Source: Ruegeria sp. R13_0 (lineage in GTDB: Bacteria > Pseudomonadota > Alphaproteobacteria > Rhodobacterales > Rhodobacteraceae). Taken from it: 64,000 nt of DNA. Positions 1 through 64,000 of the stretch are shown one piece after another. Position 1 is the first letter of the stretch, and each line of letters starts with the position of its first letter. The DNA lies in contig NZ_JAGHRB010000009.1 in assembly GCF_017743995.1 (NCBI RefSeq), forward strand, positions 1-64,000, in the 5' to 3' direction. The notes beneath the pieces were generated by a model that did not search any database, was not told where the DNA came from, and saw only the letters and a list, made by a program, of their open reading frames with translations. The translations under genes were made by a program, and so were the position numbers.

Positions 1-230
1 TGACCGACCGACGGCAGACCAACATCCTGATCACGGATCGCGGGCGGCAAACCCTGGAGGACGCTCCAGATCCGCTGCAACAGCTCTATGTGCAGCGGTT
101 CAAGCAGATGGAGGACTGGGAGCAGGCGATGCTTGTTGCCGCGCTCGAACGGGTTGCAACGATGCTCGACGCCGAAGACCTTCAGGCCGGCGCGATCCTG
201 ACAACCGGCGATCTGAACAAGGCGGAATAA
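1..230 (+). CDS. MarR-family transcriptional regulator, C-terminal part
   Basis: The gene is cut by the left window edge; the frame from base 3 gives 75 residues ending at TAA 228-230. The visible part begins in the wing of a winged helix (DRRQTNILITDRGRQTLE, the usual MarR 'D-R-R...LT..G' pattern), followed by a long alpha-helical tail with LYVQRFKQMEDWEQ, typical of the dimerisation helix. MarR proteins are dimeric ligand-responsive repressors. Nothing shows which genes it controls; the next gene is on the opposite strand. The family call rests on the wing motif only. Confidence 0.7.
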   Translation, partial: TDRRQTNILITDRGRQTLEDAPDPLQQLYVQRFKQMEDWEQAMLVAALERVATMLDAEDLQAGAILTTGDLNKAE

Positions 231-412
231 TAAATAGGCCGGAGTGACCGGCCCAGAGCTGACTTTAGCATGCCGATCCATCTCAGCACTGCTGCGTTTC
301 CCCAAAACGGTCGTTGGTCGAAGGGCAAAGTCGAGGCATCTTGGAAACGGAAAATCGTTAGATTGAAATAGCAGCCGCCGACTTGGCTTAGCAAACAAGC
401 CTGATTGCGGCA

Positions 413-1120
413 CTATCGTTTTCCTTCAGCGGCCCAAATTGCACCCCGGCGAATGATCTCCTTGACCTGAGGTTGTTTCAAGTCGTCCAATTCATGCCCT
501 ATTGAACAATAAAAAACGCGCCCCTTATCCCATCGGCGCTTCCAAACCACCGGGATGACTGTCCCCTCGATCCACCACAGATGATCACCGGAAAAGGTTG
601 TCGTCGCCAACACTTCGTTAGATGGATCAACCAGCATGTAATACTGCTCGGTTGTCAGACGAAAGCTTTTGATCCCTTCAACGATTGGGTCATCGGGTTT
701 GCAAATGGTTACATCATAATCAATGTAATCCTCGCGTGGTTGAAGGTTGTCAGGCCATCCAGGTGGATGAGCAACAAACTGGCCTCCGATCAGAAAGTGG
801 TAGGTTGGTCGGTCCCGGAACGCGTCACCCATATGGCCATGCCATCCAGCAAGCCCGCATCCATCCCCTATCAGTTTCAAAAGCCCGTCTTCCTGCGGTT
901 TGGTCATGTTCCCATATTTGTCTTTGTGGCCGGATCTGGCAGATGACCAAATTGGTGTGATCAGATCCAGATCGGCCAGTTCATCCGGATCTTCCAAAGG
1001 TTCCAACGTGTCGTAGACATCCACTTCGAACCCGTTTTCCTTCAGGAGCGCCTCATACCAATCGCTGAATTGCTTGGGGGCGTGACCTTTCCAGCCTCCA
1101 ACAAAAAGTGCGGCTTTCAT
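413..1120 (-). CDS. ThuA-domain protein (glutamine-amidotransferase-like fold)
   Basis: 235 residues, about the full length of a ThuA domain (trehalose-utilisation family). The N-terminal strand KAALFVGGWKGHAP, the central GLAGWHGHMGDAF segment with its two histidines and the C-terminal RVFYCSIGHELDD are typical. ThuA proteins act in sugar catabolism, sometimes as disaccharide-oxidising or isomerising partners, but the exact reaction is usually unknown. It is the last gene of the minus-strand transporter operon. Its ATG overlaps the preceding dehydrogenase stop codon (ATGA, 1117-1120), so translation is probably coupled. A role on the transported sugar or polyol is inference. Confidence 0.8.
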   Translation of the reverse strand: MKAALFVGGWKGHAPKQFSDWYEALLKENGFEVDVYDTLEPLEDPDELADLDLITPIWSSARSGHKDKYGNMTKPQEDGLLKLIGDGCGLAGWHGHMGDAFRDRPTYHFLIGGQFVAHPPGWPDNLQPREDYIDYDVTICKPDDPIVEGIKSFRLTTEQYYMLVDPSNEVLATTTFSGDHLWWIEGTVIPVVWKRRWDKGRVFYCSIGHELDDLKQPQVKEIIRRGAIWAAEGKR

Positions 1121-1989
1121 CCCGATTGTCCTCGCATGTAGTTGAAGATGGACGCCATGTCGCGCGCATCAAAGCCTTGTGATTCGGCGTTTTTCAGCAC
1201 CTGAAAAGTGGTCTCAGCCTGTGGCATCGGCACACCGACATCATGCGCCAGAGCCAGAGCGAGCCCGACATCCTTGCGTGCAAGCGCAACTGTGAACGTC
1301 ACAGCCTGACTTGCTTCGTTCAGATAAATTGGGCGGCGGAACTTTAACATCGGCGCCGCAGCGGCAGAGTTTTCAATCACATCGAATGCGAGGTCGGTGG
1401 CAATACCAGAGCGTTCGGCAAGGCAGAGCGCCTCAGAGACCGTCTGGTTCATACCGTGGATCAACAAATTCACCGCAAGTTTCATGGCAGCGCCAGCGCC
1501 GACCTGCCCCAACCAGATGGTCTTGCGCCCCATCGCGTCAAAAAGGGGCGACAACGTCGGGGCGAGCGAAGCATCGGCGCCTACCATAATCAGAAGCGTG
1601 GCATCTTCAGCGGCGTTGGTTGCCCCGGAAACCGGCGCATCAACAAAGCGTTTTCCGGCTGTCTCGGCAGCCTCTGCAATCTCGGAAACCAAAGCCGGGC
1701 TCATTGTGCCCATCTCAATCAATAATTGCGCGCCTGGTGCCGAGATAAGACCTGCATCTCCGAAATAGACTGCCCGTGCGGCTGCATCGTCTGCGAGCAT
1801 TGAGACTGTGACATCAGAAACTCGGGACAATTCTGCAGCAGTGTTGGCAATTCCGCCGCCAACACTCTGTGCAAAATCCTGCGCAGGACCGGTGCTGCGG
1901 TTCCAGACCGTGACCTCATGCCCTGCCCGGGCACAGTTGGCTGCCATCCGGCGCCCCATGCGACCCAATCCTGCAAAACCAACCCGCAT
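1117..1989 (-). CDS. 3-hydroxyisobutyrate dehydrogenase-family NAD(P) oxidoreductase
   Basis: 290 residues from the ATG at 1989, which shares its A with the stop of the ATPase gene (TGATG); a GTG three bases earlier is possible. A Rossmann fold opens the protein (GFAGLGRMGRRMA, residues 4-16), with the family segments GTMSP (~94-98), DAPVSGA (~117-123) and GQVGAGAAMKLAVN, in which Lys170 is the catalytic lysine. Family members oxidise beta-hydroxyacids such as 3-hydroxyisobutyrate, tartronate semialdehyde or 6-phosphogluconate. Inside a sugar-transport operon it most likely handles a hydroxyacid intermediate; the substrate cannot be read from sequence. Confidence 0.85.
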   Translation of the reverse strand: MRVGFAGLGRMGRRMAANCARAGHEVTVWNRSTGPAQDFAQSVGGGIANTAAELSRVSDVTVSMLADDAAARAVYFGDAGLISAPGAQLLIEMGTMSPALVSEIAEAAETAGKRFVDAPVSGATNAAEDATLLIMVGADASLAPTLSPLFDAMGRKTIWLGQVGAGAAMKLAVNLLIHGMNQTVSEALCLAERSGIATDLAFDVIENSAAAAPMLKFRRPIYLNEASQAVTFTVALARKDVGLALALAHDVGVPMPQAETTFQVLKNAESQGFDARDMASIFNYMRGQSG

Positions 1990-3509
1990 CACGCGACCTG
2001 CGTCGTGCCGTTGTCAGAGAGGCCCGAGATAGCCCGAACCAGACTATCTTCGGTCACATCTTCAGACGTGAATTCCTGTGTGATCTGCCCTTGGAACATA
2101 GCGTAGATCCGGTCCGCAACGTGCAACACTTCAGGCATTTCCGAACTTATGACGATCACCGCATATCCCTGCGCGGCAAGATCCCGAATCAGGTTGTGAA
2201 TCTCTGCTTTGCTACCGACATCGATCCCCCGGGTCGGTTCATCAACAATCAGCACGTTGGGGTGCATGGACAGCCATTTTCCGATGACAATCTTTTGCTG
2301 GTTTCCGCCTGATAGGTTTCCGACAAGTTGCCTCCAACCGGGCGTTCGGATGTCCAGCCGGTCGCGGTATTGATCAAAGATCGAGATCTCGGCCCCTTCG
2401 GCCACAAACGGACCAGCCTTGAGATCATCAACCTGAGGCAGGGTCATGTTGTCCCGGCAGTTCATGCCCAAGACCAGCCCCTGACCTTTGCGGTCTTCCG
2501 GGACCAGCGAGATGCCCCGCTCGATCGCGTCTGAAGGTGTGTGGATGCGTATCACTTCCCCATCAAGCAGGATTTGTCCGGCGGATGGATCGCGCAAACC
2601 AAACAGGGTTTCGGCAATCTCGGTTCGCCCCGCGCCAACCAACCCATAAAAACCGACCACTTCGCCGCGTCTGATCTTGAAACTTACGTTTTGGTACAGA
2701 TCGCCGCAACTCAGGTTTCGCACCTCCAAAGCCACGTCCCCCAATTCGTGGTGCGAGACGTTGCGGGACAAGTCCAACTTTCGCCCGATCATCATCTGGG
2801 TGACGGATTCTTCATCCGTTTCAGCTGTGATCGCGGTGCCGGTGTGCTGCCCGTCCCGCAGAACACTGACCCTGTCGGTAATGCGAAAGATCTCTTCCAT
2901 CCTGTGCGAGATGTAAATAATGCCCACGTCCCGCGCTTTCAGATCGGCGATCACTTCGAACAGAACATCCTTTTCCGTGTCTGTCAGTGATGCGGTGGGT
3001 TCGTCAAAAATCACGGCTTTGGCGTCGACTGTTAGGGCGCGAGCAATCTCGACCATTTGCTTGTTGGCGATGGACAGATCCCCGACGAGGGTCTTTGGTG
3101 TAAAACCGACCTTCAGCCGATCCAGAATGTTCGCTGTATCGGCATATAGCTTGTCCCAATCGACCCGCCCGAAAGACTTGCGCGGCAACTCACCGAGATA
3201 GACATTCTCGGCCACGGACAATTCGTCTGCGAGGCTAAGTTCCTGATGAATGAACACAACACCCTTAGCCTTGGCTTCCAGTGGTGAGGTCATCGCAGTC
3301 GGAGACTCTTCGATCAGGATCTGGCCTTCATCGGGTTGATAGATACCCCCCAGAACCTTCATCAGTGTTGATTTCCCGGCTCCGTTTTCCCCCATCAGCG
3401 CATGCACTTCTCCGGGCATGACTGCAAAGGAAACGCCATCAAGCGCGCGAACACCGGGGAATGTCTTTACGATCCCTTCAAGACGCAGGGCGGGTGTGCT
3501 TTCGGTCAT
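1989..3509 (-). CDS. Sugar ABC transporter ATP-binding protein (CUT2, double NBD)
   Basis: 506 residues with two nucleotide-binding domains in tandem, as in RbsA/MglA/XylG. Domain 1 has Walker A GENGAGKST, signature LSIANKQ and Walker B AVIFDEPTASL. Domain 2 has the degenerate Walker A GLVGAGRTE, signature LSGGNQQK and VLIVDEPTRGIDVG. The open frame extends about 75 codons upstream, but that extension reads through the permease gene and has no family match. The ATG at 3507-3509 overlaps the permease stop by ATGA and starts with MTESTPALRLEGIVKTF, so I use it. It should power import together with the two permeases next to it. Confidence 0.93.
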   Translation of the reverse strand: MTESTPALRLEGIVKTFPGVRALDGVSFAVMPGEVHALMGENGAGKSTLMKVLGGIYQPDEGQILIEESPTAMTSPLEAKAKGVVFIHQELSLADELSVAENVYLGELPRKSFGRVDWDKLYADTANILDRLKVGFTPKTLVGDLSIANKQMVEIARALTVDAKAVIFDEPTASLTDTEKDVLFEVIADLKARDVGIIYISHRMEEIFRITDRVSVLRDGQHTGTAITAETDEESVTQMMIGRKLDLSRNVSHHELGDVALEVRNLSCGDLYQNVSFKIRRGEVVGFYGLVGAGRTEIAETLFGLRDPSAGQILLDGEVIRIHTPSDAIERGISLVPEDRKGQGLVLGMNCRDNMTLPQVDDLKAGPFVAEGAEISIFDQYRDRLDIRTPGWRQLVGNLSGGNQQKIVIGKWLSMHPNVLIVDEPTRGIDVGSKAEIHNLIRDLAAQGYAVIVISSEMPEVLHVADRIYAMFQGQITQEFTSEDVTEDSLVRAISGLSDNGTTQVA

Positions 3510-4507
3510 GTCTTGAGCTCCTCTGCACCTTTGCGGTTCAGTTGCTTGTCGAGATAGAGCACGGCGATTAGGATCAGACCGATCACCAAATTTACGGTTG
3601 AGGTGTCCGCACCGATATGCCCCAAACCCTTGCGCAAAAGCTGGATCGCCAGCACGCCCCCAAAGGTCGAGATCACCGAGCCAGCGCCACCGGTCAGCTT
3701 GGTGCCGCCAAGAACCACCGCTGTGATAATCCACAGCTCGTACAACTCACCATCATTCGGGTTTACGGATCCGCTTTCGGAGTAAAACACCACGGCCGAA
3801 AGGGCCGCCAGAAACCCGATGATCATGAAATTGACCATCATGTGTGGGCCGACCCTGATACCCGCATTCACCGCTGCCTCGCGGTTATCGCCAATGGCAT
3901 AGGCATTGCGTCCGTGGATGGTGCGATTCATCACAAACCAGATCACCAAGGTCACCGCCAGAAGGAACCAGGTGGCAGTGTGCAGGCCCAGAAACTGAGC
4001 CTCGGCGAAATCAACCAATGTCCAGTTCAGATGACTTGTCGGCTGTTCACCATTGTACATGAACACCAGACCACGATAGCCCAGCATCGAGCCAAGCGTC
4101 ACGATGAACGCATCGACCCCTGTTTTCCAGACGATCAATCCGTTAATGGCGCCCAGCACGATGCCGGTCAGCAACGCAAGGCTCCACGAGATTGGGATGA
4201 CCCAATCCCCGAGACCTGCAAAGACAGGCCATGTCAGGCTGTCCAGCAAGACAATTGCGCAGAGTGCAAAGGTCGCTCCGACGCTTAGGTCAATATTGCC
4301 ATTGATCATGACGATGGTCATACCCATCGCGATGATCCCGATCGGAGCAGACTGTTTAAACAACAGCAGCATGTTATCGAGATCCATGAAGGCCTTGTCA
4401 CTGAGTGACAAATATTCTCCCGCAACGCTGAAGAAAATCAGCTCGAAAACGATAAAACCCCAGATGGCGCCTCGCTTCAGGAAAGTGCTCAGAGTACCAG
4501 CTTGCAT
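3506..4507 (-). CDS. Sugar ABC transporter permease (RbsC/BPD_transp_2 family)
   Basis: 333 residues from the ATG at 4507, chosen because AAGGGA lies 9 bases upstream; a longer start would overlap the upstream permease. The protein is polytopic with about eight to ten hydrophobic spans. The family signatures are present: MGMTIVMINGNIDLSVG in the first third, and the coupling segment YAIGDNREAAVNAGI before GGTKLTGGAGSV. It is the second permease of the operon, so the channel is probably a heterodimer, as in AI-2 or rhamnose CUT2 transporters. The transported substrate is unknown. Confidence 0.9.
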   Translation of the reverse strand: MQAGTLSTFLKRGAIWGFIVFELIFFSVAGEYLSLSDKAFMDLDNMLLLFKQSAPIGIIAMGMTIVMINGNIDLSVGATFALCAIVLLDSLTWPVFAGLGDWVIPISWSLALLTGIVLGAINGLIVWKTGVDAFIVTLGSMLGYRGLVFMYNGEQPTSHLNWTLVDFAEAQFLGLHTATWFLLAVTLVIWFVMNRTIHGRNAYAIGDNREAAVNAGIRVGPHMMVNFMIIGFLAALSAVVFYSESGSVNPNDGELYELWIITAVVLGGTKLTGGAGSVISTFGGVLAIQLLRKGLGHIGADTSTVNLVIGLILIAVLYLDKQLNRKGAEELKT

Positions 4508-4520
4508 GTATCCGTTTCCC

Positions 4521-5495
4521 TTAAGCGATTGGTGACCAGAGTTTGCCGCGCTTGGCCGCAATATCGAGCCATACCGCCAAGATAATGATCACCCAGGTCA
4601 CAACATATTGGACGTAGAATTGGAGGCCGACGAGCAGTAGCCCGTTCTGAATAAACCCAAGCATCAGGACGCCAATCACCGTCTTGAAGATTGTCCCGGA
4701 CCCTCCCAGCAAAGACGCACCTCCGAGGATGACCGCTGCCAGCACTTCAAGTTCCAGACCTTGGCCCACGGTGTTCTGGCTGCCCATCGAACGGCTCGCT
4801 TGAATAAGTCCGGCGGTCGCGACACAAAAGGACGACGCAAGATAGCAGACGAAAACAACGCGCGCACGTCGAATGCCCGCGAAGGTTGCAGCGACACCGT
4901 TGCCCCCCACAGCGTAGACCTTGCGGCCAAAAGGGGTTTTGGCCAGCACGATACCCAGAAAAGCGGCCAACAGAACAAACAACAGAATTGGAACAGGAAT
5001 GCCCAACGCGTCGCCCTGGCCGAAAACGCTGAACCAAGTGCCTTCCTTGTCGGCAATATCCATATTCTTGCCGCCAGAATAGGTTAGCGTCAGCCCGTGG
5101 ATGGCCGACAGCATTCCAAGCGTCACGATCAGAGAGTTGAGTTTCAGGTAACCAACAAGAAACCCGATCAGGGCTCCCAGGCACATGGTCATGGCAAACA
5201 TCGAAGGGATTGCCAGCGTTGGCCCAATCTTGTCGTGAAGGTCCAGGACAACAATTGTCGAAAAGGACATCATTGAGCCAACGGACAGATCAAGATTGCC
5301 GCTGATCACAACAAAGGTTACCCCCAGCGCCATGACACCCAGAATGGCAGATGAGCGGATCACGCCCATAATGTTGTCCGGATCCAGAAATCTGGGGTTC
5401 GCCAACGTAAATCCGATGATGAACACGACAAAAGCAACAAGAATACCTTGCCGGGCCAGTATGCCTCCGATGTCGGATTTCTTCAGTTGCGCCAT
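4521..5495 (-). CDS. Sugar ABC transporter permease (RbsC/BPD_transp_2 family)
   Basis: 324 residues from the ATG at 5495, which has GGGGAGA 8 bases upstream; the earlier in-frame codon at 5528 lacks such a site. Multiple membrane spans carry LGVTFVVISGNLDLSVG near residue 70 and YAVGGNGVAATFAGI before the last third, both diagnostic of CUT2 permeases. Thirteen bases separate it from the second permease. The two permeases share the same architecture but differ along their length, so they are ancient paralogues rather than a recent duplication. Confidence 0.9.
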   Translation of the reverse strand: MAQLKKSDIGGILARQGILVAFVVFIIGFTLANPRFLDPDNIMGVIRSSAILGVMALGVTFVVISGNLDLSVGSMMSFSTIVVLDLHDKIGPTLAIPSMFAMTMCLGALIGFLVGYLKLNSLIVTLGMLSAIHGLTLTYSGGKNMDIADKEGTWFSVFGQGDALGIPVPILLFVLLAAFLGIVLAKTPFGRKVYAVGGNGVAATFAGIRRARVVFVCYLASSFCVATAGLIQASRSMGSQNTVGQGLELEVLAAVILGGASLLGGSGTIFKTVIGVLMLGFIQNGLLLVGLQFYVQYVVTWVIIILAVWLDIAAKRGKLWSPIA

Positions 5496-5563
5496 CCCGT
5501 TCTCCCCGTCTCCGACAAGCCGGAGCATCTATCTTATTCGTGCGCTCACCGGGCGCAGCGTGT

Positions 5564-6361
5564 TCATACCAGCGTCATGCCGCCATCAATCATCACGATC
5601 TGGCCGGTCATGTAATCGCTATCCTGCGACGCAAGAAACGTTGTCGTTCCAGTGATGTCCTCAGGCTGGGCAACACGTCCGCGCAATATTTCAGCCGAAA
5701 ACTCCTCCATCGCCTGTCCGGGACGCTCGGCAGCGCCAATCTCCATCAGGTCGCGGTCGACCTCTTCCCACATTTCCGTCGCGACCACGCCCGGGGCGAA
5801 GCCCGTCACCGTGATATCATGCTTTGCCAAATCCCGCGCACCCGACTGGGTCAGCGAAACAACAGCCCATTTTGAGGCGCAATAAGGCGCTACGTTGTCG
5901 AACCCCTGTCGGCTTGCAATTGATGCGGTATTGATGATTTTTCCACCGGTTCCCTGAGCAATCATCTGACGTGCGGCCTCCTGCATGCCTATCATGCATC
6001 CCAACCCATTAACGCCCATGATGAAATGCCAGTTCTCATCTGTCACATCGAGGAAATTCATCGGCTTGTTCACACCGGCATTGTTAAATTTCACATCCAG
6101 TTTTCCAAACTGGCTTACCGTATGGTCGATCATGGCGCGGACCTGTTCACGATCGGTCACATCGACGGCTGCATGGGTGACCTGACCGCCATAGCTGTTG
6201 GCTTTCTGTCTGTTCTCAGCGGCAACCGTCGCCACCTTGTCGCCGTTTATGTCGGCGAAACAGACATCAGCGCCTTGTTCCAACAGCGCTTCGCCGATTG
6301 CACGCCCGATACCTTGAGCTGCCCCCGTGACAATACAGGAACGTCCAGAGACTCGCCCCAT
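5564..6361 (-). CDS. SDR-family NAD(P)-dependent oxidoreductase
   Basis: 265 residues from the ATG at 6361, preceded by AGGGAG; a TTG 18 bases upstream would add six residues but has no ribosome site. It is a classical short-chain dehydrogenase: cofactor motif TGAAQGIG, NNAGVNKP, catalytic Ser in NTASIAS and YCASK for the Tyr/Lys pair, ending TGQIVMIDGGMTLV. The overall pattern resembles polyol and acetoin/diol dehydrogenases (SmoS, ButA types). It lies between the binding-protein and permease genes and is clearly related to the SDR of the divergent operon (both have VNKP/LNKP and M/LWEE/QxD/KDL). A diol or polyol substrate is inferred. Confidence 0.88.
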   Translation of the reverse strand: MGRVSGRSCIVTGAAQGIGRAIGEALLEQGADVCFADINGDKVATVAAENRQKANSYGGQVTHAAVDVTDREQVRAMIDHTVSQFGKLDVKFNNAGVNKPMNFLDVTDENWHFIMGVNGLGCMIGMQEAARQMIAQGTGGKIINTASIASRQGFDNVAPYCASKWAVVSLTQSGARDLAKHDITVTGFAPGVVATEMWEEVDRDLMEIGAAERPGQAMEEFSAEILRGRVAQPEDITGTTTFLASQDSDYMTGQIVMIDGGMTLV

Positions 6362-6433
6362 GGGTTTCTCCCTGTTCAAATGAGTTTATTAAACTGCGCA
6401 GAGCCCAATGGGCTCCGCGCATCTGGGGGAGAC

Positions 6434-7390
6434 TTAGAAAACCGGCTTGGTAAACTCGCTTTGGTTTTCCTGCGTGATCTTCGGTGTGTCGAAGTAGTTC
6501 AAGAACGGCAGTTCCTTACCTTCGAGCGTTTCGATCGCTGTTTTCAATGCAGCCTCGGCATCGTCAACGGGCGACTGGTAGATCGAGCCCCAGTATTCGC
6601 CACGCTCCATAGCTTCGTAGCCAACAGCGAAGTTGGTGGCACCAACAAAGATAATGCCTTCACGACCAGCAGCTTTGGCGGCGTTCAATGCGCCCACGCC
6701 CATATTGTCATCGCCGGAATAGACGCCATCGATGTCATCATACTTCACAAGGAAAGCTTCCATGACCTTCTGGGATTTTTCACGGTTCCAGTCACCAGGT
6801 TGGGTTTCAACCAGCGTCACGTTGGGGCAAACTTCCGGCAGGCGATCATCAAAGCCTTTTTGGCGTTCGATGGCCGTGGTGTAGCCCGGCTGCCCCGAGA
6901 TCTGAACGACACGTGCTTCATTTTCGATACCCATGTCCTTGAATTTATCGCACATGATTTCCGCTGAACGCGAACCTTGTGTGATGTTGTCGGGGCCAGA
7001 GAAGGACGCGACGAACGGGAAGCCTGCTTCGGCGATGTTTGAGTTGGTGACAATAACGGGGATACCGGCCTTGTGCGCCTTGCGTACCGCCGGGATCACG
7101 GCTTCGCCATTGGTTGGCCAGATGATGATGGCATCCACTTCCTGTTGGATCAGGTCCTCCATTTGGGCAATCTGACGGGCTACGTCACCACCTGCATCCA
7201 GAACGACAACATCGACATCGCTGTTCGCCTCGGCGGCTGCGATAAAGGCTTTTTCATACGTGGTCTGGTAGCTGTCGACGCCGACATTGTTTTGCGTAAT
7301 GCCAATGGTCATTGTATCAGCCATAGCTGCCCCGCCGAAAGCCGTCAGGGCCAGGGCGGTGGTCGCCACAAGAGTTTTGCGGATATTCAT
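6434..7390 (-). CDS. Periplasmic sugar-binding protein of CUT2 ABC transporter
   Basis: 318 residues from the ATG at 7390, which has GGGAGGA at ideal spacing; the open frame begins 22 codons earlier without support. The signal peptide is residues 1 to about 23 (Lys/Arg start, Ala/Leu core, cleavage after AMA). The mature protein is a Peripla_BP_4 (RbsB-like) fold: TIGITQNNVGVDSYQ at the start, VDAIIIWPTNGEAV for the Asp/Ala-rich hinge, and GVYSGDDNMGVGALNA in the second lobe. It is the first gene of the minus-strand operon, consistent with the highest expression. It delivers the unknown substrate to the two permeases. Confidence 0.92.
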   Translation of the reverse strand: MNIRKTLVATTALALTAFGGAAMADTMTIGITQNNVGVDSYQTTYEKAFIAAAEANSDVDVVVLDAGGDVARQIAQMEDLIQQEVDAIIIWPTNGEAVIPAVRKAHKAGIPVIVTNSNIAEAGFPFVASFSGPDNITQGSRSAEIMCDKFKDMGIENEARVVQISGQPGYTTAIERQKGFDDRLPEVCPNVTLVETQPGDWNREKSQKVMEAFLVKYDDIDGVYSGDDNMGVGALNAAKAAGREGIIFVGATNFAVGYEAMERGEYWGSIYQSPVDDAEAALKTAIETLEGKELPFLNYFDTPKITQENQSEFTKPVF

Positions 7391-7454
7391 TCGGTTTCCT
7401 CCCGGGTAAATTCTTGGTCTTGCCAACTCCCGTCTTTCCTCCGCGGGAATCATC

Positions 7455-7553
7455 ATCCGTAGATCGGATTAGCCCCGACAGGTTCGCGAAAACTTCCGCG
7501 CTAAGACCCCCCGAAAATATCCAAATTGAGAATCATGGTATCCAGAACGGATA
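7455..7553. promoter_or_regulatory. Candidate operators between the divergent catabolic operons
   Basis: The 216-bp gap between the binding-protein gene and the regulator gene holds two short inverted repeats: ATCCG-tagat-CGGAT at 7455-7469 and TATCC-agaac-GGATA at 7539-7553, with a further TATCC at 7518. They are plausible sites for the adjacent regulator acting on both promoters. The arms are only five bases, so chance occurrence is possible. No convincing -35/-10 pair was assigned. Confidence 0.35.
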
Positions 7554-7606
7554 TCTAAGCAATACTGCACCACGATCATTCTGAACATTTTGAGAGGGAG
7601 GGCAAT

Positions 7607-9436
7607 ATGAACGAATCGAATTTGTCCAAATCGAACAATCCAGCGCCGGACTCGGCCCAAACTCATGATCAGGGTGCAAAGCGGTACAAACCCATGGACG
7701 GCTCAGCTTCGACATTTCAGCAAGGTTATTTTCAGGACAAGACCGAAATGCTTCAGGTCGTCTCGTTTCTGGAAAGTTTTTGCGAAGAGTTGGAAGACGT
7801 GATCGAGGTCTTTGCCCCGAACCCGTTTTTCCTGATGTCCCTTTTCCTGATCCGAAATCACATTGAGGGTAAGACCGTCACCCCGACGTCACTCATATCG
7901 GCGTCGCACATTCCTTATGCCACTGCGTCGCGCCGCGTGAAGGAAATGATCGAAACAGGACTGATTGAACAGCGCCCGCGTACCAGTTCCGGCAAAAGCT
8001 TCTCTCTTCATCCCAGCGAACACCTACTTGACGGATGGATGCAGTTATCTACCCGCATACGGCGCCTGGCAGAGATTGAATTTGGAACAAGCGAACAACG
8101 CGCAGAATCCACCGACTATTATTTCGGCGGATCTTACATGGCGACCAAGTCGATCCCACCACTTCAAGTTTTGGGAGACCCCCTTAAACTGGCTGGTGGG
8201 GTTCGCGTTCTGGTTCATGGCGACCCGACCTTCATGGTGATGGAAACGCTCAAGCGGCAGTTTGAACAAGTGATTGGCTCGCCGATCCATCAACGTGCCT
8301 TTTCAATTGATCGCCTGCGAGAAGAAGCTCTCAAAAACGCGGAACGCCCAACCAGCCGATATGACATTATCGCGGTTGATCTTCCGTGGATCGGTGAGTT
8401 TGTCGAAAAAGGAGTACTGCTGCCTCTGGAGGACGTGATGGAATTGGCCGTGCTGGATCCGGCCGATTTTCATACTGCAGGCTGGAAAGCGGCACATTGG
8501 GGCGGGAAAGCCTATGGTGTCCCGGCGCAAACCACACCAGAGCTTTTGTTCTATCGGCGCGATCAGTTTGCTGATGCCGGGCTTGAACCACCTGCGACAA
8601 CGGATGAACTTCTGACAGCGGCACAGGTTCTCCACGATCCGCAGCACGGACGATATGGCATAGCGTGGAACGCAGCGCGTGGTACTGCGCTTGGACATAC
8701 ATTCCTGACGACGCTTTCAGATTTCGGGCAGCCGATCGTTGATTTAAAAGAGATAGCCGGCGGTTTTGACACCGAAGACTTACACCATGACAGCTACCAA
8801 TTCACCATCAACACGGCTGTGGGGCTAAGTGCGGCTGAGTATCTGATGGAACTGCTGAAATACTCGCCGCCCGACATTTTGTCGATGTCGTGGTACGAAC
8901 GTATCCGTCCCTTTGCCGCAGGCAAGGTGGCGATGGCATATGGCTATACGCTACTGGCGCCTTACTTCGAAGCCGATCCGTCGTCACCCGCACATGGGCA
9001 GACTGGTTTTCTTCCACATCCTGCGGGACGTGGCGCCACTCAGGTGGCACCGGTCGGCGGTTATGTGATGGGCATCCCTTCCAATCTGCCGGTCGAGCGT
9101 CGTGCCGCAGCAGCAGAAGCGTTGCGGGTCTTCACGTCTCCCGAGGCTCAGAAGCTGTATGTCCAGAACGGCAGCCGGACCAACCCGCGTTATTCGGTTG
9201 GTGCCGACCCCGAAGTACGTCGATCGTCGCCGATTTTCGAAGCAGTTGACGCGATGTCCTGGCGAGATGAGCTGCAATTCTGGCCACGCCCTCCCGTACC
9301 GGAGATCAGCGATGTCATTCGCATCTGCGGGGAGGAACTCCACGACATGCTGCGTGGGATCATACCCCCAAAAGAAGCTCTGCGCCGTGCGCAGGATCGT
9401 GCTGACGAAACGCTAAGTGGCAAGCGTCGAAGATAG
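7607..9436 (+). CDS. One-component regulator: winged-helix domain fused to solute-binding-protein domain
   Basis: 609 residues with GAGAGGGAGGG before the ATG. There is no signal peptide and the N-terminus is hydrophilic, so the protein should be cytoplasmic. Residues ~75-150 look like a MarR-type winged helix (helix-turn-helix around SASHIPYATASRRVKEMIETGLIEQRPR, then SGKSFSLHPS for the wing). Residues ~185-580 resemble a type 1 extracellular solute-binding protein (SBP_bac_1): YDIIAVDLPWIGEFVEKGVLLPL, GKAYGVPAQTTPELLFYRRD, FAAGKVAMAYGY and VGGYVMGIPSNL are characteristic. The obvious reading is a sugar-sensing regulator of this locus. It heads the plus operon and diverges from the transporter operon. 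Repressor or activator status is unknown. Confidence 0.8.
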   Translation: MNESNLSKSNNPAPDSAQTHDQGAKRYKPMDGSASTFQQGYFQDKTEMLQVVSFLESFCEELEDVIEVFAPNPFFLMSLFLIRNHIEGKTVTPTSLISASHIPYATASRRVKEMIETGLIEQRPRTSSGKSFSLHPSEHLLDGWMQLSTRIRRLAEIEFGTSEQRAESTDYYFGGSYMATKSIPPLQVLGDPLKLAGGVRVLVHGDPTFMVMETLKRQFEQVIGSPIHQRAFSIDRLREEALKNAERPTSRYDIIAVDLPWIGEFVEKGVLLPLEDVMELAVLDPADFHTAGWKAAHWGGKAYGVPAQTTPELLFYRRDQFADAGLEPPATTDELLTAAQVLHDPQHGRYGIAWNAARGTALGHTFLTTLSDFGQPIVDLKEIAGGFDTEDLHHDSYQFTINTAVGLSAAEYLMELLKYSPPDILSMSWYERIRPFAAGKVAMAYGYTLLAPYFEADPSSPAHGQTGFLPHPAGRGATQVAPVGGYVMGIPSNLPVERRAAAAEALRVFTSPEAQKLYVQNGSRTNPRYSVGADPEVRRSSPIFEAVDAMSWRDELQFWPRPPVPEISDVIRICGEELHDMLRGIIPPKEALRRAQDRADETLSGKRRR

Positions 9437-9454
9437 AACCCCAAGGAGAAGATC

Positions 9455-10264
9455 ATGGACCCCAATCGCCTGAAAGGTAAGAATATTCTGATTACTGGTG
9501 CCGCTCGCGGCATGGGACAGGCGAACGCCGAGTGCTTTGCGTCTCAGGGTGCAAATATCTGCATTGGGGACATTGATCACGCAGAGGCGCAGAAAGTTGC
9601 GGATGGCATCAATGCCAACGGCAACGGCAGCGCAATCGCGGTAAAAATGGACGTGACCAAGCGCGAAGACAATGCGGGGGCCGTTGCGGCAACCGTCGAC
9701 GCCTTTGGCAGCATCAACGTGGGTCTGTTTAACGCGGGCCTGAACAAACCCCGGTTTTTCATGGATATCGATGAAGACAACTGGGACATGATCATGAACG
9801 TCAACACCAAGGCGATGTGGCTGGGTATGCAGGAAACTGCGCGTCAGATGATCAAACAAGGCCCGATGGAGGGACATCCTTACAAGATCATCAACGTCGG
9901 TTCGATCGCCTCGCGCAAACCACTTGTTGATGTGACGGTTTATTGCACCTCGAAGTATGGCTGCCTGGCCCTGACCCATTGCGGTGCCGTTGCGCTGTCC
10001 GAGCATAAAATCACGGTCAACGGTTATGCGCCGGGCGTCGTTGTAACTCCACTTTGGGAACAGCTCGACAAAGATCTGGTCGATATCGGTTTTAAGGAAC
10101 GCGAAGGGCAAGCGTATGAAGACATCGTGCGTGATGCACTTCAGGTCAAACGAGTCTCCTATCCAAACGACATCGTGGGTACCGCATCGTTCCTGGCCAG
10201 CGATGACAGCGACTATATGACCGGCCAGATGATCCACATCGATGGCGGCTGGTGCATTCAGTAA
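9455..10264 (+). CDS. SDR-family NAD(P)-dependent oxidoreductase (second of the locus)
   Basis: 269 residues, 18 bases after the regulator, with AAGGAG upstream. It has the cofactor site TGAARGMGQ, FNAGLNKPRFF where NNAG is usual, Ser in NVGSIAS, YCTSK for the catalytic Tyr/Lys, and ends TGQMIHIDGGWCIQ. It is a paralogue of the SDR at 5564-6361 (similar length, shared NKP, (L/M)WE(Q/E)-D-DL and DSDYMTGQ segments). Two related dehydrogenases in one locus could act on two hydroxyl positions or two stereoisomers. The Phe in place of the first Asn of NNAG is common and not disabling. Confidence 0.88.
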   Translation: MDPNRLKGKNILITGAARGMGQANAECFASQGANICIGDIDHAEAQKVADGINANGNGSAIAVKMDVTKREDNAGAVAATVDAFGSINVGLFNAGLNKPRFFMDIDEDNWDMIMNVNTKAMWLGMQETARQMIKQGPMEGHPYKIINVGSIASRKPLVDVTVYCTSKYGCLALTHCGAVALSEHKITVNGYAPGVVVTPLWEQLDKDLVDIGFKEREGQAYEDIVRDALQVKRVSYPNDIVGTASFLASDDSDYMTGQMIHIDGGWCIQ

Positions 10265-10327
10265 CGCAGCAACACCGCGCAGTCCCTACACAACATATCG
10301 GTGGTTCGACCACCCGAAGGAGCCGTC

Positions 10328-11626
10328 ATGTCCAGAGCACTAATGCCCAACCTGCTTACTCCGCAGGATCTTGAACCCAACTGGCAATGGGAAGGGCGAT
10401 TGCCCGCATGGGGTCATACATCCGTCGACTTTGAGCGTCGAATTGATCATGACCGCCTGCGCCGTTATCGCCTGGCACGCACGCGTCAGGCTCTGAGAGC
10501 TTCGAATGCGGGCACGCTCCTGCTCTTTGATGTAAACAACATTCGCTACGTTTCGGCCACCAAGATTGGGGAATGGGAACGCGACAAGATGTGCCGGTTC
10601 TGCCTGCTGACCGGCGACGACGCGCCCTATGTCTGGGATTTCGGGTCCGCTGCGATGCATCACAGAAAATATTCGGATTGGCTGGTGCCGGATCATTGCC
10701 GTGCAGGTGTAGTCGGCATGCGAGGCACCATCCCGCCCGAGTTTGGATTGATGCGCAAATACGCCAAAGAAATCGCCGGACTAATCCGCGAAGCAGGAAT
10801 GGGGGATATGCCGGTTGGATTGGACTATGCAGAAACAGCGATGTTCGAAGCGCTCAAGGCTGAGGGCATAAATGTCGTCGACGGCCAACAAATCATGTTG
10901 GCAGCACGCGAAATCAAGAACTGGGATGAAATCCAGCTACTGACGCAAGCTGCTTCGATGGTCGACGGCGTCTATCACATGATTTACGAAGAGCTGAAAC
11001 CGGGTGTGCGTGAAAACGACATCGTCGCGCTGTCGAACAAGATGCTTTATGAGATGGGCAGCGACGATGTTGAGGCGATCAACGCTATTTCCGGCGAACG
11101 CTGCAACCCGCACCCGCACAACTTCACCGACAGGCTGTTCCGTCCTGGTGATCAGGCATTCTTTGATATTCTGCAATCCTATCAGGGGTATCGCACCTGT
11201 TACTATCGGACATTCAACATCGGCCGGTCCACGCCGTCCCAAAACGACGCCTATGTGAAGGCGCGCGAATGGATCGACGCATCGATTTCAATGATCAAAC
11301 CGGGGGTCAGCACCGACAAGGTGGCTGAGGTTTGGCCAAAGGCCGAAGAGTTCGGCTTTCCCGACGAAGCGTCTGCCTTTGGCCTTCAGTTCGGTCACGG
11401 GCTGGGCCTTGCATTGCATGAACGGCCGATCATCAGCCGCGCTGTCAGCCTTGATCATCCAATGGAGATCAAGACGGGAATGGTCTTCGCGCTTGAAACC
11501 TACTGCCCGGCTACAGACGGATACTCTGCCGCGCGGATTGAGGAAGAGGTCGTGGTAACCGAAACCGGTTGCGAAGTGATTAGCCTTTTCCCGGCCGAGG
11601 ACCTGCCAATCGCCAACCGCTACTGA
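10328..11626 (+). CDS. M24-family (aminopeptidase P/creatinase-like) protein with one altered metal ligand
   Basis: 432 residues from the ATG at 10328 (GAAGGAG 7 bases upstream); a GTG at 10301 gives an unsupported extension. An N-terminal creatinase-type domain (RYRLARTRQALRASNAG) is followed by a pita-bread catalytic domain. The dinuclear metal set reads Asp in FFDILQSYQGY, then Cys-Tyr-Tyr-Arg-Thr where the second Asp normally stands, His in FGHGLGLALHE, Glu in FALETYCPA and Glu in ARIEEEVVV. Four of five ligands are thus kept and the second Asp is Cys. M24 members include peptidases, creatinase, the DMSP lyase DddP and other C-N or C-S bond enzymes. I would not predict peptidase activity here. 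Confidence 0.85.
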   Translation: MSRALMPNLLTPQDLEPNWQWEGRLPAWGHTSVDFERRIDHDRLRRYRLARTRQALRASNAGTLLLFDVNNIRYVSATKIGEWERDKMCRFCLLTGDDAPYVWDFGSAAMHHRKYSDWLVPDHCRAGVVGMRGTIPPEFGLMRKYAKEIAGLIREAGMGDMPVGLDYAETAMFEALKAEGINVVDGQQIMLAAREIKNWDEIQLLTQAASMVDGVYHMIYEELKPGVRENDIVALSNKMLYEMGSDDVEAINAISGERCNPHPHNFTDRLFRPGDQAFFDILQSYQGYRTCYYRTFNIGRSTPSQNDAYVKAREWIDASISMIKPGVSTDKVAEVWPKAEEFGFPDEASAFGLQFGHGLGLALHERPIISRAVSLDHPMEIKTGMVFALETYCPATDGYSAARIEEEVVVTETGCEVISLFPAEDLPIANRY

Positions 11627-11680
11627 CGCTTATCCAACCGGTCCTTTAGGGGCCAGCGTCACTTCTTAGGAAAGATTATC

Positions 11681-12676
11681 ATGAGCGCCGCAAAGACCAA
11701 CACTGAGGACTATCTGCGGATGTACGCCCAGATGGTTCGCATCCGAACATTCGAAGACAACGCAAACCAGTTGTACCTGTCGGCCAAAATGCCGGGGCTG
11801 ACGCATATGTATTCCGGAGAAGAGGCCGTGGCGGTTGGTATTTGCGAGGCTTTGCGAGTGACCGACAAAATCACCTCGACCCACCGTGGCCACGGCCATT
11901 GCGTCGCCAAAGGTGCCGATTTCAAGGAAATGTTCTGCGAGTTGCTGGGCAAAGAAGAAGGATATTGCCGCGGCAAAGGCGGATCCATGCATATCGCGGA
12001 TCAGTCCAATGGGAACCTTGGCGCGAACGCGATTGTTGGCGGGTCGATGGGTATCGCAACAGGAGCTGCCTTTTCAGCTAAACTGTTGGGCAAAGATGAC
12101 GTCACTGTCTGTTTTTTTGGCGATGGGGCTACTGCACAGGGGCTGATGTACGAGGTCATGAACATGGCCGCCTTGTGGAAGTTGCCCGTGATTTATGCCT
12201 GCGAAAACAACGGGTATTCAGAATACACCCGCACGGATGAAATCGCGGCAGGCACCATCACTGCACGCGCCGAAGCCTTTGGCATCGAGGCCCATCAGGT
12301 CGATGGGCAGGATGTGCTGGCCGTGAATGAACTGACCGAGAAGTTGGTCGAGCGTACACGCAAGGGCGAGGGTCCGTTCTTCATAGAACTGATGACTTAT
12401 CGCTACCACGGCCACCACGTGGGCGACATAAATCGCGAGTATTACCGGTCGAAAGAAGAAGAAAAGCACTGGAAGGATAACCGCGATCCGATCACGCGGT
12501 TCCGATCCTGGCTTGTTGCAGAAGGTATTGCATCGGAGGCCGAGATTGAAGCCATGAACGCTGACATCAAATCCGAAGCTGCCGCCGCCGTCGAATACGC
12601 CCTGAACGCCGACTATCCAGACGCCGCCGAAGTCGACATGCATGTGTTCACAGACGTCAAACACGCGCTGGCCTGA
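11681..12676 (+). CDS. Acetoin/2-oxoacid dehydrogenase E1 component, alpha subunit
   Basis: 331 residues, the usual length for AcoA/PdhA-type E1 alpha. The thiamine-diphosphate motif starts at residue 147 (GDGATAQG) and closes with ENNGYSEYT about 30 residues later. Upstream are the conserved HRGHGHCVAKG and RGKGGSMHIAD segments. It pairs with the beta subunit gene 10 bases downstream. The lack of the long N-terminal region of branched-chain E1 and the short product favour the acetoin-dehydrogenase class, which cleaves an alpha-hydroxyketone to an aldehyde and an acyl-CoA. Class assignment between acetoin and pyruvate is not certain. Confidence 0.88.
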   Translation: MSAAKTNTEDYLRMYAQMVRIRTFEDNANQLYLSAKMPGLTHMYSGEEAVAVGICEALRVTDKITSTHRGHGHCVAKGADFKEMFCELLGKEEGYCRGKGGSMHIADQSNGNLGANAIVGGSMGIATGAAFSAKLLGKDDVTVCFFGDGATAQGLMYEVMNMAALWKLPVIYACENNGYSEYTRTDEIAAGTITARAEAFGIEAHQVDGQDVLAVNELTEKLVERTRKGEGPFFIELMTYRYHGHHVGDINREYYRSKEEEKHWKDNRDPITRFRSWLVAEGIASEAEIEAMNADIKSEAAAAVEYALNADYPDAAEVDMHVFTDVKHALA

Positions 12677-12686
12677 GGAGCAGAAT

Positions 12687-13682
12687 ATGCGAGAAATTAC
12701 TCTGTCTCAGGCTGTCAACGAAGCGCTTGCCGAAGAAATGCGTCGCGATCCCTCTACATTCATCATCGGTGAGGATGTGGCCGAAGCAGGAACACCATTT
12801 AAGATCCTTTCCGGTCTGGTCGAAGAATTTGGCACAGATCGCGTGGTCGACACCCCAATTGCGGAACCAGGGTTCATGGGGCTTGCGGTTGGTGCCTCCA
12901 TGACCGGCACCCGTCCCATCGTTGATCTGATGTTTGGCGATTTCATCTTCCTGGTCATGGACCAGCTCTGCAATCAGGCGGCCAAGATCCACTACATGTC
13001 TGGTGGCAAAATGAACGCGCCGTTGGTCCTGCGCACAAATCTGGGCGCGACTCGACGATCCGCTGCGCAACACTCCCAATCCTTGCATGCGCTTGTGGCC
13101 CACATTCCGGGTTTGAAAGTGGCGTTACCTTCTTCGGCCTACGAGGCCAAGGGACTGCTAAAGACCGCAATCCGCGATGACAACCCGGTTGTGATTTTCG
13201 AAGACAAGCTGATGTACAACGACAAGGCACCGGTCCCGGAAGAAGAGTTCCTCATTCCCTTTGGCGAGGCCAATGTCAAACGCCATGGCACAGACATTAC
13301 GTTGATCGGCACATCTTCGATGGTTCAAGTTTGTGAGAAGGCCGCTAAGATTCTATCAGCCGAAGGGATTTCAGCCGAGGTGATTGATCCACGTACAATT
13401 GTTCCATTGGACGAAGAAACGCTACTTGCCTCTGCCCGCAAGACGAGCCGTGTGATTGTTGTGGATGAAGGGCACCAAAGCTATGGTGTGACGGGTGAAA
13501 TAGCCAGCCGTATCAATGAGAAAGCGTTCTACCACCTTGATGCACCTGTGCTGAGGATGGGGGCCATGGACGTGCCCGTCCCGTTCTCGCCCGCACTGGA
13601 GGACATTACTGTTCCAACCCCGGAAGGTGTTGCTGAAAACGCCCGCAGGCTCATGGCGGGGGACATGTTTCATGCCGCATGA
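12687..13682 (+). CDS. Acetoin/2-oxoacid dehydrogenase E1 component, beta subunit
   Basis: 331 residues from the ATG at 12687, preceded by GAGGAG; a longer open frame beginning at 12642 overlaps the alpha subunit. The N-terminus REITLSQAVNEALAEEMRRDP, GEDVAEAGTPF, VDTPIAEPGFMGLAVGASMTGTRP and the C-terminal domain beginning VIDPRTIVPLD are standard for transketolase-type E1 beta. It forms an alpha2-beta2 heterotetramer with the preceding product. The 3' end overlaps the next start by 11 bases. Confidence 0.9.
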   Translation: MREITLSQAVNEALAEEMRRDPSTFIIGEDVAEAGTPFKILSGLVEEFGTDRVVDTPIAEPGFMGLAVGASMTGTRPIVDLMFGDFIFLVMDQLCNQAAKIHYMSGGKMNAPLVLRTNLGATRRSAAQHSQSLHALVAHIPGLKVALPSSAYEAKGLLKTAIRDDNPVVIFEDKLMYNDKAPVPEEEFLIPFGEANVKRHGTDITLIGTSSMVQVCEKAAKILSAEGISAEVIDPRTIVPLDEETLLASARKTSRVIVVDEGHQSYGVTGEIASRINEKAFYHLDAPVLRMGAMDVPVPFSPALEDITVPTPEGVAENARRLMAGDMFHAA

Positions 13683-14706
13683 GGTGATCATGCCGGCCCT
13701 TGGCATGGCGCAGGACACGGGTCTTTTGGTCAACTGGCTGAAAGCGCCGGGCGAGGCGGTGAGCCTGGGTGATCCGCTCTTCGAAGTGGAAACCGACAAA
13801 TCGACCATGGAAGTAGAGGCACCTGCGGATGGGTTTTTGACCGATCTCAAAGCCGAAGCAGGTGCAGAAATACCAGTGGGTCAGATCATCGCCCTGATTT
13901 CGGATACTGCCGAGGGTGAAGGGCTTACGCAGGAGCCCAGCGACTTCATTGACACCCAAGTCGCGGAAAAGGTCGACGCAGAACCTACGGCCGCAATCCC
14001 AACACACAAGGTCGCTGATCCACCCGTTGGGTCGCGTCAAAACACAAACATCGCCGTCGCACCGGTCGCAGAGAACGAACGCATTCTCGCCTCGCCCAAA
14101 GCGCGCCGCCTTGCCCACGAAGCAGGGTTGGACCTGAACCGGCTGGTATTGGCCGGGCATCCACAGCCTTATCATGTCGCCGACATCGAGGTGCTTCGAA
14201 CGTTACCCAAAACCGGCAGCAACGCAGCCACTTCGGCCCATCTTTCTCAGATCACAGCATGTGTGCCACGAACCGGCACGGATGACTTCCTCAACTGGAT
14301 GCTGGAAGACGGCGGAATTACCATTGCACCAACTGCACTGTGGGCCAGTTTCGCCTCGGGAGCACTGCGTTCTGCGATGCCAGACACAGTGGATCTGATA
14401 ATTGCACTTTCGAATCTGACCGGCGTAACCGCAGTTCTGAAGAACCCTGACAAAACGCGCTTGCTCCATCAGATGGAGGTGCCGGATAGTCACGCAGATC
14501 TGGTATTGAGAGACATGACGGACAGCCCCATCACCGGGTTGCGATTAGGTCCCCCTGACACGCCGGTTCTGAGCGTCGCAAGCGACAGAGACATGTTGCG
14601 CCTCAGCCTTGAATTCACGTCGGACCAGTTAGAGAGCGAGGCCGCAATCGCGCTGATTTCAGGCTTTGCCGAACGATTGGCCGACCCTTTGCAATATTTG
14701 ATATGA
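13672..14706 (+). CDS. Lipoyl-domain E2-like protein with degenerate acyltransferase domain
   Basis: 344 residues from the ATG at 13672, inside the end of the beta-subunit gene, with GGGGGA upstream. Domain order: lipoyl domain at 1-~80 with lipoylation site EVETDKSTMEV (Lys43); a linker; an E3-binding domain at ~140-180 (SPKARRLAHEAGLDL); then a shortened acyltransferase-like domain. That domain keeps TDSPITGLRLGPPDTPVLSV but its final motif reads LEFTSDQLESEAA where active E2 enzymes have FDHRxxDGA, so the catalytic His is replaced by Ser and the Asp-Gly by Glu-Ser. Normal E2 proteins exceed 400 residues. It may only shuttle acyl groups and hold E3. Confidence 0.82.
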   Translation: MPHEVIMPALGMAQDTGLLVNWLKAPGEAVSLGDPLFEVETDKSTMEVEAPADGFLTDLKAEAGAEIPVGQIIALISDTAEGEGLTQEPSDFIDTQVAEKVDAEPTAAIPTHKVADPPVGSRQNTNIAVAPVAENERILASPKARRLAHEAGLDLNRLVLAGHPQPYHVADIEVLRTLPKTGSNAATSAHLSQITACVPRTGTDDFLNWMLEDGGITIAPTALWASFASGALRSAMPDTVDLIIALSNLTGVTAVLKNPDKTRLLHQMEVPDSHADLVLRDMTDSPITGLRLGPPDTPVLSVASDRDMLRLSLEFTSDQLESEAAIALISGFAERLADPLQYLI

Positions 14707-14722
14707 CCTGAACGGACTCACC

Positions 14723-16153
14723 ATGAAAAACACCGATCTATACATCAATGGTCAGTGGCATGCCGGCGCTGCAGATCAACGATTTGACGTAGTCAATCCA
14801 GCAACCGAAGAGGTTATCGCATCGGTCGCATCCGCCGAAATCGCGGATGCAGACACCGCATTGGACGCTGCCGAAGCGGCGATGGCAGATTGGGCCGCAC
14901 GCACGCCCCGCGCACGCTCTGAGGTATTGCGTAAAGCGTGGGAGCTGATGACGGACCGCCTTGAGGAGTTCACCCATCTGATCACTTTGGAAAACGGCAA
15001 GGCACGAGCGGATGCGATTGGTGAGGCAACCTATGCCGCAGAATTCTTTCGCTGGTTTGCCGAAGAAGCCGTGCGCGCGGACGGCATGATCACCCACGCG
15101 CCCAGCTCGGGTGCGCGGATCATGGTGCAGCACAAGCCCGCTGGCTTGGCTGTGTTGGTGACACCCTGGAATTATCCCGCCGCCATGGGCACGCGCAAGA
15201 TCGCCCCGGCCCTTGCAGCCGGTTGTGCCGTCATTATCAAACCCGCCTCAGAAACCCCACTGACCATGTTGGCATTGATGCCTTTGTTGGAAGAGGCCGG
15301 AGTTCCACCCGGTTTGGTCAATGTGCTACCATCACGGCGCACCGGTGCTTTGGTGGATCACATGATGCATGATCCGCGTGTGCGCGTTGTGAGTTTTACC
15401 GGCTCAACCGGTGTGGGTCGAAAACTGCTGAAAGGCGCGGCGGATCAGGTTTTGAAATCCGCAATGGAGCTTGGCGGCAACGCACCGGTTATCGTTCTGG
15501 AAGATGCTGACATGGAGACCGCGATTGAGGGCACGATGCTGGCCAAGATGCGCAATCTGGGCGAGGCATGCACGGCCGCCAATCGCATCTATGTCCACGA
15601 ATCCCGCGCCGAAGAGTTTACGAGGCGCCTATCGGAAGAAATGTCTGCGTTGAAAGTCGGGGATGGTACCGATCCTTCCGTTGACGTCGGCCCATTGGTC
15701 AACTCTGACACTCGTAACAAAGTCGCTGAGTTCGTTGCTGATGCGGTCGCAAAAGGGGCCCGTGTTGAATGTGGTGGTGCCACGCCTGACGGGACAGGTT
15801 TTTTTTACCCACCAACTGTCCTGTCAAACGTACCGGAAAACGCCGATTGCGTGCATGATGAGATTTTTGGACCGGTCGCTGCCATACAGACGTTCACTGA
15901 CCAAGAGGATGCAATCCGCCGGGCGAACAACACAGAATATGGCCTTGTGGCATATGTGTTCTCGCGTGATTTCAAACGCGCATTACAGATATGCGAACGG
16001 CTGGAATACGGTATGGTCGGCCTAAACCGAGGACTGGTAAGTGACCCTGCGGCGCCATTTGGCGGCGTCAAACAATCAGGCATTGGGCGCGAAGGTGGCC
16101 ACGAGGGTATGCTGGAATTCATGGAAACTCAGTACATCTCGGCCAGTTGGTGA
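14723..16153 (+). CDS. Aldehyde dehydrogenase, succinate-semialdehyde type
   Basis: 476 residues, the usual size. It carries VTPWNYPAAMGTRKIAPALAAGC, FTGSTGVGRKLL for NAD(P) binding, ELGGNAP with the general base Glu249, and NLGEACTAANRIYVH with the nucleophile Cys283. The segments match the GabD/SSADH branch of the family, although close relatives accept other short aldehydes. It is the last gene of the plus operon, 16 bases after the E2-like gene, and would oxidise the aldehyde released by acyloin cleavage. That role is inferred from position. Confidence 0.88.
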   Translation: MKNTDLYINGQWHAGAADQRFDVVNPATEEVIASVASAEIADADTALDAAEAAMADWAARTPRARSEVLRKAWELMTDRLEEFTHLITLENGKARADAIGEATYAAEFFRWFAEEAVRADGMITHAPSSGARIMVQHKPAGLAVLVTPWNYPAAMGTRKIAPALAAGCAVIIKPASETPLTMLALMPLLEEAGVPPGLVNVLPSRRTGALVDHMMHDPRVRVVSFTGSTGVGRKLLKGAADQVLKSAMELGGNAPVIVLEDADMETAIEGTMLAKMRNLGEACTAANRIYVHESRAEEFTRRLSEEMSALKVGDGTDPSVDVGPLVNSDTRNKVAEFVADAVAKGARVECGGATPDGTGFFYPPTVLSNVPENADCVHDEIFGPVAAIQTFTDQEDAIRRANNTEYGLVAYVFSRDFKRALQICERLEYGMVGLNRGLVSDPAAPFGGVKQSGIGREGGHEGMLEFMETQYISASW

Positions 16154-16522
16154 TTTTGGCACTTCAAACTGAGCAAAGACTGGAAATTGAAACCACCGAT
16201 AGTGACCCACCATTGGAATAACATGCTTCAAGGAGGACCAGAGCTCAGACGCTTGCGATCATGGAAACATCACAATCGCCGTCGATAAATCAATGTCTGC
16301 TCTCAGGTGTGCGTTGTTGGTTTTTCGCACATGCAGCGAAAGACCGCTTCCCGCCTTCAGAACCTCAATGCGCGTTCAGTAACCGCTGACGAAGTTCACT
16401 CACCTTCAATCACTATGACGCTTTCCTATGACACCCCTACCCGCTTTCTGTGCCGAACCTGCCCACCTTACCGTCACAAGACCCTTGTTTTATTGATCCG
16501 AGGTCTTCTGGTTTGATGCCTA
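16154..16522. other. Intergenic region without a recognisable gene
   Basis: About 370 bases between the aldehyde dehydrogenase stop and the tRNA fragment. A 42-codon frame starts at 16260 behind AAGGAGGACC, but the spacing is too long and the product resembles nothing I know. The stretch GCACATGCAGCGAAAGACCGCTTCCCGCC resembles intergenic repeat sequences often seen in Rhodobacteraceae. It may be degraded mobile DNA. Confidence 0.4.
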
Positions 16523-16587
16523 AAACGGTCTCGAAAACCGTTGTGGGTGCAAGCCCACCCAGGGTTCGAATCCCTGTCTCTCCGCCA
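16523..16587 (+). pseudogene. 3' portion of tRNA-Ser(CGA); candidate integration site
   Basis: The sequence folds as the 3' part of a class II serine tRNA. An anticodon stem of at least five pairs encloses CTCGAAA (anticodon CGA at 16532-16534), followed by a long variable arm (TGGGTGCAAGCCCA), a T arm CAGGG-TTCGAAT-CCCTG at 16560-16576, the acceptor 3' strand TCTCTCC, G and CCA at 16585-16587. No matching GGAGAGA acceptor strand or convincing D arm precedes it. A precise loss of homology at the anticodon stem is what tRNA-targeting integrases leave at the distal end of an integrated element. An alternative is a decayed tRNA gene. Confidence 0.75.
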
Positions 16588-17146
16588 TAATTTCCAAATG
16601 GTTTCTTTGCTTTCACAGACCGACAGGTCTGTCGTGCTGCGCAAAGAGAGGGGCTGGCCAAGACCCCCTCATCCAGCCCCCCTCACACCGCCCCTCACAT
16701 TCAACCACAAAGTGAGAGATCAGTGCCCCTTTTGGCCCAATAGGCCTATGCAAACAAAAGTCGTTACTCGCTAATTTGGGAACCGAACCCGATCACGATC
16801 CGCAAAATGTCTTATTTACCCTGTCTGACTGCAGTGTCGGTCATTTTGGGATCAAAGGCAGTGAAGTCCTTCACATAAGACCAAAAATTCGACCGATCCG
16901 TAAAATGCGGACCTCGCTCGGCTCCATGTTCTCGTTCACGGACTGCCGAGCGACCCGCAGAATGTGTTTTCGTTAAAATTCAACGCAAAATCCAAAACGG
17001 TGGGCGCTTTGTCGCCGGATCAAGCCGCCCAATCAGCGTAGCTTGGCCCAAACCCGTATTCTGCTGAGAAATCACAAGAATTCCCCCTTTGAGTCGTCCT
17101 AGAATTGGATCATCCCAGCGGCACAAATTTCCAAAGGAGACATATA
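16588..17146. other. Intergenic region after the tRNA fragment; imperfect repeats
   Basis: About 560 bases with no supported gene. It holds three imperfect copies of a short motif: GATCCGCAAAATGTC near 16798, GATCCGTAAAATGCG near 16895 and GACCCGCAGAATGTG near 16950. It also has a C-rich run at 16664-16700. Open frames of 60-80 codons here lack ribosome sites and family features. The promoter and ribosome site (AAAGGAGA) of the next gene lie at its right end. Confidence 0.4.
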
Positions 17147-17701
17147 ATGTCGCGTACTCTTCTTATCATCATCGTCCTCGTCGGCCTTGGCGCGGGCGGG
17201 TATTTCTATCTCAACCAACCCGAACCGACGCCGGCTGAAAAACTTGAAGCCGCAGCCGAGGATGCGGGCGATGCGGTCAGCGAAGCGGCCTCGGCCGTGC
17301 AGGAAGCCGCAAGCGAAGCACTGGAATCGGCCACAGAACAAGCCAGCGAAGCGGCGTCATCTCTGACCGATCAGGCCACTGAGGCCGCGTCATCTGTTGC
17401 GGATCAGGCTACTGAGGCCGCCAACTCGATCGCAGATCAGGCCTCCGAGGCTGCAGATCAAGCCGGTGATCAGGTCGCCTCGCTGGCCGATCAGGGCCAG
17501 GAGCTGTTCAACTCCTGGGTTCAAGAGGGCATGCTAACTGCTCAGAACTTTGACTATGACGCCATGGTCGCCTCGGTCCAGAACAGCGAGATGGCACAGG
17601 TTGTCAAAGATCAGGTGATCAAGATCCTGGATGAGATCAAAGCCTCGCCCGAGGCGGTTCTGACCAAACTTCAGGACCTGCAAAAAGCGATGAGCCAATA
17701 A
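17147..17701 (+). CDS. Membrane-anchored Ala/Glu-rich repeat protein, function unknown
   Basis: 184 residues with AAAGGAGA before the ATG. Residues 4-22 are one hydrophobic span (LLIIIVLVGLGAGGYFYL), acting as an uncleaved anchor or signal. Residues ~32-120 are low-complexity helix with 11-residue-like repeats of the form 'xDQATEAASSxA', seen at least three times in a row, rich in Ala, Glu, Ser and Gln. The C-terminal ~60 residues are a different amphipathic domain (FNSWVQEGMLTAQNFDYDAMV...). The repeat resembles apolipoprotein or LEA-type amphipathic helices and may bind membrane or envelope. A hairpin follows the stop codon. Confidence 0.8.
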   Translation: MSRTLLIIIVLVGLGAGGYFYLNQPEPTPAEKLEAAAEDAGDAVSEAASAVQEAASEALESATEQASEAASSLTDQATEAASSVADQATEAANSIADQASEAADQAGDQVASLADQGQELFNSWVQEGMLTAQNFDYDAMVASVQNSEMAQVVKDQVIKILDEIKASPEAVLTKLQDLQKAMSQ

Positions 17702-17706
17702 GGGTC

Positions 17707-17731
17707 AGGCCGTCCATGGGCGGCCTTCTTC
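17707..17731 (+). terminator. Intrinsic terminator after the Ala-rich protein gene
   Basis: AGGCCG (17707-17712) pairs with CGGCCT (17721-17726) around an 8-base loop, followed by TCTT. It lies six bases after the stop codon. The U tract is short, so termination may be partial. Confidence 0.55.
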
Positions 17732-17766
17732 ACATGCCGCGACGTTAGACAGCGGCAGAATTGACG

Positions 17767-17820
17767 CGGCGCGGGGCTTTTGTTTGGCTTGACCCAACAC
17801 GAACCCCGCGCCGTTTTTCT
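17767..17820 (+). terminator. Strong GC-rich hairpin with T tract
   Basis: CGGCGCGGGG (17767-17776) pairs perfectly with CCCCGCGCCG (17804-17813), followed by TTTTTCTTT. The 27-base loop is unusually long for a terminator and contains a smaller hairpin. It sits between the Ala-rich gene and the dehydrogenase gene and could mark the 3' end of a short untranslated RNA. Confidence 0.6.
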
Positions 17821-17874
17821 TTGCCATCAGGCTTACCCCTGATCCGGAGAAACGCGCAATTCAAGGACTGACCA

Positions 17875-18903
17875 ATGACCGACTTGCCCTCTACCATGCG
17901 CGCCGTTGTCCTGAAACATGACGGCTATTCCGGCACCATGACAGGCCCCACAATCACAGACGCGTCTGAGTGGTTGGTCGATGCCGAATTGCCCGTCCCT
18001 ACCCCCGGCCCCGGACAGGTTCTGATCCGGCTGCGCACTGCCTCGGTAAATCCGTCAGACATTCACTTCATCAAAGGCGAATACGGCCAACCCCGTGTCA
18101 AAGGTACCGCTGCGGGCTTTGAAGGGTGCGGACATGTTGTAGCAACGGGCAAAGGGGCGGAAGGTCTACAAGGCCTGCGCGTCGCCTTTGTCGCTGCCGG
18201 ATCGGGGGCTTGGGCGGAATATGTCGTAACCCAGATGCAAATGTGCATCCCTCTGCGCCCTGACATCTCGGACGATGACGGGGCTGCGCAGATCGTCAAC
18301 CCGCTGACCGCGATGGCTATGGTTGATATAGCCAACGAAGACGGCGACGCGTTTGTCGTTTCAGCCGCCACCAGCCAATTGGGTAAGCTGATGTGCAGCC
18401 TTGGGCGGGATCTGGGCTTGAAGCCCATCGCTATGGTGCGGCGCGCTGAGACTGCTCCGATGCTGAAAGAGCTTGGGGCTGCGGAAGTTCTGGTCACAAC
18501 GGACCCTGACGTTGCGCGCCAATTTGCCGAACTGAGCGCCAAGCTGAAGCCCCGCGTCTTTCTCGACGCTGTCATGGACCCTCTGTCCGAGCAGATTTTC
18601 TGCGCCATGCCCAATCGCGCGCGCTGGATTTGCTATGGCAAACTCGGCAGCGACGCCCCGACCCTGACCCAAACCGGGCAGCTGATCTTCATGGGCAAAC
18701 GGATCGAAGGATTCTGGCTGACCAACTGGATGATGACCACCCCTCCGGCCGATCAGATGCGCGTTGTGACCGAGGTTCAGGCGCGTTTCGCAGACGGGCG
18801 TTGGAAAACAGATGTGTCCGAGCGTCTGACACTGGGCGATCTGATCTCCAACCTAGCGGACGCTTTGAAAACGAGTGACGGGAAGGTGATGATCACGCCC
18901 TAA
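17875..18903 (+). CDS. MDR-family zinc-binding-type alcohol dehydrogenase/quinone reductase
   Basis: 342 residues with the medium-chain dehydrogenase layout. The GroES-like N-terminal half has PTPGPGQVLIRLRTASVNPSDIHFIKGEYG and GFEGCGHVVATG; the NAD(P) half follows from about residue 150 (VVSAATSQLGKLMCSLGRDLGLKPIAMVRR). The usual zinc-binding cysteines are absent, as in quinone oxidoreductase members. The cofactor glycine motif is weak (AATSQLGK). It probably reduces an enone or quinone; the substrate is unknown. It is a single gene converging on rpsI across a shared terminator. Confidence 0.82.
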   Translation: MTDLPSTMRAVVLKHDGYSGTMTGPTITDASEWLVDAELPVPTPGPGQVLIRLRTASVNPSDIHFIKGEYGQPRVKGTAAGFEGCGHVVATGKGAEGLQGLRVAFVAAGSGAWAEYVVTQMQMCIPLRPDISDDDGAAQIVNPLTAMAMVDIANEDGDAFVVSAATSQLGKLMCSLGRDLGLKPIAMVRRAETAPMLKELGAAEVLVTTDPDVARQFAELSAKLKPRVFLDAVMDPLSEQIFCAMPNRARWICYGKLGSDAPTLTQTGQLIFMGKRIEGFWLTNWMMTTPPADQMRVVTEVQARFADGRWKTDVSERLTLGDLISNLADALKTSDGKVMITP

Positions 18904-18917
18904 CCCTATGAAAAGAA

Positions 18918-18945
18918 AAAAGGGCCCGCACATGCGAGCCCTTTT
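18918..18945. terminator. Bidirectional terminator between dehydrogenase gene and rpsI
   Basis: AAAAGGGC (18918-18925) pairs with GCCCTTTT (18938-18945) around a 12-base loop that can itself pair GCA/TGC. Both strands end in a T run, so it should serve the converging dehydrogenase and rplM-rpsI transcripts. Confidence 0.8.
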
Positions 18946-18966
18946 GAAATTCGTAGTTCGCAACGA

Positions 18967-19452
18967 TTAACGCTTCGAGAACTGGAACGAACGACGCGCT
19001 TTGCGCTTACCGTATTTCTTACGTTCCACAACACGGCTGTCGCGGGTCAGGAAGCCAGCGGCTTTCAGAGCACCACGCAGCGACGGATCGTACAGCTGCA
19101 GCGCTTTCGAGATGCCGTGCTTGACCGCACCGGCCTGACCGGTCAGGCCACCGCCTTTGACGGTTGCAACAACGTCGAACTCACCTTCCACACCGGCAAC
19201 CTGGAACGGCTGGCGCAGGATCAGCTGCAGAACCGGACGCGCGAAGTACTTGTCCTGGTCTTTGCCGTTCACGGTGACCTTGCCGGAACCCGGCTTGATC
19301 CAAACGCGGGCAACAGCGTCTTTACGCTTGCCGGTGGCATAGGAGCGGCCCAGCTCGTCGCGTACGGGTTCACGTACGATGACTTCTTCGGCCACGGTTT
19401 CAACGCCTGCGACGGCGCTCAGCTCTTCGAGAGTATTGATCTGATCAGCCAT
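18967..19452 (-). CDS. rpsI: 30S ribosomal protein S9
   Basis: 161 residues; the last ~128 are the conserved S9 domain ([40 protein letters not shown]) ending in the invariant SFQFSKR tail that reaches the ribosomal P site. The acidic ~35-residue N-terminal extension ([18 protein letters not shown]) is typical of alphaproteobacterial S9. It is the second gene of the rplM-rpsI operon, six bases after rplM, and is followed by a bidirectional terminator. Confidence 0.98.
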
Positions 19453-19458
19453 CGGTCA

Positions 19459-19917
19459 TTAGCTCCGGGTGTTTTTCTTGTTCATGGACTTAACGTCCAG
19501 AACTTCGGGCGCTTGCGCCTCATGAGGATGCTCGGCACCGGCGTAAACGCGCAGGTTGGTCATTTGCTGACGCGCCAGACGGTTGCCCGGCAGCATGCGC
19601 TTGACCGCCTGGGTCACGACGCGCTCGGGGTGGGCACCTTCCAGGATCTGCTGTTTGGTGCGCGACTTGATGCCGCCCGGGTGGCCAGTGTGCCAATAGA
19701 AGTTCTCTTCGCGCTTCTTGCCGGTCATCTGGATTTTGTCAGCGTTGATCACGATGACGTTGTCGCCCATGTCCATGTTCGGGGTGAACGACGCTTTGTG
19801 CTTGCCACGCAGGCGCATGGCGACGATCGAGGCAAGACGGCCCAGAACAACGCCCTCGGCGTCGATCAGGATCCATTTCTTGTCGATGTCTGCAGGTGTT
19901 GCAGAAAAGGTTTTCAT
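19459..19917 (-). CDS. rplM: 50S ribosomal protein L13
   Basis: 152 residues, standard length. It starts [30 protein letters not shown] and carries [14 protein letters not shown]-like, GGIKSRT and [23 protein letters not shown] signatures of L13. It is the first gene of the operon with rpsI. About 230 bases separate it from the divergent SnoaL-like gene and should hold the promoter. Confidence 0.98.
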
Positions 19918-20147
19918 GGCAGGATAGTCCTGTTTGATGTGAAAGACCGCCCCAAGACAGAGCGGTCCGAATTCGATGGACGGGTTCTATGACCTAGGGA
20001 TGTGCAGGTCAACCACCACAAATCAATTTTAACAATGTAAAAACAATGCTTTATAAAATGGGTATTATTTTACCCCACATTTCTAACCCCTGTCCGCTTA
20101 GCTGTTCGAGCCCTTCATCGCGGAGACCTTGCACCAAAGAGGTTCAG

Positions 20148-20513
20148 ATGCCCACACTAACCCATGTAATTTCCGACTACGGCGCCGCTTGGCAAGAGCA
20201 TGATGACGCCGCCCGATTGGCCTTGCTGATCCGCTGTTTTGCTGTAGACGGTCGCTATGTCGACCCTACGGCCGATGTCAGTGGGCGGGACGCGCTGAGT
20301 AAACATATCGGTGAAGTTTTGGATAGCTCGAAAGGTCGCGTGGAGCTGACCAGCAAACCGGTTTCGCACCACAACGTTGTGCACTTTACTTGGCACATGA
20401 TCGACGCGGATGGGGCCGAGATGGTCGCTGGCCACGATTTCATTCAGTTGGGCGAAGACGGAAAGATAGCGTCTTTGTCTGGCTTTTTCGGCGACCCTCA
20501 GCCTTTGGGCTGA
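20148..20513 (+). CDS. SnoaL-like (NTF2 fold) protein
   Basis: 121 residues from the ATG at 20148 (AGAGG upstream); the open frame extends 34 codons further without support. The pattern of an early helix with AAWQEHDDAARLALLIRCF, DGRYVDPTADVSGRDALSKHIGE, then beta strands with VVHFTWHMIDADGAEMVAGHDFIQLGEDGKIASLSGFFG is a SnoaL-like NTF2 domain. Members bind small hydrophobic ligands or act as isomerases and cyclases. The substrate is unknown. It is a single gene. Confidence 0.8.
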   Translation: MPTLTHVISDYGAAWQEHDDAARLALLIRCFAVDGRYVDPTADVSGRDALSKHIGEVLDSSKGRVELTSKPVSHHNVVHFTWHMIDADGAEMVAGHDFIQLGEDGKIASLSGFFGDPQPLG

Positions 20514-20575
20514 TTGGTTGGACGCTGATGTTGGTGCCCAAGTCTGCGATTTTCTTAGATCGCGCGACTTCTCTA

Positions 20576-21388
20576 TCAAACCAATACACTACCCCACTTT
20601 ACATCAAAAACTTGAGCGTCAACTTGATCTCGCACTATTATTGAGAACGTATCAGCCAGATGATCTTCGTTGAATTCAATACCGAAAACCGGAAAAGACT
20701 TATTGTCTGCAGAATCTTTCGCGAACGCGTCTGCAAAGTTACCGCGAACCGAGGTCTCGCGAACTAGGCCTGCCAATAGGTCAGCGGCTTGAAGTGGAAG
20801 AAACTGTTTATCGTCGCCGAACACTGGTTTTCTTCCATACAAGTTGCGAACGTTGTCGGAGCGGTTGCAGATATATTCGTCCCAGAAGCCCATAATGGCC
20901 CGTTGCTCTCCCACTTGTTCGTCAAAAAAGAAATCGATGGGTTCGGTAGCAGGGACGATTTCCGGGAATTCAGACCGTGACGAATGAAACTTGTCCATCA
21001 TACAACGAAATGCAACGTGGTAAGGGTTTTTCAATCTTCCGAAGTCGACGGATTGAGCTGCCGGTATTTGTATTCTGCGAACAGCGTTTATTACATCGTT
21101 TGTGTTGATGCGGCAGAAGATGCCAAACATGGCGTGCTCATGGACAATATTTTCAAAGATCTTGATTCTTTCGCGGCGTTCCGGATTGGATGCCATTTGA
21201 TTGTATTTAAAGTGATAGCTATTTGCCTTGTGGTCTAGAACACCAAACCTCCTGAGGCCTCGCTCCCACTCTCGTGAGAATTTGGCCCAACGTTCGGCGC
21301 TTGAAACGTAGCCACCGAGAACAAACACGCCGCCAGGTGCATAACTTTCGTCAATGAATGCCTGTAACGCCATAGATCGATTCGACAT
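20576..21388 (-). CDS. DUF3800 domain-containing protein, AT-rich
   Basis: 270 residues. The N-terminus LQAFIDESYAPGGVFVLGGYVS is the DUF3800 opening (F-x-DES, an RNase H-like acidic strand). Further acidic positions occur in IDFFFDEQ near residue 155, and FLPLQAADLLAGLVRE near residue 205 matches the family's C-terminal 'QxADxxAG' element. Biochemical activity is not established; a metal-dependent nuclease is suspected from the fold, and the genes often sit in islands. This gene and its flanks (20575-20645, 21389-21509) are visibly richer in A+T than neighbouring DNA, suggesting acquisition by transfer. Confidence 0.82.
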   Translation of the reverse strand: MSNRSMALQAFIDESYAPGGVFVLGGYVSSAERWAKFSREWERGLRRFGVLDHKANSYHFKYNQMASNPERRERIKIFENIVHEHAMFGIFCRINTNDVINAVRRIQIPAAQSVDFGRLKNPYHVAFRCMMDKFHSSRSEFPEIVPATEPIDFFFDEQVGEQRAIMGFWDEYICNRSDNVRNLYGRKPVFGDDKQFLPLQAADLLAGLVRETSVRGNFADAFAKDSADNKSFPVFGIEFNEDHLADTFSIIVRDQVDAQVFDVKWGSVLV

Positions 21389-21509
21389 TAGCCAGATTAA
21401 ACTCAGTTAATTTGCTGATTTATCAACAGTGTAATATGTATTCATGAATTTCGAACTTTAGTCTTACTTTAGTTCGAATTCAATTTAACAAGAAAGAAAG
21501 TGTCTGTTT

Positions 21510-22913
21510 TTAAACGCTGATTTGCTCGGGCGGATTGTCCAGCAAAGCCCGTAGACGGAGCATCGCGTCCTCGAACCGCTGCAGAGAGACATGCCCGTTC
21601 ATGGCAATGCGCACCGCATTCGGGGCGCGCCCGTCCCGCAGCGCGAACTCATCCGCAGATCGCAGTTGAATTCCTTCGCGCTCAGCCGCGCGACTGAAAG
21701 CAGCAGCCCGCCAACCTGACGGCAAATGCAGCCAAACAAACGGCACATCCGGCGCCCAGTTTAGATCGAACCCACCCAGAGCATTCACTGTTACCCGCAC
21801 ATACTCTCCCATCCGCGAGCGCACATCCCGCGCGATTTGGCGCGTGCGAGGGTCAGAGAGCAGCAGCCGGGTCAGTTCGGCCAGCGGCTGTGCCAGGCCA
21901 AAATATCCGTATTCGGCTGAACGGCGCAGATCTACGCTCCGGTCCCTGGGCGCAATGGCAAAGCCGACACGCAAGGACGGTGTCAGCACTTTCGAGATCG
22001 AAGACACGTGCCATCCCCGCTCGGGGGCCAACGCGCGGAAACTGGGTTCTTTTGCGTCTCCCATCCGGTAGCAGTCGTCCTCAACGATCTGCACATCGTA
22101 TTTCCGTGCGATTTCCACGATTTCCTTGCGCCGCTCCAAAGGGGTGTGCAGCCCGGTCGGGTTCTGAACCTCGGGCGAAACACAGACCGCCTGCGCTGGC
22201 GTCTGGCGCAAGACATGCTCCATCGCTGCTGGGTCGATGCCCCATTTGTCCATACGGATGCCAACCGCATCGGCCCGCATCAACTCTGCCGCGCGACGGA
22301 ACCCGGCATAAGAGAGGTCTTCGACCATCACGATCGGTTTGGGACCCTGCAGAATGGTCTGGAATACAAGGCACAGGCCGTTCTGACCGCCGTGTGTCAG
22401 GACAATGTCGTCGTCGCTCAATTTGCCGAGCGGCAGGTCCGACAACCATTCAACAACCGCCTGACGCATGGGTTTATACGCATCGCGTGTCGGGTAGTTC
22501 ATGAACAAAGCCGGATCGGACTGCGCGACTTTCTTTAGACACTCGCGGATCAGAGAAACCTGCCCCATATCCGCAAGCCTCGGGCTGAACAGGCTGACGT
22601 GGTTGGCATTCTGAGCTTCGGCTAGATGAAGCTGCCGAGACCAAACATCGTCCAGAATCGGAGATTTCGGAGGGGCGACAAATGTACCACGTCCGACCTC
22701 AGCTTGTAGCAAACCCTCTTCGGTCAGAATCGTATAGGCCCGCGCGACGGTTCCCGGAGTGATCTGGAGCCGATACGCAAGTTCGCGCACAGGGGGCAGT
22801 TTGGCCCCGATATCTAACGTCTTACTTTCAATCGCTTTTCGTATTGTATCAGCCACTAAGGTGTACTTGGGCCCTTTGGATTTCGGCAGCGACTCCGGCC
22901 AAATTGTATCCAT
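21510..22913 (-). CDS. MocR-family (GntR HTH plus aminotransferase domain) transcriptional regulator
   Basis: 467 residues. A GntR winged helix occupies residues ~10-80 (YTLVADTIRKAIESKTLDIGAKLPPVRELAYRLQITPGTVARAY), then a class I aminotransferase fold with NPTGLHTP, VEDDCYRMG and the PLP-binding lysine in SSISKVLTPSLRVGF. MocR proteins use PLP or its adducts as effector and often regulate the divergent gene. Here that gene encodes a small DUF1127 protein. The start codon lies inside a perfect inverted repeat (AATTGTA-tccat-TACAATT), suggesting autoregulation. Confidence 0.93.
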   Translation of the reverse strand: MDTIWPESLPKSKGPKYTLVADTIRKAIESKTLDIGAKLPPVRELAYRLQITPGTVARAYTILTEEGLLQAEVGRGTFVAPPKSPILDDVWSRQLHLAEAQNANHVSLFSPRLADMGQVSLIRECLKKVAQSDPALFMNYPTRDAYKPMRQAVVEWLSDLPLGKLSDDDIVLTHGGQNGLCLVFQTILQGPKPIVMVEDLSYAGFRRAAELMRADAVGIRMDKWGIDPAAMEHVLRQTPAQAVCVSPEVQNPTGLHTPLERRKEIVEIARKYDVQIVEDDCYRMGDAKEPSFRALAPERGWHVSSISKVLTPSLRVGFAIAPRDRSVDLRRSAEYGYFGLAQPLAELTRLLLSDPRTRQIARDVRSRMGEYVRVTVNALGGFDLNWAPDVPFVWLHLPSGWRAAAFSRAAEREGIQLRSADEFALRDGRAPNAVRIAMNGHVSLQRFEDAMLRLRALLDNPPEQISV

Positions 22914-22996
22914 TACAATTCTTCCTTTGCATTTGACACAATTGCGAATGTATCAAACACATGTACCGAACATTGCTACTTTGTGTCAATACAATT
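22902..22996. promoter_or_regulatory. Repeated half-sites between mocR-type gene and DUF1127 gene
   Basis: AATTGTA (22902-22908) and TACAATT (22914-22920) form a perfect palindrome with a 5-base spacer across the regulator's start codon; TACAATT recurs at 22990-22996. In addition TTGACACAA (22933-22941) and its exact reverse complement TTGTGTCAA (22981-22989) are centred 48 bases apart. This is the multi-site layout expected for a MocR dimer acting on both genes. Confidence 0.55.
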
Positions 22997-23012
22997 TGAA
23001 AGGAATACTGAG

Positions 23013-23240
23013 ATGACACGCACAATGCACACGCCCGCCCTTACACTGCTGAACGCCAGCCCCCGGCTGCCGCTGATCGCTGTGCTGGCCGTGCAGTTTG
23101 CGGCGGCGGTCACTCAATGGGAACGCCGTCGTCGCAGTCGCGTCAATCTGGGAAAGCTGGATGACAGGTTGCTCAAGGACGTGGGCCTGACCCGTCTGCA
23201 AGCCGACCGCGAAATCAAGCGCTATTTCTGGCAGCTTTAA
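23013..23240 (+). CDS. DUF1127 (YjiS-like) small protein
   Basis: 75 residues from the ATG at 23013 (AAAGGA about 9 bases upstream). The C-terminal motif LGKLDDRLLKDVGLTRLQADREIKRYFW is the DUF1127 signature, preceded by an Ala/Val-rich helix and an Arg-rich turn (WERRRRSR). Small DUF1127 proteins in alphaproteobacteria bind RNA or influence phosphate and carbon metabolism and are often stress induced. It is divergent from the MocR gene with a shared operator array, so it is the likely target. Confidence 0.88.
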   Translation: MTRTMHTPALTLLNASPRLPLIAVLAVQFAAAVTQWERRRRSRVNLGKLDDRLLKDVGLTRLQADREIKRYFWQL

Positions 23241-23250
23241 GCCATCCCCA

Positions 23251-23305
23251 GTCCCAAATTCATTTGGGACCTCTTCCCTGGCCGGGGTTCGCCCCGGCCC
23301 TTTTT
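23251..23305 (+). terminator. Tandem hairpins with T tract after the DUF1127 gene
   Basis: GTCCCAAAT (23251-23259) pairs with ATTTGGGAC (23262-23270). GGCCGGGG-TTCG-CCCCGGCC (23280-23299) follows with CTTTTTAT. The second is a textbook intrinsic terminator with a UUCG loop. It abuts the end of the converging thioesterase gene. Confidence 0.88.
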
Positions 23306-23747
23306 ATCCGAATTTTGCAGCCGAAGACCCAGCAGGTGGGATGGAATAGGTCATACTGGCCCGCGCCACGGGTTGATCTGACCCGACCGAGTAAATCAAC
23401 ACATCGCCAACCGCCAGAGTGCGCCCCAGTTTCAGCAAGCGACATTCAGCGATCAGATCCTTACCACCTTCAGGTTTGCGCAAAAAGTCCAGAGAGCTAT
23501 TGGTCGTCACCGCCAAGGACTGACGCCCCTTGCGCGCCAACACCATGGCATAGACGCAAACATCTGCCAGACCGAACATCGACGGCCCTGAAACTGTACC
23601 ACCGGGGCGTAAATGACGGTCCTCGACCACAAGGCGCATGGTGATCGTCTCCTCGGTCAGGTCCTCAACCACGAAATCGCGATGAACCTGTGGGAATACC
23701 TCTTTAAGGTACTGCGACAGCTCGTCTTTGCTTAACGCCAATCCCAT
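23304..23747 (-). CDS. PaaI-type acyl-CoA thioesterase (hotdog fold)
   Basis: 147 residues, a single hotdog domain. RHLRPGGTVSGPSMFGLADVCVYAMVLA holds the helix with the Asp/Gly-rich active-site region, and SLAVTTNSSLDFLRKPEGGKDLIAECRLLKLGRTLAVGDVLIYS is the family's second half. Such enzymes hydrolyse short or aromatic acyl-CoAs. It is divergent from an enoyl-CoA hydratase-family gene across 58 bases, which suggests linked acyl-CoA metabolism. Confidence 0.85.
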   Translation of the reverse strand: MGLALSKDELSQYLKEVFPQVHRDFVVEDLTEETITMRLVVEDRHLRPGGTVSGPSMFGLADVCVYAMVLARKGRQSLAVTTNSSLDFLRKPEGGKDLIAECRLLKLGRTLAVGDVLIYSVGSDQPVARASMTYSIPPAGSSAAKFG

Positions 23748-23805
23748 GCTTCCCCTCCTTCACTTCTCACCCTAGAGTTGGCCCAACAGTCGACAGGAGG
23801 GCAAG

Positions 23806-24591
23806 ATGGCAATTTTGGAACGTAACGACACAGGTGCCATCGCGCGGCTGCACATGAACGCGCCCGAAAGGCTGAACGCGCTGAGCGACGAGATGCTGGC
23901 CGCCTTGCAGTCCGAGTTCGACGCGCTGCGCGATGATCGCTCGATCCGGGCCGTTGTTCTGTCGGGCGAAGGCAAGGCCTTCTGCGCTGGACATGATCTG
24001 AAACAGATGACAGCCGGTCGCCAGTCCGAGGATGGCGGCAAGGTCTATTTCCAAGACCTCTTTAACCGTTGTGCGCAGATGATGATGTCGATTCAGTCCC
24101 TGCCCCAACCCGTTATCGCGCAGGTCCACGGCATTGCCACAGCCGCCGGTTGTCAATTGGTCGCCACCTGCGATCTGGCCGTCGCTGCCGAGGGCACGCG
24201 CTTTGGGGTGAACGGAGTGAATATCGGCCTGTTCTGCTCGACCCCCATGGTCGCGCTCAGCCGCAATATTCCCAGAAAGCAGGCATTTGAGATGCTGACC
24301 ACCGGAGGTTTCCTCTCAGCCGAACGCGCGCAGGAACTGGGGCTAGTCAATCGGGTTGTCCCTGAAACGCAACTCAACGACCAAGCCCTCGCCTTGGCCG
24401 AACAAATCGCAGACAAGCTGGGCATCGCCGTCAAAATCGGGAAAGAGGCGTTTTATCAACAGCTTCAAATGCCGCTGGATCAGGCCTATGCCTATACCGG
24501 AGAGGTAATGGTGCAGAATATGCTGCATCGCGACACCGAAGAAGGCATTTCTGCGTTTATTGAAAAACGCCCGCCGAATTGGTCTCAATAA
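23806..24591 (+). CDS. Enoyl-CoA hydratase/isomerase-family protein
   Basis: 261 residues with the crotonase fold: LNALSDEMLAALQSEF, oxyanion-hole segments AFCAGHDLKQM and GIATAAGCQLVATCDLAVA, and a C-terminal helix ending EKRPPNWSQ. The position that carries a catalytic Glu in true hydratases (after GVNIG) has no acid here, and the sequence resembles ECHDC3-type members. Hydratase activity is therefore uncertain. It sits beside the thioesterase gene on the opposite strand. Confidence 0.85.
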   Translation: MAILERNDTGAIARLHMNAPERLNALSDEMLAALQSEFDALRDDRSIRAVVLSGEGKAFCAGHDLKQMTAGRQSEDGGKVYFQDLFNRCAQMMMSIQSLPQPVIAQVHGIATAAGCQLVATCDLAVAAEGTRFGVNGVNIGLFCSTPMVALSRNIPRKQAFEMLTTGGFLSAERAQELGLVNRVVPETQLNDQALALAEQIADKLGIAVKIGKEAFYQQLQMPLDQAYAYTGEVMVQNMLHRDTEEGISAFIEKRPPNWSQ

Positions 24592-24680
24592 GGCTATTAT
24601 TCCGAACATTTTTCACCACTGTTGTCATTTTTGCACTTTTCAAAAGGGCAACACTGTGGCAATGCTGGGTCGAGGCTAAG

Positions 24681-24794
24681 GCTTCAGCACACTTTTGGGT
24701 CGCCGTGGGCGGAAGGTCCCTCCAAGCTGGTTTCTCTCACTAGCGTTGACATTCCCGCAGCGGCGACCCCAAGACCTCCCCTAAATTCTGAAGC
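24681..24794. ncRNA. Candidate structured RNA or long leader before trmFO
   Basis: Two exact nested inverted repeats: GCTTCAG (24681-24687) with CTGAAGC (24788-24794), and inside them GGGTCGCCG (24697-24705) with CGGCGACCC (24761-24769). The 55-base apical part is GC-rich. Strand is undetermined. It does not match the conserved SRP, 6S or RNase P cores I know. It could be a cis-acting leader of trmFO, a free small RNA, or a decayed element. Confidence 0.4.
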
Positions 24795-24847
24795 ATTTGA
24801 CGGTTGCTCAGTTGCGCCTGCTTGGGCTCTGCCCTATGTGGCAGCGC

Positions 24848-26188
24848 ATGACACAAGCATTGCATATCGTGGGCGGCGGCATGGCCGGGTCCGAGGCCGC
24901 ATGGCAGGCGGCGAAAATGGGCGTGGATGTTGTGATCCACGAAATGCGCCCCACCGTGGGCACCTTTGCGCACCAGACCGGCAATCTGGCCGAGATGGTG
25001 TGCTCCAACTCGTTCCGCTCGGACGATGATGAGCAAAACGCCGTGGGTCTGCTGCATTGGGAGATGCGCGCCGCAAACGGCTTGATCATGACGACCGCCG
25101 ATGCCCACCGCCTGCCCGCAGGCGGGGCGCTGGCCGTCGACCGCGACCCTTTTGCCGAGGCGGTCACCGCTAAACTGCGCGCGCATCCCCGGATCACGGT
25201 GACGGATGAAGAGGTTACCTCACTTCCCGACGACGGCCAGTGGATCTTTGCCACCGGCCCCCTGACCTCAGCCAAGCTGGGTGAAGCCATCCAAGCCGAA
25301 ACCGGTTCGGACGCGCTGGCGTTTTTTGATGCCATCGCGCCGATTGTCTATGCCGAGAGCATCGACATGAGCAAAGCCTGGATGCAGTCTCGCTATGACA
25401 AAGGCGAGACCGAGGAAGAGCGTACTGCCTATCTGAACTGCCCCATGGATCGCGATCAGTACGAGGCTTTCATTGATGCCCTTCTGGCCGCTGATAAAAC
25501 CGAGTTCCACGAGGGCGAGACCGCAGGCTACTTCGATGGCTGCCTGCCGATCGAGGTGATGTCAGAACGGGGTCGTGAGACCCTGCGCCACGGGCCGATG
25601 AAACCCGTCGGCCTGACCAACCCCCATCAGCCGGACGTGAAACCTCATGCCGTTGTGCAGCTGCGCCGCGACAACGCGCTTGGCACGCTGTTCAACATCG
25701 TGGGGTTCCAAACCAAGATGAAATACGGTGCACAGGCTGAGGTTTTCCGCATGATCCCCGGCCTGGAGAACGCCAGTTTCGCACGTCTTGGCGGAATACA
25801 TCGCAACACGTTCATCAACTCTCCGACCTTGCTCGACGCGCAGATGCGGTTGAAATCAAAGCCGAACATCCGCTTCGCCGGTCAGATCACCGGTGTCGAA
25901 GGCTATGTCGAAAGCGCGGCTATGGGGCTTTTGGCAGGTCGAATGGCGGCCGCTGAAATTCTGGGCCGCACCCTGCCCGAGGTACCGCAAGACAGCGCTA
26001 TGGGCGCATTGATTCATCACATCACCGGCGGCGCCGAGGCCAAGACGTTTCAGCCCATGAACGTCAATTTCGGCCTGTTCCGCCCTGTGGATGGCCTGAA
26101 AGGTGGCCGCCGGGGACGCAAAGACCGCTACAAAGCCTACACCGACCGCGCCAAGGCTGAATGGACGGAGTGGCTCGCGCAAAGCTGA
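24848..26188 (+). CDS. trmFO: Folate-dependent tRNA (uracil-54-C5)-methyltransferase TrmFO
   Basis: 446 residues from the ATG at 24848; 17 upstream codons are open but unlike the family. FAD-binding [15 protein letters not shown] opens the protein, followed by [16 protein letters not shown] and, near residue 200, [14 protein letters not shown]; later [11 protein letters not shown] and [19 protein letters not shown] are TrmFO hallmarks. It makes ribothymidine at position 54 using methylenetetrahydrofolate and FADH2. There is no strong Shine-Dalgarno sequence before the start. It leads into a methyltransferase and gluQRS on the same strand. Confidence 0.96.
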
Positions 26189-26225
26189 CTGGACGATAGA
26201 CGATCCAACGGCTTAACATGCAGTT

Positions 26226-26840
26226 ATGAGTGACAAGTTTTTCAAGGACACATACGGATCGAAATCTCCGCAGGACACCCAAGCGCACTACCAGAAATGG
26301 GCCGCAACCTATGAGGATTCTGTCGCGGAACAGGGATATGCTACTCCGGGCCGGGTTGCCAAAGCGCTGTGGTCCAAGAGGCCTGAGGCACAAACGCCTA
26401 TTCTCGACTATGGCTGTGGCACAGGATTGTCTGGTGTTGCGTTACGCTCAGTTGGGTTTGAAGTGATCGACGGAATGGACCCCACGCCCAATATGCTCGA
26501 GGAGGCCAAAGCCAAGAACGTCTATCGGGCGCTGATCGGCTTTGACATCTCTGATCTCGAACCCATTGAACACGACGCCTACTCAACCATTTCGGCCATC
26601 GGAGTGATCGGTGCCGGAGCAGCACCGCCTGAAACTCTGGACCTCCTCATGCAAGCGCTGCCCAAGGAAGGTCTTTTGGCATTCTCTTTTAACGATCATA
26701 CACTTGCCGACCACTCTTACACCACACGCCTGAACGACTGGCTGGACATGGGGGCCGCGCGCCTGCTGTTTAAGGAATACGGGCCTCATTTGCCCGGAAT
26801 GAACATGAAATCTGACGTGTACATACTCGAAAAGACGTGA
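26226..26840 (+). CDS. Class I SAM-dependent methyltransferase
   Basis: 204 residues. Motif I is ILDYGCGTGLSGVALRSVGF (~residues 58-77), with an acidic residue ending motif II (VIDGMDPTPNMLEEAK) and IGVIGAGAAPPETLDLLMQALPKEGLLAFSFND for motifs IV-V, so a complete Rossmann-type methyltransferase. The substrate is unknown. The stop overlaps the GTG start of gluQRS (GTGA), so the two are cotranslated. Confidence 0.85.
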   Translation: MSDKFFKDTYGSKSPQDTQAHYQKWAATYEDSVAEQGYATPGRVAKALWSKRPEAQTPILDYGCGTGLSGVALRSVGFEVIDGMDPTPNMLEEAKAKNVYRALIGFDISDLEPIEHDAYSTISAIGVIGAGAAPPETLDLLMQALPKEGLLAFSFNDHTLADHSYTTRLNDWLDMGAARLLFKEYGPHLPGMNMKSDVYILEKT

Positions 26841-27706
26841 CTTTTACGACTCGCTTCGCGCCTTCCCCTACAGGTCCCCTGCATCTTGGTCACGCCTATT
26901 CGGCGATGCTGGCCAGTGACATGGCTGTGTCTGAAGGCGGCACTTTCCTGCTGCGGATCGAGGATATCGACCAGTCCCGTGCGCGACCGCAGTGGGAAAA
27001 ACAGATCTACGCAGATCTCGAATGGCTGGGCCTCAGCTGGCCGACACCGGTTCTGAGGCAATCTGAGCGCATCCAGATCTACGAACAGGCCCTCAATACC
27101 CTATGGTCGAAAGGTCTTTTGTATCCTTGCACCTGCAATCGCAAGGATATCGCCGCAGCGGCCAGCGCCCCTCAGGAAGGGGCTCCTCTGCACGGGCCGG
27201 ATGGGATCATTTATCCCGGCACTTGTCGGCATAAAGCCAGCCGAAACAGAAAAGAACGACCTAAAGACACGCCCCTGAGGCTTGATATGGCCATGGCGGC
27301 ACAATCCGTTCTGTCACATCAGAGCAGTTTTCTCGAGCTTGGCACTGGCCCAAACAGGGAAACCGGACGGATTTCCTTCGACAAAACCGAACTGGAAACA
27401 ACGATCGGTGATGTTGTCCTGTCCCGCCGAGGTATGGGCACCTCTTACCACCTGTCCGTCGTCCTCGACGATGCAGCGCAGAGGATTACCCGCGTCGTTC
27501 GCGGTCAAGACCTGTTTGAGGCAACGCGTATCCACGTTCTCCTACAGGCTCTGCTGGGCCTTCCCACGCCCGAATACCTGCACCACCACTTGATCCGCGA
27601 CCCGAACGGCAAACGTCTCGCCAAACGAGACGACGCTCGCGCCATTTCTAAATACAGGGCCGAAGGCGCAACCCGTCAGGACATCCGTACCATGGCCGGC
27701 CTCTGA
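26837..27706 (+). CDS. gluQRS: Glutamyl-Q tRNA(Asp) synthetase
   Basis: 289 residues starting at GTG 26837, which overlaps the upstream stop. It starts TFTTRFAPSPTGPLHLGHAYSA with the HIGH-type motif (HLGH). A zinc-type cysteine set appears in LYPCTCNRKDI and YPGTCRHKA, RVVRGQDLFEATRIHVLLQALLG is typical, and KRLAKRDDARAI replaces KMSKS. It lacks the anticodon-binding domain of GltX, which defines GluQRS. It attaches glutamate to queuosine-34 of tRNA(Asp). Confidence 0.95.
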   Translation: MTFTTRFAPSPTGPLHLGHAYSAMLASDMAVSEGGTFLLRIEDIDQSRARPQWEKQIYADLEWLGLSWPTPVLRQSERIQIYEQALNTLWSKGLLYPCTCNRKDIAAAASAPQEGAPLHGPDGIIYPGTCRHKASRNRKERPKDTPLRLDMAMAAQSVLSHQSSFLELGTGPNRETGRISFDKTELETTIGDVVLSRRGMGTSYHLSVVLDDAAQRITRVVRGQDLFEATRIHVLLQALLGLPTPEYLHHHLIRDPNGKRLAKRDDARAISKYRAEGATRQDIRTMAGL

Positions 27707-27744
27707 CCCGGCTTCATCTTTTCAAAAATACTCTCGCCGAAGGC

Positions 27745-27763
27745 AATGGCGCCCCGCGCCATT
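27745..27763. terminator. Hairpin between convergent gluQRS and hisI
   Basis: AATGGCG (27745-27751) pairs with CGCCATT (27757-27763) around CCCCG. There is no T run on either side, so it may be a weak or factor-dependent terminator shared by the convergent genes. Confidence 0.4.
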
Positions 27764-28134
27764 CACTCCATCGGCTTCATCAACTCGACTTCCCCACCCT
27801 CGCGCACGGCCGTGTAGAAACACGTCCGGCGGTTGGTGTGACACGCCGCGCCGGTCTGACGGATCACGACCAAGATGCAATCCCGGTCACAATCAAAGCG
27901 GAAATCAACAAGTTCCTGAATGTGGCCGGACGTCTCGCCCTTGATCCAGAACGCCTGACGCGAGCGCGACCAATAGGTGACGCGCCGCGTCTCCAACGTG
28001 CGCTCAATCGCTTGCTGGTTCATCCAGGCCATCATCAGGACCTCACCCGAGGCGTGATCCTGGGCAATGGCGGGGATCAGCCCGGCTTCGTTATATTTGA
28101 GATTGGATGGATCGAACGTGACAGTGTCAGACAT
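27763..28134 (-). CDS. hisI: Phosphoribosyl-AMP cyclohydrolase
   Basis: 123 residues from the ATG at 28134 (AAAGG 8 bases upstream); a more distal ATG at 28152 has no ribosome site. The HisI core is complete: VLMMAWMNQQAIERTLET, YWSRSRQAFWIKGETSGH, then the metal-binding DCDRDC-type stretch FDCDRDCILVVIRQTGAACHTNRRTCFY. It performs the third step of histidine biosynthesis. It is a stand-alone HisI without the HisE domain, as is common in alphaproteobacteria. Confidence 0.95.
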   Translation of the reverse strand: MSDTVTFDPSNLKYNEAGLIPAIAQDHASGEVLMMAWMNQQAIERTLETRRVTYWSRSRQAFWIKGETSGHIQELVDFRFDCDRDCILVVIRQTGAACHTNRRTCFYTAVREGGEVELMKPME

Positions 28135-28200
28135 GACAAAAACCTTTTGCATCCCGAGGGCTGACCACTATGTATGGGGAACACGGAACGAGGGAAAGCC

Positions 28201-28653
28201 ATGAGCGGCGAGAATGACCTGATAAAGCTGTACTCCGGGCGCATTCTGGCGCTGGCGGCTGATATCCCGCATCTGGATCGGCTGGATCAGCCCGATGCGA
28301 CGGTCAAGAAACGCTCGCCGCTTTGCGGATCGACCGTAACCGTCGACGTGAATATGAAAGATGGGCGCGTCGCTGAATTCGGGCAGGACGTCAAAGCCTG
28401 CGCCCTCGGTCAGGCCGCTGCTTCAGTGGTTGGCGATGCGGTGATTGGTGCCACGCGGGCACAAGTTGAAACCGCCCGAGATCAGCTGAAGGCCATGCTA
28501 AAAAAGGACGGCCCTGCCCCGGACGCCCCGTTTGACGGGCTTGAGGTTCTGATCCCCGCCCGTGAATACAAAAACCGCCATGCCTCAATCATGCTGGCGC
28601 TTGAGGCAACAGCTGAGGCGATGGAACAAGCCGAACAGTCGAACTGCGCTTAA
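28201..28653 (+). CDS. IscU/NifU-N-type iron-sulfur cluster scaffold-like protein
   Basis: 150 residues from the ATG at 28201 (GAGGGA upstream). SPLCGSTVTVDVNMKDGRVAEFGQDVKACALGQAAASVVGDAVIGAT matches the NifU N-terminal/SufU-like fold, with cysteines in LCGS and ACALG. The third scaffold cysteine is replaced or displaced, and the last residues are NCA. It may be a scaffold relative rather than a housekeeping IscU. It is divergent from hisI, 66 bases away. Confidence 0.8.
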   Translation: MSGENDLIKLYSGRILALAADIPHLDRLDQPDATVKKRSPLCGSTVTVDVNMKDGRVAEFGQDVKACALGQAAASVVGDAVIGATRAQVETARDQLKAMLKKDGPAPDAPFDGLEVLIPAREYKNRHASIMLALEATAEAMEQAEQSNCA

Positions 28654-28712
28654 GCTTGGTGTTTTTGCCTAAACCTGTTTAATTTCACCCAAACTTCTTT
28701 GGAGGAATGGGC

Positions 28713-29351
28713 TTGAACAACCTGCTCGAACATTTCGTGACGTTGTGGGTTGTCATTGACCCGATCGGCACAATCCCCGTTTTCATCGCGGTCACCGCGG
28801 GCCTCGAAGCCGCTGCACGGCGTAAAACGGCGATGCTCGCAGCGCTGATCAGCGCCGGGGTGCTGCTGTTCTTCCTCGTCTTCGGACAATTGCTGATCGA
28901 GGCGCTGGATATCGGGCTGAACTCGTTCCAGGTCGCCGGAGGGATCATCCTGTTCCTGTTCGCGCTGACGATGATCTTTGGCGAAAGCAAACAGGAGATC
29001 GAACAACGCGCCGCCGAAGACGACAAGGAAGATAAGGTCCATAAGCACAACCCAGCGATCTTCCCTCTGGCTGTACCATCCCTGGCGTCACCCGGTGCGA
29101 TGCTAGCGATCGTGATCCTGACCGACAACCACCGCTACAGCGCCGCCGACCAGGGGATTACTGCGTTGGTCATGCTGTCGGTCGTGCTTATCGCCTTTGT
29201 TCTGATGCTGTTGGCCGAACCGATCATACGCCTGATCGGTCACTCCGGCGCGGCAATCATCAGCCGTGTGATGGGGATGATCCTGGCCTCGGTCGCGGTG
29301 AATTCCGTTCTGTCGGCCATGTTGGAAATCATCAAAACAGGCCAGCTGTAA
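28713..29351 (+). CDS. MarC-family integral membrane protein
   Basis: 212 residues from TTG 28713. GGAGGA ends directly against the ATG at 28707, leaving no spacer, while the in-frame TTG two codons later has the ideal 6-base spacing; translation probably starts there. About six hydrophobic spans include FVTLWVVIDPIGTIPVFIAVT and LAVPSLASPGAMLAIVILT, both MarC signatures. Charged loop ESKQEIEQRAAEDDKEDKV lies mid-protein. The transported substrate is unknown, and the old multiple-antibiotic-resistance link is not supported. Confidence 0.88.
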   Translation: MNNLLEHFVTLWVVIDPIGTIPVFIAVTAGLEAAARRKTAMLAALISAGVLLFFLVFGQLLIEALDIGLNSFQVAGGIILFLFALTMIFGESKQEIEQRAAEDDKEDKVHKHNPAIFPLAVPSLASPGAMLAIVILTDNHRYSAADQGITALVMLSVVLIAFVLMLLAEPIIRLIGHSGAAIISRVMGMILASVAVNSVLSAMLEIIKTGQL

Positions 29352-29393
29352 AAAAACCGCCGCTCCTTCCGGGCGGGAAGGGCGGCGGCAGGC
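29352..29393 (-). terminator. Intrinsic terminator on the minus strand
   Basis: On the minus strand CCGCCGCCCTTCC pairs, with one bulge, with GGAAGGAGCGGCGG and is followed by seven T. It points away from marC and can only serve minus-strand transcripts. The nearest minus-strand gene is the 40-residue ORF at 29537-29659. Confidence 0.7.
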
Positions 29394-29536
29394 AATGCGT
29401 TTCTCGTGTGGGGTCCGGGACACCGCGCGGGGCCGAGGCATGGCCCCTCAAGGGGTTTGGGACAGGCAGGTCACCCTTGATTTCACTGGGGATGACAGGC
29501 GCGGGCTATTCGGCACGAGATCGCAGGCAAAAGGGG

Positions 29537-29659
29537 TTAGAAACCAACCGGAAGGTGAAGAGCGACCATCAGCATAACGACCAGAGACGCAACACCCGCT
29601 GCATCCTGCAAGATGGTCGAGTGCGAGCGCGTGATTACGGTCTTGATCTGGGTCAGCAT
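29537..29659 (-). CDS. Small single-span membrane protein, 40 residues
   Basis: A perfect GGAGGTGA lies a few bases before the ATG at 29659. The product starts MLTQIKTVITRSHSTILQD and ends AAGVASLVVMLMVALHLPVGF: an amphipathic basic N-terminus and one membrane span. A strong minus-strand terminator follows about 145 bases downstream. There is no known family to me, but the ribosome site, hydrophobic design and terminator argue that it is real. It is transcribed in the same direction as recG but upstream of nothing closer than 29352. Confidence 0.6.
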   Translation of the reverse strand: MLTQIKTVITRSHSTILQDAAGVASLVVMLMVALHLPVGF

Positions 29660-29772
29660 GGGTCACCTCCGGGTTAGGGATTTAATCCTTTGTTGACCTT
29701 TTGTTCTCATATTTCCCCGAGTCGGTAAAGAACTTTCTGAGAACATTTGCGAACTTTATGGATACTTTCGTG

Positions 29773-34158
<4,386 letters not shown>

Positions 34159-34198
34159 TCATGGCCAGGTCCAGACGTGCTGAGCCGTGAGTGGAGAT

Positions 34199-34222
34199 GC
34201 CACCCTCTGGACCATGGGTGGC
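34199..34222. terminator. Hairpin downstream of ctrA
   Basis: GCCACCC (34199-34205) pairs with GGGTGGC (34216-34222) around a 10-base loop, 16 bases after the ctrA stop codon on the minus strand. No T run follows, so it may protect the ctrA 3' end or terminate weakly. Confidence 0.45.
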
Positions 34223-34237
34223 AAGTGTCTTCGGACG

Positions 34238-34954
34238 TCAGGCGTTGACCGCCATCCGCGTCTCATCAACAGAATTACTTTGCGGGTCTCGCAACACGTA
34301 GCCGCGCCCCCATACGGTTTCGATGTAGTTGTCTCCGCCCGTCGCATTGCTGAGCTTCTTGCGCAGCTTGCAGATAAACACGTCGATGATCTTCAACTCG
34401 GGTTCGTCCATGCCGCCGTAAAGGTGGTTGAGGAACATCTCTTTCGTGAGGGTTGTGCCTTTTCGCAGGCTCAACAGTTCGAGCATCTGGTATTCCTTGC
34501 CGGTCAGATGCACCGTCTGACCATCAACCTCGACGGTTTTCGCATCCAGATTGACCGCCACCCGACCGGTGTGAATCACTGATTGCGAATGCCCTTTAGA
34601 GCGGCGAATAATCGCGTGGATACGGGCCACCAGTTCCTCGCGATGGAACGGTTTGGTCAGATAATCGTCTGCACCAAACCCGAAGCCCTTGATTTTGCTT
34701 TCGGTGTCATCGGCACCGGACAGGATCAAAATTGGCGTTTCCACACGCGCAATACGCAGTTGGCGCAGAACCTCATGCCCGTTCATATCCGGCAGGTTCA
34801 GGTCCAAAAGAATGAGATCGTAATCATAGAGTTTCGCCAGGTCGATCCCTTCTTCCCCAAGGTCCGTCGCATACACGTTCAGGTTGGCATGCGTCAGCAT
34901 CAATTCGATGCTTTTGGACGTGGTCGGATCATCCTCGACAAGAAGTATTCTCAT
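34238..34954 (-). CDS. ctrA: Cell-cycle/motility master response regulator CtrA
   Basis: 238 residues. Receiver domain at 1-~118 with phosphoacceptor Asp51 in [13 protein letters not shown] and the acidic pocket VEDD. The OmpR/PhoB DNA-binding domain at ~125-232 has the near-invariant CtrA segments [47 protein letters not shown] and [13 protein letters not shown]. In Rhodobacteraceae CtrA controls motility, gene transfer agents and other non-essential traits. It lacks the Ala-Ala end used for ClpXP decay in Caulobacter and ends VNA. sciP lies immediately upstream on the same strand. Confidence 0.97.
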
Positions 34955-35012
34955 TTCACTGCTCCAATTCGGGTCAAAACTTCCAATTAAAAATAAACCT
35001 GACCAAGAATGG

Positions 35013-35036
35013 TTAATCTTGCGTTACCGTTGAATC
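35013..35036 (-). promoter_or_regulatory. Candidate CtrA box and GANTC site before ctrA
   Basis: TTAA-N7-TTAC at 35013-35027 (reading GTAA-N7-TTAACC on the minus strand) differs by one base from the CtrA consensus TTAA-N7-TTAA. A GAATC site (GANTC, the CcrM methylation target) lies at 35032-35036. Both fall in the 84-base gap between sciP and ctrA, consistent with CtrA autoregulation and methylation-sensitive expression as described for Caulobacter. Confidence 0.5.
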
Positions 35037-35038
35037 AT

Positions 35039-35332
35039 TTATTCACTTTCACCCTTAGGTTGTCGATATTTTTTTAGTGCGGTGACCTTCAGAGCATCAA
35101 CGCCATGCTCGGCCACGGCTGAGACCCAGAGGTTGAATTCTTCATCGCTGATGCCGTAGCGTTTTTTGGCCTCGGACAAGGTAATCAGGCCATACAACAC
35201 CCCGCGCACGACCAGGATCTTGCGCGATGCCACCCAGCGCCGCGTATCCGGCGGCGGCAGATCGGCCTGCGACAAAATCGTGCCATCCGGCAGGGTTACA
35301 GACCGCGGACCTTCAACTTTGTGCAAATACAT
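35039..35332 (-). CDS. sciP: CtrA inhibitor SciP (DUF1153)
   Basis: 97 residues. PRSVTLPDGTILSQADLPPPDTRRWVASRK followed by the helix-turn-helix VVRGVLYGLITLSEAKKRYGISDEEFNLWVSAV is the SciP/DUF1153 signature. In Caulobacter SciP binds DNA and CtrA and blocks CtrA-activated transcription. Placed directly upstream of ctrA on the same strand, it may be cotranscribed with it, giving a built-in brake. Confidence 0.92.
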   Translation of the reverse strand: MYLHKVEGPRSVTLPDGTILSQADLPPPDTRRWVASRKILVVRGVLYGLITLSEAKKRYGISDEEFNLWVSAVAEHGVDALKVTALKKYRQPKGESE

Positions 35333-35459
35333 CTCTCAACCCTTTTCTGCTGCGACAAAGTTGACACCAGCCTACTTAATGCTGCGTGAAACCGCCCCTT
35401 GAGAGTGTCTAGAATTTTCTTATATTCTGCCGGTCTTTCTTAACCCGAACGGAATCGCC

Positions 35460-36605
35460 ATGGCCCTCGCCGCCGAGACCCAACTCAATTCGCTTGGCTT
35501 TGCCAAACCACCCTCGGAAACACGGGTGGTGGTTGCTATGTCGGGCGGCGTCGACAGCTCGGTCGTGGCTGCGTATCTGGCGGATCAGGGCTATGATGTC
35601 GTGGGCGTCACGCTGCAGCTGTACGACCACGGTGCGGCGCTGGCCAAAAAAGGTGCGTGCTGTGCTGGGATCGATATCCACGACGCGCGCCGTGTGGCCG
35701 AGGAGCGTGGTTTCCCGCATTACGTTTTGGATTATGAGAACATCTTCAAGGACGCGGTAATTGACGAATTCGCCGACAGTTATCTGGCGGGGGCTACTCC
35801 GGTCCCTTGTATACGCTGCAACGAGCGCGTGAAGTTCAAGGACCTTCTGGAAACCGCCAAAGACCTGGAAGCTGATTGCATGGCGACCGGCCACTATATC
35901 CAGCGCAAGATGGGCGCGAATGGACCCGAGTTGCACAGCGCTGAGGATGCGAACCGCGATCAGTCTTACTTCCTGTTCTCGACCACGCCCGAGCAGCTGG
36001 ATTTCCTGCGCTTCCCTCTGGGGCACCTGCCCTCGAAGGATGCGACCCGCGAAATGGCAGCGCAATACGGGCTGGCGGTGGCGGACAAGCCCGACAGTCA
36101 GGACATCTGCTTTGTGCCCAACGGCAACTATGCCAGCGTTATCGAAAAGCTGCGCCCCGGTGCAGCTGAACCGGGTGAGATTGTCCATGCCGATGGCCGC
36201 GTTCTGGCGCAGCATAACGGCGTGATCCACTACACGATCGGACAGCGCCGCGGGTTGGGTATCGGAGGCCTGAGCGAGCCGCTCTACGTGGTGAAACTGG
36301 ATGTCGACAAGAAACAGGTCGTTGTCGGCCCGAAAGAGATGCTGGCCACGCGAACGGTTCCCGTGCGCGAGATCAACTGGCTGGGCGATGAACCCTTCAC
36401 GTCACGCGACGAATGGCATGTGTCGGTCAAAGTTCGCTCGACCCGCCCCCCGCGCGAGGCGATCATTCGGCCATTGTCTGAAACTACGGCCGAGGTCGAA
36501 TTGCTGACACCTGAGGAAGGGATATCGCCCGGTCAGGCCTGCGTGTTCTACGACCCAAACAGCAGTCGCATTTTTGGCGGCGGCTGGATTTGGCGCGGCT
36601 ACTAG
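35460..36605 (+). CDS. mnmA: tRNA-specific 2-thiouridylase
   Basis: 381 residues. PP-loop [33 protein letters not shown], the nucleophile cysteine region [13 protein letters not shown], the DQSYFLF segment, and the second catalytic cysteine in [14 protein letters not shown] are all present; [13 protein letters not shown] follows. It thiolates U34 of tRNAs for Lys, Glu and Gln. The stop overlaps the convergent AhpD-like stop (CTACTAG, 36602-36605), so the two 3' ends share four bases. Confidence 0.97.
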
Positions 36606-37147
36606 GCCGAGACCGGCGTAACCTCGGGTTCGATCTGGATCTGAAGCGCATCGTTGAACCGATTGAACGCCCCGCATAGGGTAATGCGCCATGTCAGCTC
36701 AACGATCTGTGCGTCAGTGAACCACTCTTTCAGGTCCAAGACCTCAGCATCGCGCATCCGGCCTGAACGGGTGGTCACTGCTTCGGCATAGCGGACCACT
36801 GCCCTGTCACAGGCGTCCAGCTCGGGGTGATCTTCGACCTCCGGTAACCGCGCTGCGCCTTCCGCGCTGAGACCCGCCACAGTCAGCAAGGGCGTGTGAT
36901 GCGACACGCAATAGTCGCAGGCGTTCAGTTTGGAGACGGTGACCATCGCCAGCTCCAACGCGCGGCGTGGAAGGGTCGCCTGCGCGCGCAAAGTGGTGAG
37001 CATCCCGCTGACATGCTCCAGAACCGGAGGGCAATGCGCCGCCATCCGCGCCCAATTGTCGAACGGCCCATATGCGTCCAATTCCGCATGCGCAGCACGC
37101 GCGGCCGGTGTCATGTCATCGTCGGTCAAAGCGGGAATACGGGTCAT
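36602..37147 (-). CDS. AhpD-like carboxymuconolactone decarboxylase-family protein
   Basis: 181 residues from the ATG at 37147 (AAGGAG upstream); the open frame is longer but without support. The redox motif is [13 protein letters not shown] near residue 80, the CxxC-xxx-H of peroxidase-related AhpD proteins. Helical [15 protein letters not shown] precedes it. Members reduce peroxides or act as alkylhydroperoxidase partners. The physiological partner is unknown. It converges on mnmA. Confidence 0.87.
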
Positions 37148-37227
37148 AAGGGTTCTCCTTCTGCCGCAGGGTATCGCAAGCCGCAGGTCCAACTGCAACG
37201 CTGCTTCGTTCACAACACCGACACAGA

Positions 37228-37803
37228 TCAGAGGATATCGGTCGGCGAGTTCAGCAGGATGTAGAGTCCGACACAGACCATGATATAGGGCGCGATCCTC
37301 TCGAGCCGAGTGACCCGTGGACCCAATTTCTGCGCATGAGGCGCGCCCCAGGCAGCAACGGCTGCCAAACCTGCCGAAGCGCAAGCCGCACCTATAAGCG
37401 CGGCCAACCGGAACGCGGGGCTGGAATCTGCCAGCAAGGGCGTCATCACGGCGAATGTATCGACCGAGAGGCTGAGAAACAGTGTCACGACCGAGGTCAC
37501 CGCGCCACTTGGGGTGTCGTCTGTCTGCTCAACGCCTGAAATCTGGTGCCAGATACCGCGCAGACCCAGAGCCAATGGAACAATCCCAAGATACCCGATC
37601 CACTCTGGCAGTCCGCTCTGGCTCAGGCCTGTTGCGACGGCCAAGGACAGGCACAGGACAAGCCCATGCGCGACGGCAAACCCCATCAACGAGCGGCGGT
37701 GATCCATCACCAGCATCAACCCCAACAACACGGCCAAATTGTCGAGATTGGTCGACACCATCACAACCCCGGCCGAGATCGAAAAAAGCAGATACTCAAG
37801 CAT
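37228..37803 (-). CDS. CadD-like/LysE-superfamily membrane transporter
   Basis: 191 residues, five to six hydrophobic spans. The paired motifs VSTNLDNLAVLLGLM (first span) and LSVDTFAVMTPL (central span) each carry an Asp in the membrane. They are typical of cadmium-resistance transporter CadD and related cation exporters, which are pseudo-symmetric. The substrate is unproven. The start overlaps the lpxB stop by 8 bases, so it is the last gene of the envelope operon. Confidence 0.72.
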   Translation of the reverse strand: MLEYLLFSISAGVVMVSTNLDNLAVLLGLMLVMDHRRSLMGFAVAHGLVLCLSLAVATGLSQSGLPEWIGYLGIVPLALGLRGIWHQISGVEQTDDTPSGAVTSVVTLFLSLSVDTFAVMTPLLADSSPAFRLAALIGAACASAGLAAVAAWGAPHAQKLGPRVTRLERIAPYIMVCVGLYILLNSPTDIL

Positions 37804-38962
37804 CAGCTTTGGTCATCCGGGCCAACACGGCCCTGGCGGCGCGCAGGCCCGGTGCCTCACCGCCGCGGCCCAGACGATCCATCGTGACCGCCATGGCCTC
37901 ACGTTGCGCTTCCGGGTTCGCGGCGACATTCGCCAAGGCTTCGGCGATCTGGTCGGGCTGGCAATCGTCCAGCAGACACTCGGGCACTGTCCGCGTGTCC
38001 GAGACCAGATTGACCAGCGTCACCGTGTCCAGATGCACCATCCGCTTGGCAATCAGAGTTGTCAGCCAGTTGAGGTTATACGCAATCACCATTGGCACAG
38101 CTTGCGCCGCCAGTTCCAGCGACACAGTCCCTGACGCTGCCAATGCCAGATCCGCAGCCGCAAAGGCCGCTCGCTTTTGCGCCACCGCCTGATCCGAGGG
38201 CAAATCACGTGGATCAACCACCACAGGCGATCCGGGCCAGCTGCGTAAATGTTCGGTCACGGTGTCGACCATATGGGCCACCGCTGGCACTACAACCCGT
38301 GTTTCGGGGCGGGGTTTCAGGTAGAGCGAGAGCGCCTCGCCAAAGACAGGTGCAAGCCGGTCGACCTCGCCCCGACGTGACCCCGGCAGAGCCAGCAACA
38401 GCGGCGCATCCCCCAGATCATAGGCATCACGGAAGGCCTTGATATCCGCCTCCGTCACCTGCGGCTCGCTGGCGACCGGATGGCCGACAAAATCGCACTC
38501 CATCCCCGCGCGTTCCATGTAGGGCGGCTCGAAAGGAAGCAGCGCCAGCACATGGTCGATCACCTTGGCCATCTTGTCGGCACGACCCGGACGCCAGGCC
38601 CACACGCTGGGGGCGACATAGTGAACAGTGCGAATGTCACCGCTCTCCTTGACCAGTTTGGCCACACGCAGCGAGAAATCCGGGCTGTCGATGGTGATCA
38701 GAACATCTGGTTGGGTGTTCAACACCGCCTGTGCCGTCTCAGATATCCGGCGTTTGAGGTGGAAGAACTTGGGCAGAACTTCGACCAACCCCATGACGCT
38801 GAGTTCGGACATGGGAAAGCGGCTGTTCAGACCCTGAGCCTGCATCAGCGGCCCGCCAACCCCGTCAAACGAGACATCAGGGACCAGCGCCTTTAGGCCC
38901 TCCATCAACGCGCCGCCCAGCCGATCGCCCGAAGGTTCCCCGGCGACCAGAAAAACGCGCAT
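37796..38962 (-). CDS. lpxB: Lipid-A-disaccharide synthase
   Basis: 388 residues from the ATG at 38962, which shares its A with the lpxI stop (TGATG). VFLVAGEPSGDRLGGALMEGLK opens a GT-B fold, followed by VDSPDFSLRVAKLV-type and the C-terminal nucleotide site DLALAASGTVSLELAAQAVPMVIAY. It joins lipid X and UDP-2,3-diacylglucosamine into the lipid A disaccharide. Length fits E. coli LpxB (382). Confidence 0.95.
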   Translation of the reverse strand: MRVFLVAGEPSGDRLGGALMEGLKALVPDVSFDGVGGPLMQAQGLNSRFPMSELSVMGLVEVLPKFFHLKRRISETAQAVLNTQPDVLITIDSPDFSLRVAKLVKESGDIRTVHYVAPSVWAWRPGRADKMAKVIDHVLALLPFEPPYMERAGMECDFVGHPVASEPQVTEADIKAFRDAYDLGDAPLLLALPGSRRGEVDRLAPVFGEALSLYLKPRPETRVVVPAVAHMVDTVTEHLRSWPGSPVVVDPRDLPSDQAVAQKRAAFAAADLALAASGTVSLELAAQAVPMVIAYNLNWLTTLIAKRMVHLDTVTLVNLVSDTRTVPECLLDDCQPDQIAEALANVAANPEAQREAMAVTMDRLGRGGEAPGLRAARAVLARMTKADA

Positions 38963-39756
38963 CAGACGGCCCGCTCGCGGACAAAGAGGAACAGGCCAAG
39001 GCGGTTGCACTCGGCGACAACATGATCCCGTCGCAGCACCATCACCCCGCCTTTTTCGATAACGATGCCCGTCAGACCGGCGGCCACCGCATCAGTGACG
39101 GTCTCCGGACCGATGGCAGGCAGATCAACGCGGCGATCCTGATCTGGTTTCGGACCTTTGAACAGAACGCCTCCGCCCGCATCCGGGCGCTGGGTCAGCG
39201 ATTGCAACATCCACGCAGTGCCAAAAATGCTCTCAACCGCCAGAGCCTGCCCTTTGGAGACGGCGCAGGCCTGTCCTATATCGGCGCTGCCCATCGCGCG
39301 CAGAATACCAACGGCGCGGTCGGCATCTGCCAGATCACCCTCGGACGGGTGCGCCTCGGTCAGGCATCCCAGCGGAGGCAGCAGATCAGGTGCGATCTCA
39401 TGCGCGGCTTTGACGACCAGGCCCGCATCTTCAAAGATACCGATCACAGCGCGTAAAGCGCCATCGTCACCCGACATCATTGCCTTTTGAATAATCGGCA
39501 CCAAAGGCATCGTAGCGGCATCAATCCGCGCGGGATCGACTTTAGGCCGCTGCACCGCGCCCGCCATGCAGATCTGTGTCACGCCGCGCGCCTTGAGATC
39601 TGCGAGAAAGCTGCCGAGCTGCTCCAGACGGAAAACGACGTCTACAGTCAGGCTCTCGGGCTCGAAACCCTCCATCGCGCAGACCAACGGACGGTCTGGC
39701 AGAGCGCCCACGACAGCCTCCGGCAGAACACCTGTCCCTGCGATCAAAGCCAGCAT
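38962..39756 (-). CDS. lpxI: UDP-2,3-diacylglucosamine diphosphatase LpxI
   Basis: 264 residues. LALIAGTGVLPEAVV, AGAVQRPKVDPARID, FEDAGLVVKAAHEIAPDLL and GGGVLFKGPKPDQDRRVDLPAIGPETV are LpxI (DUF1009) hallmarks. This family replaces LpxH in alphaproteobacteria, splitting UDP-diacylglucosamine to lipid X and UMP. It lies between lpxA and lpxB in pathway order. Confidence 0.95.
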   Translation of the reverse strand: MLALIAGTGVLPEAVVGALPDRPLVCAMEGFEPESLTVDVVFRLEQLGSFLADLKARGVTQICMAGAVQRPKVDPARIDAATMPLVPIIQKAMMSGDDGALRAVIGIFEDAGLVVKAAHEIAPDLLPPLGCLTEAHPSEGDLADADRAVGILRAMGSADIGQACAVSKGQALAVESIFGTAWMLQSLTQRPDAGGGVLFKGPKPDQDRRVDLPAIGPETVTDAVAAGLTGIVIEKGGVMVLRRDHVVAECNRLGLFLFVRERAV

Positions 39757-39760
39757 TTGA

Positions 39761-40546
39761 TTACTTCCTCGGCGTCAGGAACGAGCGATCTGATTGACCG
39801 GTGACGAACTCGACAATGCGCTGAACATATTCGCTGTCGGTCCCCTCGCCTGCGCGATGAGCGCGTTCCTGAAAGGTCCCCTCGCCGCCGGACAGTTCCT
39901 TGAACGCCGCCCGCAGAGCCGAGATATCCTCACGCGATACACCGCGCCGCTTCAGGCCGACAAGGTTCAACCCGTCCAACTCGCCACGCGGCGCTTGCAC
40001 CAGACCGTAGGGAATAACGTCATTGGGCACCATGGTCAGTGCACCGATGATGGCACCGCGACCGACACGGACCCACTGATGCAAGCCCGAGATTCCGCCA
40101 ACAATCACATCATCTTCGACAATACAATGCCCCGCCGCGCCCGCGTGGTTCACCATGATCACACGGTTGCCAATCTGAACGTCATGGGCCACGTGAACTC
40201 CGGCCATGAACAGGCAATCGTCACCGATCCGTGTCACACCACCACCGCCTTCGGTGCCGGTGTTGATGGTCACATGCTCGCGGATGCGGTTGCGCTGGCC
40301 GATCTCAAGCCTTGTATTCTCGCCGCCGAATTTCAGATCCTGCGGGATCTCTCCGATCACCGAGAAGTTAAAGATGACAGTATCGTCGCCGACCGTAGTA
40401 TCACCCGTGACGACCACATGCGTCTTCAGCTCGACCCGGTCGCCCAGTTTGACCTGAGGACCCACGTAGCAGAACGGACCAATCACACAGTCCTGACCGA
40501 TCTGCGCACCGTCTTCGATGATTGCGCTTGGGTGAATGCCGCTCAT
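39761..40546 (-). CDS. lpxA: UDP-N-acetylglucosamine acyltransferase
   Basis: 261 residues from the ATG at 40546, overlapping fabZ by ATGA. A left-handed beta-helix of hexapeptide repeats runs from residue 5 ([26 protein letters not shown]), with catalytic His in [14 protein letters not shown] ([28 protein letters not shown]), and ends in a helical domain with [15 protein letters not shown]. It adds the 3-hydroxyacyl chain in the first step of lipid A synthesis. Confidence 0.97.
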
Positions 40547-41016
40547 GTCGTTTTTTCCATGTCCCAATCCACGTAGGCCGAGAATTCGGCTTCGGCTGCG
40601 ACCTCACCATCAACGGTCGCGCGTCCATTGAACTTGAACAGCTTGCCGCCCTTCTTGCCGCGCAGGGTTTCGACATGCATCTCCAGCACGTCACCCGGCA
40701 CCACCTTGCGGCGGAATTTGCATTTGTCGATGCTCATGAAATAGATCAGCAGCTCTGTATCAATGACATCCATGCCGACACCCAACATCACGCCCGAGGT
40801 CTGCGCCATCGCCTCAACAATGGTCACGCCCGGCATGATCGGTGTTCCGGGGAAGTGGCCCTGGAAATGAGGCTCGTTCATGGTGACATTTTTGATGCCA
40901 CGGGCCGATTGATAGCCATCGATGTCGACCACCTTATCGACCAGCAGAAACGGATAGCGATGCGGCAATATCCGCTGAATCAGCTGAATGTCGGCGCTTT
41001 TTGTTTCCGTCGTCAT
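40543..41016 (-). CDS. fabZ: 3-hydroxyacyl-ACP dehydratase FabZ
   Basis: 157 residues, hotdog fold. [15 protein letters not shown] and [25 protein letters not shown] carry the catalytic His and Glu of FabZ. It supplies unsaturated acyl-ACP for fatty acid elongation next to lpxA, which competes for 3-hydroxyacyl-ACP. The gene that usually precedes it in Proteobacteria, lpxD, is missing. Confidence 0.96.
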
Positions 41017-41091
41017 CGTTCAATCGTCCCGTTATTTGGATGTGTCAGTTTCCGCGTGGTTAGCAATACCGGCCCCTGAGGGCAAGCGAAC

Positions 41092-41676
41092 CTATTCGCC
41101 TGAGCCGTCCTGAAGGCCGGTTCCATCGCCGATTGCGGCATTGATACGGGCAATCGCTTCATCAGTGATGTCGGAAGTGTCAGCGCTGAGGAATACATTC
41201 GCGCGTTCCAGCACCACGGCGGCCCCCGTCTCGCGCATCAGTTCGATCAGAACGGGCTGCGCCAGGGCATAAAACGTCTGGCGGCTTTCTTCGCTGCGCC
41301 GGGCCAAGGCGTCCAGTTTGGCGCGCTGGCCGTCGCGATGCGATTGCACCTTTTCGTCGAAGGCCTGCGCCAAAGGGCGGAAATCCTCTGGGGCCAACTC
41401 GGCGCGCTTCTGAGTCAGGTCTTTCTCTTCGGCACTGAGTTCCGCGACGATCCGCTCATTCTCTTCCGCAAGCTGTGCCCCTTCAGACTCGATCTCGGTC
41501 AAAACACGCTGACCGAAGGCCGAATCCGCGAACAACCGGTCGCTTGCGATCGTCAGAACAAGTGGGTCACGTACACCCAATTGTTGCGACGCCCCCTGAG
41601 ACGCAAGCGTAAGGCCCAGCAAAACGCAAAGGGCCCGAACTGGGCCCCAAGCTTGCCTGAATGAATGCAACAGCAT
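41092..41676 (-). CDS. OmpH/Skp-family periplasmic chaperone
   Basis: 194 residues. A hydrophobic segment at ~13-28 followed by ASQGASQQ is a signal peptide. Two strands (LVLTIASDRLFADSAFGQRV) precede a long charged coiled coil (QLAEENERIVAELSAEEKDLTQKRAELAPEDF), and IELMRETGAAVVLERANVFLSADTSDIT closes the body, as in Skp. It escorts outer-membrane proteins to the Bam complex. It lies six bases after bamA in the operon. Confidence 0.85.
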   Translation of the reverse strand: MLLHSFRQAWGPVRALCVLLGLTLASQGASQQLGVRDPLVLTIASDRLFADSAFGQRVLTEIESEGAQLAEENERIVAELSAEEKDLTQKRAELAPEDFRPLAQAFDEKVQSHRDGQRAKLDALARRSEESRQTFYALAQPVLIELMRETGAAVVLERANVFLSADTSDITDEAIARINAAIGDGTGLQDGSGE

Positions 41677-41682
41677 GCCAGA

Positions 41683-44001
41683 TTAGAACCTTGCCTGAAC
41701 GGTCAGGTCGAAACTCTGTTCCTTGTCGAAATCTTCTTTTTTCAGAGCTTTTGAGAAGTTGAAGCGCAGTGGGCCGAACGGTGTTTCCCACAGAACCGAC
41801 ACACCAAGCACGTGGCGGATCGAGCCATCAGCCCCCACAATATTCGCACCCGCTGTGTTGACGTTACTGACATTGTAGAGGTTGCCTACGTCGTAAAACA
41901 CGCCGCCCCGCAGGCCCAATTCTTCCGGCAGCCCAAGAGGAAAGTCGCTTTCGAACCGCGCCACCCAATAATAGTTGCCGCCGATTGCATCATCCTGCCC
42001 GTTGGACAAATCTCGCGGTCCAATACCAGCCGGTTCAAACCCCCGGAACGTGCTGGGCCCCAGAATGAAACGGTCAATGGTACGGCTGAAGTCATTCCCC
42101 GACCAATGCAGCGCACCGGCTTCAAAAGTTGCCCGCAGAACGACCTCTTCGTTCCACACACGGGTCTGTGCGATACTGCGCGCAGTCGTCTTGAAGAACT
42201 TGTTGTCACCGCCCAGACCCGCTGCGTCAAACCCGAGTTCGAACAAAACACCGGCGTTTGGATTCAGACCACCCAGACGGCTGTCATACACATAGGTTAG
42301 ACCAAGGGTGCTGCTGACCCGCTCACCTTGGGCAATTTCCGAACTGATGACAGCGCCGTTCGGCTGATCGCCTTGCTGGGTCATTTCAGACCGTTCCCAA
42401 CCATAGCGCACACGCAGGGCCGACAAATCGCCAATCGAATATGTCAGCTGCGGAGTAAAGAACGCTCGGTCAGTATCATAGCTGGCAAAGCTGGAATTCG
42501 TTGCTGCAATGCCCAATCCCAGATCAAAACGTAGTTTACGGCCCAAAAGGTACGGCTCGGTAAAGGTCAGCGAGTATTGCTCGGAGTCCTGGGCAGTTGA
42601 GATGAGTACCCCGATATTCTGGCCCCGGCCAAGAAAGTTCGATTCATTCAAGCCAATCGCAATACCGAAACCATCCGAGGCCGAATAGCTACCACCAAGG
42701 CTGAGCGATCCGGTGGGTTGCTCCTCGACATCCACATCCAGGATGACCTGGCTGGGCGAGGATCCTTCACGCGGCTCGACCTCGGCACGAGCGAAGAAAC
42801 CCAAAGCGTTGATCCGCTCAGCCGCCTGACGAATTTCACGTGGGTTGAACGGGTCGCCTTCCACGGTGTCGAACTGACGACGGATCACCCGGTCCAACGT
42901 GGTTGTGTTGCCCTCGATATCAATGCGTTCCACGAAAATTCGCGGGCCGCGACTAAGGACGAATTCAACGTCCAGCGTCAGATCACGCGGATTGCGCGTG
43001 ACGCGCGGCTCGACGCGCAGGAAATCCACGCCCTGTTTCACGCCCAACCGCTCCTGACGGGCAATCGAGTTCTCGATCAGGGTCGGAGAATAGGTCACGC
43101 CCGGTTTGATTTTCAAAGCGTCCTGATAGATCGACGCATCCACACCCGGGATCTCGCTGACGGTCGTGATTTTGCCGAACGAGAACTTCTGCCCTTCGGT
43201 GATGTTCATAACAAGGAAAAAGGCGTCCCGCTCGCGGGTGAATTCCACGTTGGCACTGTTCACACGAAAATCTGCAAATCCGCGCGACAAATAGAAATCC
43301 CGGATCACTTGTTTATCAAATTCGATCCGGTCTCCGATGAACGTATCATTGCGGAAGAACGTCCGCAGGAAAGTGGCCTGTTTGGTCTCGAGCACGCGAC
43401 GCAGACGGCGGTCGGAAAACGCACGGTTGCCGACAAAACTGACACGTTCAATCTCAATCGTGGTGCCTTCTGCAACCTCGAACACCAGATCGACGCGGTT
43501 ATCATTCCGGCGGATGACGCGCGGGATCACAGTTGCCGATACCCGACCTTGCGCAGAATAGACTTCGGCAATGAGATCGGCATCCGCCTCGGCCACCTGG
43601 GGCGTGAAAACACGGCGCGGCTCGGATGTGATCACGTCCAGCAGAAGATCATCTTTGACCCGGCGATTCCCTTCGATGCTGATTTGGTTGATCGTTGGAT
43701 ACTCTTGCACCTCGATCACCAGAGTCGAGCCACGAGGTGTCAATTCGACTGTTTCAAAAACACCACTGTCAAGCACACGCTGATACGCGTCATTCAACTG
43801 ACCTGCCGAAACCGTCTGCCCCGGCTCGATTCCCGTCTGTTGAATGATTGTGCCGGTCTCGATGCGCCGGTTCCCCTCAACTTCGAATGAATTAATGGTG
43901 AAGTTTTGAGCCTGCGCTGCATGCGGCAAAGCCAGTAAACCCATTACCGCAGTAAGAAAAAGAAATGATCGTGTGCGCCACAAAATCTTGTTTGTTGTCA
44001 T
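41683..44001 (-). CDS. bamA: Outer-membrane assembly factor BamA
   Basis: 772 residues from the ATG at 44001, which has GGAGGGCAG directly upstream; the 19 upstream codons are not supported. Signal peptide 1-~31 (AVMGLLALPHAAQA). Five POTRA domains run from INSFEVEGNRRIETGTI to about residue 420, then a 16-strand barrel (QPTGSLSLGGSYSASDGFG...) with RGFEPAGIGPRDLS for the conserved VRGF-type motif of loop 6, ending in the aromatic LTVQARF. It inserts beta-barrel proteins. Confidence 0.97.
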   Translation of the reverse strand: MTTNKILWRTRSFLFLTAVMGLLALPHAAQAQNFTINSFEVEGNRRIETGTIIQQTGIEPGQTVSAGQLNDAYQRVLDSGVFETVELTPRGSTLVIEVQEYPTINQISIEGNRRVKDDLLLDVITSEPRRVFTPQVAEADADLIAEVYSAQGRVSATVIPRVIRRNDNRVDLVFEVAEGTTIEIERVSFVGNRAFSDRRLRRVLETKQATFLRTFFRNDTFIGDRIEFDKQVIRDFYLSRGFADFRVNSANVEFTRERDAFFLVMNITEGQKFSFGKITTVSEIPGVDASIYQDALKIKPGVTYSPTLIENSIARQERLGVKQGVDFLRVEPRVTRNPRDLTLDVEFVLSRGPRIFVERIDIEGNTTTLDRVIRRQFDTVEGDPFNPREIRQAAERINALGFFARAEVEPREGSSPSQVILDVDVEEQPTGSLSLGGSYSASDGFGIAIGLNESNFLGRGQNIGVLISTAQDSEQYSLTFTEPYLLGRKLRFDLGLGIAATNSSFASYDTDRAFFTPQLTYSIGDLSALRVRYGWERSEMTQQGDQPNGAVISSEIAQGERVSSTLGLTYVYDSRLGGLNPNAGVLFELGFDAAGLGGDNKFFKTTARSIAQTRVWNEEVVLRATFEAGALHWSGNDFSRTIDRFILGPSTFRGFEPAGIGPRDLSNGQDDAIGGNYYWVARFESDFPLGLPEELGLRGGVFYDVGNLYNVSNVNTAGANIVGADGSIRHVLGVSVLWETPFGPLRFNFSKALKKEDFDKEQSFDLTVQARF

Positions 44002-44170
44002 CTGCCCTCCGCAGGATATACCCGCGCCTCGCCCGTCAGCCATTTTTTCTCTACCCAAAAATTTAGGACTTAATGCTGAGTAGCGGGATTGAATGCGCTT
44101 GTCAAAACTCCAAAACCATCAGGGCGACGATAGGTCACCTGACAAGCATTTTTACAGGGCTTTTGGGGAA

Positions 44171-44299
44171 TCAGAGACCGGCGAGATACGCACCGCCGGC
44201 AAGTGCCAGCGCTGTCAGACCAAAGCACAAAAGCACATCCCAGTTCAGAACGAACAGGATGCTGACACTCTGATAGGATTTTTGAATAGCTTTGGTCAT
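44171..44299 (-). CDS. Small single-span membrane protein, 42 residues
   Basis: The ATG at 44299 has GAGG 5 bases upstream. The product starts MTKAIQKSYQSVSILFVLNW and continues with one hydrophobic span ending GGAYLAGL. It lies in the 380-base gap between rseP and bamA on the same strand. The amphipathic start plus NWD before a membrane span resembles short Rhodobacteraceae membrane proteins I have seen. No function is known, and a chance frame cannot be excluded. Confidence 0.5.
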   Translation of the reverse strand: MTKAIQKSYQSVSILFVLNWDVLLCFGLTALALAGGAYLAGL

Positions 44300-44380
44300 G
44301 GCCGCCTCATTTTTCAGCGGCCACTTTCTACGCCTGAAATGCGGCATCAATGCGGCGCGAATGCGCCGCTTGCGCCACAA

Positions 44381-45733
44381 TCAGCAGAACAGATCGTTAC
44401 TGACCGAGAAAACCATGAGGCTGAGAACGACTGCAATTCCGAGGGTCATCAAAATCCGCAGCGCTTTGTCGCTGGGCGGTTTGCCCGAGACGGCCTCGTA
44501 GGCGTAGAACACCAGGTGCCCTCCGTCCAAGGCCGGGATCGGGAACAGGTTCAGCAGACCTACAGCCGTTGACAGCACCGCGATGAAGAAGATGAAATTC
44601 TGCGCACCCTGGCTGGCCATGGCACCCGAGGTCTCGGCGATTCCGATCGGACCCGAGATGTTACAGGTGCTGATCGCGCCGGTAATCATGTGCCACATGC
44701 CGGACAGAGACCCTTCTATGATGCGCCCGGTCTGACCCACACCGCCAACCAGCGAATCCCAAAGCCCCGCAGGCTCGGTCGCGGGTTGCAGCATCATGCC
44801 GCCAACGATCCCGATCCGCCAATGGGTGACGAACCCACCATCCGGCTGAGGTTCATCGGTCCGACGCGGAGCAAGCGCGAACTCAAGCTCGGCCCCGTCA
44901 CGCCAGACGTTCAACAACAACACCCGACCGTCCGAACCTTCAACATGTTCTTTCAGTTGCTCGAACGCAAAGATCGGATCTCCATCGACCGAGGTGATGA
45001 CGTCGCCCCCTTCCAACTGGATATCAAACGCCGCACTGCGCGGCGTGACCTGCTGGATCAGCGGCGGGAACAGCCAAGGGGCTGAGACATCCAGCGTTTC
45101 GCCATCGCGCAGGACCGTATAGTCCAGCACCGGTTCGACCGGCAGAGCGTCGGTGAAATCGCTCCACGCGCCTTCTTCGTCGAAATCAGGCACTTCAATC
45201 CCGGCAATGGCCAGAATCTCATCGCCCTCCTGCAGCCCCTGCTCTGTTCCCGGCAGCGGCTTCAGTTCGCCCACCGTCAGCGGCTCACGCGTAACGCCCT
45301 GAGACCAGAAGATCAGGCCAAAGACCAGAATCGACATGACGAAATTGAAGACCGGCCCCGCCGCCACAGTGGCGGTTCTCGCCCAAAGGGGTGCTCCGTG
45401 CATGGTGTGGCGCAGGTATTCCGGCTGCTGCTGCGCGATGTCATCCATCGCGTCTTCATCCTTGCCCGAGGCCGCATTGGCATCACCAAGGAACTTCACA
45501 TAGCCGCCAAAGGGCAACAGCGCGATCTGCCACCGCGTGCCGCGTTTATCCACGCGGCTCCATAGAACAGGGCCGAACCCGATCGAGAACACCTCGGCAT
45601 GAATGCCGGACCAGCGGCCGACGATGTAGTGCCCGTACTCGTGAACCGCGACGATCGCGGACAGGGCGATCACAAAGGCCACAATCGTCCAGAGCAAATT
45701 TCCGAACTGAGGGATCAGCGAAAGTACGTCCAA
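44381..45733 (-). CDS. rseP: RIP metalloprotease RseP
   Basis: 450 residues. Zinc motif HEYGH at residues 31-35 in the first span, a central PDZ region (LQEGDEILAIAGIEV and GGDVITSVDGDPIFAFEQL, two repeats), and the second active-site segment NLFPIPALDGGHL near residue 390. It is a site-2 intramembrane protease, here placed between dxr and bamA as usual in Proteobacteria; the likely substrate is an anti-sigma factor. Confidence 0.96.
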   Translation of the reverse strand: MDVLSLIPQFGNLLWTIVAFVIALSAIVAVHEYGHYIVGRWSGIHAEVFSIGFGPVLWSRVDKRGTRWQIALLPFGGYVKFLGDANAASGKDEDAMDDIAQQQPEYLRHTMHGAPLWARTATVAAGPVFNFVMSILVFGLIFWSQGVTREPLTVGELKPLPGTEQGLQEGDEILAIAGIEVPDFDEEGAWSDFTDALPVEPVLDYTVLRDGETLDVSAPWLFPPLIQQVTPRSAAFDIQLEGGDVITSVDGDPIFAFEQLKEHVEGSDGRVLLLNVWRDGAELEFALAPRRTDEPQPDGGFVTHWRIGIVGGMMLQPATEPAGLWDSLVGGVGQTGRIIEGSLSGMWHMITGAISTCNISGPIGIAETSGAMASQGAQNFIFFIAVLSTAVGLLNLFPIPALDGGHLVFYAYEAVSGKPPSDKALRILMTLGIAVVLSLMVFSVSNDLFC

Positions 45734-45737
45734 AACT

Positions 45738-46910
45738 CTATCCTGCTCGTTTGATCACGGCTTCATCCGCCCACTGCCGTGCGAGATGGTCCGTTTGCTG
45801 TACGTTATCAAGGGTCAAAGGGGCGTTAATAAGGCCATCCTCGGCATCAAAACGGTCCAGAACGCGTGAGACGACTTCTGCCATGGTCGTGAAACCTATT
45901 TGGCCTGCGATGAAGTGATCCAAAGCACGTTCTTTCGCGGCGTTGAAAACGGCCCCCGAAAGGCCGCCGCGCGCCATCACGTCTCGGGCCAGTTTCAGCG
46001 CGGGATAGCGGTTCAGGTCGGGATGGGAAAAGCGCAACTGGCTGAGCTGCGCCAGATCCAACCGATCAACCGGCAGATCGCGCCTTTCGGGCCAATGCAG
46101 AGCATAACCAATTGCATGCCGCATATCAGGCGGGCCCAGATGTGCCATCAGCGCCCCGTCCCGAAACCCGACCATCGCATGCACTATGGATTCGGGATGC
46201 ACCAATACCTCGATCTGGTCCGGACCGACGCCAAAGAATTCTCGGGTTTCAATGACTTCAAGCGCTTTATTGAACATGGATGCACTATCAATCGTGATCC
46301 GCTGCCCCATGTTCCAGTTCGGATGGCTTGAGGCCTGTGTAACGGTTGCGGACGCCAGATCCTCGAGCGGCCAATCCCGGAACGCTCCGCCGCTTGCGGT
46401 GATGATGACGCGTTCGACCGCATCCATATCCTCACCGGCCAATGCCTGAAACACCGCTGAATGCTCACTGTCGACAGGCAGTACACGCGCATCGTTCTCG
46501 CGGGCCGTCTGCAAAACTAGGGCGCCCGCACAGACTAAAGTTTCTTTATTGGCAAGCGCCAGCGTTGCGCCCTGTTTTAACGCCTCAATTCCGGGGGCCA
46601 GACCGGCGGCGCCAACAATCGCGGACAGCACCCAATCGGCGGGGCGCGCGGCGGCTTCGACGATCGCGCTCTGACCCGCCGCTGCCTCGATCCCGCTGCC
46701 CTGCAACGCATCGCGGAGGTCCTGCAACCGGTCCTCAAACGCGGTGACCGCGACTTGCGCGCCAAGCCGCCGGGCATCCTCGGCCAGTTTCCGGATGTTC
46801 GCGCCACCTGTCAGGGCGACCACATCATAGGCTTCGATATCGCGCGCAATGAGGTCAATCGCATTCTGACCAATTGATCCGGTCGCCCCAAGGATCGAGA
46901 CTTCGCGCAT
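45738..46910 (-). CDS. dxr: 1-deoxy-D-xylulose-5-phosphate reductoisomerase
   Basis: 390 residues from the ATG at 46910, sharing its A with the cdsA stop (TGATG). VSILGATGSIGQNAIDLI is the NADPH site; LANKETLVCAGALV, LPVDSEHSAVFQAL, ITASGGAFRDWP and HPNWNMGQRITIDSASMFNKALEVIE are the metal and substrate segments. It performs the committed step of the MEP isoprenoid pathway, feeding UppS next door. Confidence 0.97.
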   Translation of the reverse strand: MREVSILGATGSIGQNAIDLIARDIEAYDVVALTGGANIRKLAEDARRLGAQVAVTAFEDRLQDLRDALQGSGIEAAAGQSAIVEAAARPADWVLSAIVGAAGLAPGIEALKQGATLALANKETLVCAGALVLQTARENDARVLPVDSEHSAVFQALAGEDMDAVERVIITASGGAFRDWPLEDLASATVTQASSHPNWNMGQRITIDSASMFNKALEVIETREFFGVGPDQIEVLVHPESIVHAMVGFRDGALMAHLGPPDMRHAIGYALHWPERRDLPVDRLDLAQLSQLRFSHPDLNRYPALKLARDVMARGGLSGAVFNAAKERALDHFIAGQIGFTTMAEVVSRVLDRFDAEDGLINAPLTLDNVQQTDHLARQWADEAVIKRAG

Positions 46911-47692
46911 CACATCTCTCCGGGAGCGTAAACCAGCCCTGCGATCAGCACGAACAACGCCGCGCCCATCATGCCGTCAAATCGGTCGAGAAACCCGCCA
47001 TGCCCCGGTATGAGGTTCGAACTGTCTTTGACGCCGAATTTCCGCTTGACCGCGCTTTCACAGATATCGCCCGCCTGGCTGGCCATGGACGCCAGAACCG
47101 AGACCAGAACGAACGGTACCCCGAACCCGCCATGCATTGCGAAACCCGCGCCAACTAGGCCCGCCGCGACCCAACCACCTGCCGTGCCCGACCATGTTTT
47201 CTTGGGGCTGACCTTGGGCCAGAATTTCGGGCCACCAATGGCCTTGCCCACGAAATACCCGGCAACATCCGTTGCCACGACGACCGCGATCAGCCAGACC
47301 ATCCAGCCGAAGCCCATGTTTTCACGTATGGAAATGAAGCCTAGACCAGCGCCCGCAATCCACAAAGCAAACAGAAAGTACAACCCGCGCGAACGGGTGA
47401 CCTGCCCTGCCCCGACCAGCGCCGGAGCAACGAGAAACGGTAGCTTGTAGAGCGGCGGCACGTGATAGCTGATGATCACCGCAACCCCGGTCAGAATACC
47501 GAGTTGCATGGCCATGCCTCCGCGCTGCGGTTCGATCATGCGTACAAGTTCCCAAGTCATCAAACCGCAGGCAACCGCGATGAAGCTTTCAAACCACAAG
47601 CCGCCCAGCCAGACCTCAACCGCGCCGATTGCGACCAAAACGACTGCGGACAGAACCCGTGCGGTCAGATCAGACCATCGGCCTTCGCTCAT
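46910..47692 (-). CDS. cdsA: Phosphatidate cytidylyltransferase
   Basis: 260 residues from the ATG at 47692, overlapping uppS by ATGA. About seven hydrophobic spans; the C-terminal signature KRKFGVKDSSNLIPGHGGFLDRFDGMMGA is diagnostic for CdsA, with FVGKAIGGPKFWPKVSPKKTWSGTAGG before it. It makes CDP-diacylglycerol. The longer open frame upstream lies inside uppS and is not used. Confidence 0.95.
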   Translation of the reverse strand: MSEGRWSDLTARVLSAVVLVAIGAVEVWLGGLWFESFIAVACGLMTWELVRMIEPQRGGMAMQLGILTGVAVIISYHVPPLYKLPFLVAPALVGAGQVTRSRGLYFLFALWIAGAGLGFISIRENMGFGWMVWLIAVVVATDVAGYFVGKAIGGPKFWPKVSPKKTWSGTAGGWVAAGLVGAGFAMHGGFGVPFVLVSVLASMASQAGDICESAVKRKFGVKDSSNLIPGHGGFLDRFDGMMGAALFVLIAGLVYAPGEM

Positions 47693-48420
47693 GCCAGAAC
47701 CGCTCCGAAACGCCGCTCGCGCGCGCCGTAGTTGCGGCACAGACGCTCCAACTCGGCGGCAGTGAAATCCGGCCAGAGGGTGTCGATAAATTCGTATTCG
47801 GAATAGGCCGACTGCCACAGGAGAAAGTTCGAGATCCGCGCCTCTCCGCTGGTGCGAATGACAAGATCGGGATCGGGTAGAACACGTGTATCCAGATACT
47901 TGGGCAGGGTTTCTTCATCCACATCTTCGGGCTTCAGCCGCCCCTCGGCCACGTCCCGTGCAAGACGTTTCGTGGCCCGCGCCACCTCATCCCGGCCGCC
48001 ATAGTTCAACGCGACGGTCAAATGGACCAAATCGTTGTCCTTCGTTGCCTCTTCCAGCGAATCCATCAGGTCGATCAGCTTGGCATCCAAGCGGACCCGA
48101 TCGCCGATAAAGCGCACGCGAATGCCATTCTCAGCCAGAGTGCGGGTTTCCTTGATGATATACCGCCGAAACAGGCTCATGAGGCCAGCGACTTCGACCT
48201 GAGTCCGCTTCCAGTTCTCCGTCGAAAACGCAAAAACCGTCAGGTATTTGATGCCCAACCCCGGACAGGCCTCGACCACCTCTCGTACGCGCCGCGCACC
48301 TGCGTGGTGACCAAAAAGCCGAGGCCGGCCACGCGCCTGCGCCCACCGACCATTGCCATCCATGATAATTGCGACATGCTTTGGGCCAGCCTGCACGTCC
48401 GTATGGGGATCCTTGGGCAT
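47689..48420 (-). CDS. uppS: Undecaprenyl diphosphate synthase
   Basis: 243 residues from the ATG at 48420. HVAIIMDGNGRWAQARGRPRLFGHHAGARRVREVVE contains the catalytic Asp and phosphate site; LTVFAFSTENWKR and RISNFLLWQSAYSEYEFIDTLWPDF are the other UppS motifs. It builds the lipid carrier for peptidoglycan. It is 10 bases after frr. Confidence 0.96.
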   Translation of the reverse strand: MPKDPHTDVQAGPKHVAIIMDGNGRWAQARGRPRLFGHHAGARRVREVVEACPGLGIKYLTVFAFSTENWKRTQVEVAGLMSLFRRYIIKETRTLAENGIRVRFIGDRVRLDAKLIDLMDSLEEATKDNDLVHLTVALNYGGRDEVARATKRLARDVAEGRLKPEDVDEETLPKYLDTRVLPDPDLVIRTSGEARISNFLLWQSAYSEYEFIDTLWPDFTAAELERLCRNYGARERRFGAVLA

Positions 48421-48430
48421 CAGTACCGGC

Positions 48431-48994
48431 TCAGACCTGCATGATTTCCGACTGCTTGGTCTCAAGCGCGGCATCAACAGCTTTGATCATCGTGTCGGTC
48501 AGATCCTGAACTTCGCTTTCCCAGAACTTCTGGTCATCCTCGGACATTCCATCCGATTTCGCTTTCTTGATCTGATCCATACCGTCCCGGCGTACGTTGC
48601 GGATCGAAACCCGCGCGCTTTCGGCATATTGCCCGGCAACTTTGCCCAGCTCGCGGCGGCGCTCTTCGTTCAGTTCCGGGATCGGCAGCATGATGATTGT
48701 GCCGTTCAGCTGTGGATTGATACCCAGCCCGCTTTCACGGATCGCCTTTTCCACCTTGCCCACAAGGCCCTTGTCCCAGACATTCACCGTCACCATCCGA
48801 GGTTCAGGCACATTGACCGTGCCAACCTGGTTGATCGGCGTCATCGAGCCATAGGCATCCACCATCACCGGCTCCAGCATCGAGGCCGAGGCCCGCCCGG
48901 TGCGCAGAGAGGCAAATTCAGTTTTGAGATTGGACATCGCGCCATCCATGCGGCGTTTCAGATCGTCGGTGTCCAGTTCGAAGTCGTCAGACAT
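48431..48994 (-). CDS. frr: Ribosome recycling factor
   Basis: 187 residues from the ATG at 48994 (GGGGAGT about 9 bases upstream); a GTG three codons earlier sits too close to that site. [40 protein letters not shown] and [30 protein letters not shown] are the RRF core. It heads the envelope operon here. Its usual partner pyrH does not precede it; acuI does. Confidence 0.97.
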
Positions 48995-49162
48995 GCTGCT
49001 CACTCCCCGTCTTCAAGTGCTGTTTGGATGGGTCTTAAGCCATCGCATTTGGGATGTATAGCAATCATGAGCATGAATTGTGGCAATGACCAGAACTGTT
49101 TCGGTCCTTTTGCCGACCCGAAGGTTAAGCCAGGGCAGTTCTGCCCCGGCTATTTTCCTTTA

Positions 49163-50158
49163 TCAGGCGTTTACGTCGACGACAACGCGCCCCTTGACCT
49201 GACCTTTCAGAATATCCGCACCCAGCTGCGGCAAATCGGACAGAGCGGCCGGATGCACCATGGCCTCCAGCTTGTCCATCGGCAGGTCGGTCGCGATGCG
49301 CTGCCAAGCCCGCAGACGGTTGTCATAGGGCTGCATCACGCTATCGATCCCCAGAAGGTTCACCCCACGCAGCAGGAAGGGAATCACTGTTGCAGGCAAC
49401 CCCGCACCACCGGCAAGTCCAACAGCGGCGACCGAGCAACCGTATTTCATCTGACCCAAAACGCGCGCCAGCATGTCACCGCCAACTGCATCGACACAGC
49501 CCGCCCAGGTTTCGCTTTCCAGCGGGCGCTTTGTGGTTTCGTTCAGCTCTTCACGCGGCACGATGGTCGTGGCGCCAAGCGATTTCAGGTAGTCTCCGGT
49601 CTCAGGACGTCCGGTTACAGCCGCGACCTCATAACCCAGCTTGCCCAGAATGGCCGTCGCCACCGAACCAACACCACCCGCAGCGCCAGTCACCAGCACA
49701 GGCCCACGATCCGGCGTCAAACCGTGATCCTCCAGTGCCATAACCGCCAACATGGCCGTGAACCCGGCTGTTCCAACGGCCATCGCCTGCCGAGCATCCA
49801 ACCCATCCGGCAAAGGCACCAACCAATCGGCCCGAGCGTTGGCCTTCTGCGAATACCCACCCCAATGGGCCTCACCCACTCGCCAGCCGGTCAGAACCAC
49901 CTTGTCACCGGGCGTGTAACGGTCATCCGAAGACGCTTCGACCGTTCCTGCATAGTCGATACCGGGAATGTGCGGATAGTTCCGCACCAGCCCACCACCC
50001 TTGGCCGACAGGCACAAACCGTCCTTGTAGTTCACCGTCGAATACTCAACAGCCACTGTTACCTCTCCGTCAGGCAGATCCTCCAGCGAGAGCTGCTTGA
50101 CCGAGGGGCTTGCCAGACCGCTTTCTTCATCCTTTTCCATAACCAAAGCATTGAACAT
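49163..50158 (-). CDS. acuI: Acrylyl-CoA reductase (AcuI-type MDR oxidoreductase)
   Basis: 331 residues, YhdH/AcuI group of the medium-chain dehydrogenases. FNALVMEKDEESGLASPSVKQLSLEDLP, STVNYKDGLCLS, NYPHIPGIDYAGTVEASS and VLVTGAAGGVGSVATAILGKLGYEVAAVTGR for the NADPH site are characteristic. AcuI detoxifies acryloyl-CoA formed from DMSP cleavage products by reduction to propionyl-CoA. Its position right after dmdA on the same strand, as in Ruegeria, supports this over a generic quinone reductase. Confidence 0.92.
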   Translation of the reverse strand: MFNALVMEKDEESGLASPSVKQLSLEDLPDGEVTVAVEYSTVNYKDGLCLSAKGGGLVRNYPHIPGIDYAGTVEASSDDRYTPGDKVVLTGWRVGEAHWGGYSQKANARADWLVPLPDGLDARQAMAVGTAGFTAMLAVMALEDHGLTPDRGPVLVTGAAGGVGSVATAILGKLGYEVAAVTGRPETGDYLKSLGATTIVPREELNETTKRPLESETWAGCVDAVGGDMLARVLGQMKYGCSVAAVGLAGGAGLPATVIPFLLRGVNLLGIDSVMQPYDNRLRAWQRIATDLPMDKLEAMVHPAALSDLPQLGADILKGQVKGRVVVDVNA

Positions 50159-50223
50159 ATTGCTATCCTTTCATTTTTGGCGGCCAGCCCAATCCTTCAC
50201 CTGGCCCAAAATATCCCGGGGGA

Positions 50224-50251
50224 GTCGCGCAGCGACGGGGGCAGAGCCCCC
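50224..50251 (-). repeat. Tandem stem-loops between dmdA and acuI
   Basis: GTCGC-gca-GCGAC (50224-50236) is followed directly by GGGGGC-aga-GCCCCC (50237-50251), filling part of the 101-base dmdA-acuI gap. There is no T tract. Such GC-rich double stems recur between Rhodobacteraceae genes and may act as partial terminators or mRNA processing/stability signals, letting dmdA and acuI differ in level. Confidence 0.55.
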
Positions 50252-50259
50252 AGCCTCCG

Positions 50260-51363
50260 CTAGATCCAAAACTGCCCCTGCACCGTCGCGCCCCGCATTC
50301 CGTCAGGCGTTTCAACCTCAACCTTTGTTCCGGCGTCCCAATGGCTCAATTTGACCATACCTATCGAAACATTGGTCGAGAAATCCGGAGACCAGGCCGC
50401 AGACGTCACCTGACCCACCTGCTTTCCGCCCGCAAAGACAGGCCACGGCTGAACACAAGGCGGCACTGCATCTCCGTCAATTGCGATCGGTCTGATCTGC
50501 TGCACCGGGCCCTCCTTGGCCACGCGCAACAACGCATCCCGGCCCACACAGCCAATAGCGGTATGCGTATTGCAGAACTTGCCCAGCCCACATTCATGCG
50601 GTGTGTTGTCGTCGGTCATATCATTGCCGTAGGACAGCAACCCACCTTCGATCCGCTCGATCAGGTTGGGGCACCCGGCCCGCACGTCCAGGTCTTCGCC
50701 CGCCGAGAACAGAGCGTTCCACAGATGCATACCAATATCGCTGCCCTCGACATAAATCTCGAACCCGCCCTGTTTTGAGTATCCCGAACGGGCAACCGCA
50801 AGGTCGCGCCCTTCGAATTCGAACATGTCGAACTTGAAGAAACGTATATCGCGCACACGATCACCGAATACGCGCGCCATCAGCTCATCTGCCTTTGGCC
50901 CCTGAACGCCTAAGGGCGACACGTCCGGCTCATCAACCAGCACATCCAGACGATATCCGTTGGCCAACCCTTTGACCCATAGCAACAAATCGCTGTCGGC
51001 GATAGAGATCCACCAGCGGTCCTCCGACAGTTTCACCGCTACGGGATCGTTCAGCATACCACCGGTTTCGTCCACAATCGGCACATAGAAGCACTGCCCG
51101 GGCAGCATCCCGCGCAGGTCACGCGGTGTCAGCATCTGCATCAGACGGGCAGCATCCGGCCCGCGCAGTTCAACCTGACGTTCACAGGAGACGTCCCAGA
51201 CCTGAACGTTCTTCTTCAGGTGATGGTAGTCGGCCTCGACACTTTCAAAAACCGTCGGCAACAACATCCGATTGTACACCGTGTAGCCTTTGACACCAGC
51301 GGCTTCGACGCCTTCGGAAAACGGCGTACGACGCAGGCGACGAGACAGGGATATTTGCGGCAT
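50260..51363 (-). CDS. dmdA: Dimethylsulfoniopropionate demethylase
   Basis: 367 residues, a GcvT-family (aminomethyltransferase) protein. Family segments include VWDVSCERQVELRGPDAARLMQMLTPRDLRGM, DETGGMLNDPVAVKL, ARSGYSKQGGFEIYVEG, GLLSYGNDMTDDNTPHECGLGKF and WSPDFSTNVSIGMVKL. The marked Gly-Tyr-Ser-Lys, Asn-Asp-Met-Thr and Cys-Gly-Leu-Gly-Lys stretches fit DmdA rather than glycine-cleavage T protein or sarcosine oxidase. It transfers a methyl group from DMSP to tetrahydrofolate, giving methylmercaptopropionate. acuI follows; a DinB gene precedes by one base. Confidence 0.92.
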   Translation of the reverse strand: MPQISLSRRLRRTPFSEGVEAAGVKGYTVYNRMLLPTVFESVEADYHHLKKNVQVWDVSCERQVELRGPDAARLMQMLTPRDLRGMLPGQCFYVPIVDETGGMLNDPVAVKLSEDRWWISIADSDLLLWVKGLANGYRLDVLVDEPDVSPLGVQGPKADELMARVFGDRVRDIRFFKFDMFEFEGRDLAVARSGYSKQGGFEIYVEGSDIGMHLWNALFSAGEDLDVRAGCPNLIERIEGGLLSYGNDMTDDNTPHECGLGKFCNTHTAIGCVGRDALLRVAKEGPVQQIRPIAIDGDAVPPCVQPWPVFAGGKQVGQVTSAAWSPDFSTNVSIGMVKLSHWDAGTKVEVETPDGMRGATVQGQFWI

Positions 51364-51891
51364 TCAGCCCTCCTTTGGCATGAAGCAAAGATCGCTGACC
51401 GGGGCCTCGGAACCGGCTTCAGTCAGCATTTTGTGGAGTTGTCCACGATGATGGGTTTGATGGTTGAAGAAATGCATCACGCATTGCGCGTAAGGCAAAG
51501 TAACATCAGCCTCTTTTGCGGCTGAGTACCATGTGAAAGGCCCGGAAAGGACCTCATCGCCAAGCGTATCCGCCCAGTCCGAGATCCGGTCATCCATAGC
51601 CACGCGCAGAGCCAGCCAGCTGTCGAGGTCAGGGCAGAGATGCACGCTTTCGTGGATGCCGCCTCCGGGTCGGTGGATATTGCTCTCTGGTCCCGGCCCT
51701 TTGTCAAAGCGTGACATCCAGATCCAGTCGCCCCACAGCAAGTGGTTCGCCGTGCCCATGATCGAGCCGAAAAACGCACCGCGTTCCTGCATCAGTTCCT
51801 CGGGTGAGAGCGCTTGAAGAAATTCTGCCAACTGGCTGTTTTGCCAGTGGTTGTAGCGCGCCATTTCCCTTGCATAGGCTCCGGAGATCAT
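51364..51891 (-). CDS. DinB-family putative metal-dependent protein
   Basis: 175 residues from the ATG at 51891, sharing its A with the DUF1326 stop (TGATG). A four-helix bundle with a three-histidine set: NHLLWGDWIW near residue 50 and FFNHQTHHRGQLHKML near residue 145. DinB/YfiT proteins bind a divalent metal; some are thiol-dependent transferases using mycothiol, bacillithiol or glutathione. Its stop abuts the dmdA start, so it is in the same transcript. A link to sulfur chemistry is only suggested by position. Confidence 0.85.
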   Translation of the reverse strand: MISGAYAREMARYNHWQNSQLAEFLQALSPEELMQERGAFFGSIMGTANHLLWGDWIWMSRFDKGPGPESNIHRPGGGIHESVHLCPDLDSWLALRVAMDDRISDWADTLGDEVLSGPFTWYSAAKEADVTLPYAQCVMHFFNHQTHHRGQLHKMLTEAGSEAPVSDLCFMPKEG

Positions 51892-52595
51892 CACTTGGGC
51901 CCATGCCAGTCGATCGGGCAGATCTCGGCGGATTTACCACCGAAATCCCAGACGCGCCCATAATCGCGCACTTTCGATTTGTTTCCGCGCGCCACGATGA
52001 TGTCTGGCCCCATCCAGTATTTGGAGTTCGACACCATCACCGGATGCTCAGGGTCTTTACCGCCCAGCATCTCGATCTCGCCTTGGATTTTGCGACCGAT
52101 CGCAATCCTGCGCTTGTTGCCGTCCCGTTCGATCTGGACCGGAGCACGCTCGGCCCCGATGATCTCACTCACCAGCATTGTGAACAGACCCGTGGTGCCC
52201 CCGGCCTGACCGCTGAAAATCTGCAGCAGCCCGTTATAGGCCTTACCGCTGGCGCGTTCATCGACGTAAGCGGCGACTTTCCATTGCCCCTCGCCCATGC
52301 GACCCGGAATATCGACCAGCAGGCCGACATTCAGACCAGACAGGTCTTCGCCCTCGTAGTGCCCTTCGTCGATGATCACACCCATCCAGGCGTGACAATG
52401 ACCCTCGGTCGGAGGGTGCGCACCCAATGAGACCACACAAGGGCAGAACACATCGCATGAGCAGTTCAGGATCAACTCGCCTTTGATGGACCAATCCGTC
52501 GGGCTCATCTCACGCCGTTTCGGGTTGGGCATACGGCTGTCGATCCGCTGACTAATCGGAAGCCGGTCGGCCTCGGGTTTTCTGTTTTTTGCCAT
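51891..52595 (-). CDS. DUF1326 domain-containing protein
   Basis: 234 residues from the ATG at 52595 (GGAGGAT 7 bases upstream). After a basic N-terminal tail of about 35 residues, the DUF1326 domain starts DWSIKGELILNCSCDVFCPCVVSLG, with a Cys-x-Cys...Cys-x-Cys cluster that looks metal-binding, then GHCHAWMGVIIDEGHY with two histidines. It is paired with the DUF2182 membrane protein four bases upstream, a partnership common in Proteobacteria. Function is not established; metal handling is the natural guess. Confidence 0.85.
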   Translation of the reverse strand: MAKNRKPEADRLPISQRIDSRMPNPKRREMSPTDWSIKGELILNCSCDVFCPCVVSLGAHPPTEGHCHAWMGVIIDEGHYEGEDLSGLNVGLLVDIPGRMGEGQWKVAAYVDERASGKAYNGLLQIFSGQAGGTTGLFTMLVSEIIGAERAPVQIERDGNKRRIAIGRKIQGEIEMLGGKDPEHPVMVSNSKYWMGPDIIVARGNKSKVRDYGRVWDFGGKSAEICPIDWHGPK

Positions 52596-52599
52596 CAGC

Positions 52600-53391
52600 T
52601 TATCCTCCGTAAGCAAAGGGATAGATCAGCAGCACAACACCGCCTGCAATCAGTATGAACCCCATGGGTCGGGTCACAGCATGCCCGATCTGGGGGAGTT
52701 TTTCCAAAACCATGAACAGGGTCGCCAGACCCATCCACAAAAGGCTCATGACGCCACCGACAAAGCCGAGCGCCATGAAGCCCCAGCAGCAACCGACGCA
52801 GAACGCGCCCAGGCCCAGCCCCATTCTCACACCGCCCGCAAAGCCGGTTTTCCAATGGCTTAAAAAATACGTCATTGGGGCGTGACAGACGCCGTGGCAA
52901 ACCTCTTTGGCGCGAGTGAACTGGAAGGCGCCGACCACGATCAGCAGCCCTCCGGCCACCCAATGGGACTTGGCGATGCCCAGCATATCGACAAACCCAC
53001 CGAACAGCAGGGCAAGCTGAACGCCCGCGATAAGCGCCGCAAATCCCACCCAGACGATGAAATACCCGGCCAGAACGCCCAGCCATCCAGCCCGCGTACC
53101 ATTGGCGCTGCGTATCAGGTCGTCATAGCTGCGGAGCGTCGGCACAAGCGTCGGCAGCATCATTGCAGCCATCATGATCGCCCACATCCAGAACAAAGGT
53201 CCGAACTCCGCCATGGGCATATACATATCCATGCGCGGATCCATCGCCGCCATGGCCTGTCCCATCGGCCCTGGCCGGCCAATGAAGTCGAGGTCCATGT
53301 CTCGGCTCATCGAGAACATGACCCACCAGGCCCACAGGATCACTGCGTAGAACGCCAGCCACATCCCGCTGCGGAACATTGCGCGACTCAT
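52600..53391 (-). CDS. DUF2182 polytopic membrane protein (predicted metal-binding)
   Basis: 263 residues from the ATG at 53391, which has GGAGGATCAC upstream. About seven hydrophobic spans. Met-rich stretches (GPMGQAMAAMDPRMDMYMPMAEFG and MWAIMMAAMMLPTLVPTLRSYDDL) and GAFCVGCCWGFMALGFVGG with three Cys are the DUF2182 pattern; AKEVCHGVCHAPMTYF adds Cys and His. Methionine and cysteine ligands suggest copper or similar. It is the first gene of a minus-strand group and is divergent from a GntR regulator. Confidence 0.87.
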   Translation of the reverse strand: MSRAMFRSGMWLAFYAVILWAWWVMFSMSRDMDLDFIGRPGPMGQAMAAMDPRMDMYMPMAEFGPLFWMWAIMMAAMMLPTLVPTLRSYDDLIRSANGTRAGWLGVLAGYFIVWVGFAALIAGVQLALLFGGFVDMLGIAKSHWVAGGLLIVVGAFQFTRAKEVCHGVCHAPMTYFLSHWKTGFAGGVRMGLGLGAFCVGCCWGFMALGFVGGVMSLLWMGLATLFMVLEKLPQIGHAVTRPMGFILIAGGVVLLIYPFAYGG

Positions 53392-53422
53392 GTGATCCTC
53401 CGACTCAACTCTCTTGCTTTTC

Positions 53423-53450
53423 AAATGTCAGACTTTTAAATGTCAGACAA
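53423..53450. promoter_or_regulatory. Direct-repeat operator between DUF2182 and GntR genes
   Basis: AAATGTCAGAC occurs twice, at 53423-53433 and 53438-53448, starts 15 bases apart. The second copy continues to TGTCAGACA, a palindrome with the GT-N3-AC core typical of FadR-type GntR operators. It lies in the 84-base gap shared by the divergent genes, so one regulator could control both. Confidence 0.65.
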
Positions 53451-53475
53451 ATAAAATTTTCAGACCGGCTCCAAA

Positions 53476-54207
53476 ATGAAGATAGATCCCGCCAATCCCG
53501 CAGACCTCTCTGCCCAGATCGCACAGGCCATTCGGAACGCGATCGTGTCCGGCGAATTGATCGTGGATGAGCGCCTGCCCTCTGAATCGGAGCTTGCAGA
53601 TCAGTTTCAGGTTTCGCGCCCCACGGTACGCGAGGCCCTGAAGCGTTTGGCCGCGCAGTCCCTGATCCGCACCCAACGCGGTGCAACCGGCGGGGCCTTT
53701 GTGAACCGGATCAGCTTTGAGGACGCCTATTCGCAGCAAATAACCACCTCGACCCTGCTGCTGTCGATGAACGCCGTCAGTTTCGATACGGCATGCGAGG
53801 CGCGGTATGCGCTGGAACGCGCCTGCGCGGCTTTGTCAGCCCAACGTCGCACCGCGGATCAACTGGCAACGATGCGGGCCGAGATCTTTCGTCAGGCTCA
53901 GCCGGGCCTGACAGATGAGGCCTTCTGCGCCTCGGACGTCGCCTTTCACCGCGCGCTGGTCGATGGCGCGGACAATCCAGTGCTGTCCTATCAACTGGCG
54001 GGTGCGGTCGAGGCCATGCAGCCTCTGATGAACATGATCACTTTCACCGCGCGCTCGCGCGAAGAAATCATTGCGCTGCACACCAAGATCGCCGACGCGC
54101 TTGAGGCGCGCGATGCCCCATCGGTAGACGCAACGCTGATCGAACTAGAAACCTATACGCGCCAACTGGCCCGAGACGTGGCTGAGCGCAAACGTAAAAC
54201 CGCCTGA
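53476..54207 (+). CDS. GntR-family (FadR/FCD) transcriptional regulator
   Basis: 243 residues. Winged helix at ~8-75 (IAQAIRNAIVSGELIVDERLPSESELADQFQVSRPTVREALKRLAAQSLIRTQRG), then an all-helical FCD ligand domain with the metal-binding pattern Asp in FCASDVAFHRALV and His in IIALHTKIADAL. FCD regulators sense organic acids. It sits between the DUF2182-to-acuI transcript and the SBP56 gene, so it is a good candidate to control both. In Ruegeria a GntR gene next to dmdA is known, which fits. Confidence 0.9.
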   Translation: MKIDPANPADLSAQIAQAIRNAIVSGELIVDERLPSESELADQFQVSRPTVREALKRLAAQSLIRTQRGATGGAFVNRISFEDAYSQQITTSTLLLSMNAVSFDTACEARYALERACAALSAQRRTADQLATMRAEIFRQAQPGLTDEAFCASDVAFHRALVDGADNPVLSYQLAGAVEAMQPLMNMITFTARSREEIIALHTKIADALEARDAPSVDATLIELETYTRQLARDVAERKRKTA

Positions 54208-54334
54208 CACCCAGGCCCGAAATCTGACGCAGACCAACAGGCAGAAAGGAAGCACGAGCAGGCAGGATGTCACCCGGCGGCAAGACCGGAACTCTCAAAA
54301 TTAATTGAAGATCAATGACTTACGGGAGGATGTT

Positions 54335-55735
54335 ATGAACACGAGACCGGACCCAACCTTTTACCCATCTGCCAAGCTGGCGATGGAGGGCCCCACTGAG
54401 ACGCTTGCTTTTACGCTGATGCTCAGCCCGGATTTTTCGCAACCTGACGGGCTGGCGGTTGTGAATGTCGATCCAACTTCTGACGACTATGGAAAAATCG
54501 TCCATCAGGTCATCATGCCGGAAAAAGGCGATGAATTTCACCACTTTGGCTGGAATGCTTGCTCTTCCGCGCTGTCACCACTGACGGGCCATGCGTTTCT
54601 GGAGCGGCGCTATCTGATCATTCCGGGCATCCGCTCCAGCCGGATCTACGTGATCGACGTGAAGAACCCGCTTGAGGCCAAGATCCACAAGATCATCGAA
54701 CCCGAAGAAGTCTTTGCAAAGACAGGTTATTCTCGCCCCCACACCATTCATTGCGGACCTGAGGGCATCTATGTCAGCACCTTGGGCGGTGGCGGAGAGG
54801 ACGGAACCGATGGCCCTCCGGGTATCTTCATCATGGATTGCGAAAGTTTCGAGATCATCGGACGGTATGAGATCGAGCGCGGTGTTCAAGACAAGCACTA
54901 TGATTTCTGGTGGAACCTACCGCGTGACTACATGGTCAGTTCCGAATGGGGGCTGCCGCCACAGTTCGAAAACGGAATCGTGGCCGAGGACCTGCTATCG
55001 AACAAATACGGTCACAGCATCCATTTCTGGAACCTGCGCAGCCGTACCAATATCCAAACCATTGATCTGGGCGAAAACCACCAGATGGCGCTGGAAATCC
55101 GGCCTGCGCATGATCCGGTCAAACAGTATGGCTTCTGCGGCGTCGTTGTGGACACAACCAACCTGCAAGGTGCGATCTTCACATGGTGGAGAAACGATGA
55201 CGGCACGTTTGAGGCCAAGAAAACCATCACCATCGACCCGCAACCGGCCGACCCGGATGACCTGCCGGACTTGCTGAAAGGTTTCTCGGCCGTTCCACCG
55301 CTGGTGACAGATATCGACCTGAGCCTCGACGACAAGTACCTCTATGTCGCCTGCTGGGGCACCGGTGAGATGCACCAATATGACGTCTCGGACCCGATGA
55401 ACCCGACACTCGCGGGCAAGGTCGAAATTGGCGGGATCGTCAAAAAGACCAAACATCCGAACGGTCAGGACTTTGGCTATGGCCCGCAAATGGTCGAAAT
55501 CAGCCGCGACGGCAAACGGGTCTACTGGACAAACTCGCTCTATTCCACTTGGGATGACCAGTTCTATCCCGGTGAACGTGGAGCGGCGATGGTCAAGGCG
55601 GATGTCGGCGAGAACGGAGGCTTGACCTTGGATCCTAAGTTCTGGGTCGAGTTCCCCAAAGGTTATCGCAGCCACCAGATCCGGCTGGAGGGCGGAGACT
55701 GTTCGACCGACAGTTTCTGCTACCCTTCGGTCTGA
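54335..55735 (+). CDS. Selenium-binding protein 56 family; putative methanethiol oxidase
   Basis: 466 residues from the ATG at 54335 (GGGAGGATG upstream). A seven-bladed propeller of the SBP56 family: HHFGWNACSSALSP, SRPHTIHCGPEGIYVSTLGG, EWGLPPQFENG, YGHSIHFWNL and a C-terminal YRSHQIRLEGGDCSTD carry the conserved His/Glu/Cys residues. Bacterial members (MtoX) oxidise methanethiol to formaldehyde, H2S and H2O2 and bind copper. There is no signal peptide, unlike the periplasmic Hyphomicrobium enzyme. Proximity to dmdA, whose pathway ends in methanethiol, supports this role; selenium binding is the alternative. Confidence 0.85.
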   Translation: MNTRPDPTFYPSAKLAMEGPTETLAFTLMLSPDFSQPDGLAVVNVDPTSDDYGKIVHQVIMPEKGDEFHHFGWNACSSALSPLTGHAFLERRYLIIPGIRSSRIYVIDVKNPLEAKIHKIIEPEEVFAKTGYSRPHTIHCGPEGIYVSTLGGGGEDGTDGPPGIFIMDCESFEIIGRYEIERGVQDKHYDFWWNLPRDYMVSSEWGLPPQFENGIVAEDLLSNKYGHSIHFWNLRSRTNIQTIDLGENHQMALEIRPAHDPVKQYGFCGVVVDTTNLQGAIFTWWRNDDGTFEAKKTITIDPQPADPDDLPDLLKGFSAVPPLVTDIDLSLDDKYLYVACWGTGEMHQYDVSDPMNPTLAGKVEIGGIVKKTKHPNGQDFGYGPQMVEISRDGKRVYWTNSLYSTWDDQFYPGERGAAMVKADVGENGGLTLDPKFWVEFPKGYRSHQIRLEGGDCSTDSFCYPSV

Positions 55736-55748
55736 GTTGGAATTTCTG

Positions 55749-56399
55749 ATGACATCAACGGCTGGCCTCTGGCTAGCCGTTGTTCTCAGCGGTGCCTATC
55801 ACGGGCTGAATCCCGGTATGGGCTGGCCGCTTGCCGTCTCGTCAGCGTTGATGGAGCAGCGCCAGTCGGCGCTCTGGCGCGCGCTGGCGGCGCTTGCTGG
55901 CGGTCATTTCCTGGCGATGCTGGGTGTCCTGTTGCCATTTGCAATGATGGCCGTGTTGATCGACTACCAACGCGAAATCCGCATTGGGGCCGCGCTGATC
56001 GTTATTGCGATGGGGCTTTATATTGCCGTCACACGCAACCACCCTCGGTTCTTGTCGCGTGTGCCGCCCAGCAAACTCGCGCTGTGGTCCTTTTTGGTCG
56101 CGCTGGCCCATGGCGCGGCCTTGATGCTGGTTCCGATCTATCTGGGCCTATGCAACTTGGATGAGCTAGACGCCGGGCATCAGGCCATCTCTCAGATCAT
56201 GACAACGAACACCCTGCTGGTTCTGGCCGTGGCCGCGCTCCACACGGCGGCAATGATCCTAGGAGGCGGTCTTCTGGCCTATGGCGTCTATCGCTGGCTG
56301 GGGCTGCAATTCCTCTCACGCACGTGGTTCAACCTTGAACTCATCTGGGCACTCAGCCTGATTTTGGTCGGCGTGATGGGGCTTTGGTCGGCAATCTAG
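55749..56399 (+). CDS. Polytopic membrane protein with HupE/NicO-like histidine motifs
   Basis: 216 residues from the ATG at 55749, 14 bases after the SBP56 stop. Six hydrophobic spans. Polar residues inside the membrane are notable: GAYHGLNPGMGWPLAV in the first, LAGGHFLAMLG in the second and VALAHGAALMLVP in the fourth. The His-rich helices resemble nickel/cobalt or HupE-type permeases, but the family's H-x4-D signature is absent. It may supply a metal to the neighbouring oxidase. The family is not certain. Confidence 0.6.
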   Translation: MTSTAGLWLAVVLSGAYHGLNPGMGWPLAVSSALMEQRQSALWRALAALAGGHFLAMLGVLLPFAMMAVLIDYQREIRIGAALIVIAMGLYIAVTRNHPRFLSRVPPSKLALWSFLVALAHGAALMLVPIYLGLCNLDELDAGHQAISQIMTTNTLLVLAVAALHTAAMILGGGLLAYGVYRWLGLQFLSRTWFNLELIWALSLILVGVMGLWSAI

Positions 56400-56474
56400 T
56401 CGCCGCACGATCACCTTGCACAAGTTTTGAAAAACCGCTTTGTCCTGCTTTGAAAGAAGTTAGGAGTTTTCGAA

Positions 56475-57125
56475 GTGTCCCAGAACACGCGCCCCACGGA
56501 AATGCTGCGTCAGGGCAAGGCTGCCGACTGGCAGGCGGCAACAACCCATGCCTTCACGCGCGAGTTGTCAGACGGCACCCTGCCCGAGGACAAGATGCGC
56601 TGGTATCTGCAACAGGACTATCAGTTCGTCGATGGCTTCGTCCGCCTGCTGGCCAGCGCCATCGCACACGCGCCCACCTTGGCCGACAGCGTTCTGGCCG
56701 CGCAATTTCTAGCGGTGATTACCGGTCCTGAAAACACCTACTTCCTGCGCTCGCTCGAGGCTCTGGGCACACAACCCAGCACCGACGCTGCCCCCGCCAC
56801 CAAGGCGTTTCAGGACCTGATGGCGGAGGCTGCGGCCTCGGGCCGGTATGAGAACACGCTTGCAGTGCTGGTTGTCGCCGAATGGGTCTATCTCAGCTGG
56901 GTCAGCCCGGAAAATCCGCCGAAACCCGACCTGCCCTTCTGGTTCGCGGAATGGATCACGCTACATGCCGGAGGAGGTTTTGAGGGCGTGGTCGAGTATC
57001 TGCGTGGACAGCTCGACAAGACCTGGCCCACCTTGACGCCCGAGGCGCAAGCCGAGGTCACAAGACTTTTCCACCGGGCGGTTGAGCTGGAGAAAGACTT
57101 TTTTGACGCCGCCTACGCGGTGTAA
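56475..57125 (+). CDS. TenA-family protein lacking the catalytic cysteine
   Basis: 216 residues starting at GTG 56475 with TTAGGAG upstream. All-helical TenA fold: AFTRELSDGTLPEDKMRWYLQQDYQFVDGFVRLLA includes the substrate Asp, and LVVAEWVYLSWVS contains Glu where the family active site lies. The nucleophilic Cys of thiaminase II (usually PCxWxY) is missing. This matches TenA_E-type or heme-oxygenase-like members. Thiamine salvage, or another pyrimidine or thiol substrate, is possible. It follows the membrane protein gene in the same direction. Confidence 0.78.
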   Translation: MSQNTRPTEMLRQGKAADWQAATTHAFTRELSDGTLPEDKMRWYLQQDYQFVDGFVRLLASAIAHAPTLADSVLAAQFLAVITGPENTYFLRSLEALGTQPSTDAAPATKAFQDLMAEAAASGRYENTLAVLVVAEWVYLSWVSPENPPKPDLPFWFAEWITLHAGGGFEGVVEYLRGQLDKTWPTLTPEAQAEVTRLFHRAVELEKDFFDAAYAV

Positions 57126-57143
57126 CCGGATAAAGGCACGATC

Positions 57144-57506
57144 ATGGTACATATCCTCAACGTCATCGCGGCTCTGCTGACCATCGGCTTTGGCCTGTTC
57201 GGCTTTCTCGCACCTTTGCACACCGCGACGGCGCTGGATCTGGCCCCGACCAACAGCACCATGGGCCTGAGCGAGATGCGCGCCTCGGTCGGAGGGTTGT
57301 TCGTCGTGACGGGCATCGCCGTGATCTGGCTAAACCATCCAATGGCATACGCCATGCTGGGCGTAGCCTATGCCGGGGCGGCTTTGGGGCGGTTCGTGTC
57401 GGTGCTGCTGGACAACCCTCCGCTTGCCAAGGCCATGATTTTCGGGGGAATTGAACTGATCCTGGCCGTCTGGCTGATCGCTGCAAATCTGAACCGCACC
57501 TCGTGA
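57144..57506 (+). CDS. DUF4345 four-helix membrane protein
   Basis: 120 residues, four hydrophobic spans. SEMRASVGGLFVVTGIAVIWL in the middle and GVAYAGAALGRFVSVLLD carry the Arg residues that mark DUF4345 proteins. It is 18 bases after the TenA-like gene and ends the cluster just before ssrA. Function unknown. Confidence 0.75.
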   Translation: MVHILNVIAALLTIGFGLFGFLAPLHTATALDLAPTNSTMGLSEMRASVGGLFVVTGIAVIWLNHPMAYAMLGVAYAGAALGRFVSVLLDNPPLAKAMIFGGIELILAVWLIAANLNRTS

Positions 57507-57574
57507 TTTACAGTGCCCTGAGGGCATTTCCGGGTTTGCATCCCGAAATCTCCTCACCTATATAAGTTCTGTCC

Positions 57575-57878
57575 TTCGGGACTATGGACATAAACGCGCT
57601 CGTAATAAGCGGATCGGACCCGGGGGCGGTACCCGGCGGCTCCACCAACCATCCTTCGTTTGAGGATTTTGGGGCCGAAATAGGATCGACGAACGTCTAA
57701 AGGGGTTAGCTTTGTCTCGGCTGTCTGCCACCGTTATCGGCGAAACTAGTACAATTGCAAACGACAATCGTGCTCCGGTTGCAGTTGCTGCGTAAGCAGT
57801 AACAAGACCGAAACTTAAGCCCTTGCGCCTAGCCGCGTAAGGCGGGGTTCGCAGGTACCTGGCAACAGAAACCTGCAT
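57575..57878 (+). ncRNA. ssrA: tmRNA, circularly permuted two-piece form
   Basis: The acceptor piece comes first: T stem CCGGG/CCCGG, GGCTCC and CCA ending at 57647. A short spacer with hairpin ATCCT/AGGAT is probably removed in processing. The coding piece starts at 57671 (GGGGCCGAAATAGGATCGACG), its GGGGCC pairing with GGCTCC. The resume codon GCA at 57757 opens the tag ANDNRAPVAVAA, with TAA at 57793-57795. This order is the hallmark of alphaproteobacterial tmRNA. Outer ends are approximate. The tag ends Ala-Ala for ClpXP, and the SspB adaptor gene lies 2 kb away. Confidence 0.93.
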
Positions 57879-57980
57879 TCTTTCACGCCTTTTGTCTGCG
57901 TTTATTTTTATTTCGGCTCAGATTCAGAGTTTATTCATCCCTTTTGTCCAAAGTCATCTCAGACAGACAGGAGGGCCGGG

Positions 57981-58412
57981 ATGACCCACTCAGATATCTT
58001 GAAAGCTTGGTATTCGGAAGTTTGGGAACAAGGGAATACCGATGCGATTGATCAATATTTTGCACCAGAAACCATGGCCGAGGGGCTGATCCCTGAAATG
58101 CAGGTTGGGGCCGATGATTTTCGCGATCTGGTGATGGCCTTCCGGCATATTCTGGGTGACATCTCGGTCGAGCTGCCAAAGATCATCGAAAGCGGGGACT
58201 GGGTGTCCGGCATTCTGCACGTCAAAACTTTCCGCGCCGACAATGGCGCACCGCTTGAGGTGACAGGTCAGGTCATGGCTCGCTTCAAAGGCGACAAGAT
58301 GGTCGAAGCATACAACCAGTTCGATTTCATATCGTTTTTTGAACAGCTTGGGCAATTTCCGCAGGATACCCTGCCCGTCTGCATGACCGGTCAGCGACTG
58401 GATTGGAGCTGA
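57981..58412 (+). CDS. SnoaL-like/ester cyclase NTF2-fold protein
   Basis: 143 residues with ACAGGAGGG before the ATG. An N-terminal helix (HSDILKAWYSEVWEQGNTDAIDQYFAPE) then curved sheet strands (FRHILGDISVELPKIIESGDWVSGILHVKTF) and EAYNQFDFISFFEQLGQFP at the end: a SnoaL-like polyketide-cyclase/ester-cyclase domain. The final Cys and basic tail are variable. The substrate is unknown. It is unrelated in detail to the SnoaL-like protein at 20148. Confidence 0.8.
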   Translation: MTHSDILKAWYSEVWEQGNTDAIDQYFAPETMAEGLIPEMQVGADDFRDLVMAFRHILGDISVELPKIIESGDWVSGILHVKTFRADNGAPLEVTGQVMARFKGDKMVEAYNQFDFISFFEQLGQFPQDTLPVCMTGQRLDWS

Positions 58413-58573
58413 ACACCCAAGCCGCCTTGACCCCCAAGTTTCCAACGCGATAGCTAAGGCCATATGTGCTGCGCGCATTCCGAGCGCGGCCGCTATTGCA
58501 GGGAAACGGGTCATGCTTCGTGATCGAAAAATCCAGCCATCCGAGCGCATTTTGACCGTCGGGCAGACGTGAC

Positions 58574-59827
58574 ATGACGCCTTCGATGCACGAGCTTGTT
58601 CTGGTCTTCGGCAGAATTGGTCTTTTGTCCTTCGGCGGCCCTGCGGCACAGATATCCTTGATGCATCAGGAGTTGGTAGACCGTCGCGCCTGGTTGTCTG
58701 AGGAAACCTATTTGCGCGCCCTGTCCCTATGCATGTTGCTGCCGGGGCCAGAGGCAATGCAGTTGGCCACCTATGCGGGCTGGCGTCTTCGGGGCGTGAC
58801 CGGAGGGTTGATTGCTGGCACCCTGTTTGTCCTGCCGGGGGCCATGGTGATTGCCGCGCTGGTTCTGCTCTATGCTCGCTTCGGCACCCTGCCCCTTGTG
58901 CAAGCCGGTTTTCTGGGAATCAAGGCCACGGTCATCGTGATCGTTCTGCAAGCGCTCCTGAAGCTTTCACGAAAAGCATTGACCGACACGGAACACCGCC
59001 TCATCGCGGGGATCGGATTCCTGGGTATCTTCCTGTTCAACCTGCCCTTCCCACTGATCATTCTGGCCGCTGCACTCTGGGGCTATGCGTCGTTCAAGGG
59101 ACCCGTTGCGCAGCAAGACACCTCCCCACGCGCAAGTTTTTCCGGCACCCTACGCACGGTTGCCATTTGGGTGCCGCTCTGGCTCGGCCCATTGGTCCTC
59201 CTGTCCCTGTCCGGTCATCAATTGCTCAGCGACTTGGGATGGTTCTTCGCCCGTCTGGCCGTGGTGACCTTTGGCGGAGCCTACGCGGTTCTGGCCTACA
59301 TGACCCAGACCGTCGTCGATCAATACCAATGGATCAGTACCGGTCAGATGATTGACGCGCTGGGCCTTGCGGAAACCACCCCCGGCCCGTTGATTCTGGT
59401 CACGCAATTCGTCGCGATGCTGACCGGACAAATCAACGGAGGGGTCTCGCTGGCCTTCGCCGCAGGTGCGGTTGCGCTATGGGCGACGTTCGTTCCGTGT
59501 TTCCTTTGGATCTTTCTGGCCGCTCCGTACTTGGACAAACTGGCGACCCGCCCTCGGCTCTCTGCCGGTTTGCATGGCATAACGGCAGCCGTCGTAGGTG
59601 TGATTCTCAACCTCTCCGTGTGGTTCGCCTTGAACGTTCTATTCGGTGCACTCACGCAATACAGTTGGGGGCCTGTCTCGATACCTCTGCCTGGGTGGGA
59701 CTCGCTAAACCTCACTGCGGTTGCGCTTACTATCGCCGCTGGGGTATTGATTTTTCGGGCAAAATTAGGGATGGCAACGGTTCTGGCACTGATGTCCGTC
59801 ACTGGCATCGCTATCCAGCTATTATGA
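58574..59827 (+). CDS. chrA: Chromate transporter ChrA
   Basis: 417 residues in two homologous halves of about 200. The first has FGRIGLLSFGGPAAQISLMHQELVDRRAWLSEETYLRALSLCMLLPGPEAMQLATYAGW; the second has RLAVVTFGGAYAVLAYMTQTVVDQYQWISTGQMIDALGLAETTPGPL. Both match the CHR signature FGGP...PGP. ChrA exports chromate and lowers sulfate-analogue toxicity. It is a single gene followed by sspB. Sulfate-related transport is another possible activity. Confidence 0.92.
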   Translation: MTPSMHELVLVFGRIGLLSFGGPAAQISLMHQELVDRRAWLSEETYLRALSLCMLLPGPEAMQLATYAGWRLRGVTGGLIAGTLFVLPGAMVIAALVLLYARFGTLPLVQAGFLGIKATVIVIVLQALLKLSRKALTDTEHRLIAGIGFLGIFLFNLPFPLIILAAALWGYASFKGPVAQQDTSPRASFSGTLRTVAIWVPLWLGPLVLLSLSGHQLLSDLGWFFARLAVVTFGGAYAVLAYMTQTVVDQYQWISTGQMIDALGLAETTPGPLILVTQFVAMLTGQINGGVSLAFAAGAVALWATFVPCFLWIFLAAPYLDKLATRPRLSAGLHGITAAVVGVILNLSVWFALNVLFGALTQYSWGPVSIPLPGWDSLNLTAVALTIAAGVLIFRAKLGMATVLALMSVTGIAIQLL

Positions 59828-59903
59828 TCAATCCGGCGATACCCGCCCTTTCGTTTCCAGCTAAAACGCCTATGCTGGATGCAACCACTTTCGAGGATGA
59901 CAC

Positions 59904-60362
59904 ATGTCGCAAGACATCGACTATGGAAACCTGATGCACACAGCCATGCGCGGGCTGATCAAAACCGTTCTGACCGGTGTCTCTGAAACCGGGCTACCAG
60001 GCGCGCACCATTTCTTCATCACGTTCGATACAAGAGAAGACGGCGTCGACATCGCAGACTGGCTGCGTGACCGCTATCCCGAAGAGATGACGATTGTGAT
60101 GCAGCACTGGTTCGAAAACCTCGAGGTCGGCGAAAACGGCTTTGCGATTACGTTGAACTTCGGCGACGCGCCGGAACCGCTCTACATCCCTTACACGGCC
60201 ATCAAAACCTTCGTAGATCCGTCTGTCGAATTCGGCCTGCGCTTTGAAGGACCCGAGGATGACGACGCGGAAGAGGAATTCGTAGAAGAGACAATTGAGG
60301 TCGAAGAACCCGAGGTTCATCACGACGCGGACGTCGTCTCATTGGATAGCTTCCGCAAGTAA
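59904..60362 (+). CDS. sspB: SspB-alpha adaptor for ClpXP
   Basis: 152 residues. The compact SspB fold (DYGNLMHTAMRGLIKTVL...GAHHFFITFDTRE, LRDRYPEEMTIVMQHWFENLEVGENGFAITLNFGDAPEPLYIPYTAIKTFVDPS) is followed by an acidic linker (~120-140) and a C-terminal VVSLDSFRK, the ClpX-binding tail. It delivers ssrA-tagged proteins to ClpXP. It lies about 2 kb from ssrA, whose tag ends VAVAA. Confidence 0.93.
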   Translation: MSQDIDYGNLMHTAMRGLIKTVLTGVSETGLPGAHHFFITFDTREDGVDIADWLRDRYPEEMTIVMQHWFENLEVGENGFAITLNFGDAPEPLYIPYTAIKTFVDPSVEFGLRFEGPEDDDAEEEFVEETIEVEEPEVHHDADVVSLDSFRK

Positions 60363-60371
60363 CCCATCAAG

Positions 60372-60402
60372 CCCCGCGCCCGTCGCGGGGTTTATTGTTT
60401 TT
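60372..60402 (+). terminator. Terminator after sspB
   Basis: CCCCGCG (60372-60378) pairs with CGCGGGG (60384-60390) around CCCGT, followed by TTTATTGTTTTT. It starts 9 bases after the sspB stop and overlaps the 3' end of the next, convergent gene. Confidence 0.8.
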
Positions 60403-60943
60403 GTAAAAAGGTCTCGACCGCGCGGGATTTGTTTCCGTTGATGAAGCGTGAGAAAGACAGGTTCAGACCGCCCTCGGCCAATGTACGGTCATATTGCTGC
60501 AACTCGTAGCCGCCCTGCGCATCAATAAATAGGGAAAATACGGTCATCGTGTCCCCCTCAATCCGGCCCCAGACAAAAGGTTCGCCTTTCATTGGGTCCA
60601 GGGGCACCTCATGGCCGAACACATTCCGTTGCATGGCAGCAGAAAACACATCGGGCCGGTCCGAGGGCACAAAGTCGACCGAGAATTTCTGTTGCTTAAC
60701 CCGCCCGTCCAGCTTGTAGGTCGTTGTGGTCCAGCTGACATTGAACCCGTGGCGGGTCTCATGGATCGAAACGCTCATATCCCGAGGCGTTGCAGTTCCA
60801 TCTACGTCGACAACATTGGCGGATCCGGTGTAGTCCCCGACGAAAGGCGTGATACTGGATGCGTTTGCCAGCGTGCCCAGCAGGACCAGCCCCATGGCCA
60901 ACAGCATGGTTTTCAACGGGATCATCCGAGCTGAGATTGGCAT
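60392..60943 (-). CDS. Secreted protein of unknown function
   Basis: 183 residues from the ATG at 60943 (GGAGGATGAA upstream). Residues ~8-28 are a signal peptide (MIPLKTMLLAMGLVLLGTLANA). The mature part is beta-rich: FVGDYTGSANVVDVDGTATPRDMSVSIHETRHGFNVSWTTTTYK, GEPFVWGRIEGDTMTVFSLFIDAQGGYELQQYDRTLAEGGLNLSF. It resembles a lipocalin-like small barrel. No recognised family. It is convergent with sspB. Confidence 0.78.
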   Translation of the reverse strand: MPISARMIPLKTMLLAMGLVLLGTLANASSITPFVGDYTGSANVVDVDGTATPRDMSVSIHETRHGFNVSWTTTTYKLDGRVKQQKFSVDFVPSDRPDVFSAAMQRNVFGHEVPLDPMKGEPFVWGRIEGDTMTVFSLFIDAQGGYELQQYDRTLAEGGLNLSFSRFINGNKSRAVETFLQKQ

Positions 60944-61148
60944 TTCATCCTCCACGATGGCCACACATTTATTGTAGCTCAGCGGCAGGCGCGCACAATG
61001 GGGCTCGTGCGCGCGATTGGAACAATTTCACCCGCCTTGCGCCTATACCTTGGGTTTTGTTGAGTTTAAGCTGCGCTCAACTGGCCAATTGCGTTGCGGC
61101 GCTGCCTTGGCTAAACGGCATACAACTGCATACCAGACGGAGTACCCG

Positions 61149-62543
61149 ATGTCTCAGACCCGCACCGAATCCGACAGCTTTGGCCCGCTCGAGGTTCCCG
61201 CTGACAAGTACTGGGGGGCGCAAACACAGCGCTCGATCATGAACTTCCCCATCGGCTGGGAGAAGCAGCCCGTGGCCATCGTGCGTGCGCTGGGCGTGAT
61301 CAAAAAAGCCTGCGCGATGGAGAACAAAGCGACCGGCAAGCTGGACGCAAAGATCGCCGACGCGATCATTCAGGCCGCCGGTGAGGTGATCGAGGGCAAG
61401 TTTGACGACAACTTCCCTCTGGTCGTGTGGCAGACTGGCTCGGGCACGCAGTCCAACATGAACTCGAACGAGGTCATCGCCAACCGCGCGATCGAGATTC
61501 TGGGCGGCGTCATCGGCTCGAAAGACCCGGTTCACCCCAATGATCACTGCAATATGGGCCAGTCGTCGAACGACACATTCCCCACCGCCATGCATATCGC
61601 TACCGCGATGAGCGTGCGCGATGTGCTGCTGCCGGGCCTTGAGAAACTGGCATCGGGACTGGAGCAGAAAGCCGAAGAATTCAAAGACATCATCAAGATC
61701 GGCCGGACACATACGCAGGACGCGACACCTCTGACCCTGGGTCAGGAATTCGGTGGCTATGCCCATCAGATTCGTCAGGGCATCGCCCGCGTTCAAGCCG
61801 CCCTGCCCGGTATTTACGAACTGGCCCAAGGCGGAACGGCCGTCGGCACCGGCCTGAACACGCAGAACGGCTGGGGCGAAGCGGTCGCAGGCCACATGGC
61901 CGAGATCACCGGCCTGCCCTTCGTGACCGCGCCCAACAAGTTCGAAGCGCTGGCCGCCCATGACGCCATGGTCTTCATGTCGGGCGCGTTGGCGACGATT
62001 GCGGGCAGCTGCTACAAGATCGCCAATGACATTCGCTTCCTCGGCTCTGGCCCGCGCTCGGGTCTGGGTGAGCTGATTCTGCCGGAAAATGAGCCCGGCT
62101 CGTCGATCATGCCCGGCAAGGTGAACCCGACACAGGCCGAGGCGCTGACCCAAGTCGCGGCACATGTGATGGGCAACAACGCCGCGATGACCTTCGCCGG
62201 CTCGCAAGGGCATTTTGAGCTGAACGTCTACAATCCGATGATGTCCTACAACCTGTTACAGTCGATCCAACTGCTTGGCGATGCCACCGACAGCTTTACC
62301 GAGCGGATGCTGCAGGGCATCAAGGCCAATGAGCCGCGTATCGACAAGCTGATGAAGGAATCGCTGATGCTGGTGACCGCTCTGGCCCCGACCATCGGAT
62401 ATGACAACGCCACCACGGTTGCCAAAACGGCGCATAAAAACGGAACGACCCTCAAGGAAGAGGCCATTGCACTGGGCTTTGTCGATGAGGAAACCTTTGA
62501 CGCCGTTGTGCGCCCCGAACAAATGATCGGTCCGAAAGACTGA
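61149..62543 (+). CDS. fumC: Fumarate hydratase class II
   Basis: 464 residues from the ATG at 61149 (CGGAGTAC upstream); the open frame extends 44 codons further without support. [54 protein letters not shown] and the signature [19 protein letters not shown] are complete. It interconverts fumarate and malate in the TCA cycle. Its stop overlaps the DUF4169 gene start (TGATG). Confidence 0.98.
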
Positions 62544-62719
62544 TGGGTAAGCCGGTCAATCTGAACCGGTATCGGAAAGAGAAAGCGCGGGCCGAGAAAA
62601 AGGCCCGCGCGGATCAAAATGCGGTCGCCTTCGGGCGCAGTAAGGCCGAAAAACAGGTCGTGAAGCTGCAAAAGGACAAGCAGACCCGCGATCTGGACAA
62701 TCACGAGTTGGATGAATGA
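62543..62719 (+). CDS. DUF4169 small basic protein
   Basis: 58 residues, ATG 62543 sharing its A with the fumC stop (TGATG). It starts [20 protein letters not shown] and is highly charged (VAFGRSKAEKQVVKLQKDKQ), ending NHELDE. This is the DUF4169 pattern seen after fumC in Rhodobacteraceae. It probably binds nucleic acid or another acidic partner. It overlaps the next gene by ATGA, so fumC, this gene and the following one form an operon. Confidence 0.85.
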   Translation: MGKPVNLNRYRKEKARAEKKARADQNAVAFGRSKAEKQVVKLQKDKQTRDLDNHELDE

Positions 62720-62937
62720 GCGGCCCTCCGGTCAAACGCTCTCTGACCCTCAAGGGGCACCGGACGTCAGTCTCTCTTGAGGATGAATTCTGGCGTGCGT
62801 TCCGCGATATCGCCGAAGAAAAACAACAACCCATCAACGCTTTGGCGGCAGATATTGATGTTGCACGTGACCCTGAAACAGGGTTGGCATCGGCCATTCG
62901 GGTTTTCATTCTGAACTGGTACCGCGACAAGCTTTGA
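62716..62937 (+). CDS. Ribbon-helix-helix domain protein
   Basis: 73 residues. RSLTLKGHRTSVSLEDEFWRAFRDIAEEKQQPINALAADIDVARDP carries the ribbon strand and two helices of the RHH_4 family. The rest is SAIRVFILNWYRDKL. It is a DNA-binding fold, possibly regulatory. It overlaps the DUF4169 stop by four bases. No partner toxin was seen, so a solitary regulator is more likely than an antitoxin. Confidence 0.85.
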   Translation: MSGPPVKRSLTLKGHRTSVSLEDEFWRAFRDIAEEKQQPINALAADIDVARDPETGLASAIRVFILNWYRDKL

Positions 62938-62995
62938 CGCTTGTCAGAGCCTCAGCTTTGAGTGTAGCCTGAGTGAGAACAAAATAGGTACACTC

Positions 62996-63598
62996 ATGAG
63001 CAAAACAGTTTTGGGTCCAGATGGCCGCGCCCGGTGCGCATGGTGTCAATCGGCGCCTGAGTTTTTCGACTATCACGACATGGAATGGGGTTACCCGGTG
63101 TCCGATGATCAGCGATTGTTCGAAAAACTGTGTCTTGAGAGTTTTCAGTCCGGCCTCAGCTGGCGCACGATCCTGAACAAGCGCGAGAATTTTCGCCGGG
63201 CCTTTTGCGACTTTGATTTCAACAAGATGGCCGAGTTTTCGGAGGCAGATATCGAACGTCTTTTGCAAGATGCAGCTATTATCCGCCATCGCGGCAAGAT
63301 CGAAGCCGTGATCAACAACGCCCGCCGCGCGCAGGAGTTGGTGGCGCAGGAAGGTTCCCTCGCGGCGTATGTCTGGCGGTATGAACCGACCTCTCCGCCA
63401 GAGCCACAGACTGCCAGCACCTCAGCCGAGTCGGTGGGGATGTCGAAAGACCTGAAAAAGAGGGGCTGGAAATTTGTCGGCCCCACCACCGTTTTTGCCT
63501 TCATGCAGGCGATGGGGCTGATCAATGATCACGCGATAGGCTGCGTCAGCCGGGAAAAAGCGGCACAGATGCGCCGCGATTTCGTCAAACCGGTTTAG
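62996..63598 (+). CDS. tag: DNA-3-methyladenine glycosylase I
   Basis: 200 residues. RCAWCQSAPEFFDYHDMEWGYPVSDDQRLFEKLCLESFQSGLSW is the Tag signature, with the zinc Cys in RCAWC, the His of YHDMEWG and the C-terminal NDHAIGCVSR completing the zinc site. It removes 3-methyladenine from alkylated DNA. It stands alone, and its stop is 4 bases from the convergent aldolase stop. Confidence 0.96.
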   Translation: MSKTVLGPDGRARCAWCQSAPEFFDYHDMEWGYPVSDDQRLFEKLCLESFQSGLSWRTILNKRENFRRAFCDFDFNKMAEFSEADIERLLQDAAIIRHRGKIEAVINNARRAQELVAQEGSLAAYVWRYEPTSPPEPQTASTSAESVGMSKDLKKRGWKFVGPTTVFAFMQAMGLINDHAIGCVSREKAAQMRRDFVKPV

Positions 63599-63601
63599 GG
63601 G

Positions 63602-64000
63602 TCAGGCCGACGCTTTGAAGATCTTGTCGATATTGCTGCCGAGGGCGGCGTTGAATTCCGCATCCGATTGCTGTTTCGAAAGCCCCTCGGTCAGCGCGCG
63701 TGAGAAAGATGCGATCATCTTGCCGTTCTGACCCAGCAGATCACAGGCCTGCTCGGTCGAGTAGCCACCCGACAGGGCTACGACGCGCAGAACACGCGGG
63801 TGATCGGCTAGTTCATCATAGAGGTTCGCGGTGCTTGGGATGGTCAGCTTCAGCATGACCTCCTGCCCCTCGGCCAGTTGGCCGAGGTTTTTCAGGATTT
63901 CAGCTTTCAGGATGTCCTCGGCCTCGGCTTTGGTCTCCGAGTTGATGTTCACCTCAGGCTCGACAATCGGAACCATGCCAGCGTCGGTCACAACGCGGGC
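63602..64000 (-). CDS. Class I fructose-bisphosphate aldolase, C-terminal part
   Basis: 133 codons before the window edge cuts the gene. VPIVEPEVNINSETKAEAEDILKAEILKNLGQLAEGQEVMLKLTIPSTANLYDELADHPRVLRVVALSGGYSTEQACDLLGQNGKMIASFSRALTEGLSKQQ matches the C-terminal half of class I aldolases: EPE, a Lys-containing MLKLTIPS Schiff-base strand and SGG phosphate binding. It cleaves fructose-1,6-bisphosphate without a metal. The start lies outside the window. Confidence 0.88.
   Translation of the reverse strand, partial: ARVVTDAGMVPIVEPEVNINSETKAEAEDILKAEILKNLGQLAEGQEVMLKLTIPSTANLYDELADHPRVLRVVALSGGYSTEQACDLLGQNGKMIASFSRALTEGLSKQQSDAEFNAALGSNIDKIFKASA

Follow-up and report, generated by a model that had tools for sequence, protein, structure and literature searches.

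In the window (the whole stretch of 64,000 nucleotides from Ruegeria sp. R13_0 analyzed here), we identify what is probably a divergent DMSP-response locus, with a demethylation arm and a methanethiol-removal arm under a GntR regulator. We propose that a leftward operon, PpoB2-DUF1326-DinB-dmdA-acuI, would demethylate DMSP and clear acryloyl-CoA, and that rightward the GntR gene would be followed by a two-gene unit of a copper-type SBP56 methanethiol oxidase and a membrane partner, which would together remove the methanethiol released by the demethylation route, itself completed by enzymes encoded elsewhere. Within the 84-bp gap, GntR would bind a predicted tandem TGTCNGAC site, controlling both arms, and SBP56, without a site of its own, would be transcribed by read-through from the regulator gene. 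Gene identities, order, conservation, and operator statistics were computed here; the oxidation of methanethiol was shown by others on an orthologue. The features are as follows.

49163..50158, minus strand: acuI, acrylyl-CoA reductase, last in the dmdA operon (TIGR02823, 5gxf match)
50260..51363, minus strand: dmdA, DMSP demethylase (NF009133)
51364..51894, minus strand: DinB-family (S-transferase-like) protein, in the operon (PF05163, 93 bits)
51891..52616, minus strand: ORF of the DUF1326 protein (PF07040, 179 bits)
52600..53424, minus strand: DUF2182/PpoB2 copper-chaperone-family membrane protein, first operon gene (PF09948)
53426..53449, no strand: tandem operator predicted in the gap that separates the divergent arms, TGTCAGAC-N7-TGTCAGACA
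53476..54207, plus strand: GntR/FCD transcriptional regulator, divergent from the dmdA operon (PF00392 and PF07729, both above cut-offs)
54335..55735, plus strand: SBP56, very probable methanethiol oxidase and RlMTO orthologue (PF05694, cysteines, tree)
55749..56399, plus strand: SBP56 membrane partner (conserved pairing; without a Pfam family)
56475..57125, plus strand: TenA-family protein beside the unit (PF03070)

The sequence-only reading had named dmdA and acuI, and both are present. The dmdA product scores 691.6 bits against the equivalog cut-off of 410 of NF009133, and its best solved match is 3tfh (E 1.9e-109), an entry named only “GcvT-like.” That of acuI scores 448 bits with TIGR02823 (acrylyl-CoA reductase family; cut-off 297) and 425.1 bits, just below the cut-off of 440, with the AcuI equivalog NF051456; its best match in the structure database is the solved AcuI 5gxf (E 5e-187, 624 bits). 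As in the Roseobacter dmdA-acuI operon, dmdA is followed by acuI; there the two are coregulated and, in R. pomeroyi, induced by DMSP and acrylate, according to the available text of the report (PMC3338564), in which the PpoB2, DUF1326, and DinB genes found here ahead of dmdA go unmentioned. These partners, the membrane partner of SBP56, and the divergent GntR with its tandem site were also missed by the sequence-only reading.

The genes conserved alongside dmdA-acuI are DUF2182/PpoB2 (64/92 family dmdA loci, on the same strand as dmdA every time), DUF1326 (65/92), and, often, DinB (35/92); acuI itself is present in 63/92. PpoB2, whose probable start is the ATG at 53391, scores 201.6 bits with PF09948 (cut-off 28.7), displays an invariant Met and Cys in alignment A3, and has no match among PDB sequences. 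DUF1326, for which the alignment and model used 51894-52505 only, is characterized by an invariant CxCxxxCPC motif and one more invariant Cys (alignment A2, n=31). Its predicted fold is acetoacetate-decarboxylase-like: for the model (pLDDT 91), the nine top Foldseek matches all belong to that fold (E 5e-5 to 3e-4; VIA Z 10.2-11.0), the best VIA match reaching Z 11.0 with an rmsd of 3.5 over 153 aligned positions, and a search of PDB sequences gave no convincing match (four, E 0.17-0.4). Acetoacetate decarboxylase has a catalytic lysine, and no Lys is invariant in the 31 sequences of A2; the fold predicted to be common to both shows no function. In the open-licence literature searched, DUF2182 and DUF1326 occur in no paper, COG5486, PF09948, COG5588, and PF07040 occur only in a Marinomonas review, nothing was found on SPO1910, SPO1911, or SPO1912, and no title on dmdA with copper, copper chaperone, metal-binding, or DinB points to such partners.

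An alternative gives the operon a different role, namely that PpoB2, DUF1326, and DinB protect against acrylate or acryloyl-CoA (e.g., by DinB thiol transfer) rather than serving demethylation, with dmdA as a guest in an acuI operon. The order PpoB2-DUF1326-(DinB)-acuI is also kept away from dmdA, and 20/28 PpoB2-DUF1326 loci away from dmdA still adjoin acuI; DinB-acuI occurs with this GntR in one genome (G003); in another (G013), dmdA is split into two pieces, which lie between DUF1326 and acuI; and the acrylate induction in R. pomeroyi points the same way. However, PpoB2-DUF1326-dmdA occurs without acuI in 6/92 loci, and in 11/80 of the closest loci GntR-dmdA-acuI occurs without PpoB2-DUF1326. 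We hence regard acrylate protection as possible but doubtful, and prefer the two-armed DMSP-response locus.

The methanethiol-removal arm of that locus centers on SBP56, which the sequence-only reading placed 3 kb from dmdA (2980 bp by match ends) and suggested may oxidize methanethiol. The ORF opens with a TTG at 54305, the probable start being the ATG at 54335, which has GGGAGGA ahead of it; PF05694 matches with 577 bits over positions 2-453 of 453, i.e., a full-length domain. The protein is 95% identical to RlMTO of Ruegeria lacuscaerulensis ITI-1157 (EEX10901.1), whose consumption of methanethiol has been assayed (Cao et al. 2024, PMC10936201). The RlMTO locus (L137) is in the same position in ITI-1157, beside GntR and the dmdA operon; strain, residue numbering, and single copy suggest that the L137 gene is EEX10901.1. 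Cys 76, 140, and 456, counted from the ATG at 54335, lie in GWNACS, HTV(I)HC, and GGDCS(T), with the same numbering as in RlMTO and as the conserved cysteines that define cluster 1 of Cao 2024, and no second SBP56 was found in this genome or the examined ITI-1157 sequence. The SELENBP1 residues needed for copper activity (HH, HxxH, Asp, Glu) are matched by H69 H70, H136 H139, D190, and E254, by motif and near-equal spacing rather than by alignment to the human protein. As a same-place, 95% identical orthologue has been assayed, the suggestion is well supported, and SBP56 is very probably a methanethiol oxidase, with an enzyme chemistry that is already known.

The wider claim of a local set leading from DMSP to H2S and formaldehyde is not supported, and H2S as the product is disputed. 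No dmdB, dmdC, or dmdD was detected with Pfam/NCBIfam profiles among the ten genes scanned (49163-57506), and the product reported for RlMTO, in the sole study of this enzyme type, is sulfane sulfur rather than H2S (PMC10936201). The best dmdB candidate lies 58 kb away (C56:108961; 804 bits, under the cut-off of 822); hence the gene set here is an incomplete pathway.

Directly downstream of SBP56, an ORF opening with a TTG at 55737 encodes the membrane partner, which carries invariant His residues at 18, 53, 121, and 165. It follows 43/44 family copies of the RlMTO-type (type B) SBP56 and 0/27 of type A, the sole partnerless type-B copy (G051) being a cut one that starts at the fourth base of its contig. 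In the phylum sample it accompanies 14/14 type-B copies, two of them common to the family sample (the samples overlap in G000 and G050 for type B and G020 and G069 for the mtoX type); type A and mtoX-type SBP56 are without it. No NCBIfam match, no Pfam match above cut-off, and no match among solved sequences was found for this protein, and its model (pLDDT 74) gave a best Foldseek E of 0.26 and a best VIA Z of 8.0, inside the background for helical proteins. Neither this membrane partner nor the PpoB2/DUF1326 partnership was found described in the open-licence literature searched, though either may be in print elsewhere.

The GntR gene is present in 55/92 family dmdA loci and in all 80 of the closest loci. 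In the regulator regions, TGTCNGACA is found exactly in 119/141 (112/134 distinct) versus 0.7-0.8 in shuffles, and the tandem TGTCNGAC occurs exactly at a single place in the genome, the 84-bp gap between GntR and the operon, so one switch may serve both arms. The proposal of one regulator is thereby plausible as far as this predicted operator goes, and we infer that the two arms are coregulated and physiologically linked to DMSP. A separate TGTCNGACA site for SBP56 is rejected: the GntR-SBP56 gap holds none within one mismatch in 21/23 loci, with one-mismatch words in the other two (the L130 gap is mismeasured because its SBP56 is broken). In the window, this interval has neither an operator-like word nor a plus-strand terminator-like site. 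A wider GntR regulon is likewise rejected: when up to two mismatches are allowed, the tandem occurs 61 times against 55 for a reversed control, about equal. A search of 49000-57500 gave no sigma-70-like promoter.

SBP56 is no general neighbor of dmdA, as it lies within 10 kb in just 4/92 family loci (three intact, one broken), and 41/44 family type-B copies have no dmdA within that distance (G051, G076, G173, and the second G196 copy, among these 44 full-length copies, were read for this alone). Of the 80 closest loci, 21 (one broken) have SBP56 and its partner beyond GntR, and 59 lack SBP56. For the 34 family genomes with both dmdA and type-B SBP56, the expectation, on the assumption of 4-Mb genomes, is 0.22 pairs within 10 kb, and three intact ones are seen (P 0.0016; P 0.022 if counted as two events, two of the pairs being in one genus). 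In the SBP56 tree, the dmdA-adjoining rows are spread over three separate parts; the tree leaves out the two pieces of the broken L130 SBP56, 18/24 type A rows, and the window copies L001, L046, and L261; alignment A1 has 17 distinct rows, the window's own copy being in it twice (L001). Thus, the adjacency is beyond chance but confined to few lineages. TenA is no conserved member (4/92 family loci, 10/80 closest loci). A search of the open-licence literature for selenium-binding protein with dmdA gave no description of this arrangement in the text accessible.

Such figures raise the alternative of a free-standing unit for thiol detoxification, made up of SBP56 and its membrane partner, under its own control and next to the dmdA regulator by chance. 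Its dmdA-linked copies are just 3/44 in the family, and the neighbors vary in the 20 clustered unlinked loci and in most of the 37 unlinked loci read; among these 37, G003 alone has this GntR and acuI, in the form of GntR-ORF-SBP56-partner divergent from acyl-CoA dehydrogenase-DinB-acuI (dehydrogenase and DinB named by eye). Yet the excess of pairs over expectation, their spread over three parts of the tree, and the window's GntR-SBP56 interval free of operator-like words and terminator-like sites argue against it. So do two genomes (G142 and G006) with no dmdA at the search threshold, where an operon of a DmdA-like gene, an OsmC-like gene, an enoyl-CoA hydratase, and a CoA ligase ends in the SBP56-partner pair; in G142 the DmdA-like gene scores 381 against the cut-off of 410, the ligase 317 against 822 for the dmdB model, and the hydratase matches the general enoyl-CoA hydratase model. 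In G061 the order is dmdA, SBP56, partner. We accordingly consider a free-standing unit unlikely, and retain SBP56 and its partner as the second arm of the DMSP-response locus.

Within this locus, PpoB2-DUF1326 could be the copper-delivery system of the SBP56 oxidase. To our knowledge, within PpoB2/COG5486/DUF2182, copper transfer to a partner enzyme is on record solely for the Marinomonas PpoB2. The available parts of the sources state that this protein hands copper to tyrosinase (PMC2855505) and that methanethiol oxidases require copper (PMC5739008, PMC10362175), in keeping with the invariant Met and Cys of PpoB2 and the cysteines of DUF1326. Across 199 family genomes, PpoB2 is found in 55/68 with SBP56 (p 1.6e-8), and in genomes without dmdA, SBP56 of type A or B is found in 8/36 with PpoB2 versus 5/79 without (p 0.023). 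However, each of the two also follows dmdA, and the association is lost when only genomes with dmdA are compared (types A and B, 37/64 with operon PpoB2 versus 10/20 without, p 0.61; type B alone, 29/64 versus 5/20, p 0.12); further, the pair's attachment to acuI away from dmdA speaks against it. Hence, we reject the PpoB2/DUF1326 proteins as SBP56 helpers in a conserved role, despite the family-wide co-occurrence, and hold such delivery to be improbable. Least probable is that SBP56 has other thiols as its substrates, or a role in selenium handling, with methanethiol incidental, for the human SELENBP1, in the accessible text, accepts several thiols but by far prefers methanethiol and ethanethiol (PMC10362175), and RlMTO consumes methanethiol.

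Among known systems, RlMTO is the closest; the main text of its paper (PMC10936201) leaves genomic context undiscussed, the terms “dmdA,” “operon,” “gene cluster,” and “upstream” occurring 0 times. The mtoX-SCO1/SenC-MauG operon of Hyphomicrobium and R. pomeroyi, as its available text has it (PMC5739008), likewise ties an SBP56-family oxidation of methanethiol to DMSP catabolism, but has an IclR regulator where the window has GntR. The window SBP56 lies on another branch (105.7 bits with the MtoX model, whose equivalog cut-off is 650), which rejects it as MtoX proper; it is without an evident signal peptide, by eye, has the other membrane partner, and is accompanied by no SCO1/SenC or MauG among the ten genes of 49163-57506. 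The PpoB1-PpoB2 tyrosinase operon of Marinomonas mediterranea (PMC2855505, accessible part) shares a PpoB2/COG5486-family membrane protein, whereas the window has no tyrosinase, DUF1326 as the partner, and an operon for DMSP/acrylate.

Methanethiol is a fork at which DMSP sulfur either stays in biomass or escapes as gas. A 2020 study held for R. lacuscaerulensis that methanethiol must reach sulfide by a non-MtoX way (PMC7157515, available text), and the gene for that route is likely now placed in a DMSP locus with a partner gene. Two or three genes without a known role are kept in the operon of dmdA, a gene widely used to track marine DMSP cycling. We infer for the membrane partner and for PpoB2/DUF1326 a role in supplying metal or in maturation. 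More tentatively, and with rather more doubt than confidence, we suggest that Roseobacter DMSP/acrylate catabolism carries an unrecognized copper module, in which PpoB2-DUF1326 would form a membrane/cytosol copper pair within the dmdA-acuI operon and the new membrane family would be an obligate maturation or metal-supply partner of RlMTO-type oxidases, replacing the SCO1/MauG of mtoX operons. If so, copper supply would help to set the share of DMSP sulfur that leaves as methanethiol.

The sequence-only reading placed dmdA and acuI beside a gene for an SBP56-family protein, an observation borne out by family profile searches and by the neighborhood itself. In this Ruegeria-type genome of 4.68 Mb and 56 contigs, the locus comprises two divergent arms around a predicted tandem operator:

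49163-53424 (-), left arm, reading leftwards from 53424: PpoB2 (PF09948), DUF1326 (PF07040), DinB, dmdA, acuI
53426-53434, predicted TGTCNGACA site, one mismatch
53441-53449, predicted TGTCNGACA site, exact
53476-54207 (+), right arm, reading rightwards from 53476: GntR/FCD regulator (GntR)
54335-55735 (+), SBP56
55749-56399 (+), family-less membrane protein (the partner), followed by TenA and DUF4345

The curated cut-off for dmdA is exceeded widely, acuI scores slightly below the AcuI equivalog cut-off yet is very near to the solved AcuI, and the MtoX model gives SBP56 105.7 bits versus a cut-off of 650; the sole solved relative of this SBP56 in a phmmer search is the Sulfolobus protein 2ece. 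The nearest dmdA loci are from Ruegeria (93% identical).

The proposal that SBP56 is a methanethiol oxidase holds up by orthology with RlMTO of R. lacuscaerulensis ITI-1157, which was assayed by Cao et al. 2024, with cysteines named C76, C140, and C456 (PMC10936201). The SBP56 gene at the ITI-1157 dmdA locus (L137) has exactly Cys 76/140/456 counted from its ATG, the numbers are the same in the window protein when counted from ATG 54335, and the two proteins are 95% identical. Our search of the ITI-1157 sequence found this SBP56 only; two family members are counted there in another paper (PMC7157515). Given the identity, the shared cysteine numbering, and the single-copy match to the assayed enzyme, the window SBP56 very likely oxidizes methanethiol. 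The product is disputed: for RlMTO, sulfane sulfur is reported, with neither H2S nor H2O2 (PMC10936201), and for the human enzyme H2S plus H2O2 (PMC10362175). The complete unit that had been envisaged, from DMSP to H2S and formaldehyde, is absent from the locus.

In 440-bp regions around the GntR start (n = 141), TGTCNGACA is found exactly in 119 and at one mismatch in 137, versus 0.66 (maximum 4) and 19.4, respectively, in single-base shuffles; with near-identical regions counted once, it is exact in 112/134 versus 0.82. Across the whole genome, the exact tandem is confined to this locus, and with two mismatches its count is at background level. An exact TGTCAGACA word lies at 28125-28133, within the window and outside the locus. 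The gap between GntR and SBP56 spans 52 to 131 bp across intact linked loci, and in the window it contains neither a TGTCNGACA-type site nor a + strand terminator-like site; hence, SBP56 is probably transcribed by read-through from the regulator gene. In R. pomeroyi, DMSP and acrylate are reported to induce dmdA-acuI (PMC3338564).

We compared 199 Rhodobacteraceae genomes, each at least 90% complete, which contain 92 dmdA genes (threshold E 1e-120), 123 PpoB2 matches (106 genomes), and SBP56 in 68 genomes. A same-strand PpoB2 lies within 2.4 kb of 64 dmdA genes (about 0.25 expected within 5 kb), and 4 of the 92 have an SBP56 no more than 10 kb away, broken in one case. Among the 92 loci, some ended by a contig edge, DUF1326 is present in 65, PpoB2 in 64, acuI in 63, GntR in 55, DinB in 35, and SBP56 in 3, the same 3 having the partner; dmdA is solitary in 21. 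The commonest order, as far as the genes are present, is GntR< PpoB2> DUF1326> (DinB>) dmdA> acuI>. In the best 80 of 558 named dmdA loci, GntR and acuI are each found in 80, PpoB2 and DUF1326 each in 69, DinB in 51, and SBP56 plus partner in 21 (one with a broken SBP56), namely 7 Ruegeria records, 1 alphaproteobacterial MAG, and 13 Tateyamaria records. In Ruegeria sp. EL01 (L130:3646-5076), the dmdA-linked SBP56 is split across two reading frames and the membrane partner is open. Genome G013 (L256; G013:C51:27533-28865) carries a two-piece dmdA, flanked by DUF1326 and acuI, as well as a broken SBP56 at another position, which may represent joint decay of both ends of the route. In the window, a permuted tmRNA gene (57555-57886) lies directly past the SBP56-TenA-DUF4345 stretch; the GntR-to-ssrA edge may be a place of gene gain and loss.

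By score, SBP56 proteins of the family fall into type A (~680 bits), type B (~575 bits, including that of the window), an mtoX type (~140 bits), and one intermediate copy. The partner is downstream of 43/44 full-length type B genes (in 41 cases at a distance of 16 to 44 bp by match ends) and of the intermediate copy, and is found beside 0/27 type A and 0/4 mtoX-type genes; conversely, 44/45 partner genes adjoin an SBP56. A phylum sample of 249 genomes, sharing 2 type B and 2 mtoX-type genomes with the family sample, gave the partner with type B in 14/14, intermediate in 4/4, type A in 0/3, and mtoX type in 0/4, and 18/20 partner genes adjoin SBP56. Its alignment has invariant His 18, 53, 121, and 165, plus several Met and Trp. 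By analogy with the SCO1 and MauG genes reported in mtoX operons (PMC5739008), we propose that the partner might act in metal supply or maturation; fold comparison gave no match for or against such a role.

The neighbors of most SBP56-partner pairs vary from locus to locus. In four genomes beyond Ruegeria and Tateyamaria, related genes accompany the pair:

G061: dmdA, SBP56, partner
G142 and G006: DmdA-like gene, OsmC-like gene (named by eye), enoyl-CoA hydratase, CoA ligase, SBP56, partner (L305:7194-13459, L306:5895-12190; genomes without dmdA at the search threshold)
G003, one side: window-type GntR (448 bits), ORF, SBP56, partner
G003, other side: acyl-CoA dehydrogenase and DinB (both read by eye), then acuI

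The DmdA-like gene of the six-gene row is 40 to 41% identical to DmdA (380 to 381 bits versus a cut-off of 410), and the row may constitute a second operon for demethylating DMSP or a related molecule. Two further genomes (G057, G104) have GcvT-family or DmdA-like genes close to the pair on the opposite strand. At L223 (G123:C5), a type A SBP56 shares its strand with a PpoB2 relative that scores low and lies about 0.7 kb away. In an SBP56 tree of 66 rows, the dmdA-linked rows fall in three places and well-supported branches force three changes, gains and losses not being distinguishable.

Away from dmdA, there are 58 PpoB2 genes in 51 genomes, 36 of which lack dmdA. Among 57 such loci, with gene orders sorted by reading, 28 have the order PpoB2>DUF1326, 23 the reverse (mostly lower-scoring), and 6 neither; as 20 of the 28 hold acuI, the pair is as closely tied to acuI as to dmdA. 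Across the family as a whole, SBP56 and PpoB2 tend to occur in the same genomes (p 1.6e-8). The association is weak where dmdA is lacking (p 0.023) and is not seen among the dmdA genomes of the family. A Marinomonas PpoB2 is reported to hand copper to tyrosinase (PMC2855505). DUF1326 has a high-confidence predicted acetoacetate-decarboxylase-like fold, and in its alignment the CxCxxxCPC motif is conserved and no lysine is invariant. PpoB2-DUF1326 might have a role involving copper or acrylate. What is more novel at this locus is the partner of SBP56, together with the genes PpoB2-DUF1326-DinB.
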